Shown here: one piece after another, positions 1-64,000 of the stretch
How positions within the stretch are numbered: the stretch's first letter is position 1
Layout of the letters: each line of letters begins with the position of its first letter
NCBI RefSeq assembly: GCF_008868175.1
Contig: NZ_WBKT01000015.1
Location: 1 to 64,000 of the forward strand
Direction of reading: 5' to 3'
DNA length: 64,000 bases
Source of the DNA: Micromonospora sp. AMSO31t
Lineage (GTDB): Bacteria > Actinomycetota > Actinomycetes > Mycobacteriales > Micromonosporaceae
Translations under genes and position numbers: made by a program
The notes under the pieces: generated by a model
The model's input: the letters and a program-made list of their open reading frames with translations, nothing else
Database searches by the model: none
Told to the model about the DNA's origin: nothing

Positions 1-92
1 CCCTAAGGCCCACCCCCGACGACGCCCCGTCAGCCGGGGGCGTGCCCCGGACGTGGCACAGCTCGCAGTCCGGCCGGACCGAGGGAGACACG

Positions 93-98
93 TACGAT
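93..98 (+). promoter_or_regulatory. -10-like box of ispH, leaderless start
   Basis: TACGAT fits the actinobacterial -10 pattern TANNNT and lies 6 nt before the GTG at 105, so the transcript probably begins at or next to the start codon. The nearest purine-rich stretch (81-87) is 17 nt from the GTG, too far for a normal ribosome-binding site, which supports a leaderless start. No good -35 is visible. Bases 1-92 hold nothing else I can identify. Confidence 0.45.
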
Positions 99-104
99 GG
101 TCGG

Positions 105-1091
105 GTGACTGATGCGCAGACGACTCCCCGGACCGGCAAGCGCGTGCTCCTGGCCAAGCCCCGCGGCTACTGCGCGGGCGTGGACCGGGCGGTGCAGACC
201 GTCGAGGAGGCGCTGAAGCTCTACGGCGCTCCCATCTACGTGCGCAAGCAGATCGTGCACAACAAGCACGTGGTGCAGACGCTGGAGGCCCAGGGCGCGA
301 TCTTCGTGGAGGAGAACGAGGAGGTGCCGGAGGGCGCCACCGTCATCTTCTCCGCGCACGGCGTGGCCCCCGAGGTCTACGAGCAGGCCAAGGCGCGCTC
401 GCTCAAGGCGATCGACGCGACCTGCCCCCTGGTCACGAAGGTGCACCAGGAGGCCCGGCGGTTCGCCGCCGAGGACTACGACATCCTGCTCATCGGCCAC
501 GAGGGGCACGAGGAGGTCGTCGGCACCGCCGGTGAGGCGCCCGCGCACATCCAGCTGGTGGACGGCCCGGACGGCGCCGACAAGGTCACCGTGCGCGACC
601 CCGAGAAGGTCGTCTGGCTCTCCCAGACCACCCTCTCGGTCGACGAGACCCTGGAGACCGTGGCCCGGCTCAAGCAGCGGCTGCCGCTGCTCCAGTCGCC
701 GCCCAGCGACGACATCTGCTACGCCACCTCCAACCGGCAGCACGTGGTCAAGGAGATCGCCCCGGACTGCGACGTGGTGATCGTGGTCGGCTCGCGGAAC
801 TCCTCCAACTCCGTCCGCCTCGTCGAGGTGGCGCTGGACGCCGGCGCCCGCGCGGGGCACCTGGTCGACTTCGCGCACGAGATCGACGACGCCTGGCTGG
901 AGGGAGCCCGCACCGTGGGGCTGACCTCGGGCGCCAGCGTGCCCGACGAGCTGGTCCAGCAGGTGCTCGCCCATCTGGCCGAGCGCGGCTTCGCCGACGT
1001 CGAGGAGATCACGACCGCCAACGAGCGGCTGACCTTCTCGCTGCCGCAGGAACTCAAGCGCGACCTCAAGGCCGCGGCGGCCCGCGGCTGA
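105..1091 (+). CDS. ispH: 4-hydroxy-3-methylbut-2-enyl diphosphate reductase (IspH)
   Basis: A 328-residue cytoplasmic iron-sulfur enzyme of the last step of the MEP isoprenoid pathway, reducing HMBPP to IPP and DMAPP. The three cysteines that hold the cluster are visible in [10 protein letters not shown] near the N-terminus, [11 protein letters not shown] near residue 110, and [10 protein letters not shown] near residue 205. The family motif HGVAPEV is also present. The GTG at 105 is chosen because the protein then begins [21 protein letters not shown], with the conserved core 12 residues in, and because it follows a -10-like box at leaderless distance. A longer reading from 42 would add unconserved residues. 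Length is normal for the family. A small lipoprotein gene follows after 41 nt. Confidence 0.96.
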
Positions 1092-1132
1092 CCGGCCGGA
1101 ACGAAACCACCGCCGACCACGTCCAACCGGTC

Positions 1133-1606
1133 ATGAAGACTCCTCGGACGGTGCTCGTCGCCCTGCTCGCCGGCGTGGCGCTGACCGCCTGCGCCGGCCC
1201 CGGCAGCGAGCCCGGCGGCCCCAGCCCGACGGTGGCCACCCCGGCGACCAGCAGCACCGGGCGGTGCGAGACATGGCCCGCCTGCCAGCCCGATCCCGGC
1301 CCCAGCCCGACAGGAGCCGCCCCCGTGACCAGCCAGCCCGACCCCGGCCCGAGCCGCCCGAATCCCACCTGGAAGGGCGGCCCGTCGAAGCCGCCCGGCC
1401 CCGGCGCCACCACGCTCAGCGGGACGATCCGCGCCGGTGTCGAGCCGAACTGCCTGCTGATCGACGACCACCTGCTGATCGGCGGCCCGCGCGACCTGCT
1501 CAAGCCCGGCACCCGGGTCGAGGTCACCGGCCGCTCGGAGCCCGGCATGATGACCACCTGCCAGCAGGGCACCCCCTTCGTCGTCGAATCCGCCCGCCGG
1601 GCCTGA
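1133..1606 (+). CDS. Small Pro-rich lipoprotein, unknown function
   Basis: A 157-residue predicted lipoprotein. Residues 1-19 form a signal peptide ending in a lipobox (ALTAC), so Cys20 should be lipidated and the protein anchored outside the membrane. Residues 20-85 are a low-complexity Pro/Gly/Ser linker. Residues about 90-155 form a compact globular tail (starting TLSGTIRAGVEPNCLLIDD) with two further cysteines, which looks like a small beta-barrel similar to DUF5818-type domains; that comparison is from memory. It follows ispH on the same strand and ends just before a strong terminator, so it may be co-transcribed with ispH. I cannot assign a function. Confidence 0.75.
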   Translation: MKTPRTVLVALLAGVALTACAGPGSEPGGPSPTVATPATSSTGRCETWPACQPDPGPSPTGAAPVTSQPDPGPSRPNPTWKGGPSKPPGPGATTLSGTIRAGVEPNCLLIDDHLLIGGPRDLLKPGTRVEVTGRSEPGMMTTCQQGTPFVVESARRA

Positions 1607-1638
1607 CCCGACGCCCCGCGCAGCGGGCCGGAAACGGC

Positions 1639-1672
1639 GGAGCCCCGCCCCCCGGACGGGGGGCGGGGCTCC
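1639..1672. terminator. Bidirectional hairpin terminator, 15-bp perfect stem
   Basis: The arms at 1639-1653 and 1658-1672 are perfectly complementary around a 4-nt loop (GGAC). The hairpin lies between the converging lipoprotein gene (ends 1606) and the subtilase gene (ends 1686) and can serve both. There is no U-tract, as is usual in this GC-rich group. Confidence 0.85.
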
Positions 1673-1685
1673 TGGGTTCAGCGGG

Positions 1686-4600
1686 TCAGTTGACCGCACC
1701 GACCTCCACCGAGCCGCGGCCGACGACCGCGCCCTCGACGGTGGTGACGGCCAGGTCACCGTAGAGCTCCCGGCCGGCGGCCGGCGCCGACTTGGCGGTC
1801 ACCGTGCCGGTCAGGGTGGCGGTGGCGCCGTTGGCCAGGGACAGCGGGGTGCTGGGGGCGGAGAGCGAACCCAGCGCCGGGGACGCGAACGAGTCGCGGT
1901 AGTCGTACGCGGTGGTCGGGTCGCTCACCGCGTAGCCGTCCACGACCACCCGGTAGGTGCCGGCGGCCGGGTTGGACAGGGTGACCGCCTCCTCCGAGTC
2001 ACCGTCGGCCGACTGGCCCACCCGGGTCGCGCCGAGGAAGACCGACAGGTCCAGGTCGGCGCTCAGGTCGGACGGGTTGCCGATCCGCGCGGTGAACGAG
2101 GTGGCGCCCGCCGGGACGTCCACCGTGTATTCCTGGCGACCGCCCGTGGCGATGCTCGGCCGCTCGGCGTGCACGCTGGCCAGCGGGCCGCCGACGCCGG
2201 TCACCTGGACCGGGCCGAAGGCGTTGGTCAGGCCCCAGCTCACCTCGGTCGGGGCGCCGGCGGTCACCGACGGCAGCTCGACCACGGCCGGCTCGACCGT
2301 GACGCCCTGCACCCGCGCCTGCAGCTGGAACGGGTTGTCCAGCGCCGGCGACGTGCGCCGGGCCTCGACCTCGATCTCCCACACACCCCGGATCGGGTTC
2401 TGGTAGTCCCGCTCCTGCGGCTTGCAGGCGGCGGCGTCGGAGAAGTTGGTGTAGCAGGCGGTGCTCGCGGTGCTCTCGACCGGCACGCCGTACGGGTTGA
2501 TGGCGATGAACCGGGTCTGCGAGCCGGTGGCGATGCCGGAGAGGTTGACCTGGAGCGCGCCCGCGCCCTCCGGAACCGTCACGAAGTACGAGGTGAAGCC
2601 GTTCCGCTCGACCGAGCCGCCGGTGGAGAAGGAGTAGGCCGGGGCGGAGACCGCGTTCGAGGCGACCACGACGGTGGCGACCTCGAAGTCGACCACCGAG
2701 GTGGACACGTCGTCGACGGTCATGATCGCGCCGTGCGCGCCGGCGGTCAGCGGCTTGGCCTTCACCTTGACGGTGACGGTCTTGTTCAGCGGCAGCCACA
2801 CGACCTGCGGGGCCGAGAAGGTGCCGTCGTTGCCGCGGAACGCGACGGTGTGCTTGAGGCCCTTGTTCGGGCCGCTCGTGCGGGTCAGCTTGACGTCGTA
2901 GTAGCGGCTCTCCTTGACCTTCTGCCCGCCCTTGCCGGCCGCGCAGCGGTTGTAGATGCCGGTGCCCACGTTCGGGTTCGGCTCGAACTGGCCGGAGTCC
3001 TTGTTGTACTTCGTCAGGTTCCCCGACAGCTCGGTGCAGACCGGCGCCTCGGAGGTGTACGTCCGGGTCTGCACGCCCGAGGCGAGCAGGCCCCACGCGC
3101 CCGGCACGTTGAACATGCCGTAGCCCTGCGCGTACGTCGGGACGCCCGCGAGCGGCTTGGCGGAGGTGTAGATGGCCCGGCGCAGCGCGGCCGGGGTGAC
3201 GCCCTTGTCGGTGGCCTTGGCCGCCGAGAGCAGCAGCGCGGCGGCGCCGGTGGCCTGCGGCGAGGCCATCGAGGTGCCGTTCAGCATCTGGTAGCCCGGG
3301 GGCAGCGGGTAGCCGGCCTCGGGGACCGGGTTGCCGGGCTGCCAGGTCGGCGCGGTGGAGATGGCCGAGCCGGGGGCGGTCACGTTGGGCTTGAAGCCGC
3401 CGTCCTCACGCGGGCCGCGGGAGGAGAAGTTGAACAGCGCGTTGCCCTTGCGGACGACCGAGCCGTAGTTGGCCAGCCAGGTGTCCTTGCTGATGTTGGC
3501 GGCCACGCTGACCACGTTGCTGGCGACCGAGGGGTCGCCGACGGTGTTCAGGCCCGGGCCGGAGTTGCCGGCCGAGATGAACATCTGCACGCCGTAGGTG
3601 GTGATCAGCGTGTCGTAGAGGTTGGCGCGCGCGTTGGAGCCGTCGTTGAGCGCCGGCAGGCCGCCGATCGACATGTTGACCACGTCGACCTTGCGGTTGA
3701 CCACGAGGTCCACCATGCCGGTGGTGAGCGCTGCGGCCGTGCAGCCGCCGCCCCACGAGCAGGCCCGGGCGGAGACCAGCTTGGCGCCCGGGGCGGCGCC
3801 GTCGAAGGCGCTGTTGCCCAGCATGTCGTTGGCGGCGGTGATGCCGGCGACGTGGGTGCCGTGGGTGGCCTCGATGATGCCGATGTTCACGTAGTCGGCC
3901 AGGCCGGGGCCGCCGGCCGGGGTGGTGTCGACGTCCTCGCGGTATTCGACGACGAACGGCATCTGGTCCCGCACCGCGGTGGCCGGGTTGTCGGTGCCGA
4001 AGTGGCCGACCTGGAACTTCTCCTTGTACGGCCGCATCACCTCGTCGTCGGTGAAGTCGCGGTTCTGGTTGACGTCCACCCGGATGTCGTGGTTCACGGG
4101 GTTGTAGAGGATGCCCCAGGAGTCGGTGGTGTCGCCGTCCCGGTTGACGTCGCCGGCCGGGTCGCTGCCCGCCGTGATCGACTCGCGGAAGGTGTTGAAG
4201 CGGTAGGTGCCGGCGGGGGCGGTCCAGGTGAGGGCGGAGGCGCCGGTGCCGGTGGTGAAGGAGGGGCCCGCCACCTCGGTGATCATCGCGCGCCAGGTGG
4301 CGTCCTCGAGCGGGTCGGTCGCGGTCACCCAGTCGACGATCTTGCGCTCGCCCGTGGTGGTCGTCTGCAGCGCCGGCTGGTCCAGGTCGACCCCGGAGTC
4401 CATGATGCCGATGGTGACGCCGCGGCCGTCCCACTCCGGGTGCGCGGCCTTGAAGGCCTCCGCGCCGGTCTCGTTGGTGGGCATGTACGGGTTGACCGCG
4501 CCGGTGTCCGCGCCCGGGCCGGCCAGCGTCGCGCCCTGCTTGGCGGTCTTCGCGCCGGCCGGGGCGGCCTCGGGGGCCGGGTCGGGGAGCTTGATGGTCT

Positions 4601-4994
4601 CGTCGAGGTCGACGGCGGAGACGCCGGGGAGCGTCGCGGCCTTGAGGACCTTCGGGGTGGGAACCTTGGCCAGCAGGTAGCCGACCTGGTCGTAGCGCTG
4701 GCTGACCGTGGCGCCCAGACCGGCCAGCCCGTCGGCGACCTTCTTGGCCGAGCCCTTCTTGGCGGCGATGATCAGCGTGACGGTCGGGGCGTGCTTCGCC
4801 TCCGCCTCATCGAGCAGCTTGGCGTCGTGGGCGCCCAGCGTCTCGGCGGCGGTCGGCTGTGAGGCGTCGGGGGCGGCGGCGGGGGCTGCGCTCGCGGTCG
4901 CGGCACCACCCCCGACGGTCATGGCGCCGGCCGCCAGGACCGAGGCGAAGAGCGCGGCGGAGGTACGCCGGCTCCGGTTACGAGGTTGACTCAC
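1686..4994 (-). CDS. Secreted S8 family serine peptidase (subtilase)
   Basis: A 1102-residue exported subtilisin-like protease. Residues 1-37 form a signal peptide (RRTSAALFASVLAAGAMTV then ATASA). Residues about 70-135 resemble an I9-type propeptide. The catalytic triad is Asp199 (GIMDSGVDLD), His378 (THGTHVAG) and Ser575 (NGTSMASPQ), with the oxyanion Asn477 in SAGNSGPG. Asp and His are 179 residues apart, several times the usual spacing, because of an insert rich in Asp/Asn. Residues about 690-1100 look like beta-sandwich accessory domains. The GTG at 4994 is chosen because GGAGGAAG (5000-5007) lies 5 nt upstream and the signal peptide follows at once. It probably degrades extracellular protein; the substrate is unknown. 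Confidence 0.93.
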   Translation of the reverse strand: MSQPRNRSRRTSAALFASVLAAGAMTVGGGAATASAAPAAAPDASQPTAAETLGAHDAKLLDEAEAKHAPTVTLIIAAKKGSAKKVADGLAGLGATVSQRYDQVGYLLAKVPTPKVLKAATLPGVSAVDLDETIKLPDPAPEAAPAGAKTAKQGATLAGPGADTGAVNPYMPTNETGAEAFKAAHPEWDGRGVTIGIMDSGVDLDQPALQTTTTGERKIVDWVTATDPLEDATWRAMITEVAGPSFTTGTGASALTWTAPAGTYRFNTFRESITAGSDPAGDVNRDGDTTDSWGILYNPVNHDIRVDVNQNRDFTDDEVMRPYKEKFQVGHFGTDNPATAVRDQMPFVVEYREDVDTTPAGGPGLADYVNIGIIEATHGTHVAGITAANDMLGNSAFDGAAPGAKLVSARACSWGGGCTAAALTTGMVDLVVNRKVDVVNMSIGGLPALNDGSNARANLYDTLITTYGVQMFISAGNSGPGLNTVGDPSVASNVVSVAANISKDTWLANYGSVVRKGNALFNFSSRGPREDGGFKPNVTAPGSAISTAPTWQPGNPVPEAGYPLPPGYQMLNGTSMASPQATGAAALLLSAAKATDKGVTPAALRRAIYTSAKPLAGVPTYAQGYGMFNVPGAWGLLASGVQTRTYTSEAPVCTELSGNLTKYNKDSGQFEPNPNVGTGIYNRCAAGKGGQKVKESRYYDVKLTRTSGPNKGLKHTVAFRGNDGTFSAPQVVWLPLNKTVTVKVKAKPLTAGAHGAIMTVDDVSTSVVDFEVATVVVASNAVSAPAYSFSTGGSVERNGFTSYFVTVPEGAGALQVNLSGIATGSQTRFIAINPYGVPVESTASTACYTNFSDAAACKPQERDYQNPIRGVWEIEVEARRTSPALDNPFQLQARVQGVTVEPAVVELPSVTAGAPTEVSWGLTNAFGPVQVTGVGGPLASVHAERPSIATGGRQEYTVDVPAGATSFTARIGNPSDLSADLDLSVFLGATRVGQSADGDSEEAVTLSNPAAGTYRVVVDGYAVSDPTTAYDYRDSFASPALGSLSAPSTPLSLANGATATLTGTVTAKSAPAAGRELYGDLAVTTVEGAVVGRGSVEVGAVN

Positions 4995-5142
4995 GTTCTC
5001 TTCCTCCAGAGAACAGGGCCCTTCAGGAGACAGGGCACGCGTGACAGCGATCCTTCGGGCTGGCCCTGTCGGTGTCACTACTCCGAAGTAGGTTGTGACC
5101 ACTCCGTGACTCCGATCGGCCGTCGTCGTCACGTGGTGAGTG

Positions 5143-6321
5143 TCAATCGTCGATGACTGCCGTCCGTTCGACCGATGTGGACGGGGTCTCCACCAGCTCC
5201 GGGGCCTGCGGCTGGCGCGGCGCCAGCTCGACCTGGGCCGGGGCGGCCAGCTCCTGGTCGGAGACGCCCAACTCGGCCAGCTTGCGGGCGCTGACCAGCA
5301 CCCGCGCCTCCAGCGAGCCGACCGCCCGGTTGTAGGCGGTCACCGCACCGCCCAGCGCGCCGCCGAGCTTGCCGACGTGGTCGCCCAGGGTGGACAGCCG
5401 CCCGTAGAGCTCGCGGGCCAGCGAGTGCACGGTGGCCGCGTTGCGCGCCAGCGCCTCCTGCCGCCACGAGTAGGCCACCGTGCGCAGCAGCGCCACCAGC
5501 GTGGCCGGCGTGGCCAGCACCACGTTGCGGGCGAAGGCGTGCTCCAGCAGCGACGGATCGCGCTGCAACGCCACGTCGAGGAACGGGTCGGCGGGAACGA
5601 ACAGCACCACGAAGTCGGGGGTCTGGTCGAACGCCGCCCAGTAGGTCTTGGCGGCCAACCCGTCGACGTGCGCCCGCAGGTGCCGCGCGTGCGCGTCGAG
5701 GTGGGTGTCCCGCCCCCGCTCGTCGCGCGCCTCCATCGCGGTCAGGTAGGCGTCGAAGGGCGCCTTGGCGTCGACCACCACCGTGCGGCCGCCGTGCAGC
5801 CGGACCACCAGGTCAGGGCGGACCCCCTGGTGGTCGGTGGCGGCGGTGACCTGCTCGTTGAAGTCGCAGTGCTCCAACATGCCGGCCGCCTCGACGATCC
5901 GGCGGAGCTGGTGCTCACCCCAGCGGCCGCGGACCTGCGGGGCGCGCAGCGCCGCGACGAGCTGCTTGGTCTCGGTGCGCAGCTCGCCGGAGACCGCGCT
6001 CATCGACCGCACCTGTTCGCGCAGCTCGGCGTAGGCGTCGACCCGGTCGCGCTCCAGCTCGGCGACCCGCTGCTCGTAGCGGCGCAGGGTGTCGTGCAGC
6101 GGGGCCACCGCCCGGGCCACCGCCTCCTGGGACTGCGCGGTCGCCTCGTAGCTGAGCGCCCGCATGGACTGCTCCAGCCGCCCCTCGCCCTCCCGGGTGG
6201 CGGCCAGGGTCGCCTCCAGCCGGGCGATCTCGGTCGCCGAGCGCGACCGGGCGGCCAGCCAGCCCACCGCGCCGCCCGCGGCGAGGCAGAGCACCACCAC
6301 GGCCAGCGTCGAGAAGCTCAT
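5143..6321 (-). CDS. rmuC: RmuC family DNA recombination protein
   Basis: A 392-residue protein. It starts with a transmembrane segment (MSFSTLAVVVLCLAAGGAVG), followed by a long coiled coil (about 30-130) and the RmuC core (about 140-340), with the motifs RGRWGEHQLRRIVEAAGML, VDAKAPFDAYL and the segment around VVLFVPADPFL. This core belongs to the PD-(D/E)XK nuclease-like fold. RmuC limits inversions at short inverted repeats in E. coli; its biochemistry is poorly defined. The ATG at 6321 is chosen because the membrane anchor begins there. It is divergent from the gene at 6377 with 55 nt between, and its stop is 149 nt from the subtilase start on the same strand. Confidence 0.9.
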   Translation of the reverse strand: MSFSTLAVVVLCLAAGGAVGWLAARSRSATEIARLEATLAATREGEGRLEQSMRALSYEATAQSQEAVARAVAPLHDTLRRYEQRVAELERDRVDAYAELREQVRSMSAVSGELRTETKQLVAALRAPQVRGRWGEHQLRRIVEAAGMLEHCDFNEQVTAATDHQGVRPDLVVRLHGGRTVVVDAKAPFDAYLTAMEARDERGRDTHLDAHARHLRAHVDGLAAKTYWAAFDQTPDFVVLFVPADPFLDVALQRDPSLLEHAFARNVVLATPATLVALLRTVAYSWRQEALARNAATVHSLARELYGRLSTLGDHVGKLGGALGGAVTAYNRAVGSLEARVLVSARKLAELGVSDQELAAPAQVELAPRQPQAPELVETPSTSVERTAVIDD

Positions 6322-6376
6322 GCCGAAGAGCTTGCCAAACGGGTACGACGTGCGCCCGCTGGGTACGTTCGAGGTC

Positions 6377-7204
6377 ATGGAGGTTGCCCTGTGGGTGGTC
6401 TTGATCCTGATGCTCGGAGGTGCCCTGGTGTTCTGGCGGTGGGGGAGCAGGTCCCGGCGGGCCACCGAGCTGGCCGACGCCCGCGCTGAGGCGCAGCGCT
6501 GGTACGAGCGGCTCGGCGGGCAGCTCATGAACCTGCACGGGGACGCCCCGGCGGTCCGCCAGGCGCTGGCCGACGCCGGTGAGCGCTACAACGCGGCCGG
6601 CTCCCAGCTGGAGCAGGCGGGCACCCCGCACCAGTTCGCCCTGGCCCGGGAGACCGCGCTGGAGGGGCTGGCGTACATCCGGGCGGCGCGCACCGCCATG
6701 GGCATCGACCCGGGCCCGGAGCTGCCGCCGCTGGCCGCCGCGCGTGGCGCGGGCATGCTCACCAAGGAGCGCGAGGTCAACGTGCAGGGGCAGACCTACC
6801 GGGCCGGCCCCCAGCCGGGAAACCAGACTCCCTACTACTATCCGGGCGGAAACTGGCAGGGCCGCCCGGTGCCGGCCGGCTGGTACTCGACGCCGTGGTG
6901 GAAGACGGCGCTGGGCACCGGGGCCGGCGTGCTCGGCGGCATCCTGATCGCCGACGCGCTCTTCTCGCCCGCCTTCGCCGACCCGGGCTACGGCTACGAG
7001 GCCGGCTACCAGGAGGGCTTCAACGACGGCCAGGACCAGGGTGGCGACCAGGGTGGGGACCAGGGTGGCGACCAGGGTCAGGACTTCGGCGACCAGGGCC
7101 AGGACTTCGCCGACCAGGGTGACTACGCCGCCGGCGATTTCGGCGGCGGGGACTTCGGCGGCGGGGACTTCGGCGGCGGCGATTTCGGCGGCGGCGACTG
7201 GTAG
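6377..7204 (+). CDS. Membrane protein with Gly/Asp-rich repetitive tail, unknown function
   Basis: A 275-residue protein with an N-terminal transmembrane helix (VALWVVLILMLGGALVFW), a charged helical region (about 25-125), a second hydrophobic stretch (about 175-195, ALGTGAGVLGGILIADALF) and a low-complexity tail. The tail starts with short GGDQ/GQDF units and ends with four GGGDF-type units and GGGDW. The ATG at 6377 follows a TACGTT -10-like box (6364-6369) by 7 nt, so the mRNA may be leaderless. Similar Gly-rich tails occur in TPM/YgcG-type membrane proteins, but I see no TPM domain and do not recognise the family. It is followed by a strong terminator. Confidence 0.75.
   Translation: MEVALWVVLILMLGGALVFWRWGSRSRRATELADARAEAQRWYERLGGQLMNLHGDAPAVRQALADAGERYNAAGSQLEQAGTPHQFALARETALEGLAYIRAARTAMGIDPGPELPPLAAARGAGMLTKEREVNVQGQTYRAGPQPGNQTPYYYPGGNWQGRPVPAGWYSTPWWKTALGTGAGVLGGILIADALFSPAFADPGYGYEAGYQEGFNDGQDQGGDQGGDQGGDQGQDFGDQGQDFADQGDYAAGDFGGGDFGGGDFGGGDFGGGDW
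7033..7200 (+). repeat. In-frame tandem repeats (12-15 bp) in the Gly/Asp tail
   Basis: From about 7033 to 7080 a GGTGGCGACCAG-type 12-bp unit repeats. From about 7132 to 7200 a 15-bp unit (GGCGGCGGGGACTTC and one-base variants) repeats four to five times. Both keep the reading frame of the 6377 gene, so copy number can change tail length without breaking the protein. Confidence 0.85.
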
Positions 7205-7216
7205 CGCGCCCGGGAG

Positions 7217-7253
7217 GACGAAGGCCCCGGTCGGCGGGACCGGGGCCTTCGTC
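7217..7253. terminator. Bidirectional hairpin terminator, 16-bp perfect stem
   Basis: Arms 7217-7232 and 7238-7253 pair perfectly around a 5-nt loop. The hairpin sits between the converging 6377 gene (ends 7204) and ppc (ends 7265). Confidence 0.87.
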
Positions 7254-7264
7254 GTCGACCCTGG

Positions 7265-10051
7265 TCAGCCGGTGTTGCGCATGCCGGCGGCGATGCCGTT
7301 GACCGTGGTGAGCAGCGCCCGCTCCAGCGCCGTGCCGTCGTTCGGGGCGCGGCGCCCGCCCGGCGCGGTGGCCACCGCACGGCCCGCGGCGCCGGAGTCC
7401 CGGTACTGCTGCAGCAGGGCCACCTGGAGGTGGTGCAGCGGCTCCAGGTAGGTGTCCCGTACGGCGAGGGTGCGCTGGAGCACGGGTGAGTTGTCCAGCA
7501 GGGCGGGCGAGGCGGTGACCGCCAGCACCTCCTGCTTGGTCAGCTCGTACTCCTGCTCGATCTTGGCGAAGATCGGGTGCAGCTTCTTGGGGACCAGGGT
7601 CTCCACGTAGCGCCGGGCGATGGTGAGGTCGGTCTTGGTCAGCATCATCTCGACGTTCGACAGGAACGTGCGGAAGAAGTGCCAGTTCCGGTTCATCTCG
7701 GCCAGCACGTCCTCCAGCCCGGCCGCGCGCGCGGCGGCCAGCCCGGAGCCCACACCGAACCAGCCGGGCACGATCTGCCGGGTCTGCGTCCAGCCGAACA
7801 CCCAGGGGATGGCCCGCAGGCCGGAGAGCCCGGCGCCGGTGTTCGGCCGCTTCGCCGGCCGGGAGCCGATGTTGAGCGCGCCGAGCAGCTCGGTCGGGGT
7901 GGAGGCCCAGAAGTAGGCGGGCAGGTCCGGGTCCTCGACCAGCGACCGGTAGGACCGAAAGGCCGACTCGGAGACCACGTCCATGGTCGCGTCCCAGCGC
8001 TCCAGCATCTCGGCCGGCTGCCGGGGCGCCGTGTGCAGCAGCGTCGCCTGGAGCACCGCCGCCACGGTCAGCTCCAGGTTCTCCCGGGCCAGCGCGGGCA
8101 GCGTGTACTTGTCGGAGATGACCTCGCCCTGCTCGGTCACCTTGATCGCGCCGTCGAGCGTGCCGTACGGCTGGGCCAGGACCGCCTCGTGGGTGGGGCC
8201 GCCGCCCCGGCCGACCGTGCCGCCCCGGCCGTGGAAGAGCCGCAGGTGTACGCCGTGCCGCGCCGCCACGTCCCGCAGCGCGCGCTGGGCGCGGTGGATG
8301 GACCACTGGCTCGTGGTGATGCCGGCCTCCTTGTTGGAGTCCGAGTAGCCCAGCATCACCTCCTGCACGTCGCCGCGGGCCGCGACGAGGGCGCGGTAGG
8401 CCGGCAGGGAGAGCAGCTCGTCGAGCAGTTCGCCGCCGGCGTTCAGCTCGCCCGGGGTCTCCAGCAGCGGCACGATCCCGATCCGGGCCCGGCCGCTGTG
8501 CACGTCGACCAGCCCGGCCTCGCGGGCCAGCACCACCGCGGCGAGCACGTCGTCCACGCCCAGCGTCATCGAGATGATGTACGACTCGATCACCTCGGCG
8601 CCGAACCGGTCCTGCGCGTCCCGGATCGTCCCGAACACGTCGAAGGTCTTCTGCGCGCTCTCGGTGAGCGGGCTGTCCTGGGTGGAGAGGGGCCGCCGGC
8701 CGGTCAGCTCGTCGGCGAGCAGCTTGGTGCGCTCCAGCCGGGTGAGCGACGGGTAGTCGGAGACCTCGCCGACCGCCGCGTAGAGCTGGGCGAGCACCTC
8801 GTGGTGCTTCTCGGCGTGCTCCCGGACGTCCATGGTGGCGAGGTGCAGCCCGAACGCGGAGACCGTGCGGATGGTGGAGGCCAGCCGGCCCACGGCGGTG
8901 AGCTGCCCGGAGTTGCGGGCCAGGGAGGCGCGCAGCAGCTCCAGGTCGGCGATCAGCTCGGCCGAGCCGCGGTAGTCCCGCCCCGGCACGTGCGGGGTGC
9001 CGGCGCGCAGCCGCTCCCGGGTGTTGGCCAGCTTCGCCTTCACGCACCGCGCCTTGAGCCGGTAGGGCTCCTCGGCGTTGACCCGCCGGAACCGGGGCGC
9101 CACCTCGGGCAGCGCGTCCAGGTCGGCGGCGAGGCTGGCGGACAGGTCGAGGGAGACCGCGCGCAGCCGGCGGGAGACGCTGACCTCGTTGATCAGCTCG
9201 TCCATGGCCTTCTCGGTGGCCGCGATGCCGTGCTCGTGCTGGATGCGCAGCACCTCGCGGGTGACCGTCGGGGTGACGAACGGGTTGCCGTCCCGGTCGC
9301 CGCCGATCCAGGTGCCGAAGGTCAGCGGGCGGGCGGTCGGCGAGGTCTCCACGCCAAGGGTGCGCAGCGTGTCGGCGAGGTCGTCGAGGACCTGCGGGGC
9401 GGCCTCGGCGTGCAGGTCCCGCAGGTAGTAGATGGCGTTGCGGGCCTCGTCGGTCGGGTCCGGCCGGTCCAGCCGCAGCTCGTCGGTCTGCCACATGAGG
9501 TCGAGCAGCTCGGCCAGGCGCCGGTTGGCCGGCCCCTCGTCGCTGGCGCCGTAGAGGATCGCGTTGGCGGTCTCGGCGTCCAGCTCGTCGGCGACCGCGC
9601 GCAGCTTCGACAGGATGGACCGGCGGGCCGCCTCGGTGGGGTGGGCCGTGAAGACCGGGCGTACCGCGAGCCGGCGGGCCGCGGCGGCGATCTCCTCGGC
9701 CGGCACCCCACGCTCGGCGATCATCTTGGCCGCCTGGTCCAGCCAGCCGCCGTGCATGGCCCGCCGCCGGCGCAGGTCGCGGGCCCGGTGCACCTGCTCG
9801 GTGATGTTGGCCAGGTGGAAGTAGGTGGAGAAGGCCCGGGCCAGCTTCGTGCCGGTGGTGACGTCGAGCCCGGCGAGGCGCTGGGCGGCGGCCGGCGGGT
9901 CGGAGCGGACCTGGGCGCGGATCTCCTCCACCAGGTCGAGCAGGGGGCGGCCCTCCTGCCGGGCGAGGGTCTGCCCGAGCAGCGTGCCGAGGCGGCGGAT
10001 GTCGGCCCGGAGAGCGGCGTCGGGGCCGTCGTGGTCGTGCTGGTCGGTCAC
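7265..10051 (-). CDS. ppc: Phosphoenolpyruvate carboxylase
   Basis: A 928-residue cytoplasmic enzyme that forms oxaloacetate from PEP and bicarbonate, an anaplerotic supply for the TCA cycle. The catalytic His137 is in [12 protein letters not shown]. The second signature is [14 protein letters not shown], the PEP-binding glycine loop is [14 protein letters not shown], and the C-terminus ends in the conserved MRNTG. Length is full for the family. The ATG at 10051 begins [21 protein letters not shown] 14-bp perfect palindrome lies 26 nt upstream of the start and may be an operator. The gene is alone on its strand between a terminator and a promoter region. Confidence 0.98.
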
Positions 10052-10076
10052 GGTGCGCTCCTTACGCGAGTACGAA

Positions 10077-10090
10077 GGACAGCGCTGTCC
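10077..10090. promoter_or_regulatory. 14-bp perfect palindrome upstream of ppc, candidate operator
   Basis: GGACAGCGCTGTCC is a perfect palindrome 26 nt upstream of the ppc start. Two-fold symmetric 14-18 bp sites close to a start codon are typical of TetR- or GntR-type repressors. No regulator gene lies next to it, so the binding protein is unknown. Confidence 0.4.
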
Positions 10091-10174
10091 GACTCCCTGG
10101 ATGGTATCCGCGCGAGCCCCGGCCGAAGGAGGGGGATCGCGTGACGATCTGCATTCTGGGACCGGCCGACCGGC

Positions 10175-11224
10175 TCAGCCGGGTGGCCCGCCGGCGGTGT
10201 CCGGGCGGGCGCGGCCGGCCCGGACCGCGCGCCGGTGCGCCCGGAAGATCGTCGCGGTGACCAGCCCGAGGAGCCCGAGCAACGCCCAGAGGGCGAGCCC
10301 GGACAGCGTCCAGCCCATCGAGCGGCGGTCGAAGTAGACCGCCGACTTGATCAGGTCGGTGGTCAGGCCGGGGAGGTTCCACCGGTGCATGCCGCGCATC
10401 CAGGCCGGCAGGAACTCGGGGGCGTAGATGCCGCCCGACCCGGGGTTGCCGAGCACCACCAGCAGCAGGATCACGAGGCCGGTGCCGAGCAGCCCGAGCC
10501 ATGCCTGCACGGCGCTGGCGACCATGGCGGCGGCGAAGACGGCCAGCGCGCCGACCGCCGCGACGGCCGGGATGTCGTGGTGCCAGACGTCGAGCACCGG
10601 GCCCACGACGGTGGCGCCGACGACGCCCAGCACGACTGAGTAGACGGCCAGGGCGGCGATCCGCAGCCCGGCCCGGGGCAGGCTCACCGGGGCGGTGCCG
10701 GTGCTCAGGCCCAGCGCGGTGGAGGCCAGGTAGCCGCCCAGCACGAGGCCGACCGCCAGGTAGAACGGGACCAGCCCGCGCGGGTCGGTCGACTCGACCG
10801 GCACCTCGTCGGTGACCTGGATCGGCAGGTGCGCCTGCTGGGCGGCCTGGCCGAGCAGCTGGGTCACCAGTTCGGTGGCGACCGGGGCGGAGGCGCTGGC
10901 GGTGGCCAGGCGCAACCCGTTGTCGGGGCTGGAGGTGAGCACGCCGTACACCTCGCGGCCCGTCAGGGCGTCGTCGGCGGCGCCCGGGTCGTCGTACTCG
11001 ATGGGTTCGATCTTGTCGGTGCGCTGGCGGACGGCGGCCAGCACGGCCTGCGCGCGCTGGTCGCCGAGGACGACCCCGACGGGCACGTCGTGGGGCCGGG
11101 GCTGGTGCAGCGCGCCCACGTAGGCGGCGATGAACGCGGTGGCCAGGGCCAGCGTGCCGAGCAGCAGCGCCGCCGTCCGGGGCAGCCAGTCGCGTACCGG
11201 AAGGTTCCGCTGCGCCTCGTCCAC
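10175..11224 (-). CDS. ABC-2/Pip-like multi-pass membrane protein
   Basis: A 349-residue membrane protein. One helix (about 14-38) leads into an extracytoplasmic domain (about 40-150); five to six helices follow (about 150-172, 186-211, 220-262, 305-327). This layout is that of the DUF3533/YhgE-Pip and ABC-2 permease-like proteins; I infer the family from layout, not from a signature. The GTG at 11224 gives VDEAQRNLPVRDWLPR before the first helix. No ATPase gene is adjacent, so it is probably not half of a classical transporter. It is divergent from the S66 gene at 11309. Confidence 0.7.
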   Translation of the reverse strand: MDEAQRNLPVRDWLPRTAALLLGTLALATAFIAAYVGALHQPRPHDVPVGVVLGDQRAQAVLAAVRQRTDKIEPIEYDDPGAADDALTGREVYGVLTSSPDNGLRLATASASAPVATELVTQLLGQAAQQAHLPIQVTDEVPVESTDPRGLVPFYLAVGLVLGGYLASTALGLSTGTAPVSLPRAGLRIAALAVYSVVLGVVGATVVGPVLDVWHHDIPAVAAVGALAVFAAAMVASAVQAWLGLLGTGLVILLLVVLGNPGSGGIYAPEFLPAWMRGMHRWNLPGLTTDLIKSAVYFDRRSMGWTLSGLALWALLGLLGLVTATIFRAHRRAVRAGRARPDTAGGPPG

Positions 11225-11308
11225 GCGCTCAGCCTATTGCCCGCATATGCCCGGCTCGGGCGCTTTCTCCGGGCGGAATTCGCTGGCCCGGACCGATAGC
11301 TTCGGATC

Positions 11309-12349
11309 ATGGTGCTGCCCAGCTATCCCCCGAAGCCGAAGCCCGGCGACCGGGTCGCGGTCGTCTCGCCCTCCGCCGGCCTGCCGGGCCTCTTCCCGCA
11401 CGTCCACGAGCTGGGCCTGCGCCGGCTCCGCGAGGAGTTCGGGCTGGAGCCGGTGGAGTACCCGACCACCCGGCAGCTGGGGGCCGACCCGCGGGACCGG
11501 GCGCGCGACCTGACCGCCGCCTTCGCCGACCCCAGCATCACCGCCGTGCTCGCCACGGTCGGCGGGGACGACCTGATCACCGTCACGCCGTTCCTGGACG
11601 ACGCGGTGCTACGGGCCAACCCGAAGCCCTACTACGGCTACTCCGACAACACCAACGTCCTCAACCACCTTCACCGGCTGGGGATCGTCGCCTACCACGG
11701 CGGGTCGGTGCTGGTGCACCTCGGCCGGTCCGGCGCGCCGCACCCGCTGACCGTCGACTCGCTGCGCGCGGCGCTGTTCACCTCCGGCTGGTACGAGCTG
11801 GCTCCCGCGCCCGAGTGGGGCGACGAGCCGCGCGACTGGCGGGACCCGGCGACGCTCGCCGACGAGCCGGTGATGTTCCCCGGCGAGGGCTGGCGCTGGC
11901 ACGGGCCGGCCCGGGTGGTCCAGGGGCGCACCTGGGGCGGCTGCCTGGAGATCGTGCACTGGTTGCTGGCCACCGACCGGGTGCCCTCGGCGGCCGAGCT
12001 GGCCGGATCGGTGCTGATCGTCGAGACGTCCAACGAGCTGCCCGGCGCACAGGAGGTCTTCCGGATCGTGCGTAACCTCGGCGAGCGCGGGCTGCTCGCC
12101 GGCTTCCCGGCGATCGTGGTCGGCCGTCCCAAGGCGTGGGACTTCGACCGGCCGCACACCCTGGACGAGCGCCGGGCCTGGGGCGAGGCGCAGCGGGAAG
12201 CGATCCTCCGGGCCCTCGCGCCGTACGCCGACGACCCGGTGGTGGTCTTCGACGTCGACCTCGGCCACACCGACCCGCAGCTGATCATCCCGTACGGCGG
12301 CGAGATCCGCGTCGACGCGGCCAATCGCCGCATCGCGGTCCGCTACTGA
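11309..12349 (+). CDS. S66 family peptidase (LD-carboxypeptidase/MccF-like)
   Basis: A 346-residue enzyme. The N-terminus GDRVAVVSPSAGLPG and the nucleophile region YYGYSDNTNVLNHL (Ser in GYSD) mark the S66 family, which cleaves L,D-bonds in murein peptides or detoxifies microcin-type acyl nucleotides. The expected catalytic Glu is in LIVETSNE and the His in DLGHTDPQ near the C-terminus. The long insertion and lack of a signal peptide favour the MccF-like cytoplasmic branch over the murein-recycling branch, but I cannot be certain. The ATG at 11309 follows TAGCTT (11297-11302) by 6 nt, so it is probably leaderless. Confidence 0.85.
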   Translation: MVLPSYPPKPKPGDRVAVVSPSAGLPGLFPHVHELGLRRLREEFGLEPVEYPTTRQLGADPRDRARDLTAAFADPSITAVLATVGGDDLITVTPFLDDAVLRANPKPYYGYSDNTNVLNHLHRLGIVAYHGGSVLVHLGRSGAPHPLTVDSLRAALFTSGWYELAPAPEWGDEPRDWRDPATLADEPVMFPGEGWRWHGPARVVQGRTWGGCLEIVHWLLATDRVPSAAELAGSVLIVETSNELPGAQEVFRIVRNLGERGLLAGFPAIVVGRPKAWDFDRPHTLDERRAWGEAQREAILRALAPYADDPVVVFDVDLGHTDPQLIIPYGGEIRVDAANRRIAVRY

Positions 12350-12354
12350 GAGGC

Positions 12355-12402
12355 GATCTTGGTAGGAAACGGCCCCCAGAGGGGCCACCTCATACCAAGA
12401 TC
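12355..12402. terminator. Imperfect 22-bp hairpin between convergent genes
   Basis: Arms 12355-12376 and 12381-12402 pair at 18 of 22 positions around a 4-nt loop. The outer ten pairs (GATCTTGGTA) are unusually AT-rich for this genome. It closes both the S66 gene and the cyclase gene, and it resembles two other imperfect hairpins in the window (18952-19011 and 27654-27718), so it may also be a dispersed repeat. Confidence 0.7.
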
Positions 12403-12404
12403 TC

Positions 12405-13313
12405 TCAGTCGATGGCGGCGAAGGCGCGGACCGGGAAGGTGCCCATGCCGGCCACGCGCGGCGGGGCGGCCGTGAAGCGGAAGCCTTCCGGGGGTAAGGC
12501 CGTCAGGTTGGTCAGGTGTTCCACGATCGGGATGCCGGCGGCGAGCAGGGCACTGTGGGCCGGGCGCTCACCGGCCGCCGCGGGGGTCATGTCGTCGATG
12601 TTGATCGAGTCGATGCCGACCAGCGCCGCTCCCGCCTCGACCAGCCAGTCGGCGCCGTCGGCGGTCAGGTAGGGCGCATCGGGGCCGGCGTACCGGTCGG
12701 TGCCGAAGTGCCTGTCCCAGCCGGTGTGCAGCAGCACCGCCCGGCCGGCCACCTCGTACGGGGCGAGGAGCAGCCGGTCCACCGCCCGGGTGCCGGCCGG
12801 TACGCGCACCACCACCCCGGGCAGGTCGGCGAGGCGATCCAGCGGGACGCCGGTCAGGTCGGGGCCGTCCGCCCAGCGGTGCGCCGGGGCGTCCACGTAG
12901 GTGCCGGTGTTGGCGATCATGTCGATCCGGGCCACGTGGAACTCGACGCCCGGCGCGTACCGCTCCCGGGACGCCTCGCGGGTCAGCCAGTCGGTGATCC
13001 GGGGCGGCTGCCAGCCGGGCAGGGTGATCATGCCGTCGGTGACCACGTGGCTGAGCTCGACGAGGCGCCGCCCGCCGGCCGCCGGGGCGGCCACCCCGCG
13101 ACCGCCCTTGTGGGGCTCCTCCACGACGGTCCGGTTGGTGATCCGCACCTCGCCGACCATGAGCAGGCCGAGGTGCCGCACGAGGAGCGCGGCCAGTTCG
13201 TCGTCGGTGATCTCCGGCCCCGGGATGTCCAGCCGGAATCCGTCGGTCCGCAGCCCGCCGCCGTTCGCGAAGATCACCTCGGCGTCGAAGACCGCGCGGT
13301 ACTCACCCGTCAT
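12405..13313 (-). CDS. Cyclase family (kynurenine formamidase-like) protein with N-terminal extension; carries a TTA codon
   Basis: A 302-residue protein. Residues about 85-300 match the cyclase/formamidase fold (LVELSHVVTDGMITLPG, then DAPAHRWADG). Residues 1-75 are a separate N-terminal domain (TGEYRAVFDAEVIFANGGG) of unknown role. The usual zinc motif HxxxHxD reads NTGTYVD here (Asn135, Tyr139, Asp141), so two metal ligands are replaced. Codon 273 (12495-12497) is TTA, the leucine codon read only by the tRNA at 40114, so translation may depend on that tRNA. The ATG at 13313 has GGTGAGG close upstream; a GTG three codons earlier lacks such a site. It is probably a hydrolase, with unknown substrate. 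Confidence 0.8.
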   Translation of the reverse strand: MTGEYRAVFDAEVIFANGGGLRTDGFRLDIPGPEITDDELAALLVRHLGLLMVGEVRITNRTVVEEPHKGGRGVAAPAAGGRRLVELSHVVTDGMITLPGWQPPRITDWLTREASRERYAPGVEFHVARIDMIANTGTYVDAPAHRWADGPDLTGVPLDRLADLPGVVVRVPAGTRAVDRLLLAPYEVAGRAVLLHTGWDRHFGTDRYAGPDAPYLTADGADWLVEAGAALVGIDSINIDDMTPAAAGERPAHSALLAAGIPIVEHLTNLTALPPEGFRFTAAPPRVAGMGTFPVRAFAAID

Positions 13314-13477
13314 GCGCCTCACCGCACCATGGGGCCCCGGCCCCCGTCAAGATCCATGTCGGCGCACCGGCTGCGGCCCGGAATGTCCGCGCAGCGGGAT
13401 AGTCTCGAACGGTGCACCCCCCGTCCGGCTGGACGAGGGGTCGTCGCCGTGCGTCGACCTCCTGGAAGTGATCGCTG

Positions 13478-17122
<3,645 letters not shown>

Positions 17123-17169
17123 GGTGGGCGGCGTCACAGCCGGGCCCGGGGCGTGAGAGAGTGGCCGTC

Positions 17170-17970
17170 ATGCGTGCTCGCCGTCTCATCGCCGCCGCCA
17201 GCGTCGCGGCCCTCGCTGCGCTCTCCCTCGCCGCCTGCGGGCGGTCCGCCCCGGACGTCGCCGCGTACGTCGGGGACACGAGCTACTCGATCGACCGGGT
17301 CAACGCCATCCGGGACGAGGCCGCGCAGGCGTACGCCGGGGTGGTCAAGGCCGCCGAGGAGCAGGGCCAGACCGTTCCGGCCGAGCTGCGCGAGGTCGAC
17401 CTGGACGGGCAGGACGTGGTCAACCTGCTGGTCGGCCTCGACCTGGGCAAGCGGATCGTCGCCGACAAGAAGCTCCAGGTGGCCGACCAGATCAGCGCGG
17501 CCGACATCGGCCAGGCGCTGCGCGTCCCGGACACCGAGTACGCGAAGCTCGCCGCCGAGTGGTACGACGTCTTCAACGCGCTGGGCCAGGGGCTGCCGAA
17601 GGCGGAGCTCTCCGACGCCGACACCGCCGCCGTCTACGGGGCGCTGGTGAAGGCGAACGTGGCGCGTCCCGGCTGGACGACCGAGCAGCAGCGCGAGGCG
17701 TTCTCCGACCCCTCCATCGCGCCGCAGGTCTCGGCCGTGGTGGGCCTCAGCGAGGCGCTCAAGGAGCAGGTCGACCGGCAGGACGTGCGGGTGAACCCCC
17801 GCTACCCGACCCTGGCCGTGCCCGCCGTGCTCCAGATCCAGTCGCAGAACGTCAACCTCTACGACCTGCCGTACGTGGACGGCGCGGACCAGGTGACCGA
17901 CATCTCCACCCCGGAGCCGGAGTCGACCGAGCCGGGTTCGGCCGAGCCGAGCGCGTCGGTGGCGCCCTGA
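17170..17970 (+). CDS. SurA N-terminal domain lipoprotein
   Basis: A 266-residue predicted lipoprotein. The signal peptide MRARRLIAAASVAALAALS ends in the lipobox LAAC (Cys20). The mature part (about 25-220) is mainly helical and has the start of a SurA-type chaperone domain (AAYVGDTSYSIDRVNAI), followed by a Glu/Ser/Pro-rich tail. No peptidyl-prolyl isomerase domain is present. Location right after mfd and 2 nt before mazG matches the actinobacterial arrangement. It probably acts as an extracytoplasmic folding factor; this is inferred from the domain only. The ATG at 17170 is the start that gives a complete signal peptide. Confidence 0.82.
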   Translation: MRARRLIAAASVAALAALSLAACGRSAPDVAAYVGDTSYSIDRVNAIRDEAAQAYAGVVKAAEEQGQTVPAELREVDLDGQDVVNLLVGLDLGKRIVADKKLQVADQISAADIGQALRVPDTEYAKLAAEWYDVFNALGQGLPKAELSDADTAAVYGALVKANVARPGWTTEQQREAFSDPSIAPQVSAVVGLSEALKEQVDRQDVRVNPRYPTLAVPAVLQIQSQNVNLYDLPYVDGADQVTDISTPEPESTEPGSAEPSASVAP

Positions 17971-17972
17971 GC

Positions 17973-18956
17973 ATGACCGCGCGCATCGTCCTGCTCGTCA
18001 CCTCGCCCCGGCTGCCGGCCGGCCTGTTGACCGCACCCGCCTGGGACGTGGTCCGCTCGGCACCGGTGCTGGCGGGCGCCGAGAGTGAACTGGCCACGGC
18101 GGTCCGGTCGACGGGCGCCGAGGTCACGGTGGTGACCGAGGGCGCCACGCAGGCGTTGCTCGACGCGGCGGCCGCGCACGGCAGCGCGGTGTGGCTGGCC
18201 GGCCCGGCCGGCGACGAGGCGCTCGCGCGCGAGCTGGGGCTGCGGCTGGCCCGCCAGCCCGGTCTCGCCGAGCTGGAGCTGATGTACGGCTCGTGGGATC
18301 CGCCGGGGGCCCGGCTGCTCGACGCGGTCGAGGTGATGGACCGGCTCGCCTCGCCGGGCGGTGACCCGTGGAAGCGGGCGCAGACCCACCGCAGCCTCGC
18401 CGGCTTCCTGCTGGAGGAGTGCTACGAGGCGTACGACGCGATCAGCGCCGACGACACCGACGCGCTCCGCGAGGAGTTGGGCGACGTGCTGCTCCAGGTG
18501 CTGCTGCACGCCCGGCTGGCCGAGGACCTGCCGGAGGGGAAGCGCTGGACGATCGACGACGTGGCCGGCGGCCTGGTCGACAAGATGGTCCGCCGCAACC
18601 CGCACGTGTTCTCGGGTGAGCAGGCCGGCTCGATCGAGGAGATCGAGGCGAACTGGGAGCGGATCAAGCGGGCCGAGAAGACCCGCGAGTCGGTGCTGGA
18701 CGGCATCGCGCTGAGCCAGCCCGCGCTCGCCCTGGCCGCGAAGATCCTGGACCGCGCGGGCCGGATCGGCCTGGCCGTCCCGCCGCCGCTGGCGGAGTCG
18801 CAGGTCGACCCCGAGGCGCGACTCGGCGCCGGCCTGCTGGCCACGGTCGCCGCCGCGAGGCAGGCCGGCATCGACCCCGAGGCGGCCCTGCGCCGCGCCG
18901 CCCTGGCGTACGCCGACGCCGTCCGCGCCGCCGAACGCGCCGCCCCGTCGAGTTGA
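17973..18956 (+). CDS. mazG: Nucleoside triphosphate pyrophosphohydrolase MazG
   Basis: A 327-residue protein. The MazG catalytic helices are in the middle (about 125-225): LLEECYEAYDAI and EELGDVLLQVLLHARLAE supply the metal-binding ExxE and ExxD acids, and KMVRRNPHVF is the family signature. Residues 1-110 form a variable N-terminal part found in actinobacterial MazG. The enzyme hydrolyses NTPs and dNTPs to NMPs and cleans up damaged nucleotides. The ATG at 17973 starts 2 nt after the lipoprotein stop, so translation is probably coupled. The stop codon lies inside the left arm of the hairpin at 18952-19011. Confidence 0.93.
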   Translation: MTARIVLLVTSPRLPAGLLTAPAWDVVRSAPVLAGAESELATAVRSTGAEVTVVTEGATQALLDAAAAHGSAVWLAGPAGDEALARELGLRLARQPGLAELELMYGSWDPPGARLLDAVEVMDRLASPGGDPWKRAQTHRSLAGFLLEECYEAYDAISADDTDALREELGDVLLQVLLHARLAEDLPEGKRWTIDDVAGGLVDKMVRRNPHVFSGEQAGSIEEIEANWERIKRAEKTRESVLDGIALSQPALALAAKILDRAGRIGLAVPPPLAESQVDPEARLGAGLLATVAAARQAGIDPEAALRRAALAYADAVRAAERAAPSS

Positions 18957-19011
18957 CCAGGAGCTTCGTGTCGGCGGGACCGGCCTTCCCGACGCGAACT
19001 TCTTGATCAAC
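18952..19011 (+). terminator. Imperfect 23-bp hairpin overlapping the mazG stop
   Basis: Arms 18952-18974 and 18989-19011 pair at 21 of 23 positions when G-U pairs are counted, around a 14-nt loop. The outer sequence GTTGA(C/T)CA is AT-richer than the surroundings. It probably terminates the mfd-mazG transcript; it may also be a copy of a dispersed genomic hairpin. Confidence 0.7.
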
Positions 19012-19052
19012 GCAGGCGGCGGCGGTCGGTGGGGGTCGGTAGGGTCGTCGGC

Positions 19053-20672
19053 ATGGAGTCGTTCGTGCCGCTCGCTGAGCGGATCGTCGAGGCGTTGCTG
19101 GAGAGCCGGCCCGGGCTGGCCACCTCGGCCGGGGACCACCGGTACGACGACCGGCTGCCCGACCTGTCCGCCGACGCCCTCGCCGCCGACCAGGCGATGC
19201 TCAAGGACGCGGCCGACGCGCTCTCCGAGATCGACCCCGACTCGCTCGACGTCGAGGAGCGGGTCGACCACGCGCTGCTGAGCAGCCTGGTCGACCGGGG
19301 GCTGTTCGAGGCGACCGAGATCCGCGGCCACGAGTGGGACCCGCTGCGGCACAATCCCGGCCCGCTGCTGCACGCCCTCATGGCCCGCCCGTACGCGCCG
19401 GTCGAGGAGCGCCTGACCCACCTGGCCGGGCGGCTGGCGGCCGTACCCGACGCCCTGGCGACCGCGCGCGCGACGCTGCGCGACATGCCGCGGGTCCACG
19501 CCGAGACGGCGGTCGGGCAGTTCACCGGCACGGCGGCGCTGATCCGCGACGAGGTGCCCGGGCTGCTCGCCGAGGCGCCCGCGCTGCACGACCGGGTCGA
19601 GCCGGCCGCCACCGCGGCGATCGCCGCACTGGAGGAGTTCGTGGCGTGGCTGCGCGGCGGCCTGGCCGCGGACGCCGGCCCGGGGCGGGACCCCCGGCTC
19701 GGCCGGCGCCGCTGGGAGGCGCGGCTCTGGCACACGCTCGACACCGAGCTGAGCGCGGCCGAGGTCCAGCGCCGCGCCTGGGCCAACCTCGACCGGGTCA
19801 CCGCCGAGATCCGCGCGGCGGCCGTCGAGCTGGTGGGTGGCCCGGCCGACGACGAGACGGTCCGCCGGGCGCTGGACCTGCTGGCCGCCGAGCACCCGGA
19901 CGACGCCACCATCGTCGACCTCACCTCGGTCACGCTCGACGAGGCGAGCGACTTCGTCCGGGCCCACGACCTGGTCAGCCTGGTCGACGACCCGTGCGTG
20001 ATCCAGGAGATGCCGGAGTTCGCCCGGGGCGTGGCGGTGGCCTACTGCGACTCGCCCGGCCCGCTGGAGACGGCGGACGTGCCGACGTTCTACTGCATCG
20101 CGCCCACCCCGGCGGACTGGCCGGCGCAGCGGGTCGAGTCGTTCTACCGCGAATACAACGACCACATGATCCGCAACCTGACCGTGCACGAGGCGATGCC
20201 CGGCCACTTCCTCCAGCTCGCCCACGCCCGCCGCTACGCCGGCCCGACCCGGGTCCGCGCGCTCACCGAGTCCGGCGTGTTCATCGAGGGCTGGGCGGTC
20301 TACACCGAGGAGCTGATGGCCGGGCTGGGCTTCGGCGGGCTGCCGGTCCGGCTCCAGCAGCTCAAGATGCAGCTCCGGATGACCATCAACGCGCTGCTCG
20401 ACCAGCTCGTGCACTGCGAGGACCTGCCCGAGTCCGAGGCCATGGCGCTGATGACCGGGCGCGGCTTCCAGGAGGAGGGCGAGGCGGCCGGCAAGTGGCG
20501 GCGGGCCCTGCTCACCTCGACCCAGCTCTCCACCTACTTCGTCGGCTACAGCGAGATGGCCGACGTCGCCCGCGCCCGACCGGCCGGGGTGTCACCGCGC
20601 GACTGGCACGACGCCATGCTGGCGCACGACTGCCCGCCGCCCCGCCACCTGCGGACCCTGCTGGGCATCTGA
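19053..20672 (+). CDS. DUF885 family metallopeptidase-like protein
   Basis: A 539-residue mainly helical protein. The motif VHEAMPGHFLQLAH (about residue 377) is the HExxxGH zinc signature of DUF885, and a downstream Glu in FIEGWAVYTEEL fits the third ligand. Members are thought to be oligopeptidases or carboxypeptidases; no signal peptide is present, so it is probably cytoplasmic. The ATG at 19053 lies 7 nt after TAGGGT (19040-19045), consistent with a leaderless mRNA. It converges on nudC with only 9 nt between the stops and no room for a hairpin. Confidence 0.87.
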   Translation: MESFVPLAERIVEALLESRPGLATSAGDHRYDDRLPDLSADALAADQAMLKDAADALSEIDPDSLDVEERVDHALLSSLVDRGLFEATEIRGHEWDPLRHNPGPLLHALMARPYAPVEERLTHLAGRLAAVPDALATARATLRDMPRVHAETAVGQFTGTAALIRDEVPGLLAEAPALHDRVEPAATAAIAALEEFVAWLRGGLAADAGPGRDPRLGRRRWEARLWHTLDTELSAAEVQRRAWANLDRVTAEIRAAAVELVGGPADDETVRRALDLLAAEHPDDATIVDLTSVTLDEASDFVRAHDLVSLVDDPCVIQEMPEFARGVAVAYCDSPGPLETADVPTFYCIAPTPADWPAQRVESFYREYNDHMIRNLTVHEAMPGHFLQLAHARRYAGPTRVRALTESGVFIEGWAVYTEELMAGLGFGGLPVRLQQLKMQLRMTINALLDQLVHCEDLPESEAMALMTGRGFQEEGEAAGKWRRALLTSTQLSTYFVGYSEMADVARARPAGVSPRDWHDAMLAHDCPPPRHLRTLLGI

Positions 20673-20681
20673 CGGCCGGCG

Positions 20682-21547
20682 CTACCCGTCGGCGGCGACC
20701 GCGTCGACCAGCCAGCGCGACAGGGAGTACGCCGGGGGCAGCTCCGCGGGCAGCGCGTCCACCGGGAACCAGCGCGCCTCGGTCAGCTCCTTGGGGTCGA
20801 CCACCGGCTCGGCGGCCGGGTCGGTGACGGTGGCGGTGAAGCCGGTGAGCAGGGTGCCCGGGCCGGACATCGCCCAGGGCTGGCTGTCCACGTAGGTGGG
20901 CCGCCCGATCGTCAGGCCGACCTCTTCGGCGACCTCCCGGTGGGCGGCCGCCTCCAGCGACTCGCCCGCCTCGACGAACCCGGCGACCAGCGCCCACAGC
21001 GACGTCGGCCCGTAGGCGTGCCGGACGAGCAGCAGCTCGTCGGGGCCGCCGGCCGGGCCCGGGCGGGTGATCGCCACCAGCACCGCCACGGAGAGCGGCA
21101 GGAACGTGGTGAGCCCGCAGGCGGGGCAGCGCCGGGCGGTCTCTCCCGGCACGTCGGTCAGCTCGGCCCGGCACGCCCCGCACCACCGGTGCGTACGCCG
21201 CCAGGTGACCACGGCGAGCGCCCGCCCGGCCAGGTCCGCCGGCGCCGCGGGCAGTTCGGCGGCGAGGCCCCGCCACCCGCGCCAGCGCCCGGGCAGCGCC
21301 GTGGGGTCGGCCACGTCGGCCGCCCAGGCCGGGACCCCGTCCAGCGTGCCGACCGGCACCCAGTCGGCGGCGGCGGTCAGCTCGCCGATCCGGGGGAACC
21401 GGCCGTCCGGGCCGGTGAGCAGCTTGCGCCCGGCCACGGCCAGGGCCAGGTCGTCCGGGTGCGGCGGCCGGCCGTGGTCGGCGGCGGGCAGGAAGCCGGC
21501 CCGGCCGACGGCACCGTTCCGGCTGGACGGGAGGTCGAGCCGGTCGG

Positions 21548-21551
<4 letters not shown>
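20682..21551 (-). CDS. nudC: NAD(+) diphosphatase / deNADding enzyme NudC
   Basis: A 289-residue Nudix hydrolase. A four-cysteine zinc ribbon (CGAC then CPAC, about 130-155) precedes the Nudix domain. The Nudix box is GFVEAGESLEAAAHREVAEEVGL in sense (positions about 198-220; key residues G, E, RE, EE, G) and SQPWAMSG further on is the NudC-type signature. The enzyme splits NAD(H) into NMN(H) and AMP and can remove NAD caps from RNA. The GTG at 21551 overlaps the stop of the upstream lipoprotein gene (GTGA), so the two genes are translationally coupled. Confidence 0.92.
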
Positions 21552-23792
<2,241 letters not shown>

Positions 23793-23821
23793 GCCGAGAG
23801 CTCCGGGGGAGGGGTGTGACG

Positions 23822-24457
23822 ATGCAGCAGCGCCGCACACCGGGTGGCCAGCGGCCCGCCCGTCGGCCGGGTCAGGCCGGCCGGGCGGGCGGGGCCCGGG
23901 TCCGGTCGTCGGTCCGGGACACCGGCGTCCGCGCCGAGCCGCGCGCCGCCGGCCGGTCGCCCGGCGCCACCCGCGCCACCGAGGGGGTACGCTCCGCGAG
24001 CCGCCCCGCGGCGGCCCGGCGCACCGCGGCCGGCGGCACCGTCAAGCGGCTCACCGCACCCCAACCCCGGCGCTTCACCGGGCGCGCCACCGTGCTGTTC
24101 GCGGTGCTGATCGCGCTCGCCCTGGCCTACACCTACCCGGTCCGCGTCTACCTGGACCAGCAGGCCGACATCGAGCGGATGGAAGCGTCCCAGCAGCGGC
24201 AGCGTGAGCTGATCCAGGAACTCTCCGCCGAGGCGGAGAAGTGGAAGGACCCGGCGTACATCGAGACGCAGGCCCGGCAGCGGTTCTTCATGGGCCGGCC
24301 CGGCGAGACCCTGCTGGTGGTGCTCTCCGACCCGGAGGGTGCCGCCAAGGACGCCGGCAAGGGCGCGAAGCCGGGGCCGCCGAAGCCACCCGACCCCTGG
24401 TACGACACCCTGTGGTCGAGCGTGCAGGCGGCCAACGCCGAGCGCCCCGACAAGTGA
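23822..24457 (+). CDS. Septum formation initiator family protein (FtsB/DivIC-like)
   Basis: A 211-residue single-pass membrane protein. Residues 1-80 are a basic, disordered cytoplasmic region rich in Arg, Ala and Gly. The transmembrane helix is about 84-103 (TVLFAVLIALALAYTYPV), followed by a coiled coil (about 108-140) and the family motif KWKDPAYIETQARQRF with a conserved MGRPGET. It belongs to the FtsB/DivIC group that links FtsQ/DivIB and FtsL in the divisome. The ATG at 23822 sits 9 nt after GGGGGAGG; an in-frame GTG at 23816 is too close to that site. Its place after eno is conserved in actinobacteria. Confidence 0.9.
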   Translation: MQQRRTPGGQRPARRPGQAGRAGGARVRSSVRDTGVRAEPRAAGRSPGATRATEGVRSASRPAAARRTAAGGTVKRLTAPQPRRFTGRATVLFAVLIALALAYTYPVRVYLDQQADIERMEASQQRQRELIQELSAEAEKWKDPAYIETQARQRFFMGRPGETLLVVLSDPEGAAKDAGKGAKPGPPKPPDPWYDTLWSSVQAANAERPDK

Positions 24458-24477
24458 TCGACAGACGAGCGAGGCAC

Positions 24478-24530
24478 CGTGAGCGCGAGGAGTGAGCCGG
24501 GTCTGCGAGCCCCGCAGTCGCGAACGAAGG
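24478..24530 (+). repeat. Possible dispersed intergenic repeat
   Basis: The gap between the ftsB-like gene and the DUF501 gene holds a motif-like stretch (GTGAGCGCGAGGAGTGAGCC, then GCCCCGCAGTCGCGAACGAA). From memory, near-identical sequences recur between genes in Micromonospora-type genomes. There is only one copy in this window, so the call rests on recall and should be tested by a genome search. Confidence 0.35.
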
Positions 24531-24537
24531 CGAATCT

Positions 24538-25095
24538 GTGAGCGTCGTACCACCGCAGGATCCGGCGGCGGAATCCGTACCCCCGCCGGAGCGCCAGCCG
24601 GCCACCGAGGCCGACCTGGCCGCGGTGGCCGCGCAGCTCGGACGCCCTCCCCGCGGCACCCGGGCGGTCGCCCACCGGTGCCCGTGCGGCCTGCCCGACG
24701 TGGTGGAGACGACGCCCCGGCTGGCCGACGGCACGCCCTTCCCGACGCTGTTCTACCTGACCTGCCCCCGGGCCGCCGCGGCGTGCAGCCGGCTGGAGTC
24801 GGCCGGGCTCATGAAGGAGATGGCCGAGCGGCTCGCCGAGCACCCGGAGCTGGCCGCCCGCTACCGGGCCGCGCACGAGGACTACCTGGCCCGCCGGGAG
24901 GCGATCGGGCAGGTGCCGGAGATCGCGGGGATCTCGGCCGGCGGCATGCCGGGGCGGGTCAAGTGCCTGCACGTGCACCTCGGGCACGCGCTCGCGGCCG
25001 GGCCGGGGGTCAACCCGTTCGGCGACGAGACCCTCGCCCTGGTGGAGAAGTGGTGGGCGGCCGGCCCCTGCGTGGACGTGCCCGCGGCGGAGTGA
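24538..25095 (+). CDS. DUF501 domain-containing protein
   Basis: A 185-residue cytoplasmic protein. The DUF501 core spans about 25-175, with conserved cysteines in HRCPCGLPDVV, YLTCPRAAAACSRLES and VKCLHVHLGHALA. The HVHxGH segment together with these cysteines suggests a metal site. The function is unknown. It lies in the conserved eno-ftsB-DUF501-ppx neighbourhood, here followed by an acetyltransferase gene 1 nt away instead of ppx. The GTG at 24538 gives an acidic Pro-rich N-terminus. Confidence 0.88.
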   Translation: MSVVPPQDPAAESVPPPERQPATEADLAAVAAQLGRPPRGTRAVAHRCPCGLPDVVETTPRLADGTPFPTLFYLTCPRAAAACSRLESAGLMKEMAERLAEHPELAARYRAAHEDYLARREAIGQVPEIAGISAGGMPGRVKCLHVHLGHALAAGPGVNPFGDETLALVEKWWAAGPCVDVPAAE

Positions 25096-25096
25096 G

Positions 25097-25609
25097 ATGA
25101 CCGCGCCCGACGAGATCGTGGTCCGCCGTGCCCGCACCGCCGACGTGCGCGGCATCCGGCGGCTCGTGGACACCTACACCGACGACCGGCGGCTGCTCAG
25201 CAAGGCCACCGTCACCCTCTACGAGGACGTGCAGGAGTTCCGGGTGGCGGTGACGCCCGACGGCACGGTGGTCGGCTGCGGCGCCCTGCACGTGATGTGG
25301 GAGGACCTCGCCGAGATCCGCACCGTGGCGGTCGACCCGTCCTGCCGGGGGCACAAGCTCGGGCACCGGATCGTCGGCGAGCTGATCGACGCGGCCCGCG
25401 AGCTGGGCGTCGCCCGGATCTTCGTGCTCACCTTCGAGACCGGGTTCTTCGGCTCGTTCGGCTTCCGCGAGATCGACGGCGCCCCGGTGCCGCAGCCGGT
25501 CTACGAGCAGCTCCTCCGCTCCTACGACGAGGGTGTCGCCGAGTTCCTCGACCTGGAGCGGGTCAAGCCGAACACCCTCGGCAACAGCCGGATGCTGCTG
25601 CGCCTCTGA
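25097..25609 (+). CDS. GNAT acetyltransferase, probably amino-acid N-acetyltransferase (ArgA-like)
   Basis: A 170-residue GNAT protein. It starts VVRRARTADVRGIRRLVDTY, has the acetyl-CoA loop VDPSCRGHKLGHRIVGELI, and carries the C-terminal motif FVLTFETGFFGSFGFREID. These features match the small mycobacterial-type ArgA, which makes N-acetylglutamate for arginine synthesis and can use glutamine. The Tyr/Phe-Gly-Phe region fits substrate placement in that group. The ATG starts 1 nt after the DUF501 stop (TGAG-ATG), so co-translation is likely. It converges on the esterase gene with 6 nt between the stops. The amino-acid specificity is inferred. Confidence 0.8.
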   Translation: MTAPDEIVVRRARTADVRGIRRLVDTYTDDRRLLSKATVTLYEDVQEFRVAVTPDGTVVGCGALHVMWEDLAEIRTVAVDPSCRGHKLGHRIVGELIDAARELGVARIFVLTFETGFFGSFGFREIDGAPVPQPVYEQLLRSYDEGVAEFLDLERVKPNTLGNSRMLLRL

Positions 25610-25615
25610 CCCGCG

Positions 25616-26557
25616 TCACGTGCGTCGCGGGTGGGCCGCGAAGAACTCCCAGATCAGGTCGGTGGCCGAGACGCCGGCGTCCGGGTCGGCGAGCGTCCCC
25701 GAGGTGGCGCCCGGCCAGGAGTGGCTCATCTCGGGGAGGCTCCACACGGTCACGTCGCTGCCGTCGGCGCAGCGGGCGTCGGCCCGGCTCAGGCCCGCCG
25801 GCGCCGCCGGCTTCCTCCCCGGCACCGGGCGGCAGCCGAGCCGTCGCTGCCAGGTGCTCAGCCCGTCCTGGAAGATGCCGGCGTACTGGTCCTGCCCGCC
25901 GACGAAGGTGATCACCGAGACCGGCCGCTTCGGCACGTAGCTGTCCGGCTCGGTCAGCGGGCCGCTGTAGCCGCCGCTGACCACACCGATCGCCGCGAAG
26001 ACGCCGGTGGCCTCCACGGCGACGCGGAAGCTCAGGTCACCGCCGTTGGAGATGCCCGTCAGGTAGACCCGGTCCGGGTCGACCCGCCAGGTGTCGACCA
26101 GGTGGCCGGTGAGCGCCGTGAGGAAGCCGACGTCGTCGGCCGAGCCACAGCAGATCAGCGCGTTGAAGCCGCCGAACCGCCCGTCCGGGTAGGCGACCAG
26201 GAAGTTCTTCCGGTCCGCGCGGGCGTCCAGGCCGGTCAGCTCCCGCATGTCGGCCCCGGTGCCGGGGAAGAAGTGCAGCGCGATGACCAGCGCCGTCGGG
26301 CGCGCCGGGTCGTACCCGGGCGGGGCGTGCAGCAGGTAGCTGCGCTTCACCCCACCGTGCTGCAGGGTCAGCTCGTGGTTCCCGGCGGCCGGCCGCTCAC
26401 TGGGCGTCGGCGCGGCGGCCGGCCGCTCACTGGGCGTCGGCGCGGCGGCCGGCCGCTCGCCGGGCGTCGGCGCGGCGGCCGGCTCGGCCTTCCCCCCGCA
26501 CGCTGCTCCGGTGAACGTCAGAACCAGCCCGGCCAGCACCGCGATCGTCCGCCGCAC
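25616..26557 (-). CDS. Secreted PHB depolymerase-like esterase (LpqC type)
   Basis: A 313-residue exported alpha/beta hydrolase. The signal peptide (VRRTIAVLAGLVLTFTG) ends near AAC, a possible but non-ideal lipobox. A Pro/Ala linker (about 22-58) of 10-residue repeats, PAAAPTPSER, separates it from the catalytic domain. The oxyanion region is ALHFFPGTGADM, the nucleophile lies in TGISNGGDLSF (GxSxG), and MSHSWPG supplies the His. The domain is of the Esterase_phd type, which includes PHB depolymerases and feruloyl/acetyl-xylan esterases, so the substrate is open. The GTG at 26557 has GGAGGG about 7 nt upstream. Confidence 0.83.
   Translation of the reverse strand: MRRTIAVLAGLVLTFTGAACGGKAEPAAAPTPGERPAAAPTPSERPAAAPTPSERPAAGNHELTLQHGGVKRSYLLHAPPGYDPARPTALVIALHFFPGTGADMRELTGLDARADRKNFLVAYPDGRFGGFNALICCGSADDVGFLTALTGHLVDTWRVDPDRVYLTGISNGGDLSFRVAVEATGVFAAIGVVSGGYSGPLTEPDSYVPKRPVSVITFVGGQDQYAGIFQDGLSTWQRRLGCRPVPGRKPAAPAGLSRADARCADGSDVTVWSLPEMSHSWPGATSGTLADPDAGVSATDLIWEFFAAHPRRT
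26385..26474 (-). repeat. Three tandem 30-bp repeats in the esterase linker
   Basis: Copies at 26385-26414 and 26415-26444 are identical; the copy at 26445-26474 differs at two positions, and a partial copy follows. Each unit encodes ten residues (PAAAPTPSER type), so copy-number change alters the linker length in frame. Confidence 0.92.
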
Positions 26558-26656
26558 GTCCCGCCCTCCCCGTGGGTAACCGGGCTCCACCGTCGGTTCC
26601 CTGACCCGAGCCGGTCAACCCTTTCGGTCCTCGCCGAAGCCGGGCACGCTGCTCTC

Positions 26657-27643
26657 ATGCTGCGGCTGCACCTCGGACCGGCGGACCTGTGCCGGGTACG
26701 GTTCGTCAACCGGCTGCACCCGGTCGGCACCGCCATGCTGGCCTGCCAGGCCCTGCACGATCCGGCCACCGCCGCCATGGCGCCAGATCTCGTCGCGGCG
26801 GCCGGCACGGCGACCTCCGTACGCGGGGTGCGCGCCGCCGCCACGTCCCTGCGGCACCTGCTGCCGGCCCGTGGGCGCCTGCCCGACTTCCTCACCCCGT
26901 TCGACGGGTTGGACTCGGTGGCCGCGGGCCTCGCGGCGATCCGGTCCACCCCCGCCCGCCGGGTCCGGGAGGAGGTCGCCGCCGCCTACACCGAGGTCAC
27001 CGCGACGCCGCTGCGGCGCGCGTTCGCCGCCGCCGACCCCACGGTGCTCGACCTGTTCGGCCGGGCGCTCGACACCTGGTTCGGGGCGGTGCTGGCCCCG
27101 CACTGGTCCACCCTGACCGCCGTCCACCAGCGACAGTTGGCCGACGCCGCGCACCGGCTGGCCCGGCGCGGGCTGGCCGGCCTCTTCGACGGGCTGCACC
27201 CGGCGATCCGGTGGCGGCCACCCGTGCTGGAGGTGCGCACCTGGTGGAGCGGGGAGGTGACCGGCACCGGCGAGGGGATGGTGCTGCTCCCGTCACCGGT
27301 GGCCGGCCCGCTGCCCCGGGTCCTGGTCGAACCGGGCCGCCCGGTCCTGCTCGTGTACCCCGCCGCGATGCCGGCGCGGGCCGCCGACCCGGCGGTCGAC
27401 CCGCTCGCCGGGGTGCTGGGCGCCACCCGGGCGGCGGTGCTGCGTCGCCTCGCCGAGCCGGGCCCGCACACCACCACGGGGCTCGCCCGGGGCGTCGGGA
27501 TCAGCCTCTCCACGGCCTCCGAGCACGCCACCGCCCTGCGCGCCGCCGGCCTGCTCGGCACCGAGCGCGACGGCGGCGCGGTCCGGCACCGCCTGACCCC
27601 GCTCGGCGCCCACCTGCTCGGCCGCCCCGCCGCCGACGACTGA
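26657..27643 (+). CDS. HTH transcriptional regulator with long N-terminal domain
   Basis: A 328-residue protein. Residues 1-240 form a domain without a motif I recognise, rich in Arg and Ala, with VLEVRTWWSGEVTGTGEGMVLLP in the middle (18 residues around 195-215 are beta-like). Residues about 255-325 are a winged helix of ArsR/MarR type: AAVLRRLAEPGPHTTTGLA, then GISLSTASEHATALRAAGLL as the recognition helix, then DGGAVRHRLTPLG as the wing. This plan is common in streptomycete and Micromonospora regulators annotated as helix-turn-helix proteins. The ATG at 26657 is the first that gives a conserved-looking start, and the gene is divergent from the esterase. Confidence 0.75.
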   Translation: MLRLHLGPADLCRVRFVNRLHPVGTAMLACQALHDPATAAMAPDLVAAAGTATSVRGVRAAATSLRHLLPARGRLPDFLTPFDGLDSVAAGLAAIRSTPARRVREEVAAAYTEVTATPLRRAFAAADPTVLDLFGRALDTWFGAVLAPHWSTLTAVHQRQLADAAHRLARRGLAGLFDGLHPAIRWRPPVLEVRTWWSGEVTGTGEGMVLLPSPVAGPLPRVLVEPGRPVLLVYPAAMPARAADPAVDPLAGVLGATRAAVLRRLAEPGPHTTTGLARGVGISLSTASEHATALRAAGLLGTERDGGAVRHRLTPLGAHLLGRPAADD

Positions 27644-27653
27644 CTCGTCGTCG

Positions 27654-27718
27654 ACTCCAGATCGCCGAGCTGGCGGTGTCCGCCCGCCTCCGATGCCCCC
27701 ACCTCGGCGAGGTGGAGT
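27654..27718 (+). terminator. Imperfect 16-bp inverted repeat after the HTH gene
   Basis: Arms 27654-27669 and 27703-27718 pair at 14 of 16 positions across a 33-nt spacer. The left arm begins 11 nt after the HTH gene stop. It may end that transcript before the ppx promoter. The outer ACTCCAGATC-like sequence resembles the style of the hairpins at 12355 and 18952. Confidence 0.5.
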
Positions 27719-27761
27719 GGATCAGCCGGCGGGCGGTCGAGGCTGCCGTAGGGTGGCAGCC

Positions 27762-28703
27762 GTGACGACGCGTGTGGCCGCCATCGACTGCGGGACCAAC
27801 TCGATCCGACTGCTGGTCGCCGACCTGCCCGACCCGTCCGCCGGCGCGCAGGCGCCGCTGGTCGACCTGAGCCGCCGGATGGAGATCGTCCGGCTGGGCC
27901 AGGGAGTCGACCGCACCGGCCGGCTCGCGCCCGAGGCGATCGAGCGGACCCGGGTCGCGCTCGCCGACTACGCGGCGGAGATCGAGAAGCTGGGCGCCGA
28001 GCGGGTGCGGATGTGCGCCACCTCGGCCTCCCGCGACGCGTCGAACGCGGCCGACTTCCGCACCATGGTCGAGGAAACCCTCGGGGTAGCGCCCGAGGTG
28101 GTCACGGGCGACGAGGAGGCCCGGCTCTCCTTCACCGGGGCCGTCCGCGGCCTGCCCGGCGACGCCGAACCGCCCTACCTGGTGGTCGACATCGGCGGCG
28201 GCTCCACCGAATTCGTGGTCGGCACCCGCGAGGGCGGCGTCCAGGCGGCCATCTCGATGGACATCGGCTGCGTCCGGATGACCGAGCGGCACCTGCACGG
28301 CGACCCGCCCGGCCTGGACGAGATCGCCGCCGCGCAGGCCGACATCGCGGTCGCCGTGGACCGGGCGCTCACGGCCGTCCCGGGCCGGGAGGCCGCCACC
28401 CTGGTCGGGCTCGCCGGGTCGGTCACCACCGTGGTGGCCCTCGCCCAGGGCCTCCAGGAGTACGACCCGGCGCGCATCCACCACGCCCGGGTGTCGTACG
28501 ACCAGGTTGCCGAGGTCACCGCCGACCTGCTGGGGAAGACCCGCGAGCAGCGGCTGGCCAGCCCCGTGATGCACCCGGGCCGGGCCGACGTGATCGGCGC
28601 GGGGGCGCTGGTGCTCCGGGTCATCATGGAGCGCGCCGGGATGCCCTCGGTGGTCGCCTCCGAACACGACATCCTCGACGGCATCGCCTGGTCCCTGGCC
28701 TGA
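27762..28703 (+). CDS. ppx: Ppx/GppA exopolyphosphatase family protein
   Basis: A 313-residue member of the actin-like ATPase superfamily. The phosphate loops are AAIDCGTNSIRLLVAD at the N-terminus and VVDIGGGSTEFVVG near residue 145, and AGSVTTVVALA near 215 is the third motif. Short Ppx proteins of this length lack the C-terminal HD domain and correspond to the mycobacterial Ppx1/Ppx2 type, which degrade short polyphosphate or hydrolyse (p)ppGpp. The GTG at 27762 is 7 nt after TAGGGT (27749-27754), consistent with a leaderless message, and gives the family start TTRVAAIDCG. Confidence 0.92.
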   Translation: MTTRVAAIDCGTNSIRLLVADLPDPSAGAQAPLVDLSRRMEIVRLGQGVDRTGRLAPEAIERTRVALADYAAEIEKLGAERVRMCATSASRDASNAADFRTMVEETLGVAPEVVTGDEEARLSFTGAVRGLPGDAEPPYLVVDIGGGSTEFVVGTREGGVQAAISMDIGCVRMTERHLHGDPPGLDEIAAAQADIAVAVDRALTAVPGREAATLVGLAGSVTTVVALAQGLQEYDPARIHHARVSYDQVAEVTADLLGKTREQRLASPVMHPGRADVIGAGALVLRVIMERAGMPSVVASEHDILDGIAWSLA

Positions 28704-28724
28704 GGCGACCCGGCGTGACCGGGG

Positions 28725-29354
28725 TCAGGTGCGTTCGGTGGCGAGGCGGGCGCCGAAGCCGAGCAGGGCCACCCCGGTCAGCCCGTCCAGCCAGCGGCGG
28801 ACCCGCCGCCGGGAGAGCAGGTCCCGGGCCCGGTTGAGCGCCGCGACCAGGACCAGCAGGTAGGCGAGGCCGAGCACGGCGTGGCTGAGCGCGAGGGCGA
28901 GCAGCACCCCGACCGGCGCGTCGCCGCCGACGAACTGCGGCAGCACGGCCAGGTAGAACGCCAGCACCTTCGGGTTGGTGACGTTGGAGAGGAAGCCCTG
29001 CCGGAACCCGGCCAGGGCCTGCCCGGGGGTGGCGGTGACGTCGCCGGCCAGCGGCGGGTAGTCGCCGCGCCAGGCCGACCGCCAGGCCTGCACCCCGAGG
29101 TACGCCAGGTAGGCCACGCCGGCCCAGCGGATCGCCTCGAAGAGCGGTTGGGAGCGGACGATGAGCGCGCCCAGCCCGGCGGCGGCGGTCACCCCCTGCA
29201 GCGCGTTCGAGGCGGTCACGCCGATCGCGCTCCACCGGCCGCGGCGCCGGCCGGCGGCCAGCGTGTTCCGGGTGACCACGGCGAAGTCCGGCCCCGGGAT
29301 GAGGATCAGCACGGTGGCGAAGACCAGGAAGGACGCGTAGCTGCTCCACGACAC
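28725..29354 (-). CDS. LysE/RhtB family amino-acid exporter
   Basis: A 209-residue protein with about six transmembrane helices. The N-terminal motif FATVLILIPGPDFAVVTRNTL and the following GRRRGRWSAIGVTASNALQG are typical of the LysE/RhtB family, and FLSNVTNPKVLAFYLAVLPQF is the mid-protein signature. Family members export lysine, arginine, threonine or homoserine lactones; the substrate cannot be told from sequence. The GTG at 29354 places the first helix 8 residues in. It is divergent from the PadR gene across a 65-nt gap that must hold both promoters, so PadR could control it. Confidence 0.87.
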   Translation of the reverse strand: MSWSSYASFLVFATVLILIPGPDFAVVTRNTLAAGRRRGRWSAIGVTASNALQGVTAAAGLGALIVRSQPLFEAIRWAGVAYLAYLGVQAWRSAWRGDYPPLAGDVTATPGQALAGFRQGFLSNVTNPKVLAFYLAVLPQFVGGDAPVGVLLALALSHAVLGLAYLLVLVAALNRARDLLSRRRVRRWLDGLTGVALLGFGARLATERT

Positions 29355-29382
29355 GCCACGAGCCTACCCAGCTATCGTGTTC

Positions 29383-29412
29383 TTGACGGTACTACGTAAT
29401 CCGCACTAGTGT
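29383..29412 (+). promoter_or_regulatory. Promoter of the PadR gene (TTGACG-N18-TAGTGT)
   Basis: A -35 TTGACG (29383-29388) and a -10 TAGTGT (29407-29412) are 18 nt apart. The GTG at 29420 lies 7 nt after the -10, so the transcript should be leaderless. Between and around them are short palindromes, TACGTA (29393-29398) and ACTAGT (29405-29410), which could be operator half-sites for the PadR protein itself. Confidence 0.55.
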
Positions 29413-29419
29413 GCGGAGC

Positions 29420-29752
29420 GTGGATACGACGCAGCTCCTCAAGGGCGTGCTCGACCTGGCCGTTCTCGCCGTGCTCAAGGAGGAGGACGGCTACGGTTAC
29501 GACATCCTCCGCCGGCTGCGCGAGGCCGGCCTGGAGGAGGTCGGCGACGCCTCGGTCTACGGCACCCTGCGCCGGCTCTTCGCCGCCGGGCTGCTGACCA
29601 CCTACGTGGTGCCGAGCGAGTCCGGGCCGCACCGCAAGTACTACTCACTCAACGTCGCCGGCCGGGACCAACTCACCCGCTCCGGCAAGACCTGGCGCTC
29701 CTTCGCCACCACCATGGACGCACTGCTCGACGATCGGGGGATGGCGGCATGA
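29420..29752 (+). CDS. PadR family transcriptional regulator
   Basis: A 110-residue winged-helix protein. The core LLKGVLDLAVLAVLKEEDGY leads into YDILRRLREAGLEEVGDASV and a recognition region YGTLRRLFAAGLL; SGPHRKYYSLNVAGRDQL is the typical wing and the C-terminal helix follows. PadR repressors of this short form usually control the gene behind them. Here that gene, a HAAS/DUF1700-like membrane protein, overlaps by 4 nt (ATGA). The GTG at 29420 is favoured over the one at 29411 because of its distance from the -10 box and because the family starts with a short acidic MDTTQLL-type sequence. Confidence 0.88.
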   Translation: MDTTQLLKGVLDLAVLAVLKEEDGYGYDILRRLREAGLEEVGDASVYGTLRRLFAAGLLTTYVVPSESGPHRKYYSLNVAGRDQLTRSGKTWRSFATTMDALLDDRGMAA

Positions 29753-30762
29753 CCGTCACTGGGCAGGAGATCGCGGACTACGTCGACCGGGTGCGGGCCG
29801 CGCTCGCCGACCTGCCGCCCGCCGTCCGGGACGAGCTGACCGAGGACCTGCCGGAGCACCTCGCCGAGGTGGCCGCCGAGTCCGAGGGCAGCCTCGTCGA
29901 CCGGCTCGGCACGCCGGAGGCGTACGCGGCCGAGCTGCGGGCCGCCGCCGGCGCCGAGGCGGGGGCCGGTCGGGGGCGCCGGCGGCGGCGACTGGCCGCC
30001 GCGCAGGCGCGCGCCGGAACCCAGCTGCGCGCCCTCGACATCCAGCTCGGCCCGCTGCTCGGGCAGTCCTCGGTGAGCGAGTTCCTCCGCCCGCTGCGCC
30101 CCGCCTGGTGGCTGCTGCGCGGCTGGCTCGCGGCGCTGCTGATCTCGGTCGTGCTCCAGCAGCCGTCCGGGTTGCTGCCGCGGCTCGACGGCAGCGTGCT
30201 GGCCGGCCTGTTCCTGCTCGCCGGCACGGTCCTCGCGTCGGTCTGGCTGGGCCGGCGTTCACCCGGCCTCCAGGGCTGGCCGCGGCGGCTGACGCGGCTC
30301 GGCACCGCGGCGCTGCTGATCTTCTCCTTCGGGGTGCTGGTCAACGTCGACCAGCACGCCAGCTCCGACCAGTTCGGCAGCTACCAGGAGGTCTCGGTCG
30401 GTGACCGGTACGACTCGATCGAGGACGTCTTCGTCTACGACCAGGAGGGGCGGCTGGTCCGCAACGCCCAGCTCTTCGACCAGAACGGCGTGCCCATCCG
30501 GCTCGGCTGGCCGACCTGCCTGAGCGTGGACGGCAACATGCCCCCGCCGCGCAACGCCTACCCCTACTGCCCCGACCGGGCGCCCTTCGGGCCGCCGGTC
30601 CCGGCCGCACCGGCGCCGGCCGCGCCGACCGTGAGCGCACCGCCCGCGCCGGGCCCGGGCACGGCCACCCCCACGCCGAGCGGGAGCGCCACCCCCGCGC
30701 CGACCGTGACTCCGTCGGCGGTGCCGAGCGAGAGCACGCCGACGCCGGCGCCGACCCGCTGA
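29749..30762 (+). CDS. HAAS-domain (DUF1700-like) membrane protein, partner of PadR
   Basis: A 337-residue protein. Residues 1-65 are the HAAS-type helical domain (EIADYVDRVRAALADLPPA, EDLPEHLAEVAAE, LGTPEAYAAELR). After a basic linker come three transmembrane helices (about 118-135, 146-168, 185-200), an extracytoplasmic segment (about 205-275) with the pair CLSV and YPYCPD, and a Pro/Ala/Thr-rich tail. HAAS proteins are usually encoded next to PadR and are thought to sense a membrane signal, although the mechanism is not established. Start overlaps the PadR stop, and a strong terminator follows. Confidence 0.85.
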   Translation: MTVTGQEIADYVDRVRAALADLPPAVRDELTEDLPEHLAEVAAESEGSLVDRLGTPEAYAAELRAAAGAEAGAGRGRRRRRLAAAQARAGTQLRALDIQLGPLLGQSSVSEFLRPLRPAWWLLRGWLAALLISVVLQQPSGLLPRLDGSVLAGLFLLAGTVLASVWLGRRSPGLQGWPRRLTRLGTAALLIFSFGVLVNVDQHASSDQFGSYQEVSVGDRYDSIEDVFVYDQEGRLVRNAQLFDQNGVPIRLGWPTCLSVDGNMPPPRNAYPYCPDRAPFGPPVPAAPAPAAPTVSAPPAPGPGTATPTPSGSATPAPTVTPSAVPSESTPTPAPTR

Positions 30763-30770
30763 CGTCGATC

Positions 30771-30806
30771 CCGAGGGGCGCCCACCGACCGGTGGGCGCC
30801 CCTCGG
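30771..30806 (+). terminator. Hairpin terminator, 16-bp perfect stem
   Basis: Arms 30771-30786 and 30791-30806 pair perfectly around GACC. The hairpin starts 9 nt after the HAAS gene stop and ends the padR operon. The 190 nt that follow (30807-30997) hold the upstream region of the next gene; I see no gene or clear promoter box in it. Confidence 0.87.
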
Positions 30807-30997
30807 CATGTCCACGGTGGAAGACCTGACGGGGGCTCCCGCAGGCCACCGGCGCCGTCCTGTCCCGCAGGCGAACGGGAGGTGAAGGCCACTGTTCTTT
30901 CGTCTTCCCCGGGCCGGTGAGCGCGTGGCACGCTACCGGCACGTAACACCCACTGTGCGACCAGCCAACGATGACTGACCGCTAGGAGGACGGGCCC

Positions 30998-31684
30998 ATG
31001 GGCGAGATGGTGAGCTTCACCGGCAACGGGGGGACGAGCGAGGGGTATCTCGCGATACCCTCCGGCGGTGCGGCCAGCCCGGCGGTCATCGTCATCCAGG
31101 ACTGGTGGGGCCTGGTGCCCCACGTCCGGGCGGTGGTGGACCGCTTCGCCGAGGCCGGCTTCGTCGCGCTCGCGCCCGACTTCCGGCACGGCGGCCCGGC
31201 GAGCAAGCCGAGTGAGCCCCGGCAGATGTTGAACAGCGCCCAGATGGACGAGGCGGCGAGCGACATCGCGGCGGCCGCGGAATACCTCGCCAACCGGCCC
31301 GAGGTCGCCGGCAAGGTGGGGTGCGCGGGGTTCTGCGCCGGCGCCAGCCTGGCGCTCTGGTCGGGCACGTTCTCCGAGCGGATCGTCGCCACCGCCGGCT
31401 TCTACCCGCGGCTGCCATGGGAGGGCATGAGCGCCGACTGGGCCGGCTACGCCGGCAAGGCCGCGCTCGTGCACTGCTCGGAGGCCGACGGCCTCTCCGC
31501 CGCAGACGGGGTGCAGAGCGTCCGCCGGGCCATCGAGGCGGCCGGCGGCACCTGCCAGACCTACGACTACCCGGGCACCGCGCACGCGTTCTTCAACGAG
31601 GACCGGCCGGAGCACTTCGACCAGCGGGCCGCCGCCACCGCCTGGGCCCGCACGCTGGAACTCTTCCGGGCCAAGCTTGGCTGA
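30998..31684 (+). CDS. Dienelactone hydrolase family protein
   Basis: A 228-residue cytoplasmic alpha/beta hydrolase. It shows the DLH features: [20 protein letters not shown] near residue 30, the nucleophile cysteine in [12 protein letters not shown] (GxCxG, near residue 112), and the catalytic His in [10 protein letters not shown] near 195. Such enzymes hydrolyse dienelactone in chlorocatechol breakdown, but most genomic members act on other esters or lactones. The ATG at 30998 has AGGAGG about 9 nt upstream. The next gene begins inside its last codons, so the pair is probably co-transcribed. Confidence 0.9.
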
Positions 31685-32417
31685 GACGCGTACCCCCGAC
31701 GAGGTGGTCGCCCGCGCCGCGCGGGCGACCGACCTGGCCGACCTCGACGGTGCGGTGAGTGACTGCTTCGCCTGCCCCCGGCTGGTGGTCTGGCGGGAGG
31801 AGGTGGCCCGGGTCAAGCGGGCGGCCTTCCGCGACCAGGACTACTGGGGGCGGCCCGTGCCCGGCCTCGGCCCGGCCGACGCGCGGATCGGCATCCTCGG
31901 CCTGGCGCCCGCCGCCCACGGCGGCAACCGCACCGGCCGGATCTTCACCGGGGACCGCTCCGGCGACGTGCTCTTCGCGGCGCTGCACCGGGCGGGGCTG
32001 GCGAACCAGGCGACCAGCGTGTCCGCCGACGACGGCCTCGCCCTGCGGGACACCCGCATCTTCGCCGCCGTGCGCTGCGCGCCGCCGGACAACAAGCCCA
32101 CCCCGGCCGAGCGGGACACCTGCGCGCCGTGGCTGCACCGGGAGGTCACGCTGATCCGGCCCACCCTGCGCGTCGTGGTCGCGCTGGGCGCGTTCGCCTG
32201 GGCCGCGTGGTGGCCGGTGCTGCGCCACGTGTACGGACAGCGCCCGCCCACACCGCGCCCGGCGTTCGGTCATGGGGCACACTGGTCCGGCACGTCCGCA
32301 CCGGCGCTGCTCGGCTGCTACCACGTCAGCCAGCAGAACACCTTCACCGGACGGCTGACACCAGCGATGTTGGACGACGTGTTCGCCCGGGCGAAGGACC
32401 TGGCCGGGGTGGACTGA
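31677..32417 (+). CDS. Type 5 uracil-DNA glycosylase (UdgB)
   Basis: A 246-residue DNA-repair enzyme that removes uracil, and often hypoxanthine, from DNA. The type 5 motif [19 protein letters not shown] is near residue 75 and the second motif [15 protein letters not shown] near 217. Four cysteines fit an iron-sulfur cluster: CFAC (about 30-33), RCAPPD (about 134) and DTCAPW (about 149). The start TTG at 31677 overlaps the end of the dienelactone hydrolase gene by 8 nt; a GTG at 31704 is the next option. Either gives the complete catalytic domain. Confidence 0.92.
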
Positions 32418-32437
32418 GGAATGCCTGGGGCGGTGGG

Positions 32438-33178
32438 ATGGACGTCGGTGTGCTGCGCAGGTGGTGGCCGGTCGCGGCGGTGACCCTGCTGCTCGCCGTC
32501 GGCGCGCTCGCCGCCGGACACTCGGCCATCGGGGCGAGCCGCATCCCACCCGCCGCGGACACCATCCCCTACGTGCCGGACTACCCCTCGGCCGAGGCCG
32601 CGCCCTCGATCACCGTCGAGCCCCGGGAGTTCGGCCCGCCCACCTCGGGCGGCATCCCCGGCTGGCTCGTCACCGCCGCCATCGTGCTACTCGGTGCGGC
32701 CGTGCTGGCCGCGGTGGGGTACGTGCTCTGGACCGTGGTCGGCGGGGCGCTGCGCCGGACGACGCGCGCGGTGCCCGCGCAGCGGGCCCGGCGCACCGCC
32801 GAGGGCACCGCCCGCGAGGTGGTGGCCGCGCTGGACGCCGGCCTTGTGGAGCTGGACGACCGGTCCACCGACCCGCGCACGGCGGTGATCGCCTGCTGGG
32901 TCCGGCTGGAGGAGGCCGCCGACGAGGCCGGGGTGCCCCGGCGCGCCGGGGACACCCCCACCGACCTGGTCAGCCGGTTGCTGCGCGGCGATCCGGTGGC
33001 CGGCGTCCCGGCGATCGCCAGCGCCGACGTGCTCGACGGCTTCGCGCACGTCTACCGGGAGGCACGGTACGCCACCCACACCGTCGACGAGCGGATGCGC
33101 GACCAGGCCCGGGCGGCCCTGCGCCGGCTGCGCGGTGAGCTGACCACGGTGGCCACCGGCGAGGGGGCGCATCCATGA
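32438..33178 (+). CDS. DUF4129 domain-containing membrane protein
   Basis: A 246-residue protein with an N-terminal helix (about 8-28, WWPVAAVTLLLAVGALAAG), an extracytoplasmic segment, a second helix (about 75-100), and a cytoplasmic DUF4129 domain (about 120-240) containing AVIACWVRLEEAADEAG and DTPTDLVSRLL. DUF4129 proteins are commonly encoded beside MoxR and DUF58 genes, sometimes fused to transglutaminase domains. It opens the five-gene operon 32438-36693, and overlaps the next gene by 4 nt. Confidence 0.85.
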   Translation: MDVGVLRRWWPVAAVTLLLAVGALAAGHSAIGASRIPPAADTIPYVPDYPSAEAAPSITVEPREFGPPTSGGIPGWLVTAAIVLLGAAVLAAVGYVLWTVVGGALRRTTRAVPAQRARRTAEGTAREVVAALDAGLVELDDRSTDPRTAVIACWVRLEEAADEAGVPRRAGDTPTDLVSRLLRGDPVAGVPAIASADVLDGFAHVYREARYATHTVDERMRDQARAALRRLRGELTTVATGEGAHP

Positions 33179-33756
33179 GCACCAGCATCGACGACCTGCT
33201 CTCGTTCGCCGAGGAGCCCGCCGAGGAGGCGCGGCGGTCGGGCGGCGGGCGGGTGCGCTGGGTGTTGCGCACCCTCGCGGTCACCGCCGCGATCGTGGTG
33301 GTGGTCGTCGTCGCGCTGCGCACGGTCGGCCTCCAGGTCTCGCTCTGGGTCATCGTCGCGGGCGTTCTCGCCGTGCTCGCCGTCCGCCGGGTCACCGCCG
33401 AGCTGTCGCCCCCGCCGCCGTCCCGGGCCGGCGCCCGCGCCCCGGCCGGCGAGGAGCCCGGCACCTGGAACTGGTCCGCCCGGGACGCGCTGCGCGCCGC
33501 GATCAACAAGTGGGAACGCCCGCTGGACTGGTGCTCGGGCAACCGGGAGCGGTTCACCGAGCGGGTGCTTCCCCGCCTCGGCGAGCTGGCCGACGAGCGG
33601 CTGCGCCAGAAGCACGGCGTCACCCGTGAGTCCGACCCGGCCCGTGCCCGTGCCCTGCTGGGCGAGCCGCTGTGGACGTTCCTCGCCACCCCCGCCCGCC
33701 GCCCCCCGTCGCCGCGCGACCTCGCGGTGATCGTCGCCGAACTGGAGAAGTTGTGA
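33175..33756 (+). CDS. Membrane protein of the MoxR/DUF58 operon
   Basis: A 193-residue protein. An acidic N-terminus (DDLLSFAEEPAEE) is followed by two close transmembrane helices (about 30-47 and 53-67). A cytoplasmic region of about 110 residues contains WERPLDWCSGNRERFTERVLPRL. I do not recognise a named domain. Tight overlap with both neighbours (ATGA at 33175; TGATG at 33754) shows that it belongs to the operon. It may help anchor the MoxR/DUF58 complex. Confidence 0.75.
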   Translation: MSTSIDDLLSFAEEPAEEARRSGGGRVRWVLRTLAVTAAIVVVVVVALRTVGLQVSLWVIVAGVLAVLAVRRVTAELSPPPPSRAGARAPAGEEPGTWNWSARDALRAAINKWERPLDWCSGNRERFTERVLPRLGELADERLRQKHGVTRESDPARARALLGEPLWTFLATPARRPPSPRDLAVIVAELEKL

Positions 33757-34763
33757 TGAACGACGTGGACCGGAGCATGCCCCCCGCCGAGGTCGGCCGG
33801 CTGGCCCGCGCCGTGCTGGAGGCGGTCGGCACGGTCGTGGTCGGCAAGCGGGAGGCGCTGGAGCTGGTCCTCGCCGGCATCCTGGCCGGCGGCCACGTGC
33901 TGCTGGAGGACCTGCCCGGCCTGGGCAAGACACTCACCGCGCGGTCGTTCGCACAGGCCCTCGGGCTGGACTTCCGCCGCCTCCAGTTCACGCCGGACCT
34001 GCTCCCCGCCGACGTCACCGGCTCCTTCCTCTACGACCAGCGCAGCGGCGACTTCTCGTTCCGCGCCGGCCCCGTCTTCACCAACCTGCTGCTCGCCGAC
34101 GAGATCAACCGGACCCCGCCGAAGACCCAGTCGGCGCTGCTGGAGGCGATGCAGGAGAAGCAGGTCTCGGTGGAGGGCGTCACCTACCGGCTGGACGAGC
34201 CGTTCCACGTGCTCGCCACCGCCAACCCCATCGAGTACGAGGGCACCTACCCGCTGCCCGAGGCGCAGCTCGACCGGTTCCTGCTGCGGGTCTCGTTCGG
34301 CTACCCGAACCACGACGAGGAGTGGGAGGTGCTGCGCCGGCGGATCGCCCGCCGCCGCGAGGAGGCCGAGATCAAGCCGGTGGTGGACTCGGGCACGCTG
34401 CGCGCCATGCAGGCCGCGCTGGAGGACGTGGTCGTCGAGGACTCCATCGGCCGGTACATCGTGGCGCTGACCGCGGCCACCCGGGAGCACCCGTCGGTGC
34501 TGGTCGGTGCCTCGCCGCGCGGCTCGCTGGCGCTGCTGCTGCTGTCCCGGGTCCGCGCGGTGCTCGCCAACCGGGACTACGTGGTGCCGGAGGACGTCAA
34601 GGCGGTGGCGGCGCCCGCGCTGGCGCACCGGATCACCCTGCGGCCGGAGATGTGGCTGCGCCGGGTGGATCCGTCCTTCGTGGTCGGTGAGGTGCTGGAG
34701 TCGACACCCGCCCCGGCCAGCGGCGCGCTGCCCAGCTACGCGGCCGGGCCGTCCGGGCGCTGA
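33756..34763 (+). CDS. MoxR family AAA+ ATPase
   Basis: A 335-residue AAA+ protein. Walker A is LPGLGKT (about 51-57), Walker B LLLADEINR (about 111-119), sensor 1 is in ATANPIEYEGTYPLPEAQLD (about 150-170), and the helical lid contains VGASPRGSLALLLLSR. MoxR ATPases act with von Willebrand-type or DUF58 partners to mature or activate other proteins; the client here is unknown. The start ATG uses the last base of the preceding stop, and the next gene starts the same way, so all are translated as one unit. Confidence 0.93.
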   Translation: MNDVDRSMPPAEVGRLARAVLEAVGTVVVGKREALELVLAGILAGGHVLLEDLPGLGKTLTARSFAQALGLDFRRLQFTPDLLPADVTGSFLYDQRSGDFSFRAGPVFTNLLLADEINRTPPKTQSALLEAMQEKQVSVEGVTYRLDEPFHVLATANPIEYEGTYPLPEAQLDRFLLRVSFGYPNHDEEWEVLRRRIARRREEAEIKPVVDSGTLRAMQAALEDVVVEDSIGRYIVALTAATREHPSVLVGASPRGSLALLLLSRVRAVLANRDYVVPEDVKAVAAPALAHRITLRPEMWLRRVDPSFVVGEVLESTPAPASGALPSYAAGPSGR

Positions 34764-36124
34764 TGGCCGACCGTCAGGAACCGGCGAGCGGCTGGGCGCC
34801 CACGCGGGCGCTCGGCCGGGCCGTGCTGCTCACCGGCCTGCTGCTGGTCGCGGCGGTGCTGCTCGGCCGGATCGACCTGGTCGTGCTGGCCACCCCGTTC
34901 GCGCTGGGCACCGCGTACGCGCTGCGCCGCCGGCCCACGGCCCTGCCCGACCTGGAGATCGGCGCCGCGGACGCGCACCTGGTCGAGGGCACCCCGATGG
35001 CCGCCACGGTGGCGGTCGCCAACCCGGACACCGTCTCCTACGACCTGGCCGTGGTGCGGACGCGGATGTCGCGCTGGCTGCGGGTGGAGAAGGTCGGCTT
35101 CGGCGGGACCGGGGTGGACGTGAGCCGCACCGGCGCCGACCGGCCCTTCGTCACCTCGGTGCCGTCCGGCTCGGCCGTCGACCTGGAGCTGACCGGGACG
35201 GCGCTGCGCTGGGGGCGGCACCCGATCGGCCCGGCCGGCGCCCGGGTCGCCGCCGCGGACGGGCTGCTCGTGTCGCGGGCCGTGGTCACCGACGCGGTCC
35301 GGATGCGGGTCTACCCGATGACCGAGCCGTTCGAGGCGGTCGAGGCGATGCCCCGGGCCGCCGGGCTGGTGGGGGCGCACCACTCGCGCCGGCCGGGGGA
35401 GGGCGGCGAGCTGGCCGGGGTGCGCGTCTTCGCGCCCGGTGACCGGCTGCGCCGGATCGACTGGCGGGTGTCGCTGCGGGCCCGCCAGCTGCACGTGGCG
35501 GCCACCCTCTCGGACCGGGACGCCGAGGTGGTGGTGCTGCTCGACGTGCTGGCCGAGGCGGGCCGCTCCGGCGGCGTACGCGGGGCGGCGTCCGTGTTGG
35601 ACACCACGGTCCGGGCGGCCGCCGCGATCGCCGAGCACTACCTGCACCGGGGTGACCGGGTGGCGCTGCTGGAATACGGGCCGGCCGCCCGCCGGCTGCG
35701 CCCGGCCACCGGCCGCCGGCAGTACCTGACCGTGCTGGAGTGGCTGCTCGACGTCCACGCCGAGTCCTCCCCGCACGAGCCGTACGACCAGGTGTTCGGC
35801 CCGCAACTGCTCTCCTCGGACGCGCTCGTGGTGGTGCTCACCCCGCTGCTCGACGAGCGTTCGGCGCAGATGCTGGCGCGGATGGCCCGGGGCGGGCGGT
35901 TCGTGGTGGCGGTGGACACCCTGCCGGCCGAGCTGCCGGTGCCGAAGGACCGGGGCTGGTCCGAGGTGGCGTACCGGCTGTGGCGGCTGGACCGGGACAC
36001 GATGATCGGCCAGCTCCGCGAGCACGGCGTGCCGGTGGTGCGCTGGGCCGGCGCGGGCAGCCTCGACCAGGTGCTGCGTGACGTGGCGCGCCTGGTCACC
36101 GCACCCAAGGCCGGTATGCGATGA
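34763..36124 (+). CDS. DUF58 domain-containing protein
   Basis: A 453-residue protein. Two N-terminal transmembrane helices (about 17-33 and 36-52) precede an extracytoplasmic-type beta region. The DUF58 signature is GVRVFAPGDRLRRIDWRVSLRARQLHV (about 223-245; key residues PGD, R, DW, R), followed by a vWA-like fold with VVVLLDVLAE and DALVVVLTPLLDE. DUF58 proteins are partners of MoxR ATPases. It overlaps both neighbouring genes by 1-4 nt. Confidence 0.92.
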   Translation: MADRQEPASGWAPTRALGRAVLLTGLLLVAAVLLGRIDLVVLATPFALGTAYALRRRPTALPDLEIGAADAHLVEGTPMAATVAVANPDTVSYDLAVVRTRMSRWLRVEKVGFGGTGVDVSRTGADRPFVTSVPSGSAVDLELTGTALRWGRHPIGPAGARVAAADGLLVSRAVVTDAVRMRVYPMTEPFEAVEAMPRAAGLVGAHHSRRPGEGGELAGVRVFAPGDRLRRIDWRVSLRARQLHVAATLSDRDAEVVVLLDVLAEAGRSGGVRGAASVLDTTVRAAAAIAEHYLHRGDRVALLEYGPAARRLRPATGRRQYLTVLEWLLDVHAESSPHEPYDQVFGPQLLSSDALVVVLTPLLDERSAQMLARMARGGRFVVAVDTLPAELPVPKDRGWSEVAYRLWRLDRDTMIGQLREHGVPVVRWAGAGSLDQVLRDVARLVTAPKAGMR

Positions 36125-36693
36125 ACGATCTCGTCGAGGGGCTGAACGAGCGGGTGCGGGCGCTCCGGTACGGGGTCCGGCGGGTCAGCCCGACCCCGCT
36201 GCTGGTGCGCGCCGGCATCTTCCTCAGCGTGCTGGTCGGCCTCCTGGTCGCGTACCCCGCTCAGGCTCTCATCCCGCGGGCGCTGCTGGCCCTCACGGTG
36301 GTGGCACTGCTGCCGGCGATCGGTCCGCGCCTGGTCTGGCCGACGTTCGCCGCGCTGGTCACGGTCGGCGGCTGGCTGCTCGCCACGCTCGGCTTCGACC
36401 GGCCGCCGGCGCTGTGGCGGCTGCTCGCCGTGGCCACCCTGCTCTACCTGGCGCACACGCTGGCCGCGCTGGCGGCGCTGCTGCCCTACGACGCGGTGGT
36501 CGACCCGGATCTGGTGCTGCGCTGGCTGGCCCGGGCCGGTGGGGTGGTGCTGGCCGCCGCCGTGCTCGGGATCGTGCTGGCCTGGCTCGGTGGGGTCGGT
36601 GGGGACCGCGGTTCCCAGGCCGCGACGGTGGCCGGGCTGCTGGTGGCGGTGGGTCTCAGCGGCCTCCTGGCCTGGCTCCTGCGTCGCAGATAA
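36121..36693 (+). CDS. Multi-pass membrane protein closing the MoxR operon
   Basis: A 190-residue protein with about six transmembrane helices from residue 30 onward (for example VLVGLLVAYPAQALIP, ALLALTVVALLPAIG, AGGVVLAAAVLGIVLAWLG). The first 28 residues are a charged cytoplasmic segment. I recognise no named domain. It ends with a TAA stop, and no further gene follows for 102 nt, so it is the last member of the operon. Confidence 0.78.
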   Translation: MNDLVEGLNERVRALRYGVRRVSPTPLLVRAGIFLSVLVGLLVAYPAQALIPRALLALTVVALLPAIGPRLVWPTFAALVTVGGWLLATLGFDRPPALWRLLAVATLLYLAHTLAALAALLPYDAVVDPDLVLRWLARAGGVVLAAAVLGIVLAWLGGVGGDRGSQAATVAGLLVAVGLSGLLAWLLRRR

Positions 36694-36720
36694 CGGGACA
36701 CCCCGGGAAGTTGCGCAGGT

Positions 36721-36743
36721 CACAGGGGTTGTGCTCCGTCACA
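36721..36743. promoter_or_regulatory. CACA/TGTG half-site cluster upstream of the NDH-2 gene
   Basis: Three half-sites follow one another: CACA (36721), TTGTG (36729-36733) and TCACA (36739-36743), 52 nt upstream of the NDH-2 start. The last two form TTGTG-N5-TCACA. This resembles the TTGTGAA-N4-TTCACAA sites of the redox repressor Rex, which controls NADH dehydrogenase genes in Streptomyces, but the spacing is 2 nt short. Confidence 0.3.
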
Positions 36744-36795
36744 GAACAGGGTCTCGATCGGGATTAGCCGAGCCGCCCGGGGAAAGATAGATGAC

Positions 36796-38127
36796 GTGAA
36801 TCCGAAGCGGATCCTTGTCGTGGGTGCCGGGCATGTGGGCCTGTACGCCGCTCTGCGCCTGTCCAAGAAGCTGAGCTCCCGTGAGGCCGAGGTCATCGTC
36901 GTCGACCCGCAGCCGCACATGACCTACCAGCCGTTCCTCCCGGAGGCTTCGGCGGGCAACATCTCCCCGCGGCACGCTGTGGTGCCGCTGCGGCGGGAGT
37001 TGCGCAAGTGCAAGGTCGTGGCCGGGACGGTCACCCGGATCGACCACGACCGGAAGACCGCCGTGGTGCAGCCGATCAGCGGCCCGACCCGGGAAATCCA
37101 GTACGACCACGTGGTGGTCGCCCCCGGCTCGGTCTCCCGCACCCTGCCGATCCCCGGCCTGCACGAGCACGGCATCGGGTTCAAGACCATCGGTGAGGCC
37201 ATCTTCCTGCGCAACCACGTGCTGGACCGGCTCGACGTGGCGGCCGCCACCACCGACCCGGACGTGCGCAGCCGCGCGCTGACCTTCGTCTTCGTCGGCG
37301 GTGGTTACGCCGGCATCGAGGCGCTCGCCGAGATGGAGGACATGGCCCGGGACGCGCTGCGGTACTACCCGGAGCTGAAGCCCGAGGACATGCGCTGGGT
37401 GCTGGTCGAAGCCACCCAGCGGGTGCTGCCCGAGGTCGACCGGGACATGGGCGCCTACACGGTGCAGGAGCTGCTCAAGCGGAACATGGACATCCGCCTG
37501 GACACCCGGCTGGAGTCCTGCGTCGACGGGGTCGCGAAGCTCTCCGACGGGTCGAGCTTCCCGTCCGACACGATCGTCTGGACGGCCGGCGTCAAGCCGT
37601 CGCCGATGCTGGACGCGACGGACTTCCCGCGCGACGAGCGGCGCCGCGTCACCTGCCTGCCCACCCTCCAGATCGTGGACGGCGACCGGGTGGTCGAGGG
37701 CGCGTGGAGCGCCGGCGACTGCGCCGCCGTGCCGGACCTGACCAAGGAGCCGGGCAACTTCTGCTCGCCCAGCGCGCAGCACGCGGTCCGGCAGGCCGCC
37801 CGGATGGCCGACAACATCACGAACGTGATCCGCGGGCGCGAGCCGGTCAACTACAAGCACAAGCACGCGGGCAGCGTCGCGAGCCTCGGCCTGCACAAGG
37901 GCGTGGCCCAGGTCTACGGCGTGAAGATGACCGGCTGGCCGGCCTGGTTCATGCACCGCACGTACCACATGTCGCGGATCCCGTCGTTCAACCGCAAGAT
38001 CCGGGTCGTGGTCGACTGGTCGCTGGCGTTCTTCCTCAAGCGCGAGGTGGTCGCCCTGGGCCAGCTGCACGACCCGCGCGAGGAGTTCGCCGAGGCGTCC
38101 GCGCCGCCGGTGGGCGCGCGCGTCTGA
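36796..38127 (+). CDS. ndh: Type II NADH dehydrogenase (NDH-2)
   Basis: A 443-residue flavoprotein that passes electrons from NADH to menaquinone without pumping protons. The FAD-binding motif is RILVVGAGHVGLYAALRL at the N-terminus and the NADH-binding motif is TFVFVGGGYAGIEALAEM near residue 170. The second FAD motif is WSAGDCAAVP near 305. The C-terminal region has an amphipathic stretch (MTGWPAWFMHRTYHMSRIP) suited to peripheral membrane attachment. The GTG at 36796 gives a clean NPKRILVVG start. It stands alone between two other units. It could also be a related disulfide-type reductase, but the order of motifs favours NDH-2. Confidence 0.9.
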   Translation: MNPKRILVVGAGHVGLYAALRLSKKLSSREAEVIVVDPQPHMTYQPFLPEASAGNISPRHAVVPLRRELRKCKVVAGTVTRIDHDRKTAVVQPISGPTREIQYDHVVVAPGSVSRTLPIPGLHEHGIGFKTIGEAIFLRNHVLDRLDVAAATTDPDVRSRALTFVFVGGGYAGIEALAEMEDMARDALRYYPELKPEDMRWVLVEATQRVLPEVDRDMGAYTVQELLKRNMDIRLDTRLESCVDGVAKLSDGSSFPSDTIVWTAGVKPSPMLDATDFPRDERRRVTCLPTLQIVDGDRVVEGAWSAGDCAAVPDLTKEPGNFCSPSAQHAVRQAARMADNITNVIRGREPVNYKHKHAGSVASLGLHKGVAQVYGVKMTGWPAWFMHRTYHMSRIPSFNRKIRVVVDWSLAFFLKREVVALGQLHDPREEFAEASAPPVGARV

Positions 38128-38137
38128 GACAACCGGA

Positions 38138-38167
38138 AAGGGCCCTTCCCGTACGGGAGGGGCCCTT
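38138..38167. terminator. Bidirectional hairpin terminator
   Basis: Arms 38138-38152 and 38153-38167 pair at all 15 positions (one G-U), with the central CGTACG serving as the loop. It lies between the converging NDH-2 gene (ends 38127) and the GT-C-like gene (ends 38182). Confidence 0.82.
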
Positions 38168-38181
38168 CGCCGTGTCCGCGG

Positions 38182-40023
38182 TCAGAACCGCCAGGTCCAG
38201 GCGTCGGCGATCCGCGTGCCCGGCCCGAAGAGCTGCTCCAGGGTCCGGCGCAGGGTCTCGGCGTGCGGGGCGTCGTCGGTGAGCGCCACGCAGGAGGCGC
38301 CCCAGAACTCGATGTCCCGGGCGGCCTGCCGGCGCTGCCGGTCGCCGACCGCCGGCGCCACCCCCCGTCTGGCCGCCTCGGCCAGCAGGGCGGAGGTGGG
38401 GCGCTGGTACGTGCCCATGGTGGCCGAGCCGTTGCGGCCGTACGGGCCGATGAAGAAGCCCTCCGGCATGCCGAACGCGGCGTCGGTGGCGGTGCCCCAG
38501 CGCATCGGCCAGGGGTCCTTGGGGGTGGCCGTGGGCACTGGCACCAGGACCCCACCGGGGCGTACGCACTGCCGCCAGTGCCCGCCGGTGACGAACTCGG
38601 GCAGCGGCGGCCGGTCGGTGGTGGGCAGCGGCGCGGGGAAGACGCTGAGCAGGGCCGCGCCGACGGCGACGGGGACCAGCCGGCGGGAACGCCCGCGCTC
38701 GCCCAGCGCCCGGTGCACGGCCAGCGTGAGCACCATCGCGACCAGCGGCAGCACCGCGAGGCCGAACCGCATCGGCAGCGCGCCGTCCACCACCGGCAGG
38801 CCGGCCAGCAGGGCGTACGGGCCGGGCACCCCGGTCCGCTCCCCGCCGACGACCACCTCGGGGCCGAGCGACAGCGCCGCCATGACCAGCGCCCCGGCGA
38901 GGCAGGCGACGACCAGGGCGCGCCGGCCCAGCCAGACCGCGCTGGCGGCGGCCACCAGCAGCAGCGGCCAGCCCAGGAAGCCGTTGAACTCGGCCGGGCC
39001 GGTGGTCAGCCGGGCCGCGTCGGCCCCGCCGAGCACGGACAGCGCGGAGAGCCGGGTCCAGCTGGTCAGGTCGGCCGAGAAGTAGCGCGGGCTGAACATG
39101 CCGTCCGAGACGCCCTGCGGCCCGGCGAACTGCAGCCACAGCGGGTACGCCAGCACGAGCAGGGCCAGCCCGGCGGCGCACATCAGCCCGCCGGCGAAGC
39201 CGGGCAGCGCCCGGCGCAGCAGCGCCCGGTCGGCCAGCCCGTACGCGACGGCCATGACGAGCAGGGTGAGCGCGGTGAGGAAGAGCACCTCCTCGCCGAC
39301 GAAGACCTGGACGGTGACGGCCGTGGCCAGCCCGAGCGCCGAGGTGGCCAGCCGGCGGCGGTCCGGGCCGTCCGGGCGGCCGGCCGGGTCGGCGGCCCGG
39401 AGCAGCCGGACCACCAGCCAGACGATCACCGGGACCAGCCACTGGGCGGTCATGTGCAGGTGCCCGTTGCTCTGCGAGACCATGCCGGGGCCGAAGCCGC
39501 AGAGCGCCGCGCCGAGCCCGGCGGCGAGCCGGCGGGCCCGCAACGTCTGGTTCAGGAGCAGGTACCAGGCCAGCGCCGTGCCGGCCAGGTTGGCCGCGGC
39601 CAGCAGGGCGAAGGTGACCGGCGCACCGAGGGCGAGGGTGACCGGGGCGAGCAGCACGCCGAGCGCGATGACCGTGGTGTTGGTCATGAGGTTCACCCCG
39701 TCCGGCGCGTTGAGCCGGTCGGTGATCAGGCCGAAGTCGCCGAGCAGGGCACGCGCGTCGACGGTCAGGAACCACTCGTAGAGGGTCTGGTCGGCCGGGT
39801 TGAGGGCGAGCACCCGCTGCCCGGGCGCCGGCCACAGCCCGTGGGTGAGCCAGCCGGCGAGCGCGGCGAACAGCAGGCCGACCAGCAGGTCCGCGCGGTG
39901 CCGCCGGCCGGCGGCCAGCAGTCGGGCCGCCCGGCCCGGGCGCACCGCCGGGTCGAGACGGACGGCCTGGTCGCGGTCGGGCCCGGGGGCCGTGCGGGCG
40001 GCGCTGGTCACGGCCTCGACCAT
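38182..40023 (-). CDS. Multi-pass membrane protein, GT-C glycosyltransferase-like
   Basis: A 613-residue protein with about 11-12 transmembrane helices and a C-terminal extracytoplasmic domain (about 465-613). The first loop carries NPADQTLYEWFL followed by RLNAPDGVNLMTNTTV; such loop acids after the first helix, with a PDGVNLM-type segment, are typical of polyprenyl-sugar-dependent GT-C enzymes in actinobacteria. The sugar and acceptor are unknown. The ATG at 40023 is chosen because it leaves a cytoplasmic basic N-terminus before the first helix (about 46-65). It is divergent from the tRNA gene. Confidence 0.7.
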   Translation of the reverse strand: MVEAVTSAARTAPGPDRDQAVRLDPAVRPGRAARLLAAGRRHRADLLVGLLFAALAGWLTHGLWPAPGQRVLALNPADQTLYEWFLTVDARALLGDFGLITDRLNAPDGVNLMTNTTVIALGVLLAPVTLALGAPVTFALLAAANLAGTALAWYLLLNQTLRARRLAAGLGAALCGFGPGMVSQSNGHLHMTAQWLVPVIVWLVVRLLRAADPAGRPDGPDRRRLATSALGLATAVTVQVFVGEEVLFLTALTLLVMAVAYGLADRALLRRALPGFAGGLMCAAGLALLVLAYPLWLQFAGPQGVSDGMFSPRYFSADLTSWTRLSALSVLGGADAARLTTGPAEFNGFLGWPLLLVAAASAVWLGRRALVVACLAGALVMAALSLGPEVVVGGERTGVPGPYALLAGLPVVDGALPMRFGLAVLPLVAMVLTLAVHRALGERGRSRRLVPVAVGAALLSVFPAPLPTTDRPPLPEFVTGGHWRQCVRPGGVLVPVPTATPKDPWPMRWGTATDAAFGMPEGFFIGPYGRNGSATMGTYQRPTSALLAEAARRGVAPAVGDRQRRQAARDIEFWGASCVALTDDAPHAETLRRTLEQLFGPGTRIADAWTWRF

Positions 40024-40113
40024 ATCGGCCAGGGCCCGCGGGGTACGCCGGGCCGCGACGCAGCCGCTACGGTGAGATCTGCACCGCCGCGTGTCGACGC
40101 GCCGGTGTCACCC

Positions 40114-40197
40114 GCCCGGGTGGTGGAACGGCAGACACGGCCGCCTTAAAAGCGGCTGCCGAAAGGCGTGCGGGTTCGACCCCCGCCCCGGGCACCA
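40114..40197 (+). tRNA. bldA: tRNA-Leu(UAA), bldA type
   Basis: An 84-nt class II tRNA with encoded CCA (40195-40197). The acceptor stem is 40114-40120 with 40187-40193 (7 perfect pairs), discriminator A40194. The anticodon stem GCCGC/GCGGC (40140-40144, 40152-40156) encloses loop CTTAAAA with anticodon TAA at 40147-40149. The short variable arm is GCC-GAAA-GGC, and the T arm contains GTTCGAC. The sequence closely follows that of Streptomyces bldA, the tRNA needed for rare UUA codons and a checkpoint for development and antibiotic genes. A -10-like TACGGT at 40068-40073 fits a short leader. Confidence 0.95.
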
Positions 40198-40302
40198 CAC
40201 TCTCAGCTTTCCCACAGCTTCGCGCGGCGCGCGGCGTTGCCACCGCGTTTACCCTGGAGAGGCACGTTCACGTGCATCGACCCCCTGAGGGAGGCCTGAG
40301 AA

Positions 40303-41145
40303 GTGAAGACCTCGAACCCGGTGCTCGCCCGGCTCGGCCAGGCGGCTGAGCGGGAGCGGGCGGCCGGGTACGCCCAGCCCGGGCCGTACGGTCAGCCCGG
40401 ATACCCCCAGCAGTACCCGCAGTACCCGCAGCAGCAGCCGTACCCGAGCGGTCACGGCTACCCGGCGGCCCCGCCCACCGTGACCCCGATGACCCTCGAC
40501 GACGTGGTCGTCAAGACGGTGCTGATGCTCGGCATCCTCGGCGCCTCGGCCGCCGCGGCCTGGGTGCTCGTGCCGGACGCCCTGACCGGCGTCGCCTGGA
40601 TCGGCGCCGCGGTGGTCGGCCTCGTCCTCGGCCTGGTCATCTCGTTCTCCCGGATGGCCAACCCGGCGCTCGTGGTGGCGTACTCGATCGTCGAGGGCGT
40701 CTTCGTCGGCATGGTCAGCAAGACGTTCGACAGGCTCTACGACGGCATCGTGCTCCAGGCCGTGGTCGCCACCTTCGGCGTCTTCTTCCTGATGGCGATG
40801 ATCTACAAGGCGCGGATCATCCGGGCCACCCCGAAGTTCGCCCGGATCATGGTGGCGATCATCGCGGGTCTCTTCGGCGTCATGCTGATCAACCTGGTGC
40901 TGGCGCTCTTCGGCGTCAACACCCACCTCCGCGACGGCAGCCCGCTGGCCATCGGGTTCAGCCTGGTCTGCATCGTGGTCGCCTCGCTGAGCTTCGTGCT
41001 CAACTTCGCGGAGATCGAGGAGGGCGTGCGGATGGGTCTCCCGCAGCGCTACTCCTGGACGGCCGCGTTCGGCATCGTGGTCGGCCTGGTCTGGCTCTAC
41101 CTGGAGATCCTCCGGCTGCTCAGCTACTTCCAGGGCGACGACTGA
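40303..41145 (+). CDS. Bax inhibitor-1/YccA family membrane protein
   Basis: A 280-residue protein. Residues 1-60 are a cytoplasmic Pro/Gln/Tyr/Gly-rich tail (PQQYPQYPQQQPYPS). Seven transmembrane helices follow from about residue 66 to 272. The conserved C-terminal motif ASLSFVLNFAEIEEGVRMG supplies the acidic pair typical of the UPF0005/BI-1 family, whose bacterial members include a pH-gated calcium leak channel. The start is GTG at 40303. The next gene encodes a paralogue. Confidence 0.88.
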   Translation: MKTSNPVLARLGQAAERERAAGYAQPGPYGQPGYPQQYPQYPQQQPYPSGHGYPAAPPTVTPMTLDDVVVKTVLMLGILGASAAAAWVLVPDALTGVAWIGAAVVGLVLGLVISFSRMANPALVVAYSIVEGVFVGMVSKTFDRLYDGIVLQAVVATFGVFFLMAMIYKARIIRATPKFARIMVAIIAGLFGVMLINLVLALFGVNTHLRDGSPLAIGFSLVCIVVASLSFVLNFAEIEEGVRMGLPQRYSWTAAFGIVVGLVWLYLEILRLLSYFQGDD

Positions 41146-41162
41146 CCAACCCGCCCGACCTG

Positions 41163-41198
41163 CGACGCCCGCCTGCCGCGCCCGCGGCGGCGGGCGTC
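41163..41198 (+). terminator. Hairpin terminator between the two BI-1 paralogues
   Basis: Arms about 41164-41180 and 41183-41198 pair as GACGCCCGCC/GGCGGGCGTC plus an inner GCCGCG/CGCGGC, with one bulged T. It lies 18 nt after the first BI-1 gene, so the second is probably transcribed separately. Confidence 0.75.
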
Positions 41199-41271
41199 GT
41201 CGTTTGCCCGCCGCCGCCGGGCGGCCCGGGGCAGAGTGGGAGCCGGGGTACGTCGGCGCGAGGAGGTCGCG

Positions 41272-42030
41272 GTGCGCAGTGCCAACCCGGTGCTCGACCG
41301 GCTGGACGACGTGGGCCGGACCGAGCGGCAGGTGCTCGGCGCGGGGGCCGCCGACGCGATGACGGTGGCCGACGTGGTCAGCCGGACGGTCGGGCTGCTG
41401 CTGCTCACCGGCGTCACCGCGGCGGTGGCCTGGGCGCTCGTGCCGCCGGCCGGGTGGATCTCCGCGGCGCTGGCCGGCAGCGCCCTGGCCAGCCTGGCTC
41501 TCGTGCTGGTCATCACGCTGAAACAGGTCACCAACCCGCCGCTGATCGCCGGGTACGCGGTGCTCCAGGGACTGCTGCTCGGGGTGGCCAGCCGGGCCTT
41601 CGAACTCGTCTACCCGGGCATCGTGGCGCAGGCGGTCGTCGGCACCTTCGGGGTCTTCCTCGGCATGGCGCTGCTCTACCGGGCCCGGCTCATCCGGGCC
41701 ACCCCGCGGCTGGCCCGCCTGGTCGTGGGCACGCTCATCGGCATCGTGGCGATCGGCCTGGTCAACCTGGTCACCTACCTGTTCACCGGCAAGCAGGGCG
41801 TCGAGGTCTACAGCCTCTCCGCGCGGGTCGGCTGGCTGCCGTACCTCTTCTCGGTGGTCGCGATCATCGCCGGGGCCTTCAGCTTCGTGCTCGACTTCGA
41901 CCTGGTCGAGCGGTCCGCCCGCAACGGCCTGCCCCGCCGGTACGCCTGGTTCTGCGCCTTCGGCCTGCTGGTCGGGCTGATCTTCCTGTACTGGCAGATC
42001 CTGCGCCTGCTCAGCTACGTCCGCCGCTGA
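41272..42030 (+). CDS. Bax inhibitor-1/YccA family membrane protein, second paralogue
   Basis: A 252-residue protein with the same seven-helix plan as its neighbour but without the Pro/Gln-rich tail. Shared segments include the N-terminus SANPVLDRL, the VVGTFGVFLGMALLYRARLIRATP stretch (key residues GTFGVF and IRATP), and FSFVLDFDLVERSARNGLPRRYAW at the C-terminal end. Here the acidic pair region reads FDLVER instead of FAEIEE. The GTG at 41272 follows AGGAGG (41261-41266) by 5 nt. Tandem duplication is the simplest origin. Confidence 0.88.
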   Translation: MRSANPVLDRLDDVGRTERQVLGAGAADAMTVADVVSRTVGLLLLTGVTAAVAWALVPPAGWISAALAGSALASLALVLVITLKQVTNPPLIAGYAVLQGLLLGVASRAFELVYPGIVAQAVVGTFGVFLGMALLYRARLIRATPRLARLVVGTLIGIVAIGLVNLVTYLFTGKQGVEVYSLSARVGWLPYLFSVVAIIAGAFSFVLDFDLVERSARNGLPRRYAWFCAFGLLVGLIFLYWQILRLLSYVRR

Positions 42031-42101
42031 ACGTACGACCACTCCAGCCCGGCGCGTCTGCCGCCGCGCCGCGGCCTGGAGCCGTCGTAGACTCGGCCCC
42101 G

Positions 42102-42422
42102 ATGAGCGCAGCGGAACTGGACCGGGCGGTGGCGCTGCTGGTCCGACAGGTCGGGCACTGGGAGCAGCCGCGCTGGTCGGCGGCGGCCGAGGGCGGCAAC
42201 GTGTCCCGCGCCGACCTGGTGCACAAGCTGGTCCAGGAGATCGCCAACCTGGCGGCCGACGCCGAGGGGGAGCCGCGCCGCGAGGTGCCCCGGCTGGCCA
42301 GCGACCTGGCCCTGCCCGATCAGCTCCGGGTGGTCGCCGCCGACCTGCTGGCGGCCGGCGCGCCCGAGCCCGTGCTGGCCGGGGCGGCCACCGCGGTCGC
42401 CCGCACCCGTTCCGCGCTCTGA
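42102..42422 (+). CDS. Small conserved-looking protein, unknown function
   Basis: A 106-residue helical, acidic cytoplasmic protein (starts SAAELDRAVALLVRQVGHW, then SRADLVHKLVQEIANLAADA). No domain is recognised. The ATG at 42102 is 8 nt after TAGACT (42088-42093), consistent with a leaderless message. It converges on the CYTH-CHAD gene with only 7 nt between stops. Confidence 0.72.
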   Translation: MSAAELDRAVALLVRQVGHWEQPRWSAAAEGGNVSRADLVHKLVQEIANLAADAEGEPRREVPRLASDLALPDQLRVVAADLLAAGAPEPVLAGAATAVARTRSAL

Positions 42423-42429
42423 CCGCCGG

Positions 42430-43893
42430 TCAGCCCATCAGCCAGCGCCGCACCTTCCGGCGGCGGGCCCGGTCGCGCGCCTTCGCGAGCGCCGGCCCGG
42501 CCCGGTCGGCCAGCGCGGCCTGCCGGGCGTGCAGCAGGCCGTAGGTGAACGTGTTCTCGCCGTCGGCGTACGCCCGCAGCGCCTGCTCGCGCAGCACGTC
42601 GCGGGTCACCACCGAGTCCTGGTGCGCGCCGAGCGCGTCCTGGAGGTCCTTGAACCGGTCGACCAGCTTCGCGCCGGGCCGGCGTACCTCGACGGCGTAC
42701 CGGGCCCGCTTGCCCGCCTTGCGGGCCTCGTGCAGGGCGGCGTCGTCCCCGCCCGCGAGCGCCTCGTCCAGCCGGTCGTCGAAGCGGCTCACCGCCCGGC
42801 GCACCCGCCGGGTCACCCAGCGACGCCGTACGCCGCCCGCGGTCGGCCCCTCCACCAGCGCGTCCAGGCGGCGCAGCAGGTCGGTGTAGCGGTCGGAGCC
42901 GAGCGCGGCGCGCAGCCCGTCGAGGGCGGTGGCCAGGTCGGCGGCGAACCGCTCGGCGAACCGGGCCGGCACCGGGCCGAGCACCAGTTCCGCGGGTTCG
43001 GCGTGGACGGCGTCGGCCAGCCGGGCGGCCATCACCTGGACGTCCCGGACCGGCCCGAGCTGCGCGCCCAGCCAGCGCAGCTCCGCCCGCACCTGCTCGC
43101 TCTCCGCCCGGTCCCACAGCCCCCGGAAGGTCCGCAGCGTGGAGCGGAGCCGGCGGACGGCCACCCGCATGTCGTGCACGGCGTCCTCGTCACCGCCGAG
43201 CGCGCCCGCGTGGTGGCCGACCAGCGTGTCGCGCTGGGCGGTGAGGTAGTCGACCACGGGAGCGGCCGCCGGGCCGGCGGGCCCCGGCCGGATGGCGGCC
43301 AGCCGGCCGCCCAGCGCGCGGTGCGACTTCGAGACCGGCACCGTCCGGGCGCCCGCCGCGCGCAGCCGCTCGTCCACCGCGTCGAGCAGCGACTCGTCGC
43401 CCTCGACCAGCTCGACCTCCAGCTCGTGCCACGCCTGCCGCTCGCCGCTCACCAGATCCTCGGCGTGGACGTCGTCCTCGGCCACCTCGGCCAGCGGGCG
43501 GCCCGCGGCGTCGAGCAGGCGGCGTTCCCGGCGATGGGTGACGACCCGCGCGGCCGGGTCGACCGGCCGGCCCCGGGACGCGCCGCGGAAGAGCGCCACC
43601 AGCTCGGGCGGCGGCTCGGCGTCCTCCGGCCCGGCCGGGAACTGGTGCTCGGTGCGCGCGCCGCCGACCGCCCCCACCTTGAGGTGCCAGCCCGCGTCGT
43701 GCCCGCCGGTCCGCCGCCGCAGCGCGTAGCCGCTGCGGGCCAGCCGGAGGTCGGCGGTGTCCCAGTAGACCGCGTCCAGGTCGAGGGCGGTGGCGTCGGA
43801 CGTCGTCGCGACGCCACCGCACCCGGTCAGGTCGGGCAGCCGGAATCCCTCGTCGCCGGAGTACTTGCGTTCGCGTTCCACGACCCTCGCCAT
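42430..43893 (-). CDS. CYTH and CHAD domain-containing protein
   Basis: A 487-residue protein. The CYTH domain (about 1-195) begins VERERKYSG with the ExExK signature that binds triphosphate-type substrates. The CHAD domain (about 215-480) is helical and rich in conserved His and Arg: VHDMRVAVRRLRSTLRTF and ALHEARKAGKRARYAVE are its signatures. CHAD domains bind polyphosphate, and CYTH domains hydrolyse triphosphates, so a role in polyphosphate metabolism is likely. The ATG at 43893 gives the CYTH motif directly; earlier in-frame starts would add unrelated sequence. Confidence 0.92.
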   Translation of the reverse strand: MARVVERERKYSGDEGFRLPDLTGCGGVATTSDATALDLDAVYWDTADLRLARSGYALRRRTGGHDAGWHLKVGAVGGARTEHQFPAGPEDAEPPPELVALFRGASRGRPVDPAARVVTHRRERRLLDAAGRPLAEVAEDDVHAEDLVSGERQAWHELEVELVEGDESLLDAVDERLRAAGARTVPVSKSHRALGGRLAAIRPGPAGPAAAPVVDYLTAQRDTLVGHHAGALGGDEDAVHDMRVAVRRLRSTLRTFRGLWDRAESEQVRAELRWLGAQLGPVRDVQVMAARLADAVHAEPAELVLGPVPARFAERFAADLATALDGLRAALGSDRYTDLLRRLDALVEGPTAGGVRRRWVTRRVRRAVSRFDDRLDEALAGGDDAALHEARKAGKRARYAVEVRRPGAKLVDRFKDLQDALGAHQDSVVTRDVLREQALRAYADGENTFTYGLLHARQAALADRAGPALAKARDRARRRKVRRWLMG

Positions 43894-43934
43894 GGCGCCT
43901 CCCGTACCCGGCCCCGGTTGCGGGGAACCGGCCC

Positions 43935-45197
43935 TCAGTTCAGGCGTTCGAGCACCATGGCCATGCCCTGGCCACCGCCGACGCACATGGTCTCCAGACC
44001 GATGGTCCGGTCGTGCCACTCCAGCGCGTTGAGCAGGGTGCCGGTGATCCGGGCGCCGGTCATGCCGAACGGGTGGCCGACGGCGATCGCGCCGCCCATC
44101 ACGTTCAGCTTCTCCTCGGGGATGCCGAGCTGCCGGTACGACGGGATCACCTGGGCGGCGAACGCCTCGTTGATCTCGACCAGGTCGACGTCGTCGATGG
44201 TCATGCCGGCCCGCTTCAGCGCCTGCTTGGACGCCTCGACCGGGCCCAGGCCCATGATCTCCGGCGAGAGCGCGGTGACGCCGGTGGAGACGATCCGGGC
44301 CAGCGGGGTGAGCCCCAGCTCCTGGGCCCGCTGGGCGCTCATGATCACCACGGCGGCCGCGCCGTCGTTGAGCGGGCAGCAGTTGCCGGCGGTGATCCGG
44401 CCGTCCGGGCGGAAGACCGGCTTCAGGCCGGCCACGGCCTCCAGGGTCACCCCGGGGCGCGGGCCGTCGTCCGTGCTCACCACGGTGCCGTCCGGCGTGG
44501 TGACCGGGGTGATCTCGCGGGCCCAGAACCCGTCCGTGATCGCCTTCTCGGCGAGGTTCTGGCTGCGGACGCCGAACGCGTCCATGTCCTCGCGGGTGAC
44601 GTCGTGGACCTGGGCGAGGTTCTCCGCGGTCTGCCCCATGGTCAGGTAGATGTCGGGGAGCTGGCCGGCCTCACGCGGGTCGGTCCACACCTCGGCGCCG
44701 CCCTTGGCCCGGGTCGCCGAGCGCTCACGCGCCGCCGCGAAGCGCGGGTTCTCCCAGCCGCCGCCGACCAGCGCCTGCGCCTCCGGCGGGAGGGCATCCG
44801 AGTTGCCCCGCGCATACCGGGAGACGGTCTCGACGCCGGCGGAGATGAAGACGTCGCCCTCGCCCGCCCGGATCGCGTGCATGGCCATCCGGGTGGTCTG
44901 CAGCGAGGAGGCGCAGTAGCGGGTCAGCGTGGCGCCGGGCAGGCCGTCCAGGCCCAGCAGGGTGGCGACCACCCGGGCCATGTTGAAGCCCTGCTCGCCG
45001 CCGGGCAGGCCGCAGCCCAGGTAGAGGTCGTCGATGGTGGTGGGATCGAGCGCCGGGACCTTGTCGAGGGCGGCCTGGACGATCGTGGCGGCGAGGTCGT
45101 CCGGGCGGACCTCCCGCAGGGAACCCTTGAACGCGCGGCCGATGGGGGACCGGGCGGTGGCGACGATGACGGCGTCGCGGGGCGACTCAATCGGCAT
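43935..45197 (-). CDS. fadA: Acetyl-CoA C-acyltransferase (thiolase)
   Basis: A 420-residue thiolase. The nucleophile cysteine is in LTRYCASSLQTTRMA (about residue 95), VEINEAFAAQV supplies the Asn/Glu motif, GGAIAVGHPFGMTGAR carries the catalytic His, and ETMCVGGGQGMAMVLERL carries the second Cys. The position beside the SGNH genes and upstream of cbs matches fadA3 in mycobacteria, from memory. It either degrades fatty acyl-CoA or condenses acetyl-CoA; the sequence does not decide. An imperfect palindrome lies 9 nt upstream of the ATG. Confidence 0.92.
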   Translation of the reverse strand: MPIESPRDAVIVATARSPIGRAFKGSLREVRPDDLAATIVQAALDKVPALDPTTIDDLYLGCGLPGGEQGFNMARVVATLLGLDGLPGATLTRYCASSLQTTRMAMHAIRAGEGDVFISAGVETVSRYARGNSDALPPEAQALVGGGWENPRFAAARERSATRAKGGAEVWTDPREAGQLPDIYLTMGQTAENLAQVHDVTREDMDAFGVRSQNLAEKAITDGFWAREITPVTTPDGTVVSTDDGPRPGVTLEAVAGLKPVFRPDGRITAGNCCPLNDGAAAVVIMSAQRAQELGLTPLARIVSTGVTALSPEIMGLGPVEASKQALKRAGMTIDDVDLVEINEAFAAQVIPSYRQLGIPEEKLNVMGGAIAVGHPFGMTGARITGTLLNALEWHDRTIGLETMCVGGGQGMAMVLERLN

Positions 45198-45205
45198 GAA
45201 CCAAC

Positions 45206-45222
45206 GTTAACCCGTCGGTAAC
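45206..45222. promoter_or_regulatory. Imperfect palindrome GTTA-N9-TAAC upstream of the thiolase gene
   Basis: The 17-bp element matches its own reverse complement at 10 of 17 positions, with GTTA and TAAC ends. It lies 9 nt before the thiolase start and stands out as AT-rich in its surroundings. TetR-type regulators of fatty-acid genes use sites of this style. The same bases could instead be part of the -10 region on the minus strand (TAACGT). Confidence 0.35.
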
Positions 45223-45270
45223 TTGTGGCGGAAGCCGCGCGGCGGGCGGGAAATGTCACCCCGCCGGGCC

Positions 45271-46071
45271 TCAGTGGTGGTGCCGGTAGGCGACCGCGGC
45301 GGCCGCCTCGACCGCCGGGAGCAGGGCGTGCGCCCAGACCCGGTAGCCGTCGGCGGAGGGGTGGAAGCCGTCGTGGCACAGGGTGCCCGCGTCCGCCCGG
45401 AACACCGGGCCGGTCTCGGTGCCCAGGTCGACGACGCTGCCCCCGGCGTCGAGCACAGCGGTCGTCTGGGCGCGGGCCATCCGCCGCCCCGCCCAGCCGA
45501 GCACCTGCCGCAGCGGGGACGCGACCGCGCGGACCGCGCCGAGGTCGGGGCAGGTGCCCACGACCACCTCGACGTGCGCCTCGCGCAGCCGGCGCACCGC
45601 CGAGCCGAGGTAGGCCGCCGCGTCGGCCGGGCGGGCCAGCCCCGTGGTGTCGTTCGCCCCGATGAGGATCACCGCCACGTCGGGCCGCTCGCCGAGCAGC
45701 GCCCGGGCCACCTGGGTGGCCAGGTCGGTGGAGCGGGAGCCGGACACCCCGACGCTGGACAGGTGCACCCGCCGGCCGCCGGGTGCCTCGCTCAGCAGTT
45801 GGGCGAGCCGGCCGCCGATGGTCTCCTCGAAGCGTTCGACGCCGACGCCGAGCGCCGACGAGTCGCCGAGCAGCACCAGCCGCAGCGGCGGGGCGTCCGC
45901 CCGGCCGACCGTGGCGCGCAGCGCGAGGCCCAGCTCGGGCTGGGCGTATTCCCGGCTCCGGGCGGCGATGGCCTGGCCGGCGAGGACCACGGCCCCGCCC
46001 ACCGTGCCGGCGAGCAGGGAGAGCGCGGCGGCCCGACCAAGCCGGACCACAACCTCGTTACGCTCGGTCAC
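45271..46071 (-). CDS. SGNH/GDSL hydrolase family protein
   Basis: A 266-residue protein. After a basic N-terminus, one hydrophobic segment (about 15-38, AAALSLLAGTVGGAVVLAG) acts as a signal anchor. The SGNH blocks are LVLLGDSSALG (Ser), SSVGVSGS (Gly), LIGANDTTG (Asn) and HDGFHPSADG (Asp and His). Such enzymes are esterases or lipases on the cell surface. The GTG at 46071 has GGGGAGG 7 nt upstream. It is the downstream member of a tandem pair. Confidence 0.88.
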   Translation of the reverse strand: MTERNEVVVRLGRAAALSLLAGTVGGAVVLAGQAIAARSREYAQPELGLALRATVGRADAPPLRLVLLGDSSALGVGVERFEETIGGRLAQLLSEAPGGRRVHLSSVGVSGSRSTDLATQVARALLGERPDVAVILIGANDTTGLARPADAAAYLGSAVRRLREAHVEVVVGTCPDLGAVRAVASPLRQVLGWAGRRMARAQTTAVLDAGGSVVDLGTETGPVFRADAGTLCHDGFHPSADGYRVWAHALLPAVEAAAAVAYRHHH

Positions 46072-46182
46072 GACGACACCTCCCCAGCTCCGATGACCCG
46101 CGGGCGGGTCTGCTCGTGGCGAACGGCGTCGACATGAGCATGGCACACGTTGTGCCTGCTGATGATGCCTCCGCCGGCCCGC

Positions 46183-47229
46183 TCATGCCAGCCCCTCCAC
46201 CTGCGCCGGGTCGGCGGCGGCACCCGGCTGCGGCACCGCGCCGACGCCGAAGAACGCCCGCCGCCGGAGCTGCGCCCAGCGCCCGCCGGGCCCGCGCTCG
46301 CGGCCCCGGACCTGGGCGCCGCTGACCTCGGTGCCGGCGTGCCGGGCCGCCTCCTGGGCCGCCTCCGGCAGCGACCGCACGGCTTCCGCGCCGGCGAGCG
46401 GAGGCCGGCGTTCCTGGCCGGCGCCCAACGCGGAGAGCACGGTCGGCAGCAGCGCCGCCGCGGCGACCGCGTACCCCTCCGCGGACGGGTGGAACCGGTC
46501 CCAGGCGAACATCCGGGTCGGCTCGGCGGCGAACCGCGGGCCGAGCAGGTCGCCGAGGGAGACCGTCCAGCCGCCCGCCTCGACCACCGCCATCGTCTGG
46601 GCGGCCGCGAGCTGGCGGCTCCAGCGCCGGGCCAGCCAGCGCAGCGGCGGCTGGATCGGCCGAATCGCACCCAGGTCGGGGCAGGTGCCGACGACCACCT
46701 CGCAGCCGGCCGCGCGCAGCGTGCGGACCGCGTCGACCAGGTAGCGCACGGCCACCGAGAGCGGGGTGCGGTTGGTGACGTCGTTGCCGCCGACCAGGAT
46801 GACCGCGATGTCCGGTTCGACCTCCAGCGCCGATTCGACCTGCGGCCGCAGCCCGGTCGACAGGGCGCCCACCACGGCGAACCGGTGCACCCGGACCGGA
46901 CGGTGGAGCCGGCGGGAGAGCCCGGTGGCGAGCAACGCGCCCGGGGTCTCGCGGCGGCGGTGCACGCCGTAGCCGGCGGCCGACGAGTCACCCAGGATCA
47001 CCATGGTGACCGGCGGGCCGGGGAGCTTCGCGCCGTAGACGCCGTCGCAGCGCGGCGGGGGCGCCTCGGCCATGGGGATGGTGCGCCGGGCCTGGCGGGC
47101 CTGACCGAGCAGCACCCCGCCCGTGACGACGGTGGCCGCCACCGTGGCGCCCGTGCCGATCGCCGTCACGCGGGCGATCCGCCGGGCGCGCTGCCAGCCG
47201 CCATGCGCGACGGAACCAGCGTCCCCCAT
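46183..47229 (-). CDS. SGNH/GDSL hydrolase family protein, paralogue
   Basis: A 348-residue protein with an N-terminal anchor (about 21-43) and the SGNH blocks VTMVILGDSSAAG, VVGALSTG, LVGGNDVTN and WDRFHPSAEG. It differs from its neighbour in a C-terminal extension of about 75 residues, rich in Ala, Arg and Gly, with no motif I recognise. Shared segments such as VVVGTCPDLGA show that the two genes arose by duplication. The ATG at 47229 is followed directly by the anchor. Confidence 0.88.
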   Translation of the reverse strand: MGDAGSVAHGGWQRARRIARVTAIGTGATVAATVVTGGVLLGQARQARRTIPMAEAPPPRCDGVYGAKLPGPPVTMVILGDSSAAGYGVHRRRETPGALLATGLSRRLHRPVRVHRFAVVGALSTGLRPQVESALEVEPDIAVILVGGNDVTNRTPLSVAVRYLVDAVRTLRAAGCEVVVGTCPDLGAIRPIQPPLRWLARRWSRQLAAAQTMAVVEAGGWTVSLGDLLGPRFAAEPTRMFAWDRFHPSAEGYAVAAAALLPTVLSALGAGQERRPPLAGAEAVRSLPEAAQEAARHAGTEVSGAQVRGRERGPGGRWAQLRRRAFFGVGAVPQPGAAADPAQVEGLA

Positions 47230-47370
47230 GCACCGACATTATCGCGCCGCCACGACACCCGCTCTCCCCGTGATCGTCACGGCTGGGACGGGACCGTTCC
47301 GGGTACCGGTAGGGGCGGGGGCGGGCTTGCGCCGGGACCCCACCCTGGTCGGACGGAGAGGGGCGAGGAC

Positions 47371-47727
47371 ATGGGGAAGACGTTGAAACGGAGCGCGGCC
47401 TTCACCGCGCTGGCCCGGGCACTGGCCGCCGGAGCCCGGGGTGGCCCGTCGCTGGGCGCCCGGCTGGCGGCGCTGCCCCGGATGATCCGGGCCACCGCCC
47501 GCGGCGAGTACGACGGCGGCCTGCGGCTGGCCCTGATGGCCGGGGCCACGGCGTACATCGTGTCGCCGATCGACCTGCTGCCGGAGATCCCGCTGGCGAT
47601 CTTCGGCCTGGCCGACGACGCCGTGATGGTCACCTGGCTGGCCGGCAGCGTGCTCGCCGAGACCGAGCGCTTCCTGGAGTGGGAGGCACGTCGCAGGTCC
47701 GTCATCCCGGGGCATGTGGTGCCCTGA
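47371..47727 (+). CDS. DUF1232 domain-containing membrane protein
   Basis: A 118-residue protein. The DUF1232 core is RLALMAGATAYIVSPIDLLPEIPL (about 48-72, key residues YxxSPIDxxPE), followed by a second hydrophobic segment, LADDAVMVTWLAGSVL. The family is small and membrane-associated, with unknown function. The ATG at 47371 has GCGAGGA just upstream. It is divergent from the SGNH genes and precedes cbs by 76 nt. Confidence 0.85.
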   Translation: MGKTLKRSAAFTALARALAAGARGGPSLGARLAALPRMIRATARGEYDGGLRLALMAGATAYIVSPIDLLPEIPLAIFGLADDAVMVTWLAGSVLAETERFLEWEARRRSVIPGHVVP

Positions 47728-47803
47728 CGGCACGTACCCTGGGCGACGAACTGACGACTTTCCGGCCGCCCCACGACGGCGGCGCAACGAAGGGCACAAC
47801 GAG

Positions 47804-49174
47804 GTGCAGTACTACGACAACGTGGTCGAGCTGATCGGCAACACCCCGCTGGTACGCCTGCGCAACGTCACCGAGGGCATCCAGGCGACCGTGCTGGCGA
47901 AGGTGGAGTACGTCAACCCGGGCGGTTCGGTCAAGGACCGGATCGCGCTGCGGATGGTCGAGGACGCCGAGAAGGCCGGCCTGCTCCAGCCGGGCGGCAC
48001 GATCGTCGAGCCGACCAGCGGCAACACCGGCGTCGGGCTGGCCCTCGTCGCCCAGCTCAAGGGCTACAAGTGCGTCTTCGTCTGCCCCGACAAGGTCAGC
48101 CAGGACAAGCAGGACGTGCTGCGGGCGTACGGCGCCGAGGTCGTGGTCTGCCCGACCGCCGTGGCCCCGGAGGACCCGCGCTCCTACTACAACGTCTCCG
48201 ACCGGCTGGCCCGGGAGATCCCCGGCGCGTGGAAGCCCAACCAGTACAGCAACCCGGCCAACCCGCGCTCGCACTACGAGACCACCGGGCCGGAGATCTG
48301 GCAGCAGACCGAGGGGCGGCTCACCCACTTCGTGGCGGGCGTCGGCACCGGCGGCACCATCTCCGGCATCGGCCGCTACCTGAAGGAGGCGTCCGAGGGG
48401 CGGGTCCGGGTGGTCGGCGCGGACCCGGAGGGTTCGGTCTACTCCGGCGGCACCGGCCGGCCCTACCTGGTCGAGGGCGTCGGCGAGGACTTCTGGCCGG
48501 AGACCTACGACCGGGGCGTGGCCGACGAGATCGTCGAGGTGTCGGACAAGCAGTCCTTCGAGATGACCCGGCGGCTGGCCCGCGAGGAGGGCCTGCTGGT
48601 CGGCGGCTCCTGCGGCATGGCCGTGGTGGCGGCCCTGGAGGTGGCCCGCAAGGCCGGCCCGGACGACGTGGTCGTGGTGCTGCTGCCGGACAGCGGCAAG
48701 GGCTACCTGTCCAAGATCTTCAACGACACCTGGATGGCCCGCTACGGCTTCCTCGACAACTCGGGCACCGAGCCGACCGTTGCCGACGCGCTCGCCGGCA
48801 AGCCGGGCGGCCTGCCCGAGCTGGTGCACGTCCACCCGACCGAGACGGTCCGCGACGCGATCGACTACATGCGGGAATACGGCGTCTCCCAGCTCCCGGT
48901 GCTCAAGGCCGAGCCGCCCGTGGTGACCGGCGAGGTGGCCGGCTCGATCGCCGAGAAGGACCTGCTCGACGCGCTCTTCACCGGCCAGGCCCACCTGCAC
49001 GACACGATCGAGCGGCACATGGCCGACCCGCTGCCCATGATCGGTGGCGGCCAGCCGGTGAGCGAGGCCGTCGGGCTGCTGGAGAAGGCCGACGCCGCCC
49101 TGGTGCTGGTCGACGGCAAGCCCAAGGGTGTGCTGACCCGGCAGGACCTGCTCGCCCACCTCGGCGCCCGCTGA
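47804..49174 (+). CDS. cbs: Cystathionine beta-synthase
   Basis: A 456-residue PLP enzyme that joins homocysteine and serine to cystathionine. The PLP lysine is Lys44 in NPGGSVKDRIALRM; the substrate loop is EPTSGNTGVGLA; the phosphate loop is GVGTGGTISGIGRY. Two CBS domains lie at about 330-456, as in full-length actinobacterial Cbs. No N-terminal haem domain is present. The GTG at 47804 gives the family start QYYDNVVELIGNTPLVRL. Together with metB at 58470, both directions of transsulfuration are encoded within 12 kb. Confidence 0.93.
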   Translation: MQYYDNVVELIGNTPLVRLRNVTEGIQATVLAKVEYVNPGGSVKDRIALRMVEDAEKAGLLQPGGTIVEPTSGNTGVGLALVAQLKGYKCVFVCPDKVSQDKQDVLRAYGAEVVVCPTAVAPEDPRSYYNVSDRLAREIPGAWKPNQYSNPANPRSHYETTGPEIWQQTEGRLTHFVAGVGTGGTISGIGRYLKEASEGRVRVVGADPEGSVYSGGTGRPYLVEGVGEDFWPETYDRGVADEIVEVSDKQSFEMTRRLAREEGLLVGGSCGMAVVAALEVARKAGPDDVVVVLLPDSGKGYLSKIFNDTWMARYGFLDNSGTEPTVADALAGKPGGLPELVHVHPTETVRDAIDYMREYGVSQLPVLKAEPPVVTGEVAGSIAEKDLLDALFTGQAHLHDTIERHMADPLPMIGGGQPVSEAVGLLEKADAALVLVDGKPKGVLTRQDLLAHLGAR

Positions 49175-49185
49175 CCGACGGGACA

Positions 49186-49218
49186 CGAGGGCCGCACCCC
49201 GGCGGGGTGCGGCCCTCG
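49186..49218. terminator. Bidirectional hairpin terminator, 15-bp perfect stem
   Basis: Arms 49186-49200 and 49204-49218 pair perfectly around a 3-nt loop. It lies between the converging cbs (ends 49174) and protease gene (ends 49224). Confidence 0.87.
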
Positions 49219-49223
49219 CCGCG

Positions 49224-50174
49224 TCAGTGGCCCAGCTCGGTGGGCACGGCGATGACGTCGACGAAGGCCCCGCGACGCAGCACGGTGACCGGCAGGTGGG
49301 CGCCGATCGCCGGGCCGAGCATCAGTCGTTGCAGGCCCTGGCCGTCCTGCACGGGCCGGCCGCCGGCCGCCACGATCACGTCACCGAGGTAGAGCCCCGC
49401 CGTCCCGGCCGGGCTGCCCGGCACCACCTCGACCACCCGCAGCCCGCGCCGCAGCCCGGTCCGGGCGGTGATCTCCGGTGGCAGCGGCACCGGCACCCCG
49501 GCCACGCCCAGCCAGGCCCGGCGGACCCGGCCGTCGGTGGTGAGGTCCGCGATGATCTGCCGGGTGGTGGCGTTCACCGGCACGGCCAGCCCGAGGCCGT
49601 ACCCGGCGACCGCGGTGTTGACCCCGACCACCCGGCCCGCCGAGTCGGCCAGCGCGCCGCCGGAGTTGCCCGGGTTCAGCGCCGCGTCGGTCTGGATGAC
49701 GTCCTCGATGAGCCGGGTGACCCGCCCGTCCCGGGCCGGCAGCGACCGGCCCAGCCCGGAGACCACCCCGGCGGTGACCGACCCGGCCAGTCCCATCGGG
49801 TTGCCGACGGCGACCACCAGCTGGCCGATCCGCAACCGGTCCGCGTCGCCCAGTTCCACCGGCGGCACGGTCGCCCGTTCCGCCCGCAGCACGGCCAGGT
49901 CGGAGAGCGGGTCGGCGCCCACCACCCGGAAGCCGGTCTCGGTGCCGTCGCCGAAGGCGGCCGAGCCGTCCCGCGCGCCCTGCACCACGTGGGCGCTGGT
50001 GAGCAGCAGCCCGTCCGGGCCGATCACCACGGCCGAACCGGCGCCGGCGCCACGCGGGGTCCGCACCGACAGGGCGGCCACGCTGGGCAGCACCCGGGCG
50101 GCCACACCGGTCACCACCCGGGAGTACGCGTCGAGCGCGGCGTCCTCGGCCGGCTCGGTGTGCTCGGTGTCCAT
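49224..50174 (-). CDS. Trypsin-like serine protease with PDZ domain (HtrA-like), no export signal
   Basis: A 316-residue protein. The chymotrypsin-fold triad is His in LLTSAHVVQG (about 77), Asp in DPLSDLAVLR (about 106) and Ser in ALNPGNSGGAL (about 187). A PDZ domain covers about 225-310 (LRRGLRVVEVVPGSPAGTAGL). The N-terminus MDTEHTEPAEDAALDAY has no signal peptide or transmembrane helix, unlike most HtrA proteins, so as started here it would be cytoplasmic. In-frame sequence upstream of 50174 is Arg-rich without a hydrophobic segment, so a longer start does not restore export. Confidence 0.87.
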   Translation of the reverse strand: MDTEHTEPAEDAALDAYSRVVTGVAARVLPSVAALSVRTPRGAGAGSAVVIGPDGLLLTSAHVVQGARDGSAAFGDGTETGFRVVGADPLSDLAVLRAERATVPPVELGDADRLRIGQLVVAVGNPMGLAGSVTAGVVSGLGRSLPARDGRVTRLIEDVIQTDAALNPGNSGGALADSAGRVVGVNTAVAGYGLGLAVPVNATTRQIIADLTTDGRVRRAWLGVAGVPVPLPPEITARTGLRRGLRVVEVVPGSPAGTAGLYLGDVIVAAGGRPVQDGQGLQRLMLGPAIGAHLPVTVLRRGAFVDVIAVPTELGH

Positions 50175-50218
50175 GCCGGTGCCAACGCGCCGGCATCGAC
50201 GCCCATGCCCCGATCCGC

Positions 50219-50728
50219 TCAGAGCGAACGGGCGTAGCGGAGCTGGGGGACCAGGACGGTGCCGATGACGTCGTCGCGCTGCTCGCCGGTGGCCGTCCAG
50301 CCGCCCCGCTCGTAGAAGCGGCGGGCGGTCGCGTTGTCCCGGAGCACCCAGAGCGCCGCACGGGACCACCCCCGGGCCCGCATGGCGTCCAGGGCGTCCA
50401 CCATGAGCGCCCGCCCGGTGCCCCGGCCCCGCTCGGCCGGCTCTAGGTGGATGGCGTTGAGCAGGCCGGTGGCCGGGTCGCCCTCGTCGTCCGGCCCCAG
50501 ATAGCTGAAGCCGGCGAGCCGGCCGTCCCGCTCGGCCACGGTCATCCGGTGGTCCGCGCCCTCCCAGGTCAGCCGCTCGGTCCAGTACCGGCCCATCGCC
50601 TCCGGGGTGGGATCCGCCAGCGCCTCCGCGGGCAGGAACGACGAGTACGCCGCGACCCGGGACCGCTGGTGCAGGGCGCCGACAGCCATGAGGTCGGCGG
50701 CGGTGGCGGGGCGCAGGGAGACCGTCAC
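50219..50728 (-). CDS. GNAT family N-acetyltransferase
   Basis: A 169-residue GNAT protein. It starts [20 protein letters not shown]; the acetyl-CoA motif is [21 protein letters not shown]; and [19 protein letters not shown] completes motif B. The substrate is unknown; such Rim-like or amine acetyltransferases are common. The GTG at 50728 overlaps the RNase Z stop (GTGA), so the gene is translationally coupled to RNase Z and would share its structured leader. Confidence 0.87.
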
Positions 50729-51651
50729 CCGGCCGAGGCTACCCGGCGGGGCGGCACCTGAATCGTCATCAGGTCCTCGGCGATCACCAGCTCGCCGGCG
50801 AACGCGGAGGCCTCGTCGGCGAAGCGGCGGGGGTCCGCGTACCGCTGGGAGAAGTGGGTGAGCACGAGCGTGCGTACCCCCGACTCGGCCGCGACCCGCG
50901 CGGCCTGGCCGGCGGTGAGGTGGCCGGCCTCGGCGGCGAGGGCGGCCTCCGACTCCAGGAAGGTCGACTCGATGACCAGCAGGTCGGCGTGCTCGGCGAG
51001 CGCCCACACGCCGTCGCAGAGCCCCGTGTCCATGACGAAGGCGAACCGCTGCCCCGGTCGGGTCACGCTCACCTCGTCCCGGGTGACGCGGCGCCCGTCC
51101 AGGTCCAGGTGGCCGTCGCGGAGGAGGTGCCCGACCGCCGGGCCGGCGATGCCGTACGCGGACAGCTTCTCCGGCAGGACCCGGCAGCCGTCGGGCTCGA
51201 CGAGCCGGTAACCGTACGTCTCGATGGGGTGTCGCAGGCGGCGGGCCTCCAGCGTGCCGATGCCCAGCGTGATCCGCTGCCCGTCCGCCTCGATCGGCTC
51301 GACGGCCAGCTCGGCGGTCTCGTAGAAGCTCGACGCGTGCCGCAGCCGGGCGAAGTACTCGGCGCCCCCGGCGGGGAAGTGCACGGCCACCGGATGCGGG
51401 ACCCGGTCCAGCGAGAGCCGCTGGATCATGCCGGGCAGGCCCAGGCAGTGGTCGCCGTGGAAGTGGGTGACGCAGATCCGGGTCAGGTCGGTGGCGGAGA
51501 TCCCGCTGTGCAGCATCTGCCGCTGGCTGCCCTCGCCCGGGTCGAAGAGGAGCACCTCGTCGTCCCAGCGCAGCAGGTAGCCGTTGTGGTTGCGCTGCCG
51601 GGTGGGTGCCTGGCTGGCCGTGCCGAGCACCACCAGCTCGCGCATCGACAC
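50725..51651 (-). CDS. rnz: Ribonuclease Z
   Basis: A 308-residue metallo-beta-lactamase-fold endonuclease that trims tRNA 3' ends. The metal motif is [15 protein letters not shown] (HxHxDH, about 65-79); further ligands are in FVMDTGLCD and [10 protein letters not shown]. The N-terminus [19 protein letters not shown] is typical of the short bacterial type. The GTG at 51651 has GGAGG 8 nt upstream; an ATG two codons on is also possible. An in-frame ORF continues upstream to a GTG at 51825. The leader is long and structured (see 51675-51904). The GNAT gene follows with a 4-nt overlap. Confidence 0.92.
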
Positions 51652-51674
51652 GCTGCACCCCTCCGGATATGAAG

Positions 51675-51904
51675 CGACCCCCGGGGCTTCCGCGCTCGCG
51701 CGCGGGCCGGCTGGACTGGGCCGGCACCCCGGGGGTCGGGTGGCTGTCGTGGTTTCGCCGCACCGCTGCCACACGGTCTCGACGATGGTGCCTTGCTGCC
51801 CGCCTCGCGGCGGGCGGGATTTCACTGTCGAGGACAGCGGCTAGCGGACAGCCACCTCACGAGTCCGATTGCTATACAAGTCTGGACCACCTCCTTTCCC
51901 GTGT
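51675..51904 (-). ncRNA. Structured 5' leader RNA of RNase Z
   Basis: Reading the minus strand from the predicted start near 51904: an extended ribosome-binding sequence AAAGGAGGTGGTCCAG (51897-51882), then nested helices S1 51856-51847/51748-51739 (10 perfect pairs), S2 51840-51833/51770-51763 (8 pairs, one G-U), S3 51832-51827/51783-51778 (6 pairs) and S4 51815-51809/51804-51798 (7 pairs, GCGA tetraloop). Next is a three-way junction: outer stem 51738-51727/51686-51675 (12 perfect pairs) enclosing two 6-bp hairpins (51725-51720/51711-51706 and 51705-51700/51695-51690, the latter with a GCGA loop). The junction ends 23 nt before the RNase Z start. Some stems contain self-complementary CCCCGGGG or GCCGGC, so alternatives exist. 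I do not recognise an Rfam family. Confidence 0.5.
51841..51879 (-). CDS. Putative 12-residue leader peptide
   Basis: A TTG at 51879 lies 2 nt after the extended ribosome-binding sequence (10 nt after AGGAGG) and opens a 12-codon frame (Leu/Met-Y-S-N-R-T-R-E-V-A-V-R) that ends with TAG at 51843-51841, directly before helix S2. The codons overlap the 5' arm of helix S1, so a translating ribosome would melt it. A second short frame, GTG at 51860 to TGA at 51822, also encodes 12 residues and ends by overlapping a GTG (51825) in frame with rnz. Whether either is translated is unknown. Confidence 0.35.
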   Translation of the reverse strand: MYSNRTREVAVR

Positions 51905-51910
51905 ACCGCC

Positions 51911-51940
51911 ACGCTATCGACTTCCCGTCGGGCTCGGCAA
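51911..51940 (-). promoter_or_regulatory. Promoter of the RNase Z leader (TTGCCG-N18-TAGCGT)
   Basis: On the minus strand the -35 TTGCCG is at 51940-51935 and the -10 TAGCGT at 51916-51911, with an 18-nt spacer. This is a good match to actinobacterial housekeeping promoters (TTGNNN-N18-TANNNT) and puts the transcript start near 51904, just before the extended ribosome-binding sequence. Confidence 0.6.
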
Positions 51941-52066
51941 CGGATTTGGATCACAGGCCGGACCGGGAATCGTCGGCGGGTGTTTTGTAGCGATCGAACC
52001 CGACCCACTTTCCCGCCATCCGCCGGTCGGTCTGTTCCACCCAGGTGCCGGAAGGCGCTCTGCTGC

Positions 52067-52229
52067 TCGCCGCCTTTCGAGCTGATGTCTCAGGCGACTC
52101 AGGGGCGGGGCCTACCGCCGCGGCCCGGCCGGGGAACGGACGGTCAGCGGTGCCCGGCGGGTCCGGGGCAGGGCCCCGGTGTGCGGCGGACCGACGAGTC
52201 GTTCGTGACATCAGCTCGAAAGGCGGCGA
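52067..52229. repeat. 23-bp perfect inverted repeat flanking a 117-bp spacer
   Basis: Arms 52067-52089 and 52207-52229 are exact reverse complements; the inner part of each reads GCCTTTCGAGCTGATGTC (18 nt, in the left-arm orientation). The spacer contains a 7-bp hairpin (52163-52169/52173-52179). The right arm ends 29 nt past the M42 peptidase stop, at the 3' end of the NAGGN operon. A related copy of the motif lies upstream of that operon at 57078-57095. It could act as a terminator or be a short non-coding repeat element. The stretch 51941-52066 holds nothing else I can identify. Confidence 0.75.
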
Positions 52230-52258
52230 CGACCTGTCCCCGCCCCCGCCGCCGCACG

Positions 52259-53434
52259 TCACTCCACCCCGATCGGGCCCTCGCGGGGGCCCTCCTCGGA
52301 GGCGGGCTGGACGGCCAGCGACGGGAAGTCGGCCAGGTCGCCCTCGGGTTCGGCGTCCCACTCGGGGAAGACCAGCGGCTTCTGCAGGTAGAGGCAGAGC
52401 AGTTGGGCCAGGTGCCGCAGCCCGTCCAGGTGGGTGCGCTCGTGCCCGTGGGTGGCGTCCACGCCGAAGCCGAGCAGCGCCACCCGGGCGTGCGCGCCCG
52501 CCTCGACCGCCGCCGCCACGTCCGAGCGGTAGTAGTCGAAGACGTCCCGGACCAGCTCGACGCCGTGCTCCCGGGCGATGGCGGCAAGGTGCCGGGTGAG
52601 GTGGTAGTCGAACGGCCCCACCCCGTCGCCCATGGCCAGGGTGGCGGCGTCCTCCCGGGACTGCTGGCCGGGCGCGACCACCGCGGCGTCCACCGAGACG
52701 ATCTCCGCGACGTCGGGGTCGAGGCCGTGGCTTGCCCCGTGCCCGATCTCCTCGGTGACCGTGACCAGCAGGTGCGCCGTGACCGCCGGGGTGACGCCCG
52801 CGTCGACCAGCGCCTTGAACGCGGTCAGCACGGCGGCCACCCCGGCCTTGTCGTCCAGGTGCCGGGACTTGACGTACCCGCTCGGGGTGATCGTCGGGTT
52901 GGCGAGCAGCGCGACGAAGTCCCCGGCGTCGACCCCGAGCGCCCGGAGCCCGGCCTCGTCGGTGACCGGCTCGTCGACCCGGACCTCGACCAGCTCCCAG
53001 CCGACGCCCTGGAGGTCGACGCCCTCGTTGTAGCGGTGACCGCTGGCCTTCAACGGCAGCACCTGCCCGGTGATCACCCGGTCCAGGTCGTCGGTGAAGA
53101 TCCGCACGTGGGCGCCCTCGGCGAAGCGGGCGCTGTGCGTGCCGATCGGGTTCACCTCCAGCCGGCCGTTCTCCTTCAGCCGCTTCACCATGCCGCCGAT
53201 GGTGTCGGTGTGCACCACGATCGCCCGGTCGGCGCCGGTCGACCGCGGCCCGGGCAGGGACGCGCTGAGCGCCCCGCGCCGGGTCACCGTCGAGGGGATG
53301 CCGAGGGCCGAGAGCCGCTCGCCCACGTACTGCTGCACGTGGTCGGTACGCCCCGACGGGCTGGGGATCTCCAGCAGCTCGACGAGCACCTGGCGCAGGT
53401 AGTCGAGGTCGAGTTCCAGCGGCTTCGGGCTCAC
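52259..53434 (-). CDS. M42 family metallopeptidase of the NAGGN osmolyte operon
   Basis: A 391-residue dinuclear metallo-aminopeptidase-like enzyme. Metal-site motifs are IVVHTDTIGGMV (His), KSRHLDDKAGVAAV (Asp), TVTEEIGHGASHG (Glu pair), SVDAAVV (Asp) and GHERTHLDGL (His). The family includes a clade consistently encoded with NAGGN synthesis genes, where it may recycle or adjust the dipeptide; this role is not established. The GTG at 53434 overlaps the synthetase stop (GTGA). It is the last gene of the operon. Confidence 0.9.
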   Translation of the reverse strand: MSPKPLELDLDYLRQVLVELLEIPSPSGRTDHVQQYVGERLSALGIPSTVTRRGALSASLPGPRSTGADRAIVVHTDTIGGMVKRLKENGRLEVNPIGTHSARFAEGAHVRIFTDDLDRVITGQVLPLKASGHRYNEGVDLQGVGWELVEVRVDEPVTDEAGLRALGVDAGDFVALLANPTITPSGYVKSRHLDDKAGVAAVLTAFKALVDAGVTPAVTAHLLVTVTEEIGHGASHGLDPDVAEIVSVDAAVVAPGQQSREDAATLAMGDGVGPFDYHLTRHLAAIAREHGVELVRDVFDYYRSDVAAAVEAGAHARVALLGFGVDATHGHERTHLDGLRHLAQLLCLYLQKPLVFPEWDAEPEGDLADFPSLAVQPASEEGPREGPIGVE

Positions 53435-55257
53435 GCGGCCCCTCCCGCGCCGGCCGGCGACCAGAGCCGCCGCGGCGCCCGGGTGCCGGGGAAGAGCAGG
53501 TCGACGAAGCGTTCGGCGGTCGGCTGCGGCTCGTGGTTGGCCAGGCCGGGCCGCTCGTTCGCCTCGATGAACACGTGCTCCGGCCGGTCGGCGGCGGGGA
53601 CCAGCAGGTCCAGCCCGGTGACCGGGATGTCCAGCGCCCGGCTGGCCGTCACGCACGCCTCGGCGATGGCCGGGTGCAGCTCGGCGGTCACGTCGTGGAT
53701 GGTGCCCCCGGTGTGCAGGTTCGCGGTCCGGCGGACCGCCAGCACCTGCCCCTCGGGGAGCACGTCGTGCATCCGGTGACCGGCCTCGGCCACCACCTCG
53801 CGGGTCATGTCGTCGATCGGGATCCGGGACTCGCCGCCGGTGGCGGCCGCGCGGCGGCGGCTCTGCCGCTCGATCAGCTCGGTGACGTCGTGCACGCCGT
53901 CCCCGGTGATCTGCGCGGGCCGGCGGACCGCCGCGGCCACCACCTCGTGGTCGATGACGATCACCCGCAGGTCCTCGCCCGCCCGCAGTTCCTCGATCAG
54001 CACGTCCGGGCAGAATCGGCGGGCCAGGTCGACGGCGGCGGTCAGCGCCTCCGGCTTGCGGACCCCGACCGTGATCCCGTTGCCCTGCTCGCCCCGGGCC
54101 GGCTTCACCACCACGGGGCCGACATCGGCCAGGAACGCCAGGTCGTCGGCGTCGCCGGTGGCCGTCCGGCCGCGCGGCACCGACAGGCCCGCCTCGGTGA
54201 GGATGCGCCGGGTGACCCGCTTGTCGTCGCAGCGGCTCATCGCCACCGCCGAGGTCAGCTCGGAGAGCGACTCCCGGGTGTGGACCGTCCGGCCGCCGAT
54301 GCTCAGCCGCAGCTCGCCCCAGCGCGGATCGGTCACCTCCACCCGGATGCCGCGCCGCATGGCCTCGTCCGCGACGATCTTCGCGTACGGGTTCAGCTCG
54401 TCGTAGCCGGCCGGCATGGCGGGCAGGAACAGCCGCTCGTTGATCGGGTTCTTCCGCTTCACGCACAGCGTCCCGGTGCGGTGGAAGCCGAGGCGCTCGT
54501 AGAGCCGGATCGCCCCTGAGTTCTCGGCCAGCACCGACAGGTCCACGTACGCCCGGCCCCGCGCGTCGAGCCGGTCGGCCAGCGCGGTGAGCAGCGCCTG
54601 GCCGGTGCCGGGCGGGGCGGTGTTGAAGTCCACGGTCAGGCACCAGAGGCTGGCGCCGTTCTCCGGGTCGCCGAAGACCGCGACGTGGTCCACGCCCGTG
54701 ATGGTGCCGACCACCTCGCCGGTGGCGTCCTCCGCGACCAGGTGCAGGAACCGGTCGGTGCCGGCGTTGTCGACAAGCACCTCCACCGGCGCCGTGACCA
54801 TGCCGTTGCGGGCGTAGATCCGGTTCACCGCGTCCGCGTCGTCGGCGTCGCGCAGCGGCCGGACGGCCAGCCCGGGAATGTCACCGCTCTCGGTGGCGGC
54901 CGGCCGCCGCTCGCCCAGCGGCAGCCGGTAGGTCAGCGACGGGTCGATGAACAGCTCGTCGGGGAGGCGGGAGACCAGCACGTGCGGGTCGCGCAGGTAG
55001 ATGCAGATGTCGCGGGCGCCGACGGCCTCGGAGCGCAGCACGTCGGCGACCTCGACCTGCTCGGCGAAGGTCTGCCCGAAGACCAGCCGGCCCCAGCCGC
55101 AGTCGAGCACCACGCCGGACCCGTCGCCGGGCTCCCGGCGCGGCTCCGGGGTGCCGGGCGCCACCGGGTCGCCGCCCGGGCCGACCCGCTCCCGGCGCCG
55201 GCCCAGCATCCGCTCCCGGTCGGTCCGCGCGGTTCCGGTCGCGAGGGTGTCGGTCAC
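53431..55257 (-). CDS. ngg: N-acetylglutaminylglutamine synthetase (GNAT/ATP-grasp fusion)
   Basis: A 608-residue two-domain enzyme. The GNAT domain (about 131-275) has LAVRPLRDADDADAVNRIYA at its start and VDLSVLAENSGAIRLYERLGF near its end. The ATP-grasp domain (about 300-590) has the nucleotide and metal residues in VVVKPARGEQGNGITVGV, DVLIEELRAGEDLRVIVID and VFIEANERPGL. The fusion both acetylates glutamine and joins two glutamines, giving N-acetylglutaminylglutamine. The GTG at 55257 starts 2 nt after the amidotransferase stop. Residues 1-120 are a less conserved N-terminal region. Confidence 0.92.
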   Translation of the reverse strand: MTDTLATGTARTDRERMLGRRRERVGPGGDPVAPGTPEPRREPGDGSGVVLDCGWGRLVFGQTFAEQVEVADVLRSEAVGARDICIYLRDPHVLVSRLPDELFIDPSLTYRLPLGERRPAATESGDIPGLAVRPLRDADDADAVNRIYARNGMVTAPVEVLVDNAGTDRFLHLVAEDATGEVVGTITGVDHVAVFGDPENGASLWCLTVDFNTAPPGTGQALLTALADRLDARGRAYVDLSVLAENSGAIRLYERLGFHRTGTLCVKRKNPINERLFLPAMPAGYDELNPYAKIVADEAMRRGIRVEVTDPRWGELRLSIGGRTVHTRESLSELTSAVAMSRCDDKRVTRRILTEAGLSVPRGRTATGDADDLAFLADVGPVVVKPARGEQGNGITVGVRKPEALTAAVDLARRFCPDVLIEELRAGEDLRVIVIDHEVVAAAVRRPAQITGDGVHDVTELIERQSRRRAAATGGESRIPIDDMTREVVAEAGHRMHDVLPEGQVLAVRRTANLHTGGTIHDVTAELHPAIAEACVTASRALDIPVTGLDLLVPAADRPEHVFIEANERPGLANHEPQPTAERFVDLLFPGTRAPRRLWSPAGAGGAA

Positions 55258-55259
55258 GG

Positions 55260-57044
55260 TCAGTCGATTCCGTGGCTCTGGAGCCACATCTCGAGAAGTC
55301 CCAGCTGCCACAGCTTGTTTCCGTTCAACGGGGTCAGTTCGGCGTTCGGGTCGGCGAGCAGCGCGTCGACGTAGTCGGTGCGGAACAGGTCGCGGCGGCG
55401 CGCCTCGGGCGCGGTGAGCGCGTCGCGTACCCGGTCGAGGAGCTTGTCCTCCAGATGGGTGAGGCCCGGGACGGGGAAGTAGCCCTTCGGCCGGTCGATG
55501 ACCTCGTGCGGCAGGACCCGCCGGCCGATCTCCTTGAGCACGCCCTTGCCGCCCTGGGCCAGCTTCAGCTCCGGCGGGCAGCTCGCGGCCAGCTCTACGA
55601 ACTCGTGGTCGAGGAACGGCACGCGGGCCTCCAGCCCGTGCGCCATGGTCATGTTGTCGACCCGCTTGACCGGGTCGTCGGTGAGCATGACCTGGGTGTC
55701 GATGCGCAGGCCGGCGTCCACGGCGGTCTGCGCCCCGGGCCGGCCGAGGTGCGCGGCCACGAACTCCCGCGCCGGGTCGCCGTCGGCCAGCCACGCCGGG
55801 TTGAGCACCCGGGCCAGGCCGGCCGCGTCGCGGTCGAAGAACGCCTTCGCGTACGTCTCCAGCGCCCGCTCCCGGTCGACGTCGGCGAGCGGCGGGTACC
55901 AGTGGTAGCCGCCCAGGATCTCGTCCGCGCCCTGACCCGACTGGACCACCTTCACGTGCCGGGCGACCTCCTGGCTGAGCAGCCAGAACGCGACGCAGTC
56001 GTGGCTGACCATCGGTTCGCTCATCGCCGCGACGGCGGCCTCCAGCGGCGGCAGCAGGTCGCCGGTGGGCACCCGGATCTGGTGGTGGTCGGTGCCGAAG
56101 GTCTTCGCGACCAGGTCGGAGTAGACGAACTCGTCACCCTCCCGGCCGCCCACCGCGTCGAAGCCGATGGAGAAGGTGGACAGCCCCGACTGCCCCTCGC
56201 CGGCCAGCAGCGCGACCACCAGGCTGGAGTCGAGCCCGCCGGAGAGCAGCACGCCCACCGGCACGTCGGCCACCATCCGGCGGCGGACCGCGGTGGTCAG
56301 CGACTCCAGCAGCGCGTCCTGCCAGTCCCGCTCGGACCAGCCGGCCCGCTCGCTCGCACGGGTGAAGGCCGGGTCCCAGTAGACCCGGTCGTGGGCGGTG
56401 CCGTCCGGCTCGTACACGCGGATCGTGGCCGGGGGGAGCTTGGCGACGCCGCGCAGGATGGTCCGCGGCGGCGGCACGATGCTGTGGAAGCTCAGGTAGT
56501 GGGCGAGCGCCACCGGGTCGATGCCGGTGTCGACGCCGCCGCCGGCCAGCAGGGCCGGCAGGGTCGAGGCGAAGCGCACCACGCCGGGGCTCTCGGCCAG
56601 GTAGAGCGGTTTGATGCCGAGCCGGTCCCGGGCCAGCACGAGGCGGCCGGTGTCGCGCTCGCTGATCGCCACCGCGAACATGCCGACGAGGTGGTCGACG
56701 AAGTCGAGCCCCCACTCGGCGTACGCCTTGACGACGACCTCGCTGTCGCCGGCCGAGAAGAAGCGGTGCCCCCGGGCCTGCAACTTCTCGCGCAGCTCGC
56801 GGTAGTTGTAGATGCAGCCGTTGAAGACGCCGGTGAGCCCGGCGGCGGCATCGACGAGGGGCTGACCGCTGGCGGCCGAGAGGTCGATGATCTTCAGGCG
56901 GCGGTGGCCGAGGGCCACCGGCCCCTGGGACCAGACCCCACTGTCGTCCGGGCCCCGGTCGCTCATGGTGGCCGCCATCCGCTCCACCGCCGCGACATCG
57001 GCCCGCGATCCGTCCCGTCGGAACTCTCCTGCCAGTCCGCACAT
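55260..57044 (-). CDS. asnO: N-acetylglutaminylglutamine amidotransferase (asparagine synthetase-like)
   Basis: A 594-residue class II amidotransferase. The start is ATG 57044 because it places the catalytic Cys at position 2 (MCGLAGEFRRDG). The glutaminase domain (about 1-210) includes SDRGPDDSGVW and NGCIYNYRELR. The synthetase domain has the pyrophosphate loop VLLSGGLDSSLVVALLAG (about 263-280) and GQGADEILGGYHWYP. In NAGGN systems it amidates N-acetylglutaminylglutamine to the final osmoprotectant, as known from Pseudomonas and Sinorhizobium. It is the first gene of the three-gene operon; the upstream region has a repeat motif at 57078-57095. Confidence 0.92.
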   Translation of the reverse strand: MCGLAGEFRRDGSRADVAAVERMAATMSDRGPDDSGVWSQGPVALGHRRLKIIDLSAASGQPLVDAAAGLTGVFNGCIYNYRELREKLQARGHRFFSAGDSEVVVKAYAEWGLDFVDHLVGMFAVAISERDTGRLVLARDRLGIKPLYLAESPGVVRFASTLPALLAGGGVDTGIDPVALAHYLSFHSIVPPPRTILRGVAKLPPATIRVYEPDGTAHDRVYWDPAFTRASERAGWSERDWQDALLESLTTAVRRRMVADVPVGVLLSGGLDSSLVVALLAGEGQSGLSTFSIGFDAVGGREGDEFVYSDLVAKTFGTDHHQIRVPTGDLLPPLEAAVAAMSEPMVSHDCVAFWLLSQEVARHVKVVQSGQGADEILGGYHWYPPLADVDRERALETYAKAFFDRDAAGLARVLNPAWLADGDPAREFVAAHLGRPGAQTAVDAGLRIDTQVMLTDDPVKRVDNMTMAHGLEARVPFLDHEFVELAASCPPELKLAQGGKGVLKEIGRRVLPHEVIDRPKGYFPVPGLTHLEDKLLDRVRDALTAPEARRRDLFRTDYVDALLADPNAELTPLNGNKLWQLGLLEMWLQSHGID

Positions 57045-57077
57045 GCCCGGCAATGCTGCCAGACGATGTTGCAGTTC

Positions 57078-57095
57078 GCCTGTTGAGCTGATGTC
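57078..57095. repeat. Third copy of the GAGCTGATGTC motif, upstream of asnO
   Basis: GCCTGTTGAGCTGATGTC matches the inner 18 nt of the inverted-repeat arms at 52067-52089 and 52207-52229 at 16 of 18 positions. It is 33 nt upstream of the asnO start, so the same motif brackets the NAGGN operon on both sides. Confidence 0.6.
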
Positions 57096-57194
57096 GGGGG
57101 AGTTACGGCTTTGCTAGGATGCGCGCCCACGTCGAGCCGACGGCTGGCCTGCGCGAAGATCCGATGGCCGGGCGGGCCGGGTGCCCGAATCGGA

Positions 57195-57229
57195 CCGGGC
57201 CCGCGGTGTGACAAACACCGCAGGCCCGG
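57195..57229 (-). terminator. Hairpin terminator after msrA
   Basis: Arms 57195-57209 and 57215-57229 pair at 14 of 15 positions around GACAA. It begins 20 nt past the msrA stop on the minus strand and separates msrA from the NAGGN operon. Confidence 0.82.
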
Positions 57230-57248
57230 GAAACGCCCGTCGAGTCGG

Positions 57249-57911
<663 letters not shown>

Positions 57912-57987
57912 GGTGGGACTCCTCTCTAGGCTTTCCCAGCGTGTGCAACAGCGCCGGTCCCCGGTTCCTTACCCGAGGGTCCCGGCC

Positions 57988-58401
57988 TCAGGCGAGCGCG
58001 GCGGCCATCCGGCCCGCGAAGTCCTCGGCCTCCGCGTCGTCGGCGTAGCGGGTCCGCGGCCAGAAGAAGCCGCGCAGCCCGTCCCCCTTCGTCCGGGGCA
58101 CGACATGGGTGTGCAGGTGGGGCACCGACTGGGACACCTTGTTGTTCATGGCCACGAACGTCCCACCGGACCCCAGGCCCGCCTCCACGGCCACGGCGAG
58201 CCGCTGCACCAGCCGGAAGTAGCCGGGCAGCGCGTCGGCCGGCAGGTCGGCCAGGGTGACCAGGTGGGTGCGCGGCACCACGAGCACGTGGCCCTTGAAC
58301 ACCGGCCGGGTGTCCAGGAAGGCCACCCCGTCCGCCTCGTCGGCGACCCGGAACGCCGGCACCTCGCCCGCCACGATCCCGCAGAACACGCACCCGCTCA
58401 C
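57988..58401 (-). CDS. HIT family protein
   Basis: A 137-residue nucleotide hydrolase or transferase. The histidine triad is HLHTHVVP (about residues 95-102). A CVFC pair at 4-7 begins the fold and may bind zinc with downstream residues, as in actinobacterial HIT proteins. Likely substrates are adenosine phosphoramidates or dinucleoside polyphosphates. The start is GTG at 58401, 68 nt from the divergent metB start. The stop is 76 nt from msrA, so co-transcription is possible. Confidence 0.9.
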   Translation of the reverse strand: MSGCVFCGIVAGEVPAFRVADEADGVAFLDTRPVFKGHVLVVPRTHLVTLADLPADALPGYFRLVQRLAVAVEAGLGSGGTFVAMNNKVSQSVPHLHTHVVPRTKGDGLRGFFWPRTRYADDAEAEDFAGRMAAALA

Positions 58402-58456
58402 CCCGCCAGGCTAGGCGCTGACGGCGGGTTCCGGGCGGTGGGGCGGGCGGGCGGAC

Positions 58457-58462
58457 TAACGT
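58457..58462 (+). promoter_or_regulatory. -10-like box of metB, leaderless start
   Basis: TAACGT lies 7 nt before the ATG at 58470, so transcription probably begins at the start codon. No convincing -35 is seen. Confidence 0.45.
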
Positions 58463-58469
58463 CTCGGGA

Positions 58470-59612
58470 ATGAGTCACGGCTTCGAGACGCTCGCCATCC
58501 ACGCCGGTCAGGACCCGGAGGCCCGCACCGGCGCGGTGATCCCGCCGATCTATCAGACCAGCACCTACGCCCAGGACGCCGTCGGCGCGCCCCGGGAGGG
58601 CTACGAGTACAGCCGCTCCGGCAACCCGACCCGGGACGCGCTCCAGGAGTGCCTGGCGGCGCTGGAGGGCGGGCCGGTGGGGCTGGCCTTCGCCAGCGGC
58701 CTGGCCGCCGAGGACACCCTGCTGCGGACCGTCTGCAAGCCGGGCGACCACGTGGTGATCCCGGACGACGCGTACGGCGGCACCTACCGGCTGTTCGCCA
58801 AGGTGGCGGAGCGCTGGGGGCTGGAGTACACCCCGGCCCGGGTCTCCGACCCGGACGCGGTGCGGGCCGCGATCCGCCCCGGCGCCACCCGGATCATCTG
58901 GGTGGAGACGCCGACCAACCCGCTGCTGGGCATCGCGGACATCGCCGCGCTGGCCGCCGTCGCGCACGACGCCGGCGCGCTCCTGGTGGTCGACAACACC
59001 TTCGCCTCGCCCTACCTCCAGCAGCCGATCGCGTTCGGCGCGGACGTGGTGGTGCACTCCACCACCAAGTACATCGGCGGACACTCCGACGTGGTCGGTG
59101 GCGCCCTCGTCGCGGCCGACCGCACGCTGGGCGAGGAACTGCGCTACCACCAGAACGCGATGGGCGCGATCAACGGTCCGTTCGACGCCTGGCTCACCCT
59201 GCGGGGCATCAAGACCCTCGGGGTACGCATGGACCGGCACTGCGACAACGCCGAGCGGATCGCCGCCTACCTGGACGGTCACGCCAAGGTCGCGCAGGTC
59301 ATCTACCCGGGCCTGCCCGCGCACCCGGGCCACGAGGTGGCCGCCAAGCAGATGCGCCGGTTCGGCGGGATGATCTCCTTCCGGGCGGCGGGCGGCGAGG
59401 AGCACGCCGTGGACATCTGCAACCGGGCGAAGCTCTTCGTGCTCGCCGAGTCGCTCGGCGGGGTCGAATCCCTGATCGAGCACCCGGGCCGGATGACACA
59501 CGCAAGCGCTGCCGGCTCGCCGCTTGAAGTTCCCGGCGATCTCGTGCGACTGTCTGTCGGCATCGAGACGGTCGACGACCTGCTCGCCGATCTGGAGCAG
59601 GCGCTGGGCTGA
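58470..59612 (+). CDS. metB: Cystathionine gamma-synthase
   Basis: A 380-residue PLP enzyme of the Cys/Met metabolism family. The PLP lysine is Lys200 in VHSTTKYIGGHSDVVGG. Other family motifs are YSRSGNPTRDALQ, SGLAAEDTLL, and the C-terminal SLGGVESLIEHPGRMTHAS. Actinobacterial homologues make cystathionine from O-succinyl-homoserine and cysteine, or run as gamma-lyase. With cbs nearby, the cell can move sulfur in both directions. It corresponds to metB in the mycobacterial cbs-metB-greA region. The amidase gene follows after 22 nt. Confidence 0.93.
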   Translation: MSHGFETLAIHAGQDPEARTGAVIPPIYQTSTYAQDAVGAPREGYEYSRSGNPTRDALQECLAALEGGPVGLAFASGLAAEDTLLRTVCKPGDHVVIPDDAYGGTYRLFAKVAERWGLEYTPARVSDPDAVRAAIRPGATRIIWVETPTNPLLGIADIAALAAVAHDAGALLVVDNTFASPYLQQPIAFGADVVVHSTTKYIGGHSDVVGGALVAADRTLGEELRYHQNAMGAINGPFDAWLTLRGIKTLGVRMDRHCDNAERIAAYLDGHAKVAQVIYPGLPAHPGHEVAAKQMRRFGGMISFRAAGGEEHAVDICNRAKLFVLAESLGGVESLIEHPGRMTHASAAGSPLEVPGDLVRLSVGIETVDDLLADLEQALG

Positions 59613-59634
59613 CCGCTGGCTGGGGAGGATGGCC

Positions 59635-61041
59635 GTGCAGGACATCATGCCGACGACCTGGGTGGGGGCGACCGCCAAGCAGATCGCCCGGGGCGTACGC
59701 CGGGGTGACGTCTCCGCCACCCAGGTCGTGGCCGACCACCTCGACCACATCGCCCGGGCCGACGCCGAGCTGGCCGCGTTCCGCTCGGTGCGCGGCGGCG
59801 AGGCGATCACCGAGGCGGAGAAGGTCGACGAGCAGGAGGACCTGGCCAACCTCCCCCTGGCCGGCGTGCCGGTCGCGGTCAAGGAGAACACCGCGGTGGC
59901 CGGCCTGCCGACGTGGAACGGGTCCGCCGCGATGCGTACCCCGGTGGCGGAGGCCGACCACGAGGTGGTCCGCCGGCTGCGCGGCGCGGGCGCGGTGATC
60001 CTCGGGGTGACCCGGATGCCGGAGCTGGGCCTGTGGGCCCTCACCGACGACGAGACCGGGGTGACCCGCAACCCCTGGGACCCGGCGCGGACCCCCGGCG
60101 GCTCCTCCGGCGGCGCGGCCGCCGCGGTGGCCGCCGGGCTGGTGCCGATGGCGCACGGCAATGACGGCCTCGGCTCCATCCGCATCCCCGCCGCCTGCTG
60201 CGGCCTCGTGGGGCTCAAGCCCGGCCGGGGCGTGGTGCCCTGCCAGCTCGGCGCGGACGACTGGTTCGGCCTCACCGAGCACGGCGTGCTGACCGGCACG
60301 GTGGCCGACGCGGTGGTCGGCTTCTCGGTGCTGGCCGGGCGCCGCCCGGACAAGCTGGTCCCGCCGCCGCGGCTGCGGGTCGGCGTCTCGCTGCGCTCCC
60401 CGGTGCGCGGCGTCTCGCCGGACGCGCCGAACCGCGACGCGGTCGCCGCCGCCGGCCGGCTGCTCGCCGCCGCCGGGCACGACACCGTTCCCGCCGACCC
60501 GGTCTACCCGACCCGGCTCGGCCTGCAGGGCATCGCCACCTGGTTCGCCGCGGCCGCCACCGAGGTGCAGGCCGCGGGCGTGGAGCGGCGCGGCCTCCAG
60601 CGGCGCAGCCGCCGGCACGTCGCGCTCGGCGAGTGGGCGCAGCGCCGGGGGTACGTGCGCGAGGCCGACCGGGCCGCCTGGCGCGACCGGTCGGTGAACT
60701 TCTTCGCCGACCACTCGGTCGACCTGCTGCTCACCCCGGCGCTGGCCAGCCCGCCCCCGGAGGCCGCCGGCTGGTCCGGCCGGTCCTGGATCGCGAACAT
60801 GAAGGCCAACATCCGGTACGCCCCGTACGCGGCGCCGTGGAACATCGCCGGGCTGCCGGCGATCGTGGTGCCGGTCGGCCGCCGCCCGGACGGCCTGCCG
60901 GTCGCCGTGCAGTTCGTCGGCCCACCCGGCTCGGAGCTGCTGCTGCTGGGCGTCGCCGGGCAGTTCGAGATGCAGGCGCCGTGGCAGCGGCACGCCCCCG
61001 GCTATCCCCGGGTCGGGACGGGGTCGCCGGCCCACACATGA
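59635..61041 (+). CDS. Amidase signature family protein
   Basis: A 468-residue amidase. The Ser-cisSer-Lys triad is Lys83 in GVPVAVKENTAV, the Ser pair 157/158 in TPGGSSGGAAA, and Ser181 in GNDGLGSIRIPA. The usual GSDTGGS loop reads GNDGLGS here, a conservative change. No Asn/Gln-tRNA amidotransferase partner is nearby, so it is probably a stand-alone amidase of unknown substrate. The GTG at 59635 is chosen because GGGGAGG (59622-59628) lies 6 nt upstream; an ATG at 59629 abuts that site. Confidence 0.9.
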   Translation: MQDIMPTTWVGATAKQIARGVRRGDVSATQVVADHLDHIARADAELAAFRSVRGGEAITEAEKVDEQEDLANLPLAGVPVAVKENTAVAGLPTWNGSAAMRTPVAEADHEVVRRLRGAGAVILGVTRMPELGLWALTDDETGVTRNPWDPARTPGGSSGGAAAAVAAGLVPMAHGNDGLGSIRIPAACCGLVGLKPGRGVVPCQLGADDWFGLTEHGVLTGTVADAVVGFSVLAGRRPDKLVPPPRLRVGVSLRSPVRGVSPDAPNRDAVAAAGRLLAAAGHDTVPADPVYPTRLGLQGIATWFAAAATEVQAAGVERRGLQRRSRRHVALGEWAQRRGYVREADRAAWRDRSVNFFADHSVDLLLTPALASPPPEAAGWSGRSWIANMKANIRYAPYAAPWNIAGLPAIVVPVGRRPDGLPVAVQFVGPPGSELLLLGVAGQFEMQAPWQRHAPGYPRVGTGSPAHT

Positions 61042-61093
61042 TCGTCTAGCGTGTGCGCACCTCTTCCCGCGCACACCCTCCGGACGGTCACCG

Positions 61094-61972
61094 ATGCACT
61101 GCCAGACCTGCGGGGACGCCCTGTCCCCGGCCGACAACGAGTGCCCGCGTTGCGGCACGCTCCCCGGTCAGCCCGCGGTGCTGCCCGGCGTGTCCACGTA
61201 CCCCGTCCGCGGCCTCGGCACGGCGGCCGCCGTCGCGGTCGGCGCGGCGACCGTGCTGTACCTGCCGGGCGCGCTGTTCCCCCTGGTGGGGGTGCGGGTC
61301 GCCCGCGCGGCCGCCGAGCAGGCCGACCGCGACCTGCTGATCGGCGCGGCGGTGGGCGAGGGGCTGCTGGTCCTGCCCTACCTGGTGGCCCTGCTGGTGG
61401 CGGCCGTCCTGGTCATCGTCTGGACCTGGCGGGCGCGGAAGAACATCGAGGCGTTCCCGGGCGCCCAGCCGGCGCTGGGTCCCGGTTGGGCGATCGCCGG
61501 CTGGCTGGTGCCGATCGCCAACTTCGTCGTGCCCGCCCGGGTGGTGGCGAACGTGGCCCGCAACAGCCTGTGGCGGCGGAACACGACGGTGCTGGTCGGC
61601 GTCTGGTGGGCGGCCTGGCTGGTGTTCACCATCGGCGACCGCATCGTCAGCCAACGCGAGGAGCAGCGGTACGCCCGGCTGACCGAGTGGCCCCGCAACG
61701 ACGTGGAGTTCGGCACGTACGTCCGCTTCTACCAGGACGCGCTGGGCCCGCGGCTGATCCCCGTCGCCCAGCAGGACCGCATCGCCCGGGCGGTGCCGGC
61801 CTGGCCGGTCCACCCCGGCTGGCCGCTGCCCGGTGCCGTCCTCCCGGCGCCCGCCGCCGCCCCCGGCTACCCGGCGCAGCCCGTCACCGGCGTGTCGCCC
61901 CAGGTGGCGTCAGCTCCGTCGGTGACGTCGCCGCAGGTTCCACCGGGCCCGGGTGGCACGATCGGGGCATGA
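61094..61972 (+). CDS. DUF4328 domain-containing membrane protein with zinc ribbon
   Basis: A 292-residue protein. The N-terminus is a zinc ribbon, CQTC and CPRC (residues 3-6 and 17-20). Four transmembrane helices follow (about 41-66, 82-108, 130-150, 168-185), with WRARKNIEAFPG and GWAIAGWLVPIANFVVP characteristic of DUF4328. The tail from about 240 is Pro/Ala-rich. The function is unknown. A TAGCGT box near 61047 suggests a 35-nt leader. It overlaps ilvA by 4 nt (ATGA). Confidence 0.87.
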   Translation: MHCQTCGDALSPADNECPRCGTLPGQPAVLPGVSTYPVRGLGTAAAVAVGAATVLYLPGALFPLVGVRVARAAAEQADRDLLIGAAVGEGLLVLPYLVALLVAAVLVIVWTWRARKNIEAFPGAQPALGPGWAIAGWLVPIANFVVPARVVANVARNSLWRRNTTVLVGVWWAAWLVFTIGDRIVSQREEQRYARLTEWPRNDVEFGTYVRFYQDALGPRLIPVAQQDRIARAVPAWPVHPGWPLPGAVLPAPAAAPGYPAQPVTGVSPQVASAPSVTSPQVPPGPGGTIGA

Positions 61973-63189
61973 CGGAACTGGTCGGTCTCGCCGACGTACA
62001 GGCCGCGCGGGAACTGCTCGCCGGCGTCACCCGCACCACCCCGCTGGAGCCGTCCCGGCCGCTCAGTGCCGCTCTCGGCGGGCCGACCTGGTTGAAGTGC
62101 GAGAACGTGCAGCGCGCCGGGTCGTACAAGGTGCGCGGCGCGTACGTGCGGATCTCCCGGCTCTCCGCCGAGGAGCGGCAACGCGGGGTGGTCGCGGCGA
62201 GCGCCGGCAACCACGCCCAGGGGGTCGCGCTCGCCGCCGGCCTGGTCGGCACGCACGCCACCGTCTTCATGCCGGTCAACGCGCCGCTGCCGAAGGTGGC
62301 CGCCACCAAGGGGTACGGGGCCCAGGTCGAACTGGTCGGCAACACGGTCGACGAGTCACTGGTGGCGGCGCAGACCTTCGCCGAGCGGACCGGGGCCGTG
62401 TTCATCCACCCGTTCGACCACCGGGACGTCATCGCCGGTCAGGGCACGGTGGCCCTGGAGATCCTCGAACAGTGCCCGGATGTGAAGACCATCGTGACCG
62501 GGGTGGGCGGCGGCGGGCTGATCTCCGGCCTGGCGGTGGTCGCCAAGGCGCTGCGCCCCGACGTACGCGTCATCGGGGTGCAGGCGGCGAGCGCCGCCGC
62601 CTTCCCGCCCTCGCTGAAGGCCGGCGAGCCGGTCCGGCTGCCCTTCTTCTCGACGATCGCCGACGGTATCGCGGTCGGCCGCCCCGGCGAGCTGACCTTC
62701 ACCCACGTCCGCAAGCTGGTCGACGAGATCGTCACGGTCTCCGAGGAGGACATCTCCCGGGCGCTGCTGATGCTGCTGGAGCGGGGCAAGCAGGTGGTGG
62801 AGCCGGCCGGGGCGGTCGGCGTGGCGGCGCTGCTGGCCGGGGTGGTGGAGGTCCAGGCGCCGGTGGTGGCCGTGCTGTCCGGCGGCAACATCGACCCGCT
62901 GCTCATGCTGCGGGTGATCGAGCACGGCCTGGCGGCGGCCGGCCGCTACCTGCGGGTCACCGTCCGTTGCACGGACCGGCCGGGTCAGCTCGCCTCGCTG
63001 CTCAGTGAGATCGCCGAGCACCGGGCCAACGTGGTCGACGTGGTGCACCAGCGGGCCAACCCGCATCTGCGGCTCGGCGAGGTGGAGGTGGCGCTGTCGG
63101 TGGAGACCCGCGGTGTCGAGCACTCGGACACCCTGATCAGCGCCCTGCGGGCCAGCGGCTACCAGGTGGTCTTCGCCGGCGAGGGGTGA
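61969..63189 (+). CDS. ilvA: Threonine ammonia-lyase
   Basis: A 406-residue PLP enzyme that deaminates threonine to 2-oxobutanoate. The PLP lysine is Lys54 in RAGSYKVRGAYVRI; SAGNHAQGVA and GVGGGGLISGLA bind substrate and phosphate. A single ACT-like domain (about 330-406, RYLRVTVRCTDRPGQLASL) suggests the catabolic or intermediate type. The 2-oxobutanoate can feed isoleucine or propionyl-CoA. The ATG overlaps the DUF4328 stop. Two hairpins follow. Confidence 0.93.
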   Translation: MTELVGLADVQAARELLAGVTRTTPLEPSRPLSAALGGPTWLKCENVQRAGSYKVRGAYVRISRLSAEERQRGVVAASAGNHAQGVALAAGLVGTHATVFMPVNAPLPKVAATKGYGAQVELVGNTVDESLVAAQTFAERTGAVFIHPFDHRDVIAGQGTVALEILEQCPDVKTIVTGVGGGGLISGLAVVAKALRPDVRVIGVQAASAAAFPPSLKAGEPVRLPFFSTIADGIAVGRPGELTFTHVRKLVDEIVTVSEEDISRALLMLLERGKQVVEPAGAVGVAALLAGVVEVQAPVVAVLSGGNIDPLLMLRVIEHGLAAAGRYLRVTVRCTDRPGQLASLLSEIAEHRANVVDVVHQRANPHLRLGEVEVALSVETRGVEHSDTLISALRASGYQVVFAGEG

Positions 63190-63200
63190 GCCCTGAGACG

Positions 63201-63238
63201 CGACCGCCCCGGCCGGACGGTGCCGGTCGGGGCGGTCG
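63201..63238 (+). terminator. Hairpin terminator after ilvA
   Basis: Arms 63201-63216 and 63223-63238 pair at all 16 positions with one G-U, around a 6-nt loop, starting 12 nt after the ilvA stop. Confidence 0.85.
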
Positions 63239-63246
63239 GGTGTTCC

Positions 63247-63295
63247 GGCTCGGGTCCGAGGAGCCTGTCAGCCTCGGTCGGGTCGGACCCGAGCC
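63247..63295 (-). terminator. Hairpin terminator after greA
   Basis: Arms 63247-63259 and 63283-63295 pair perfectly at 13 positions. It lies 25 nt past the greA stop on the minus strand, so each of the two convergent genes has its own hairpin. Confidence 0.75.
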
Positions 63296-63319
63296 ATCCG
63301 GCGCGGGTCCGGTTGGCGG

Positions 63320-63820
63320 TCAGCCGGAGAACGGCTCGAACTTGACGACCGTCACCTTGATGTCGGCCCCGCTCGGGGCCGTGTAGGTGCAGGTCTGGCC
63401 CGCCTTGCCGCCCAGGATCGCCTTGCCGAGCGCCGACTCGGGGCTGTAGACGGTGAGGTCGGTCGTGGAGGCGATCTCGCGGGAGCCGAGCAGGAAGGTC
63501 TCCGTGTCGTCGGCGTCGTCGTCGAAGTAGATCGTCACGACCATGCCGGGCGACACCGCGTCGGCGGTCGGGGCCTCGCCGACCTTGGCGGTGCGGAGCA
63601 GCTCCTTCAGGTAGAGGATGCGGCCCTCCGCCTTGCCCTGCTCCTCGCGCGCGGCGTGGTAGCCGCCGTTCTCCCGCAGGTCGCCCTCCTCGCGCCGGGC
63701 GTTGATCTCGGCGGCGATGGCCGGCCGGTTGGCGATGTGCTCGTCGAGCTCGGCCTGCAGGCGGTCGTACGCGTCCTGGGACAGCCAGGTGGCGGGCGCC
63801 TCGTTGTCATTGGTGGACAC
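63320..63820 (-). CDS. greA: Transcription elongation factor GreA
   Basis: A 166-residue factor that rescues backtracked RNA polymerase by stimulating transcript cleavage. The N-terminal coiled coil includes WLSQDAYDRLQAELDEH and, at its tip, EINARREEGDLRENGGYHAA with the conserved acidic DLREN. The C-terminal FKBP-like domain starts near 85 and contains TVYSPESALGKAILGGKAG. The GTG at 63820 has GAGGAG about 8 nt upstream. Its place next to a DUF4307 gene matches the mycobacterial order. Confidence 0.95.
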   Translation of the reverse strand: MSTNDNEAPATWLSQDAYDRLQAELDEHIANRPAIAAEINARREEGDLRENGGYHAAREEQGKAEGRILYLKELLRTAKVGEAPTADAVSPGMVVTIYFDDDADDTETFLLGSREIASTTDLTVYSPESALGKAILGGKAGQTCTYTAPSGADIKVTVVKFEPFSG

Positions 63821-63903
63821 AGGCGATCTCCTCGGTTGGTGCGGACTGGCTGACAGGTGAACAACCAATTTACCAGTGCGGGCCACGCCGGGGTGTCGCC
63901 GAT

Positions 63904-63935
63904 CACCCCGGGTGCCGGCCGTGGGACCCGGGGTG
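63904..63935 (-). terminator. Hairpin between greA and the DUF4307-like gene
   Basis: Arms 63904-63913 and 63926-63935 pair perfectly at 10 positions around a 12-nt loop. It lies downstream of the partial gene at the window edge on the minus strand and may terminate it. Confidence 0.55.
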
Positions 63936-63967
63936 CGTGTGTCCCGGCGACCCGCCGGGCGCCCGGC

Positions 63968-64000
63968 TCAGCCGGCCGGTCGGCAGCGCAGCACCTCGCC
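63968..64000 (-). CDS. C-terminal end of a gene, probably DUF4307 (partial)
   Basis: The last 33 bases read on the minus strand as ten codons, GEVLRCRPAG, then TGA. The tail fits the end of DUF4307 proteins, and from memory the neighbour of greA in mycobacteria is a DUF4307 gene followed by mca. Most of the gene lies beyond the window, so the call is tentative. Confidence 0.5.
   Translation of the reverse strand, partial: GEVLRCRPAG

Follow-up and report, generated by a model that had tools for sequence, protein, structure and literature searches.

The RNA analysed here is a copy of Ms_IGR-5, which is listed in Rfam as an actinobacterial sRNA gene of unknown function. It has been detected as a discrete transcript in S. 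lividans (PMC8079986) and S. avermitilis (PMC8780764), its transcript has been reported in M. smegmatis (PMC10454040), and ribosome-protected Ms_IGR-5 was seen by Ribo-seq in M. abscessus and M. smegmatis (PMC4974804), with the caution, given in the same work, that structured sRNAs may yield footprints without translation. The Ms_IGR-5 papers found, with the subscription literature mostly outside the search, do not mention a mini-ORF, a pseudoknot, a function or a linkage to rnz in Micromonosporaceae. The literature search also returned no functional study under the names Rv0812/Rv0813c (M. tuberculosis) or scr4389 (S. coelicolor), where taking scr4389 as the S. coelicolor Ms_IGR-5 is a guess from gene order alone. 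Among the other known systems, the leader-peptide attenuators (trp, his, cys) are similar in having a short ORF, an opposition between ribosome occupancy and downstream pairing and then a terminator-like hairpin, but in the present RNA there is no run of regulatory codons and no conserved downstream gene, and it is the terminator loop itself that is predicted to pair with the ORF. Riboswitches and T-box leaders are likewise long structured 5' leaders with a terminator-like hairpin, whereas here no conserved regulated gene is present and cmscan, even with its thresholds relaxed, matched the leader to none of the riboswitch or T-box families of Rfam, as the original prediction had anticipated, with no tRNA-like or T-box feature in it. 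Finally, 6C RNA, Ms1 and F6 are also widely conserved standalone actinobacterial RNAs, but they are unrelated in sequence and structure.

The window, i.e., the whole stretch of 64,000 nucleotides that was analysed, is from Micromonospora sp. AMSO31t (contig NZ_WBKT01000015.1), and the RNA and the rnz gene discussed below are on its minus strand. Inspection of the sequence shows a −35 element TTGCCG (51935–51940), an 18-nt spacer and a −10 element TAGCGT (51911–51916), exactly as predicted originally, giving a predicted transcript start at 51904. The GTG start of the RNase Z-like rnz CDS (50725–51651) is 253 nt farther, in agreement with the claimed leader of about 250 nt. Both promoter elements recur in the related copies, a TANNNT hexamer being present 4–7 nt ahead of the element in 275/275 copies and TTG being present at 16–18 nt spacing in 239 of the 275. 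It is noted that the rnz frame is open far upstream, through the RNA element, giving a 366-aa ORF from GTG 51825 (50725–51825, minus). This extension is probably an artefact of the high GC content, and automatic annotation could place the rnz start within the RNA element. The interval that separates the promoter from the peptidase-like gene upstream of it also contains a 34-nt inverted repeat (52067–52229; arms 52067–52100 and 52196–52229, 88% complementary and 95 nt apart). Since the core of its arms, GCCGCCTTTCGAGCTGATGTC, occurs about 10 times in the genome at no more than 2 mismatches, the repeat looks like a small dispersed MITE-like element.

The suspicion that the leader may belong to a known family proved right. 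In cmscan the sole family was Rfam RF02471, Ms_IGR-5, at 51669–51904, with 88.2 bits against a gathering cut-off of 45 bits and E = 3e-18, the match spanning the full model (positions 1–184 of 184). The RNA of the window shares with the family the 5' Shine-Dalgarno (SD) segment, the outer stem, the 3' hairpin and the single copy, and the mycobacterial copies share with it the ORF and the loop pairing described below; it differs in its length, 236 nt versus the 184-position model, because of extra apical helices. The model matches 97 of 148 genomes sampled across the class, in single copy with rare exceptions, 106 of 121 genomes of the host family and 98 of 121 genomes of one distant family, and, more weakly, genomes in other classes of the phylum. 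Hosts found by the pattern scan include Micromonospora, Salinispora, Actinoplanes, Frankia, Nocardioides, Cellulomonas, Amycolatopsis and Rhodococcus. Three genomes (G196, G216 and G357) have two adjacent matches at one place, which suggests that the RNA is tandemly repeated or expanded there. A match to Caulobacter CC2171 (16 bits against a threshold of 75), in which the SD segment alone aligns, was rejected. The locus is thus a new site of a real RNA family that is already known, and the mini-ORF and the predicted pseudoknot appear to be unreported.

The extended SD sequence AAAGGAGGTGGTCCAG (51882–51897) is a near-perfect complement of the 16S 3' end, GGATCACCTCCTTTCT, which is present in this genome, and the duplex between the leader and the 16S 3' end is computed at −33.7 kcal/mol, bearing out the claim that nearly the last 16 nt of 16S rRNA can be paired. 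In the 6.36-Mb genome AAGGAGGTGRTCC occurs only twice, once in this leader and once antisense to the end of the 16S gene itself. The SD is not that of rnz and serves instead a 12-codon mini-ORF inside the leader, which directly follows it and is missing from the original prediction: TTG...TAG at 51841–51879, encoding M-YSNRTREVAVR. The leader therefore contains a short ORF together with its own ribosome-binding site.

This arrangement is general. In a first set, 98/98 copies have a start codon 10–13 nt past GGAGG and an ORF of 12–14 codons. In a larger set of 275 parsed copies, with three further loci of the pattern scan left out, the automatic parse found ATG, GTG or TTG as start in 273, and of the remaining two, inspected by eye, L127 starts with CTG and L189 with a GTG that the parser overlooked. 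The ORF is open in essentially all copies, with indels in frame; its length is 12 codons in 265 copies, 13 in 7 and 14 in 1, and its stop is TAG in 262 of the 275, TAA in 7 and TGA in 6. Ahead of the SD-like sequence GAGGTG (codons 8–9, 51853–51858), none of the 203 distinct ORFs has an in-frame stop, as compared with 109/203 in frame +1 and 198/203 in frame +2, the many stops in frame +2 arising largely because of the conserved GTGAGG. The GAG GTG of codons 8–9 is invariant in the distinct 12-codon ORFs, synonymous sites included, and stands 15 nt before the stop in 273/275 copies, which would place this SD-like sequence 6 nt ahead of the codon that a terminating ribosome has in its P-site. 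At codons 2–4, by contrast, the entropy is similar at all three codon positions, with no third-position excess, and thus the peptide sequence is not conserved there. Judged from the aligned sequences, the constraint is on being an ORF and on the RNA sequence, with the peptide unconstrained. A functional 12-aa micropeptide of consensus M-x-x-x-R/W-T-R/C-E-V-A-A/V-R/S, to which the widespread C-terminal TREVA[AV]R might point, is accordingly most improbable, given the freely varying codons 2–4 and the invariance of GAGGTG at synonymous sites, the PREVTGC-like ends in other classes and the coincidence of the conserved codons with the pairing positions of the RNA structure described below.

All 31 matches from the other classes of the phylum have an open frame, and about half of them have ATG, GTG or TTG as start, the others having CTG, ATT, ATC, ATA or ACG at that position. 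Seven of these copies (L284, L287, L291, L293, L294, L300 and L302) keep the frame, the stop and GAGGTG with an ACG, ATC, ATT or ATA start. The odd starts may be either rare start codons aided by the extreme SD or signs of a partly decayed ORF. A programmed frameshift at the stop of the mini-ORF was also considered, and no slippery codon was recognised by eye.

For the 254-nt leader the computed folding energy is −135.9 kcal/mol (z = −5.03), with 0 of 200 shuffles as stable. The proposed stem forms as described, including its outer helix of 10 bp and the helix of 7 bp that ends in the GCGA tetraloop. The outer helix P1 joins GGTGGCTGTC (51847–51856), inside the mini-ORF, with GACAGCCACC (51739–51748), and is supported both by the fold and by covariation: 94% of its cells are paired, versus at most 58% in a slid control, and its pairs 5, 9 and 10 show several standard pair types. 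P1 encloses a central hairpin domain (51749–51846) comprising P2, P3 and apical helices, the apical part of which is lineage-specific. Already in a locus of the same genus (L028) there are differences in the apical helices and in both internal loops, AGUGAAAUCCC and AGCAAGGCACCAUC, and therefore these parts are not conserved. Thus, the expectation of conserved, covarying helices holds for P1 and fails for the apical helices, and the internal loops that had looked purposeful are among the parts that vary. Between the stem and rnz there is a second long hairpin, missing from the original prediction, the conserved, terminator-like 3' hairpin CGACCCCCGGGG...CCCCGGGGGTCG (51675–51738), which is followed by a short T-containing tail in the copies examined.

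Besides P1, the mini-ORF has a second predicted partner. The GGACN of codons 5–6 (GGACU at 51862–51866 in the window) is complementary to N'GUCC in the apical loop of the 3' hairpin (AGUCC, 51713–51717). Among 216 distinct sequences the fifth pair is Watson-Crick in 134, against 70±6.5 when shuffled, and after thinning of these sequences, which are related by descent, the covariation has p = 0.003 at 75% identity, 0.017 at 70% and 0.15 at 65%, where 11 sequences are left. The loop was detected by requiring [AG]UCC, which biases a slid control toward the unslid register and leaves the test of the fifth pair unaffected. Where codon 6 is AUN (GGAU), the loop has AUCC in 5 of 6 sequences; in one locus (L089) GGAACG is paired with CGUUCC; and the pair types switch by double changes within several families. 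In other classes GGACC occurs with GGUCC, a fourth pair type, so that all four Watson-Crick types occur. The predicted pseudoknot between codons 5–6 and the terminator loop is thus supported by covariation.

Note that in the window the minimum-energy fold, computed without the pseudoknot, has the GGUCC of the SD paired to GGAC and the start codon, and hence the RNA, when free, may adopt a different closed form. As a conserved partner, this SD hairpin (GGUCC:GGAC) was rejected: its closing pair is found in 63 versus 56 expected by chance, not clearly above it, with p = 0.06, 0.01, 0.06 and 0.58 after thinning at 90%, 80%, 75% and 70%, and the GGAU variants are tracked by the terminator loop and not by the SD hairpin.

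Based on these features, we propose a model in which Ms_IGR-5 is a translation-gated regulatory RNA that, in Micromonosporaceae, has also become the promoter and leader of rnz via read-through, a reading to which we give a probability of roughly 55%. In the model, a sigma-A-type promoter produces an RNA of about 236 nt carrying at its 5' end the near-perfect complement of the anti-SD and the 12-codon ORF, and ribosomes would load on the extreme SD. A ribosome at the start codon, with its footprint to about +18, would exclude P1 and the pseudoknot, and so would a ribosome terminating at the stop codon, which the SD-like GAGGUG, being at SD spacing from the P-site, may keep in place. Since the 5' strand of P1 is formed by codons 8–12 and the pseudoknot by codons 5–6, within the footprint at the start codon, ribosome occupancy and the fold are expected to be mutually exclusive. 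If loading fails, or once it is over, the ORF would be covered by P1 and the terminator loop and the RNA would be locked. Two states can thus be envisaged, the translated, open one and the untranslated, locked one, with the signal being translation itself and not the peptide. Since most lineages have convergent or unrelated genes downstream, the output there would have to be the RNA itself, by its stability or by action in trans.

An alternative, which we consider unlikely, is that Ms_IGR-5 is an ordinary trans-acting base-pairing sRNA, with the SD and the mini-ORF secondary, e.g., for protection of the 5' end or tuning of stability. This would be consistent with its description and detection as an sRNA in several Actinobacteria and with its being a free-standing RNA with a strong 3' hairpin and unrelated or convergent neighbours. 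If it were the case, however, there would be no need for an open frame in every lineage, for a fixed spacing between the SD and the start codon or for a fixed distance between GAGGTG and the stop, and the most conserved loop sequence, GUCC, is already accounted for by internal pairing.

The gene neighbourhood bears on a second alternative, which follows the original prediction in assigning to the leader an attenuation or autoregulation of RNase Z, namely that read-through into rnz is controlled by the leader in response to RNase Z activity, to tRNA precursors or to translation. In support of it, rnz is present just past the hairpin, on the same strand, in many Micromonosporaceae loci, with too small a space between them for another promoter. 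In the first 98 loci rnz is downstream in 2, both of the host genus, and in the larger set 29 loci have it right after the RNA, on the same strand, of which all those with known record names are Micromonosporaceae; among the loci found, adjacency to rnz is thus confined to that family. In Streptomyces and others the RNA is convergent with pdxH and in Mycobacteriales with a nitrobindin-like gene, while other lineages have NlpC/P60 neighbours or, downstream on the same strand, a histidine-phosphatase/phosphoglycerate-mutase-like gene (Pfam assignments); convergent arrangements with the pdxH, nitrobindin-like and NlpC/P60 genes are frequent. Because elsewhere the RNA stands next to other or convergent genes, it is not a regulator of RNase Z as such. 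Moreover, the same ORF and pseudoknot are conserved where rnz is not adjacent, even with convergent downstream genes, the leader lacks tRNA-like and T-box features, and the hairpin with its T-containing tail is no weaker in the rnz-linked copies (3.9 versus 3.4 T in 8 nt). An rnz-specific attenuator is therefore quite improbable. The 3' hairpin can form with or without P1, and a clear antiterminator was not seen in the folds inspected, the search being unsystematic.

The linkage itself also has a place in the translation-gated reading. As the SD of rnz (GGAGGGG, 51658–51664) abuts the hairpin, some of the rnz mRNA probably arises by read-through; in Micromonosporaceae, this genome included, the rnz start lies within tens of nt of the hairpin, where read-through from the RNA promoter is probable, and in this way the element would also be the rnz leader. 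In some genera of the family a GNAT-like ORF takes the place of rnz, resembling the ORF that follows rnz in the window (50219–50720, minus); in L104, L106 and L122 such an ORF comes right after the RNA and rnz does not intervene. This suggests that rnz was lost from, or inserted at, the spot behind the RNA. It appears that in Micromonosporaceae rnz has been set behind an old RNA gene, without a regulator of its own.

It could also be supposed that the RNA is a 30S decoy: its near-complete complement of the anti-SD would capture small subunits, productive initiation on them would be blocked by the locked ORF, and global initiation would be lowered in certain conditions. The stability of the duplex with the 16S 3' end, the absence of the motif elsewhere in the genome and the published ribosome-associated reads (PMC4974804) are in line with this proposal. 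It would be expected, however, that a single-copy RNA must be extremely abundant to titrate ribosomes, and a decoy would have no need of a full ORF ending in a conserved stop, which makes the proposal very doubtful.

Returning to the translation-gated reading, its broadest form, which we offer only tentatively, is that Ms_IGR-5 is a phylum-wide ribosome-sensing RNA, in which the initiating or terminating ribosome on the 12-codon ORF and the terminator loop compete for the same codons and the RNA, by being locked or open, reports the status of translation or of the 30S subunit to the cell. If this is true, Ms_IGR-5 would represent a previously undescribed type of standalone RNA gated by translation. 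The RNA class as such is known, and most Actinobacteria have it, Mycobacterium and Streptomyces among them. The kept mini-ORF and the covarying contact between the ORF and the terminator loop give this sRNA a concrete, testable mechanism, in which translation gates folding, and hunting for base-pairing targets alone may miss the point for Ms_IGR-5.
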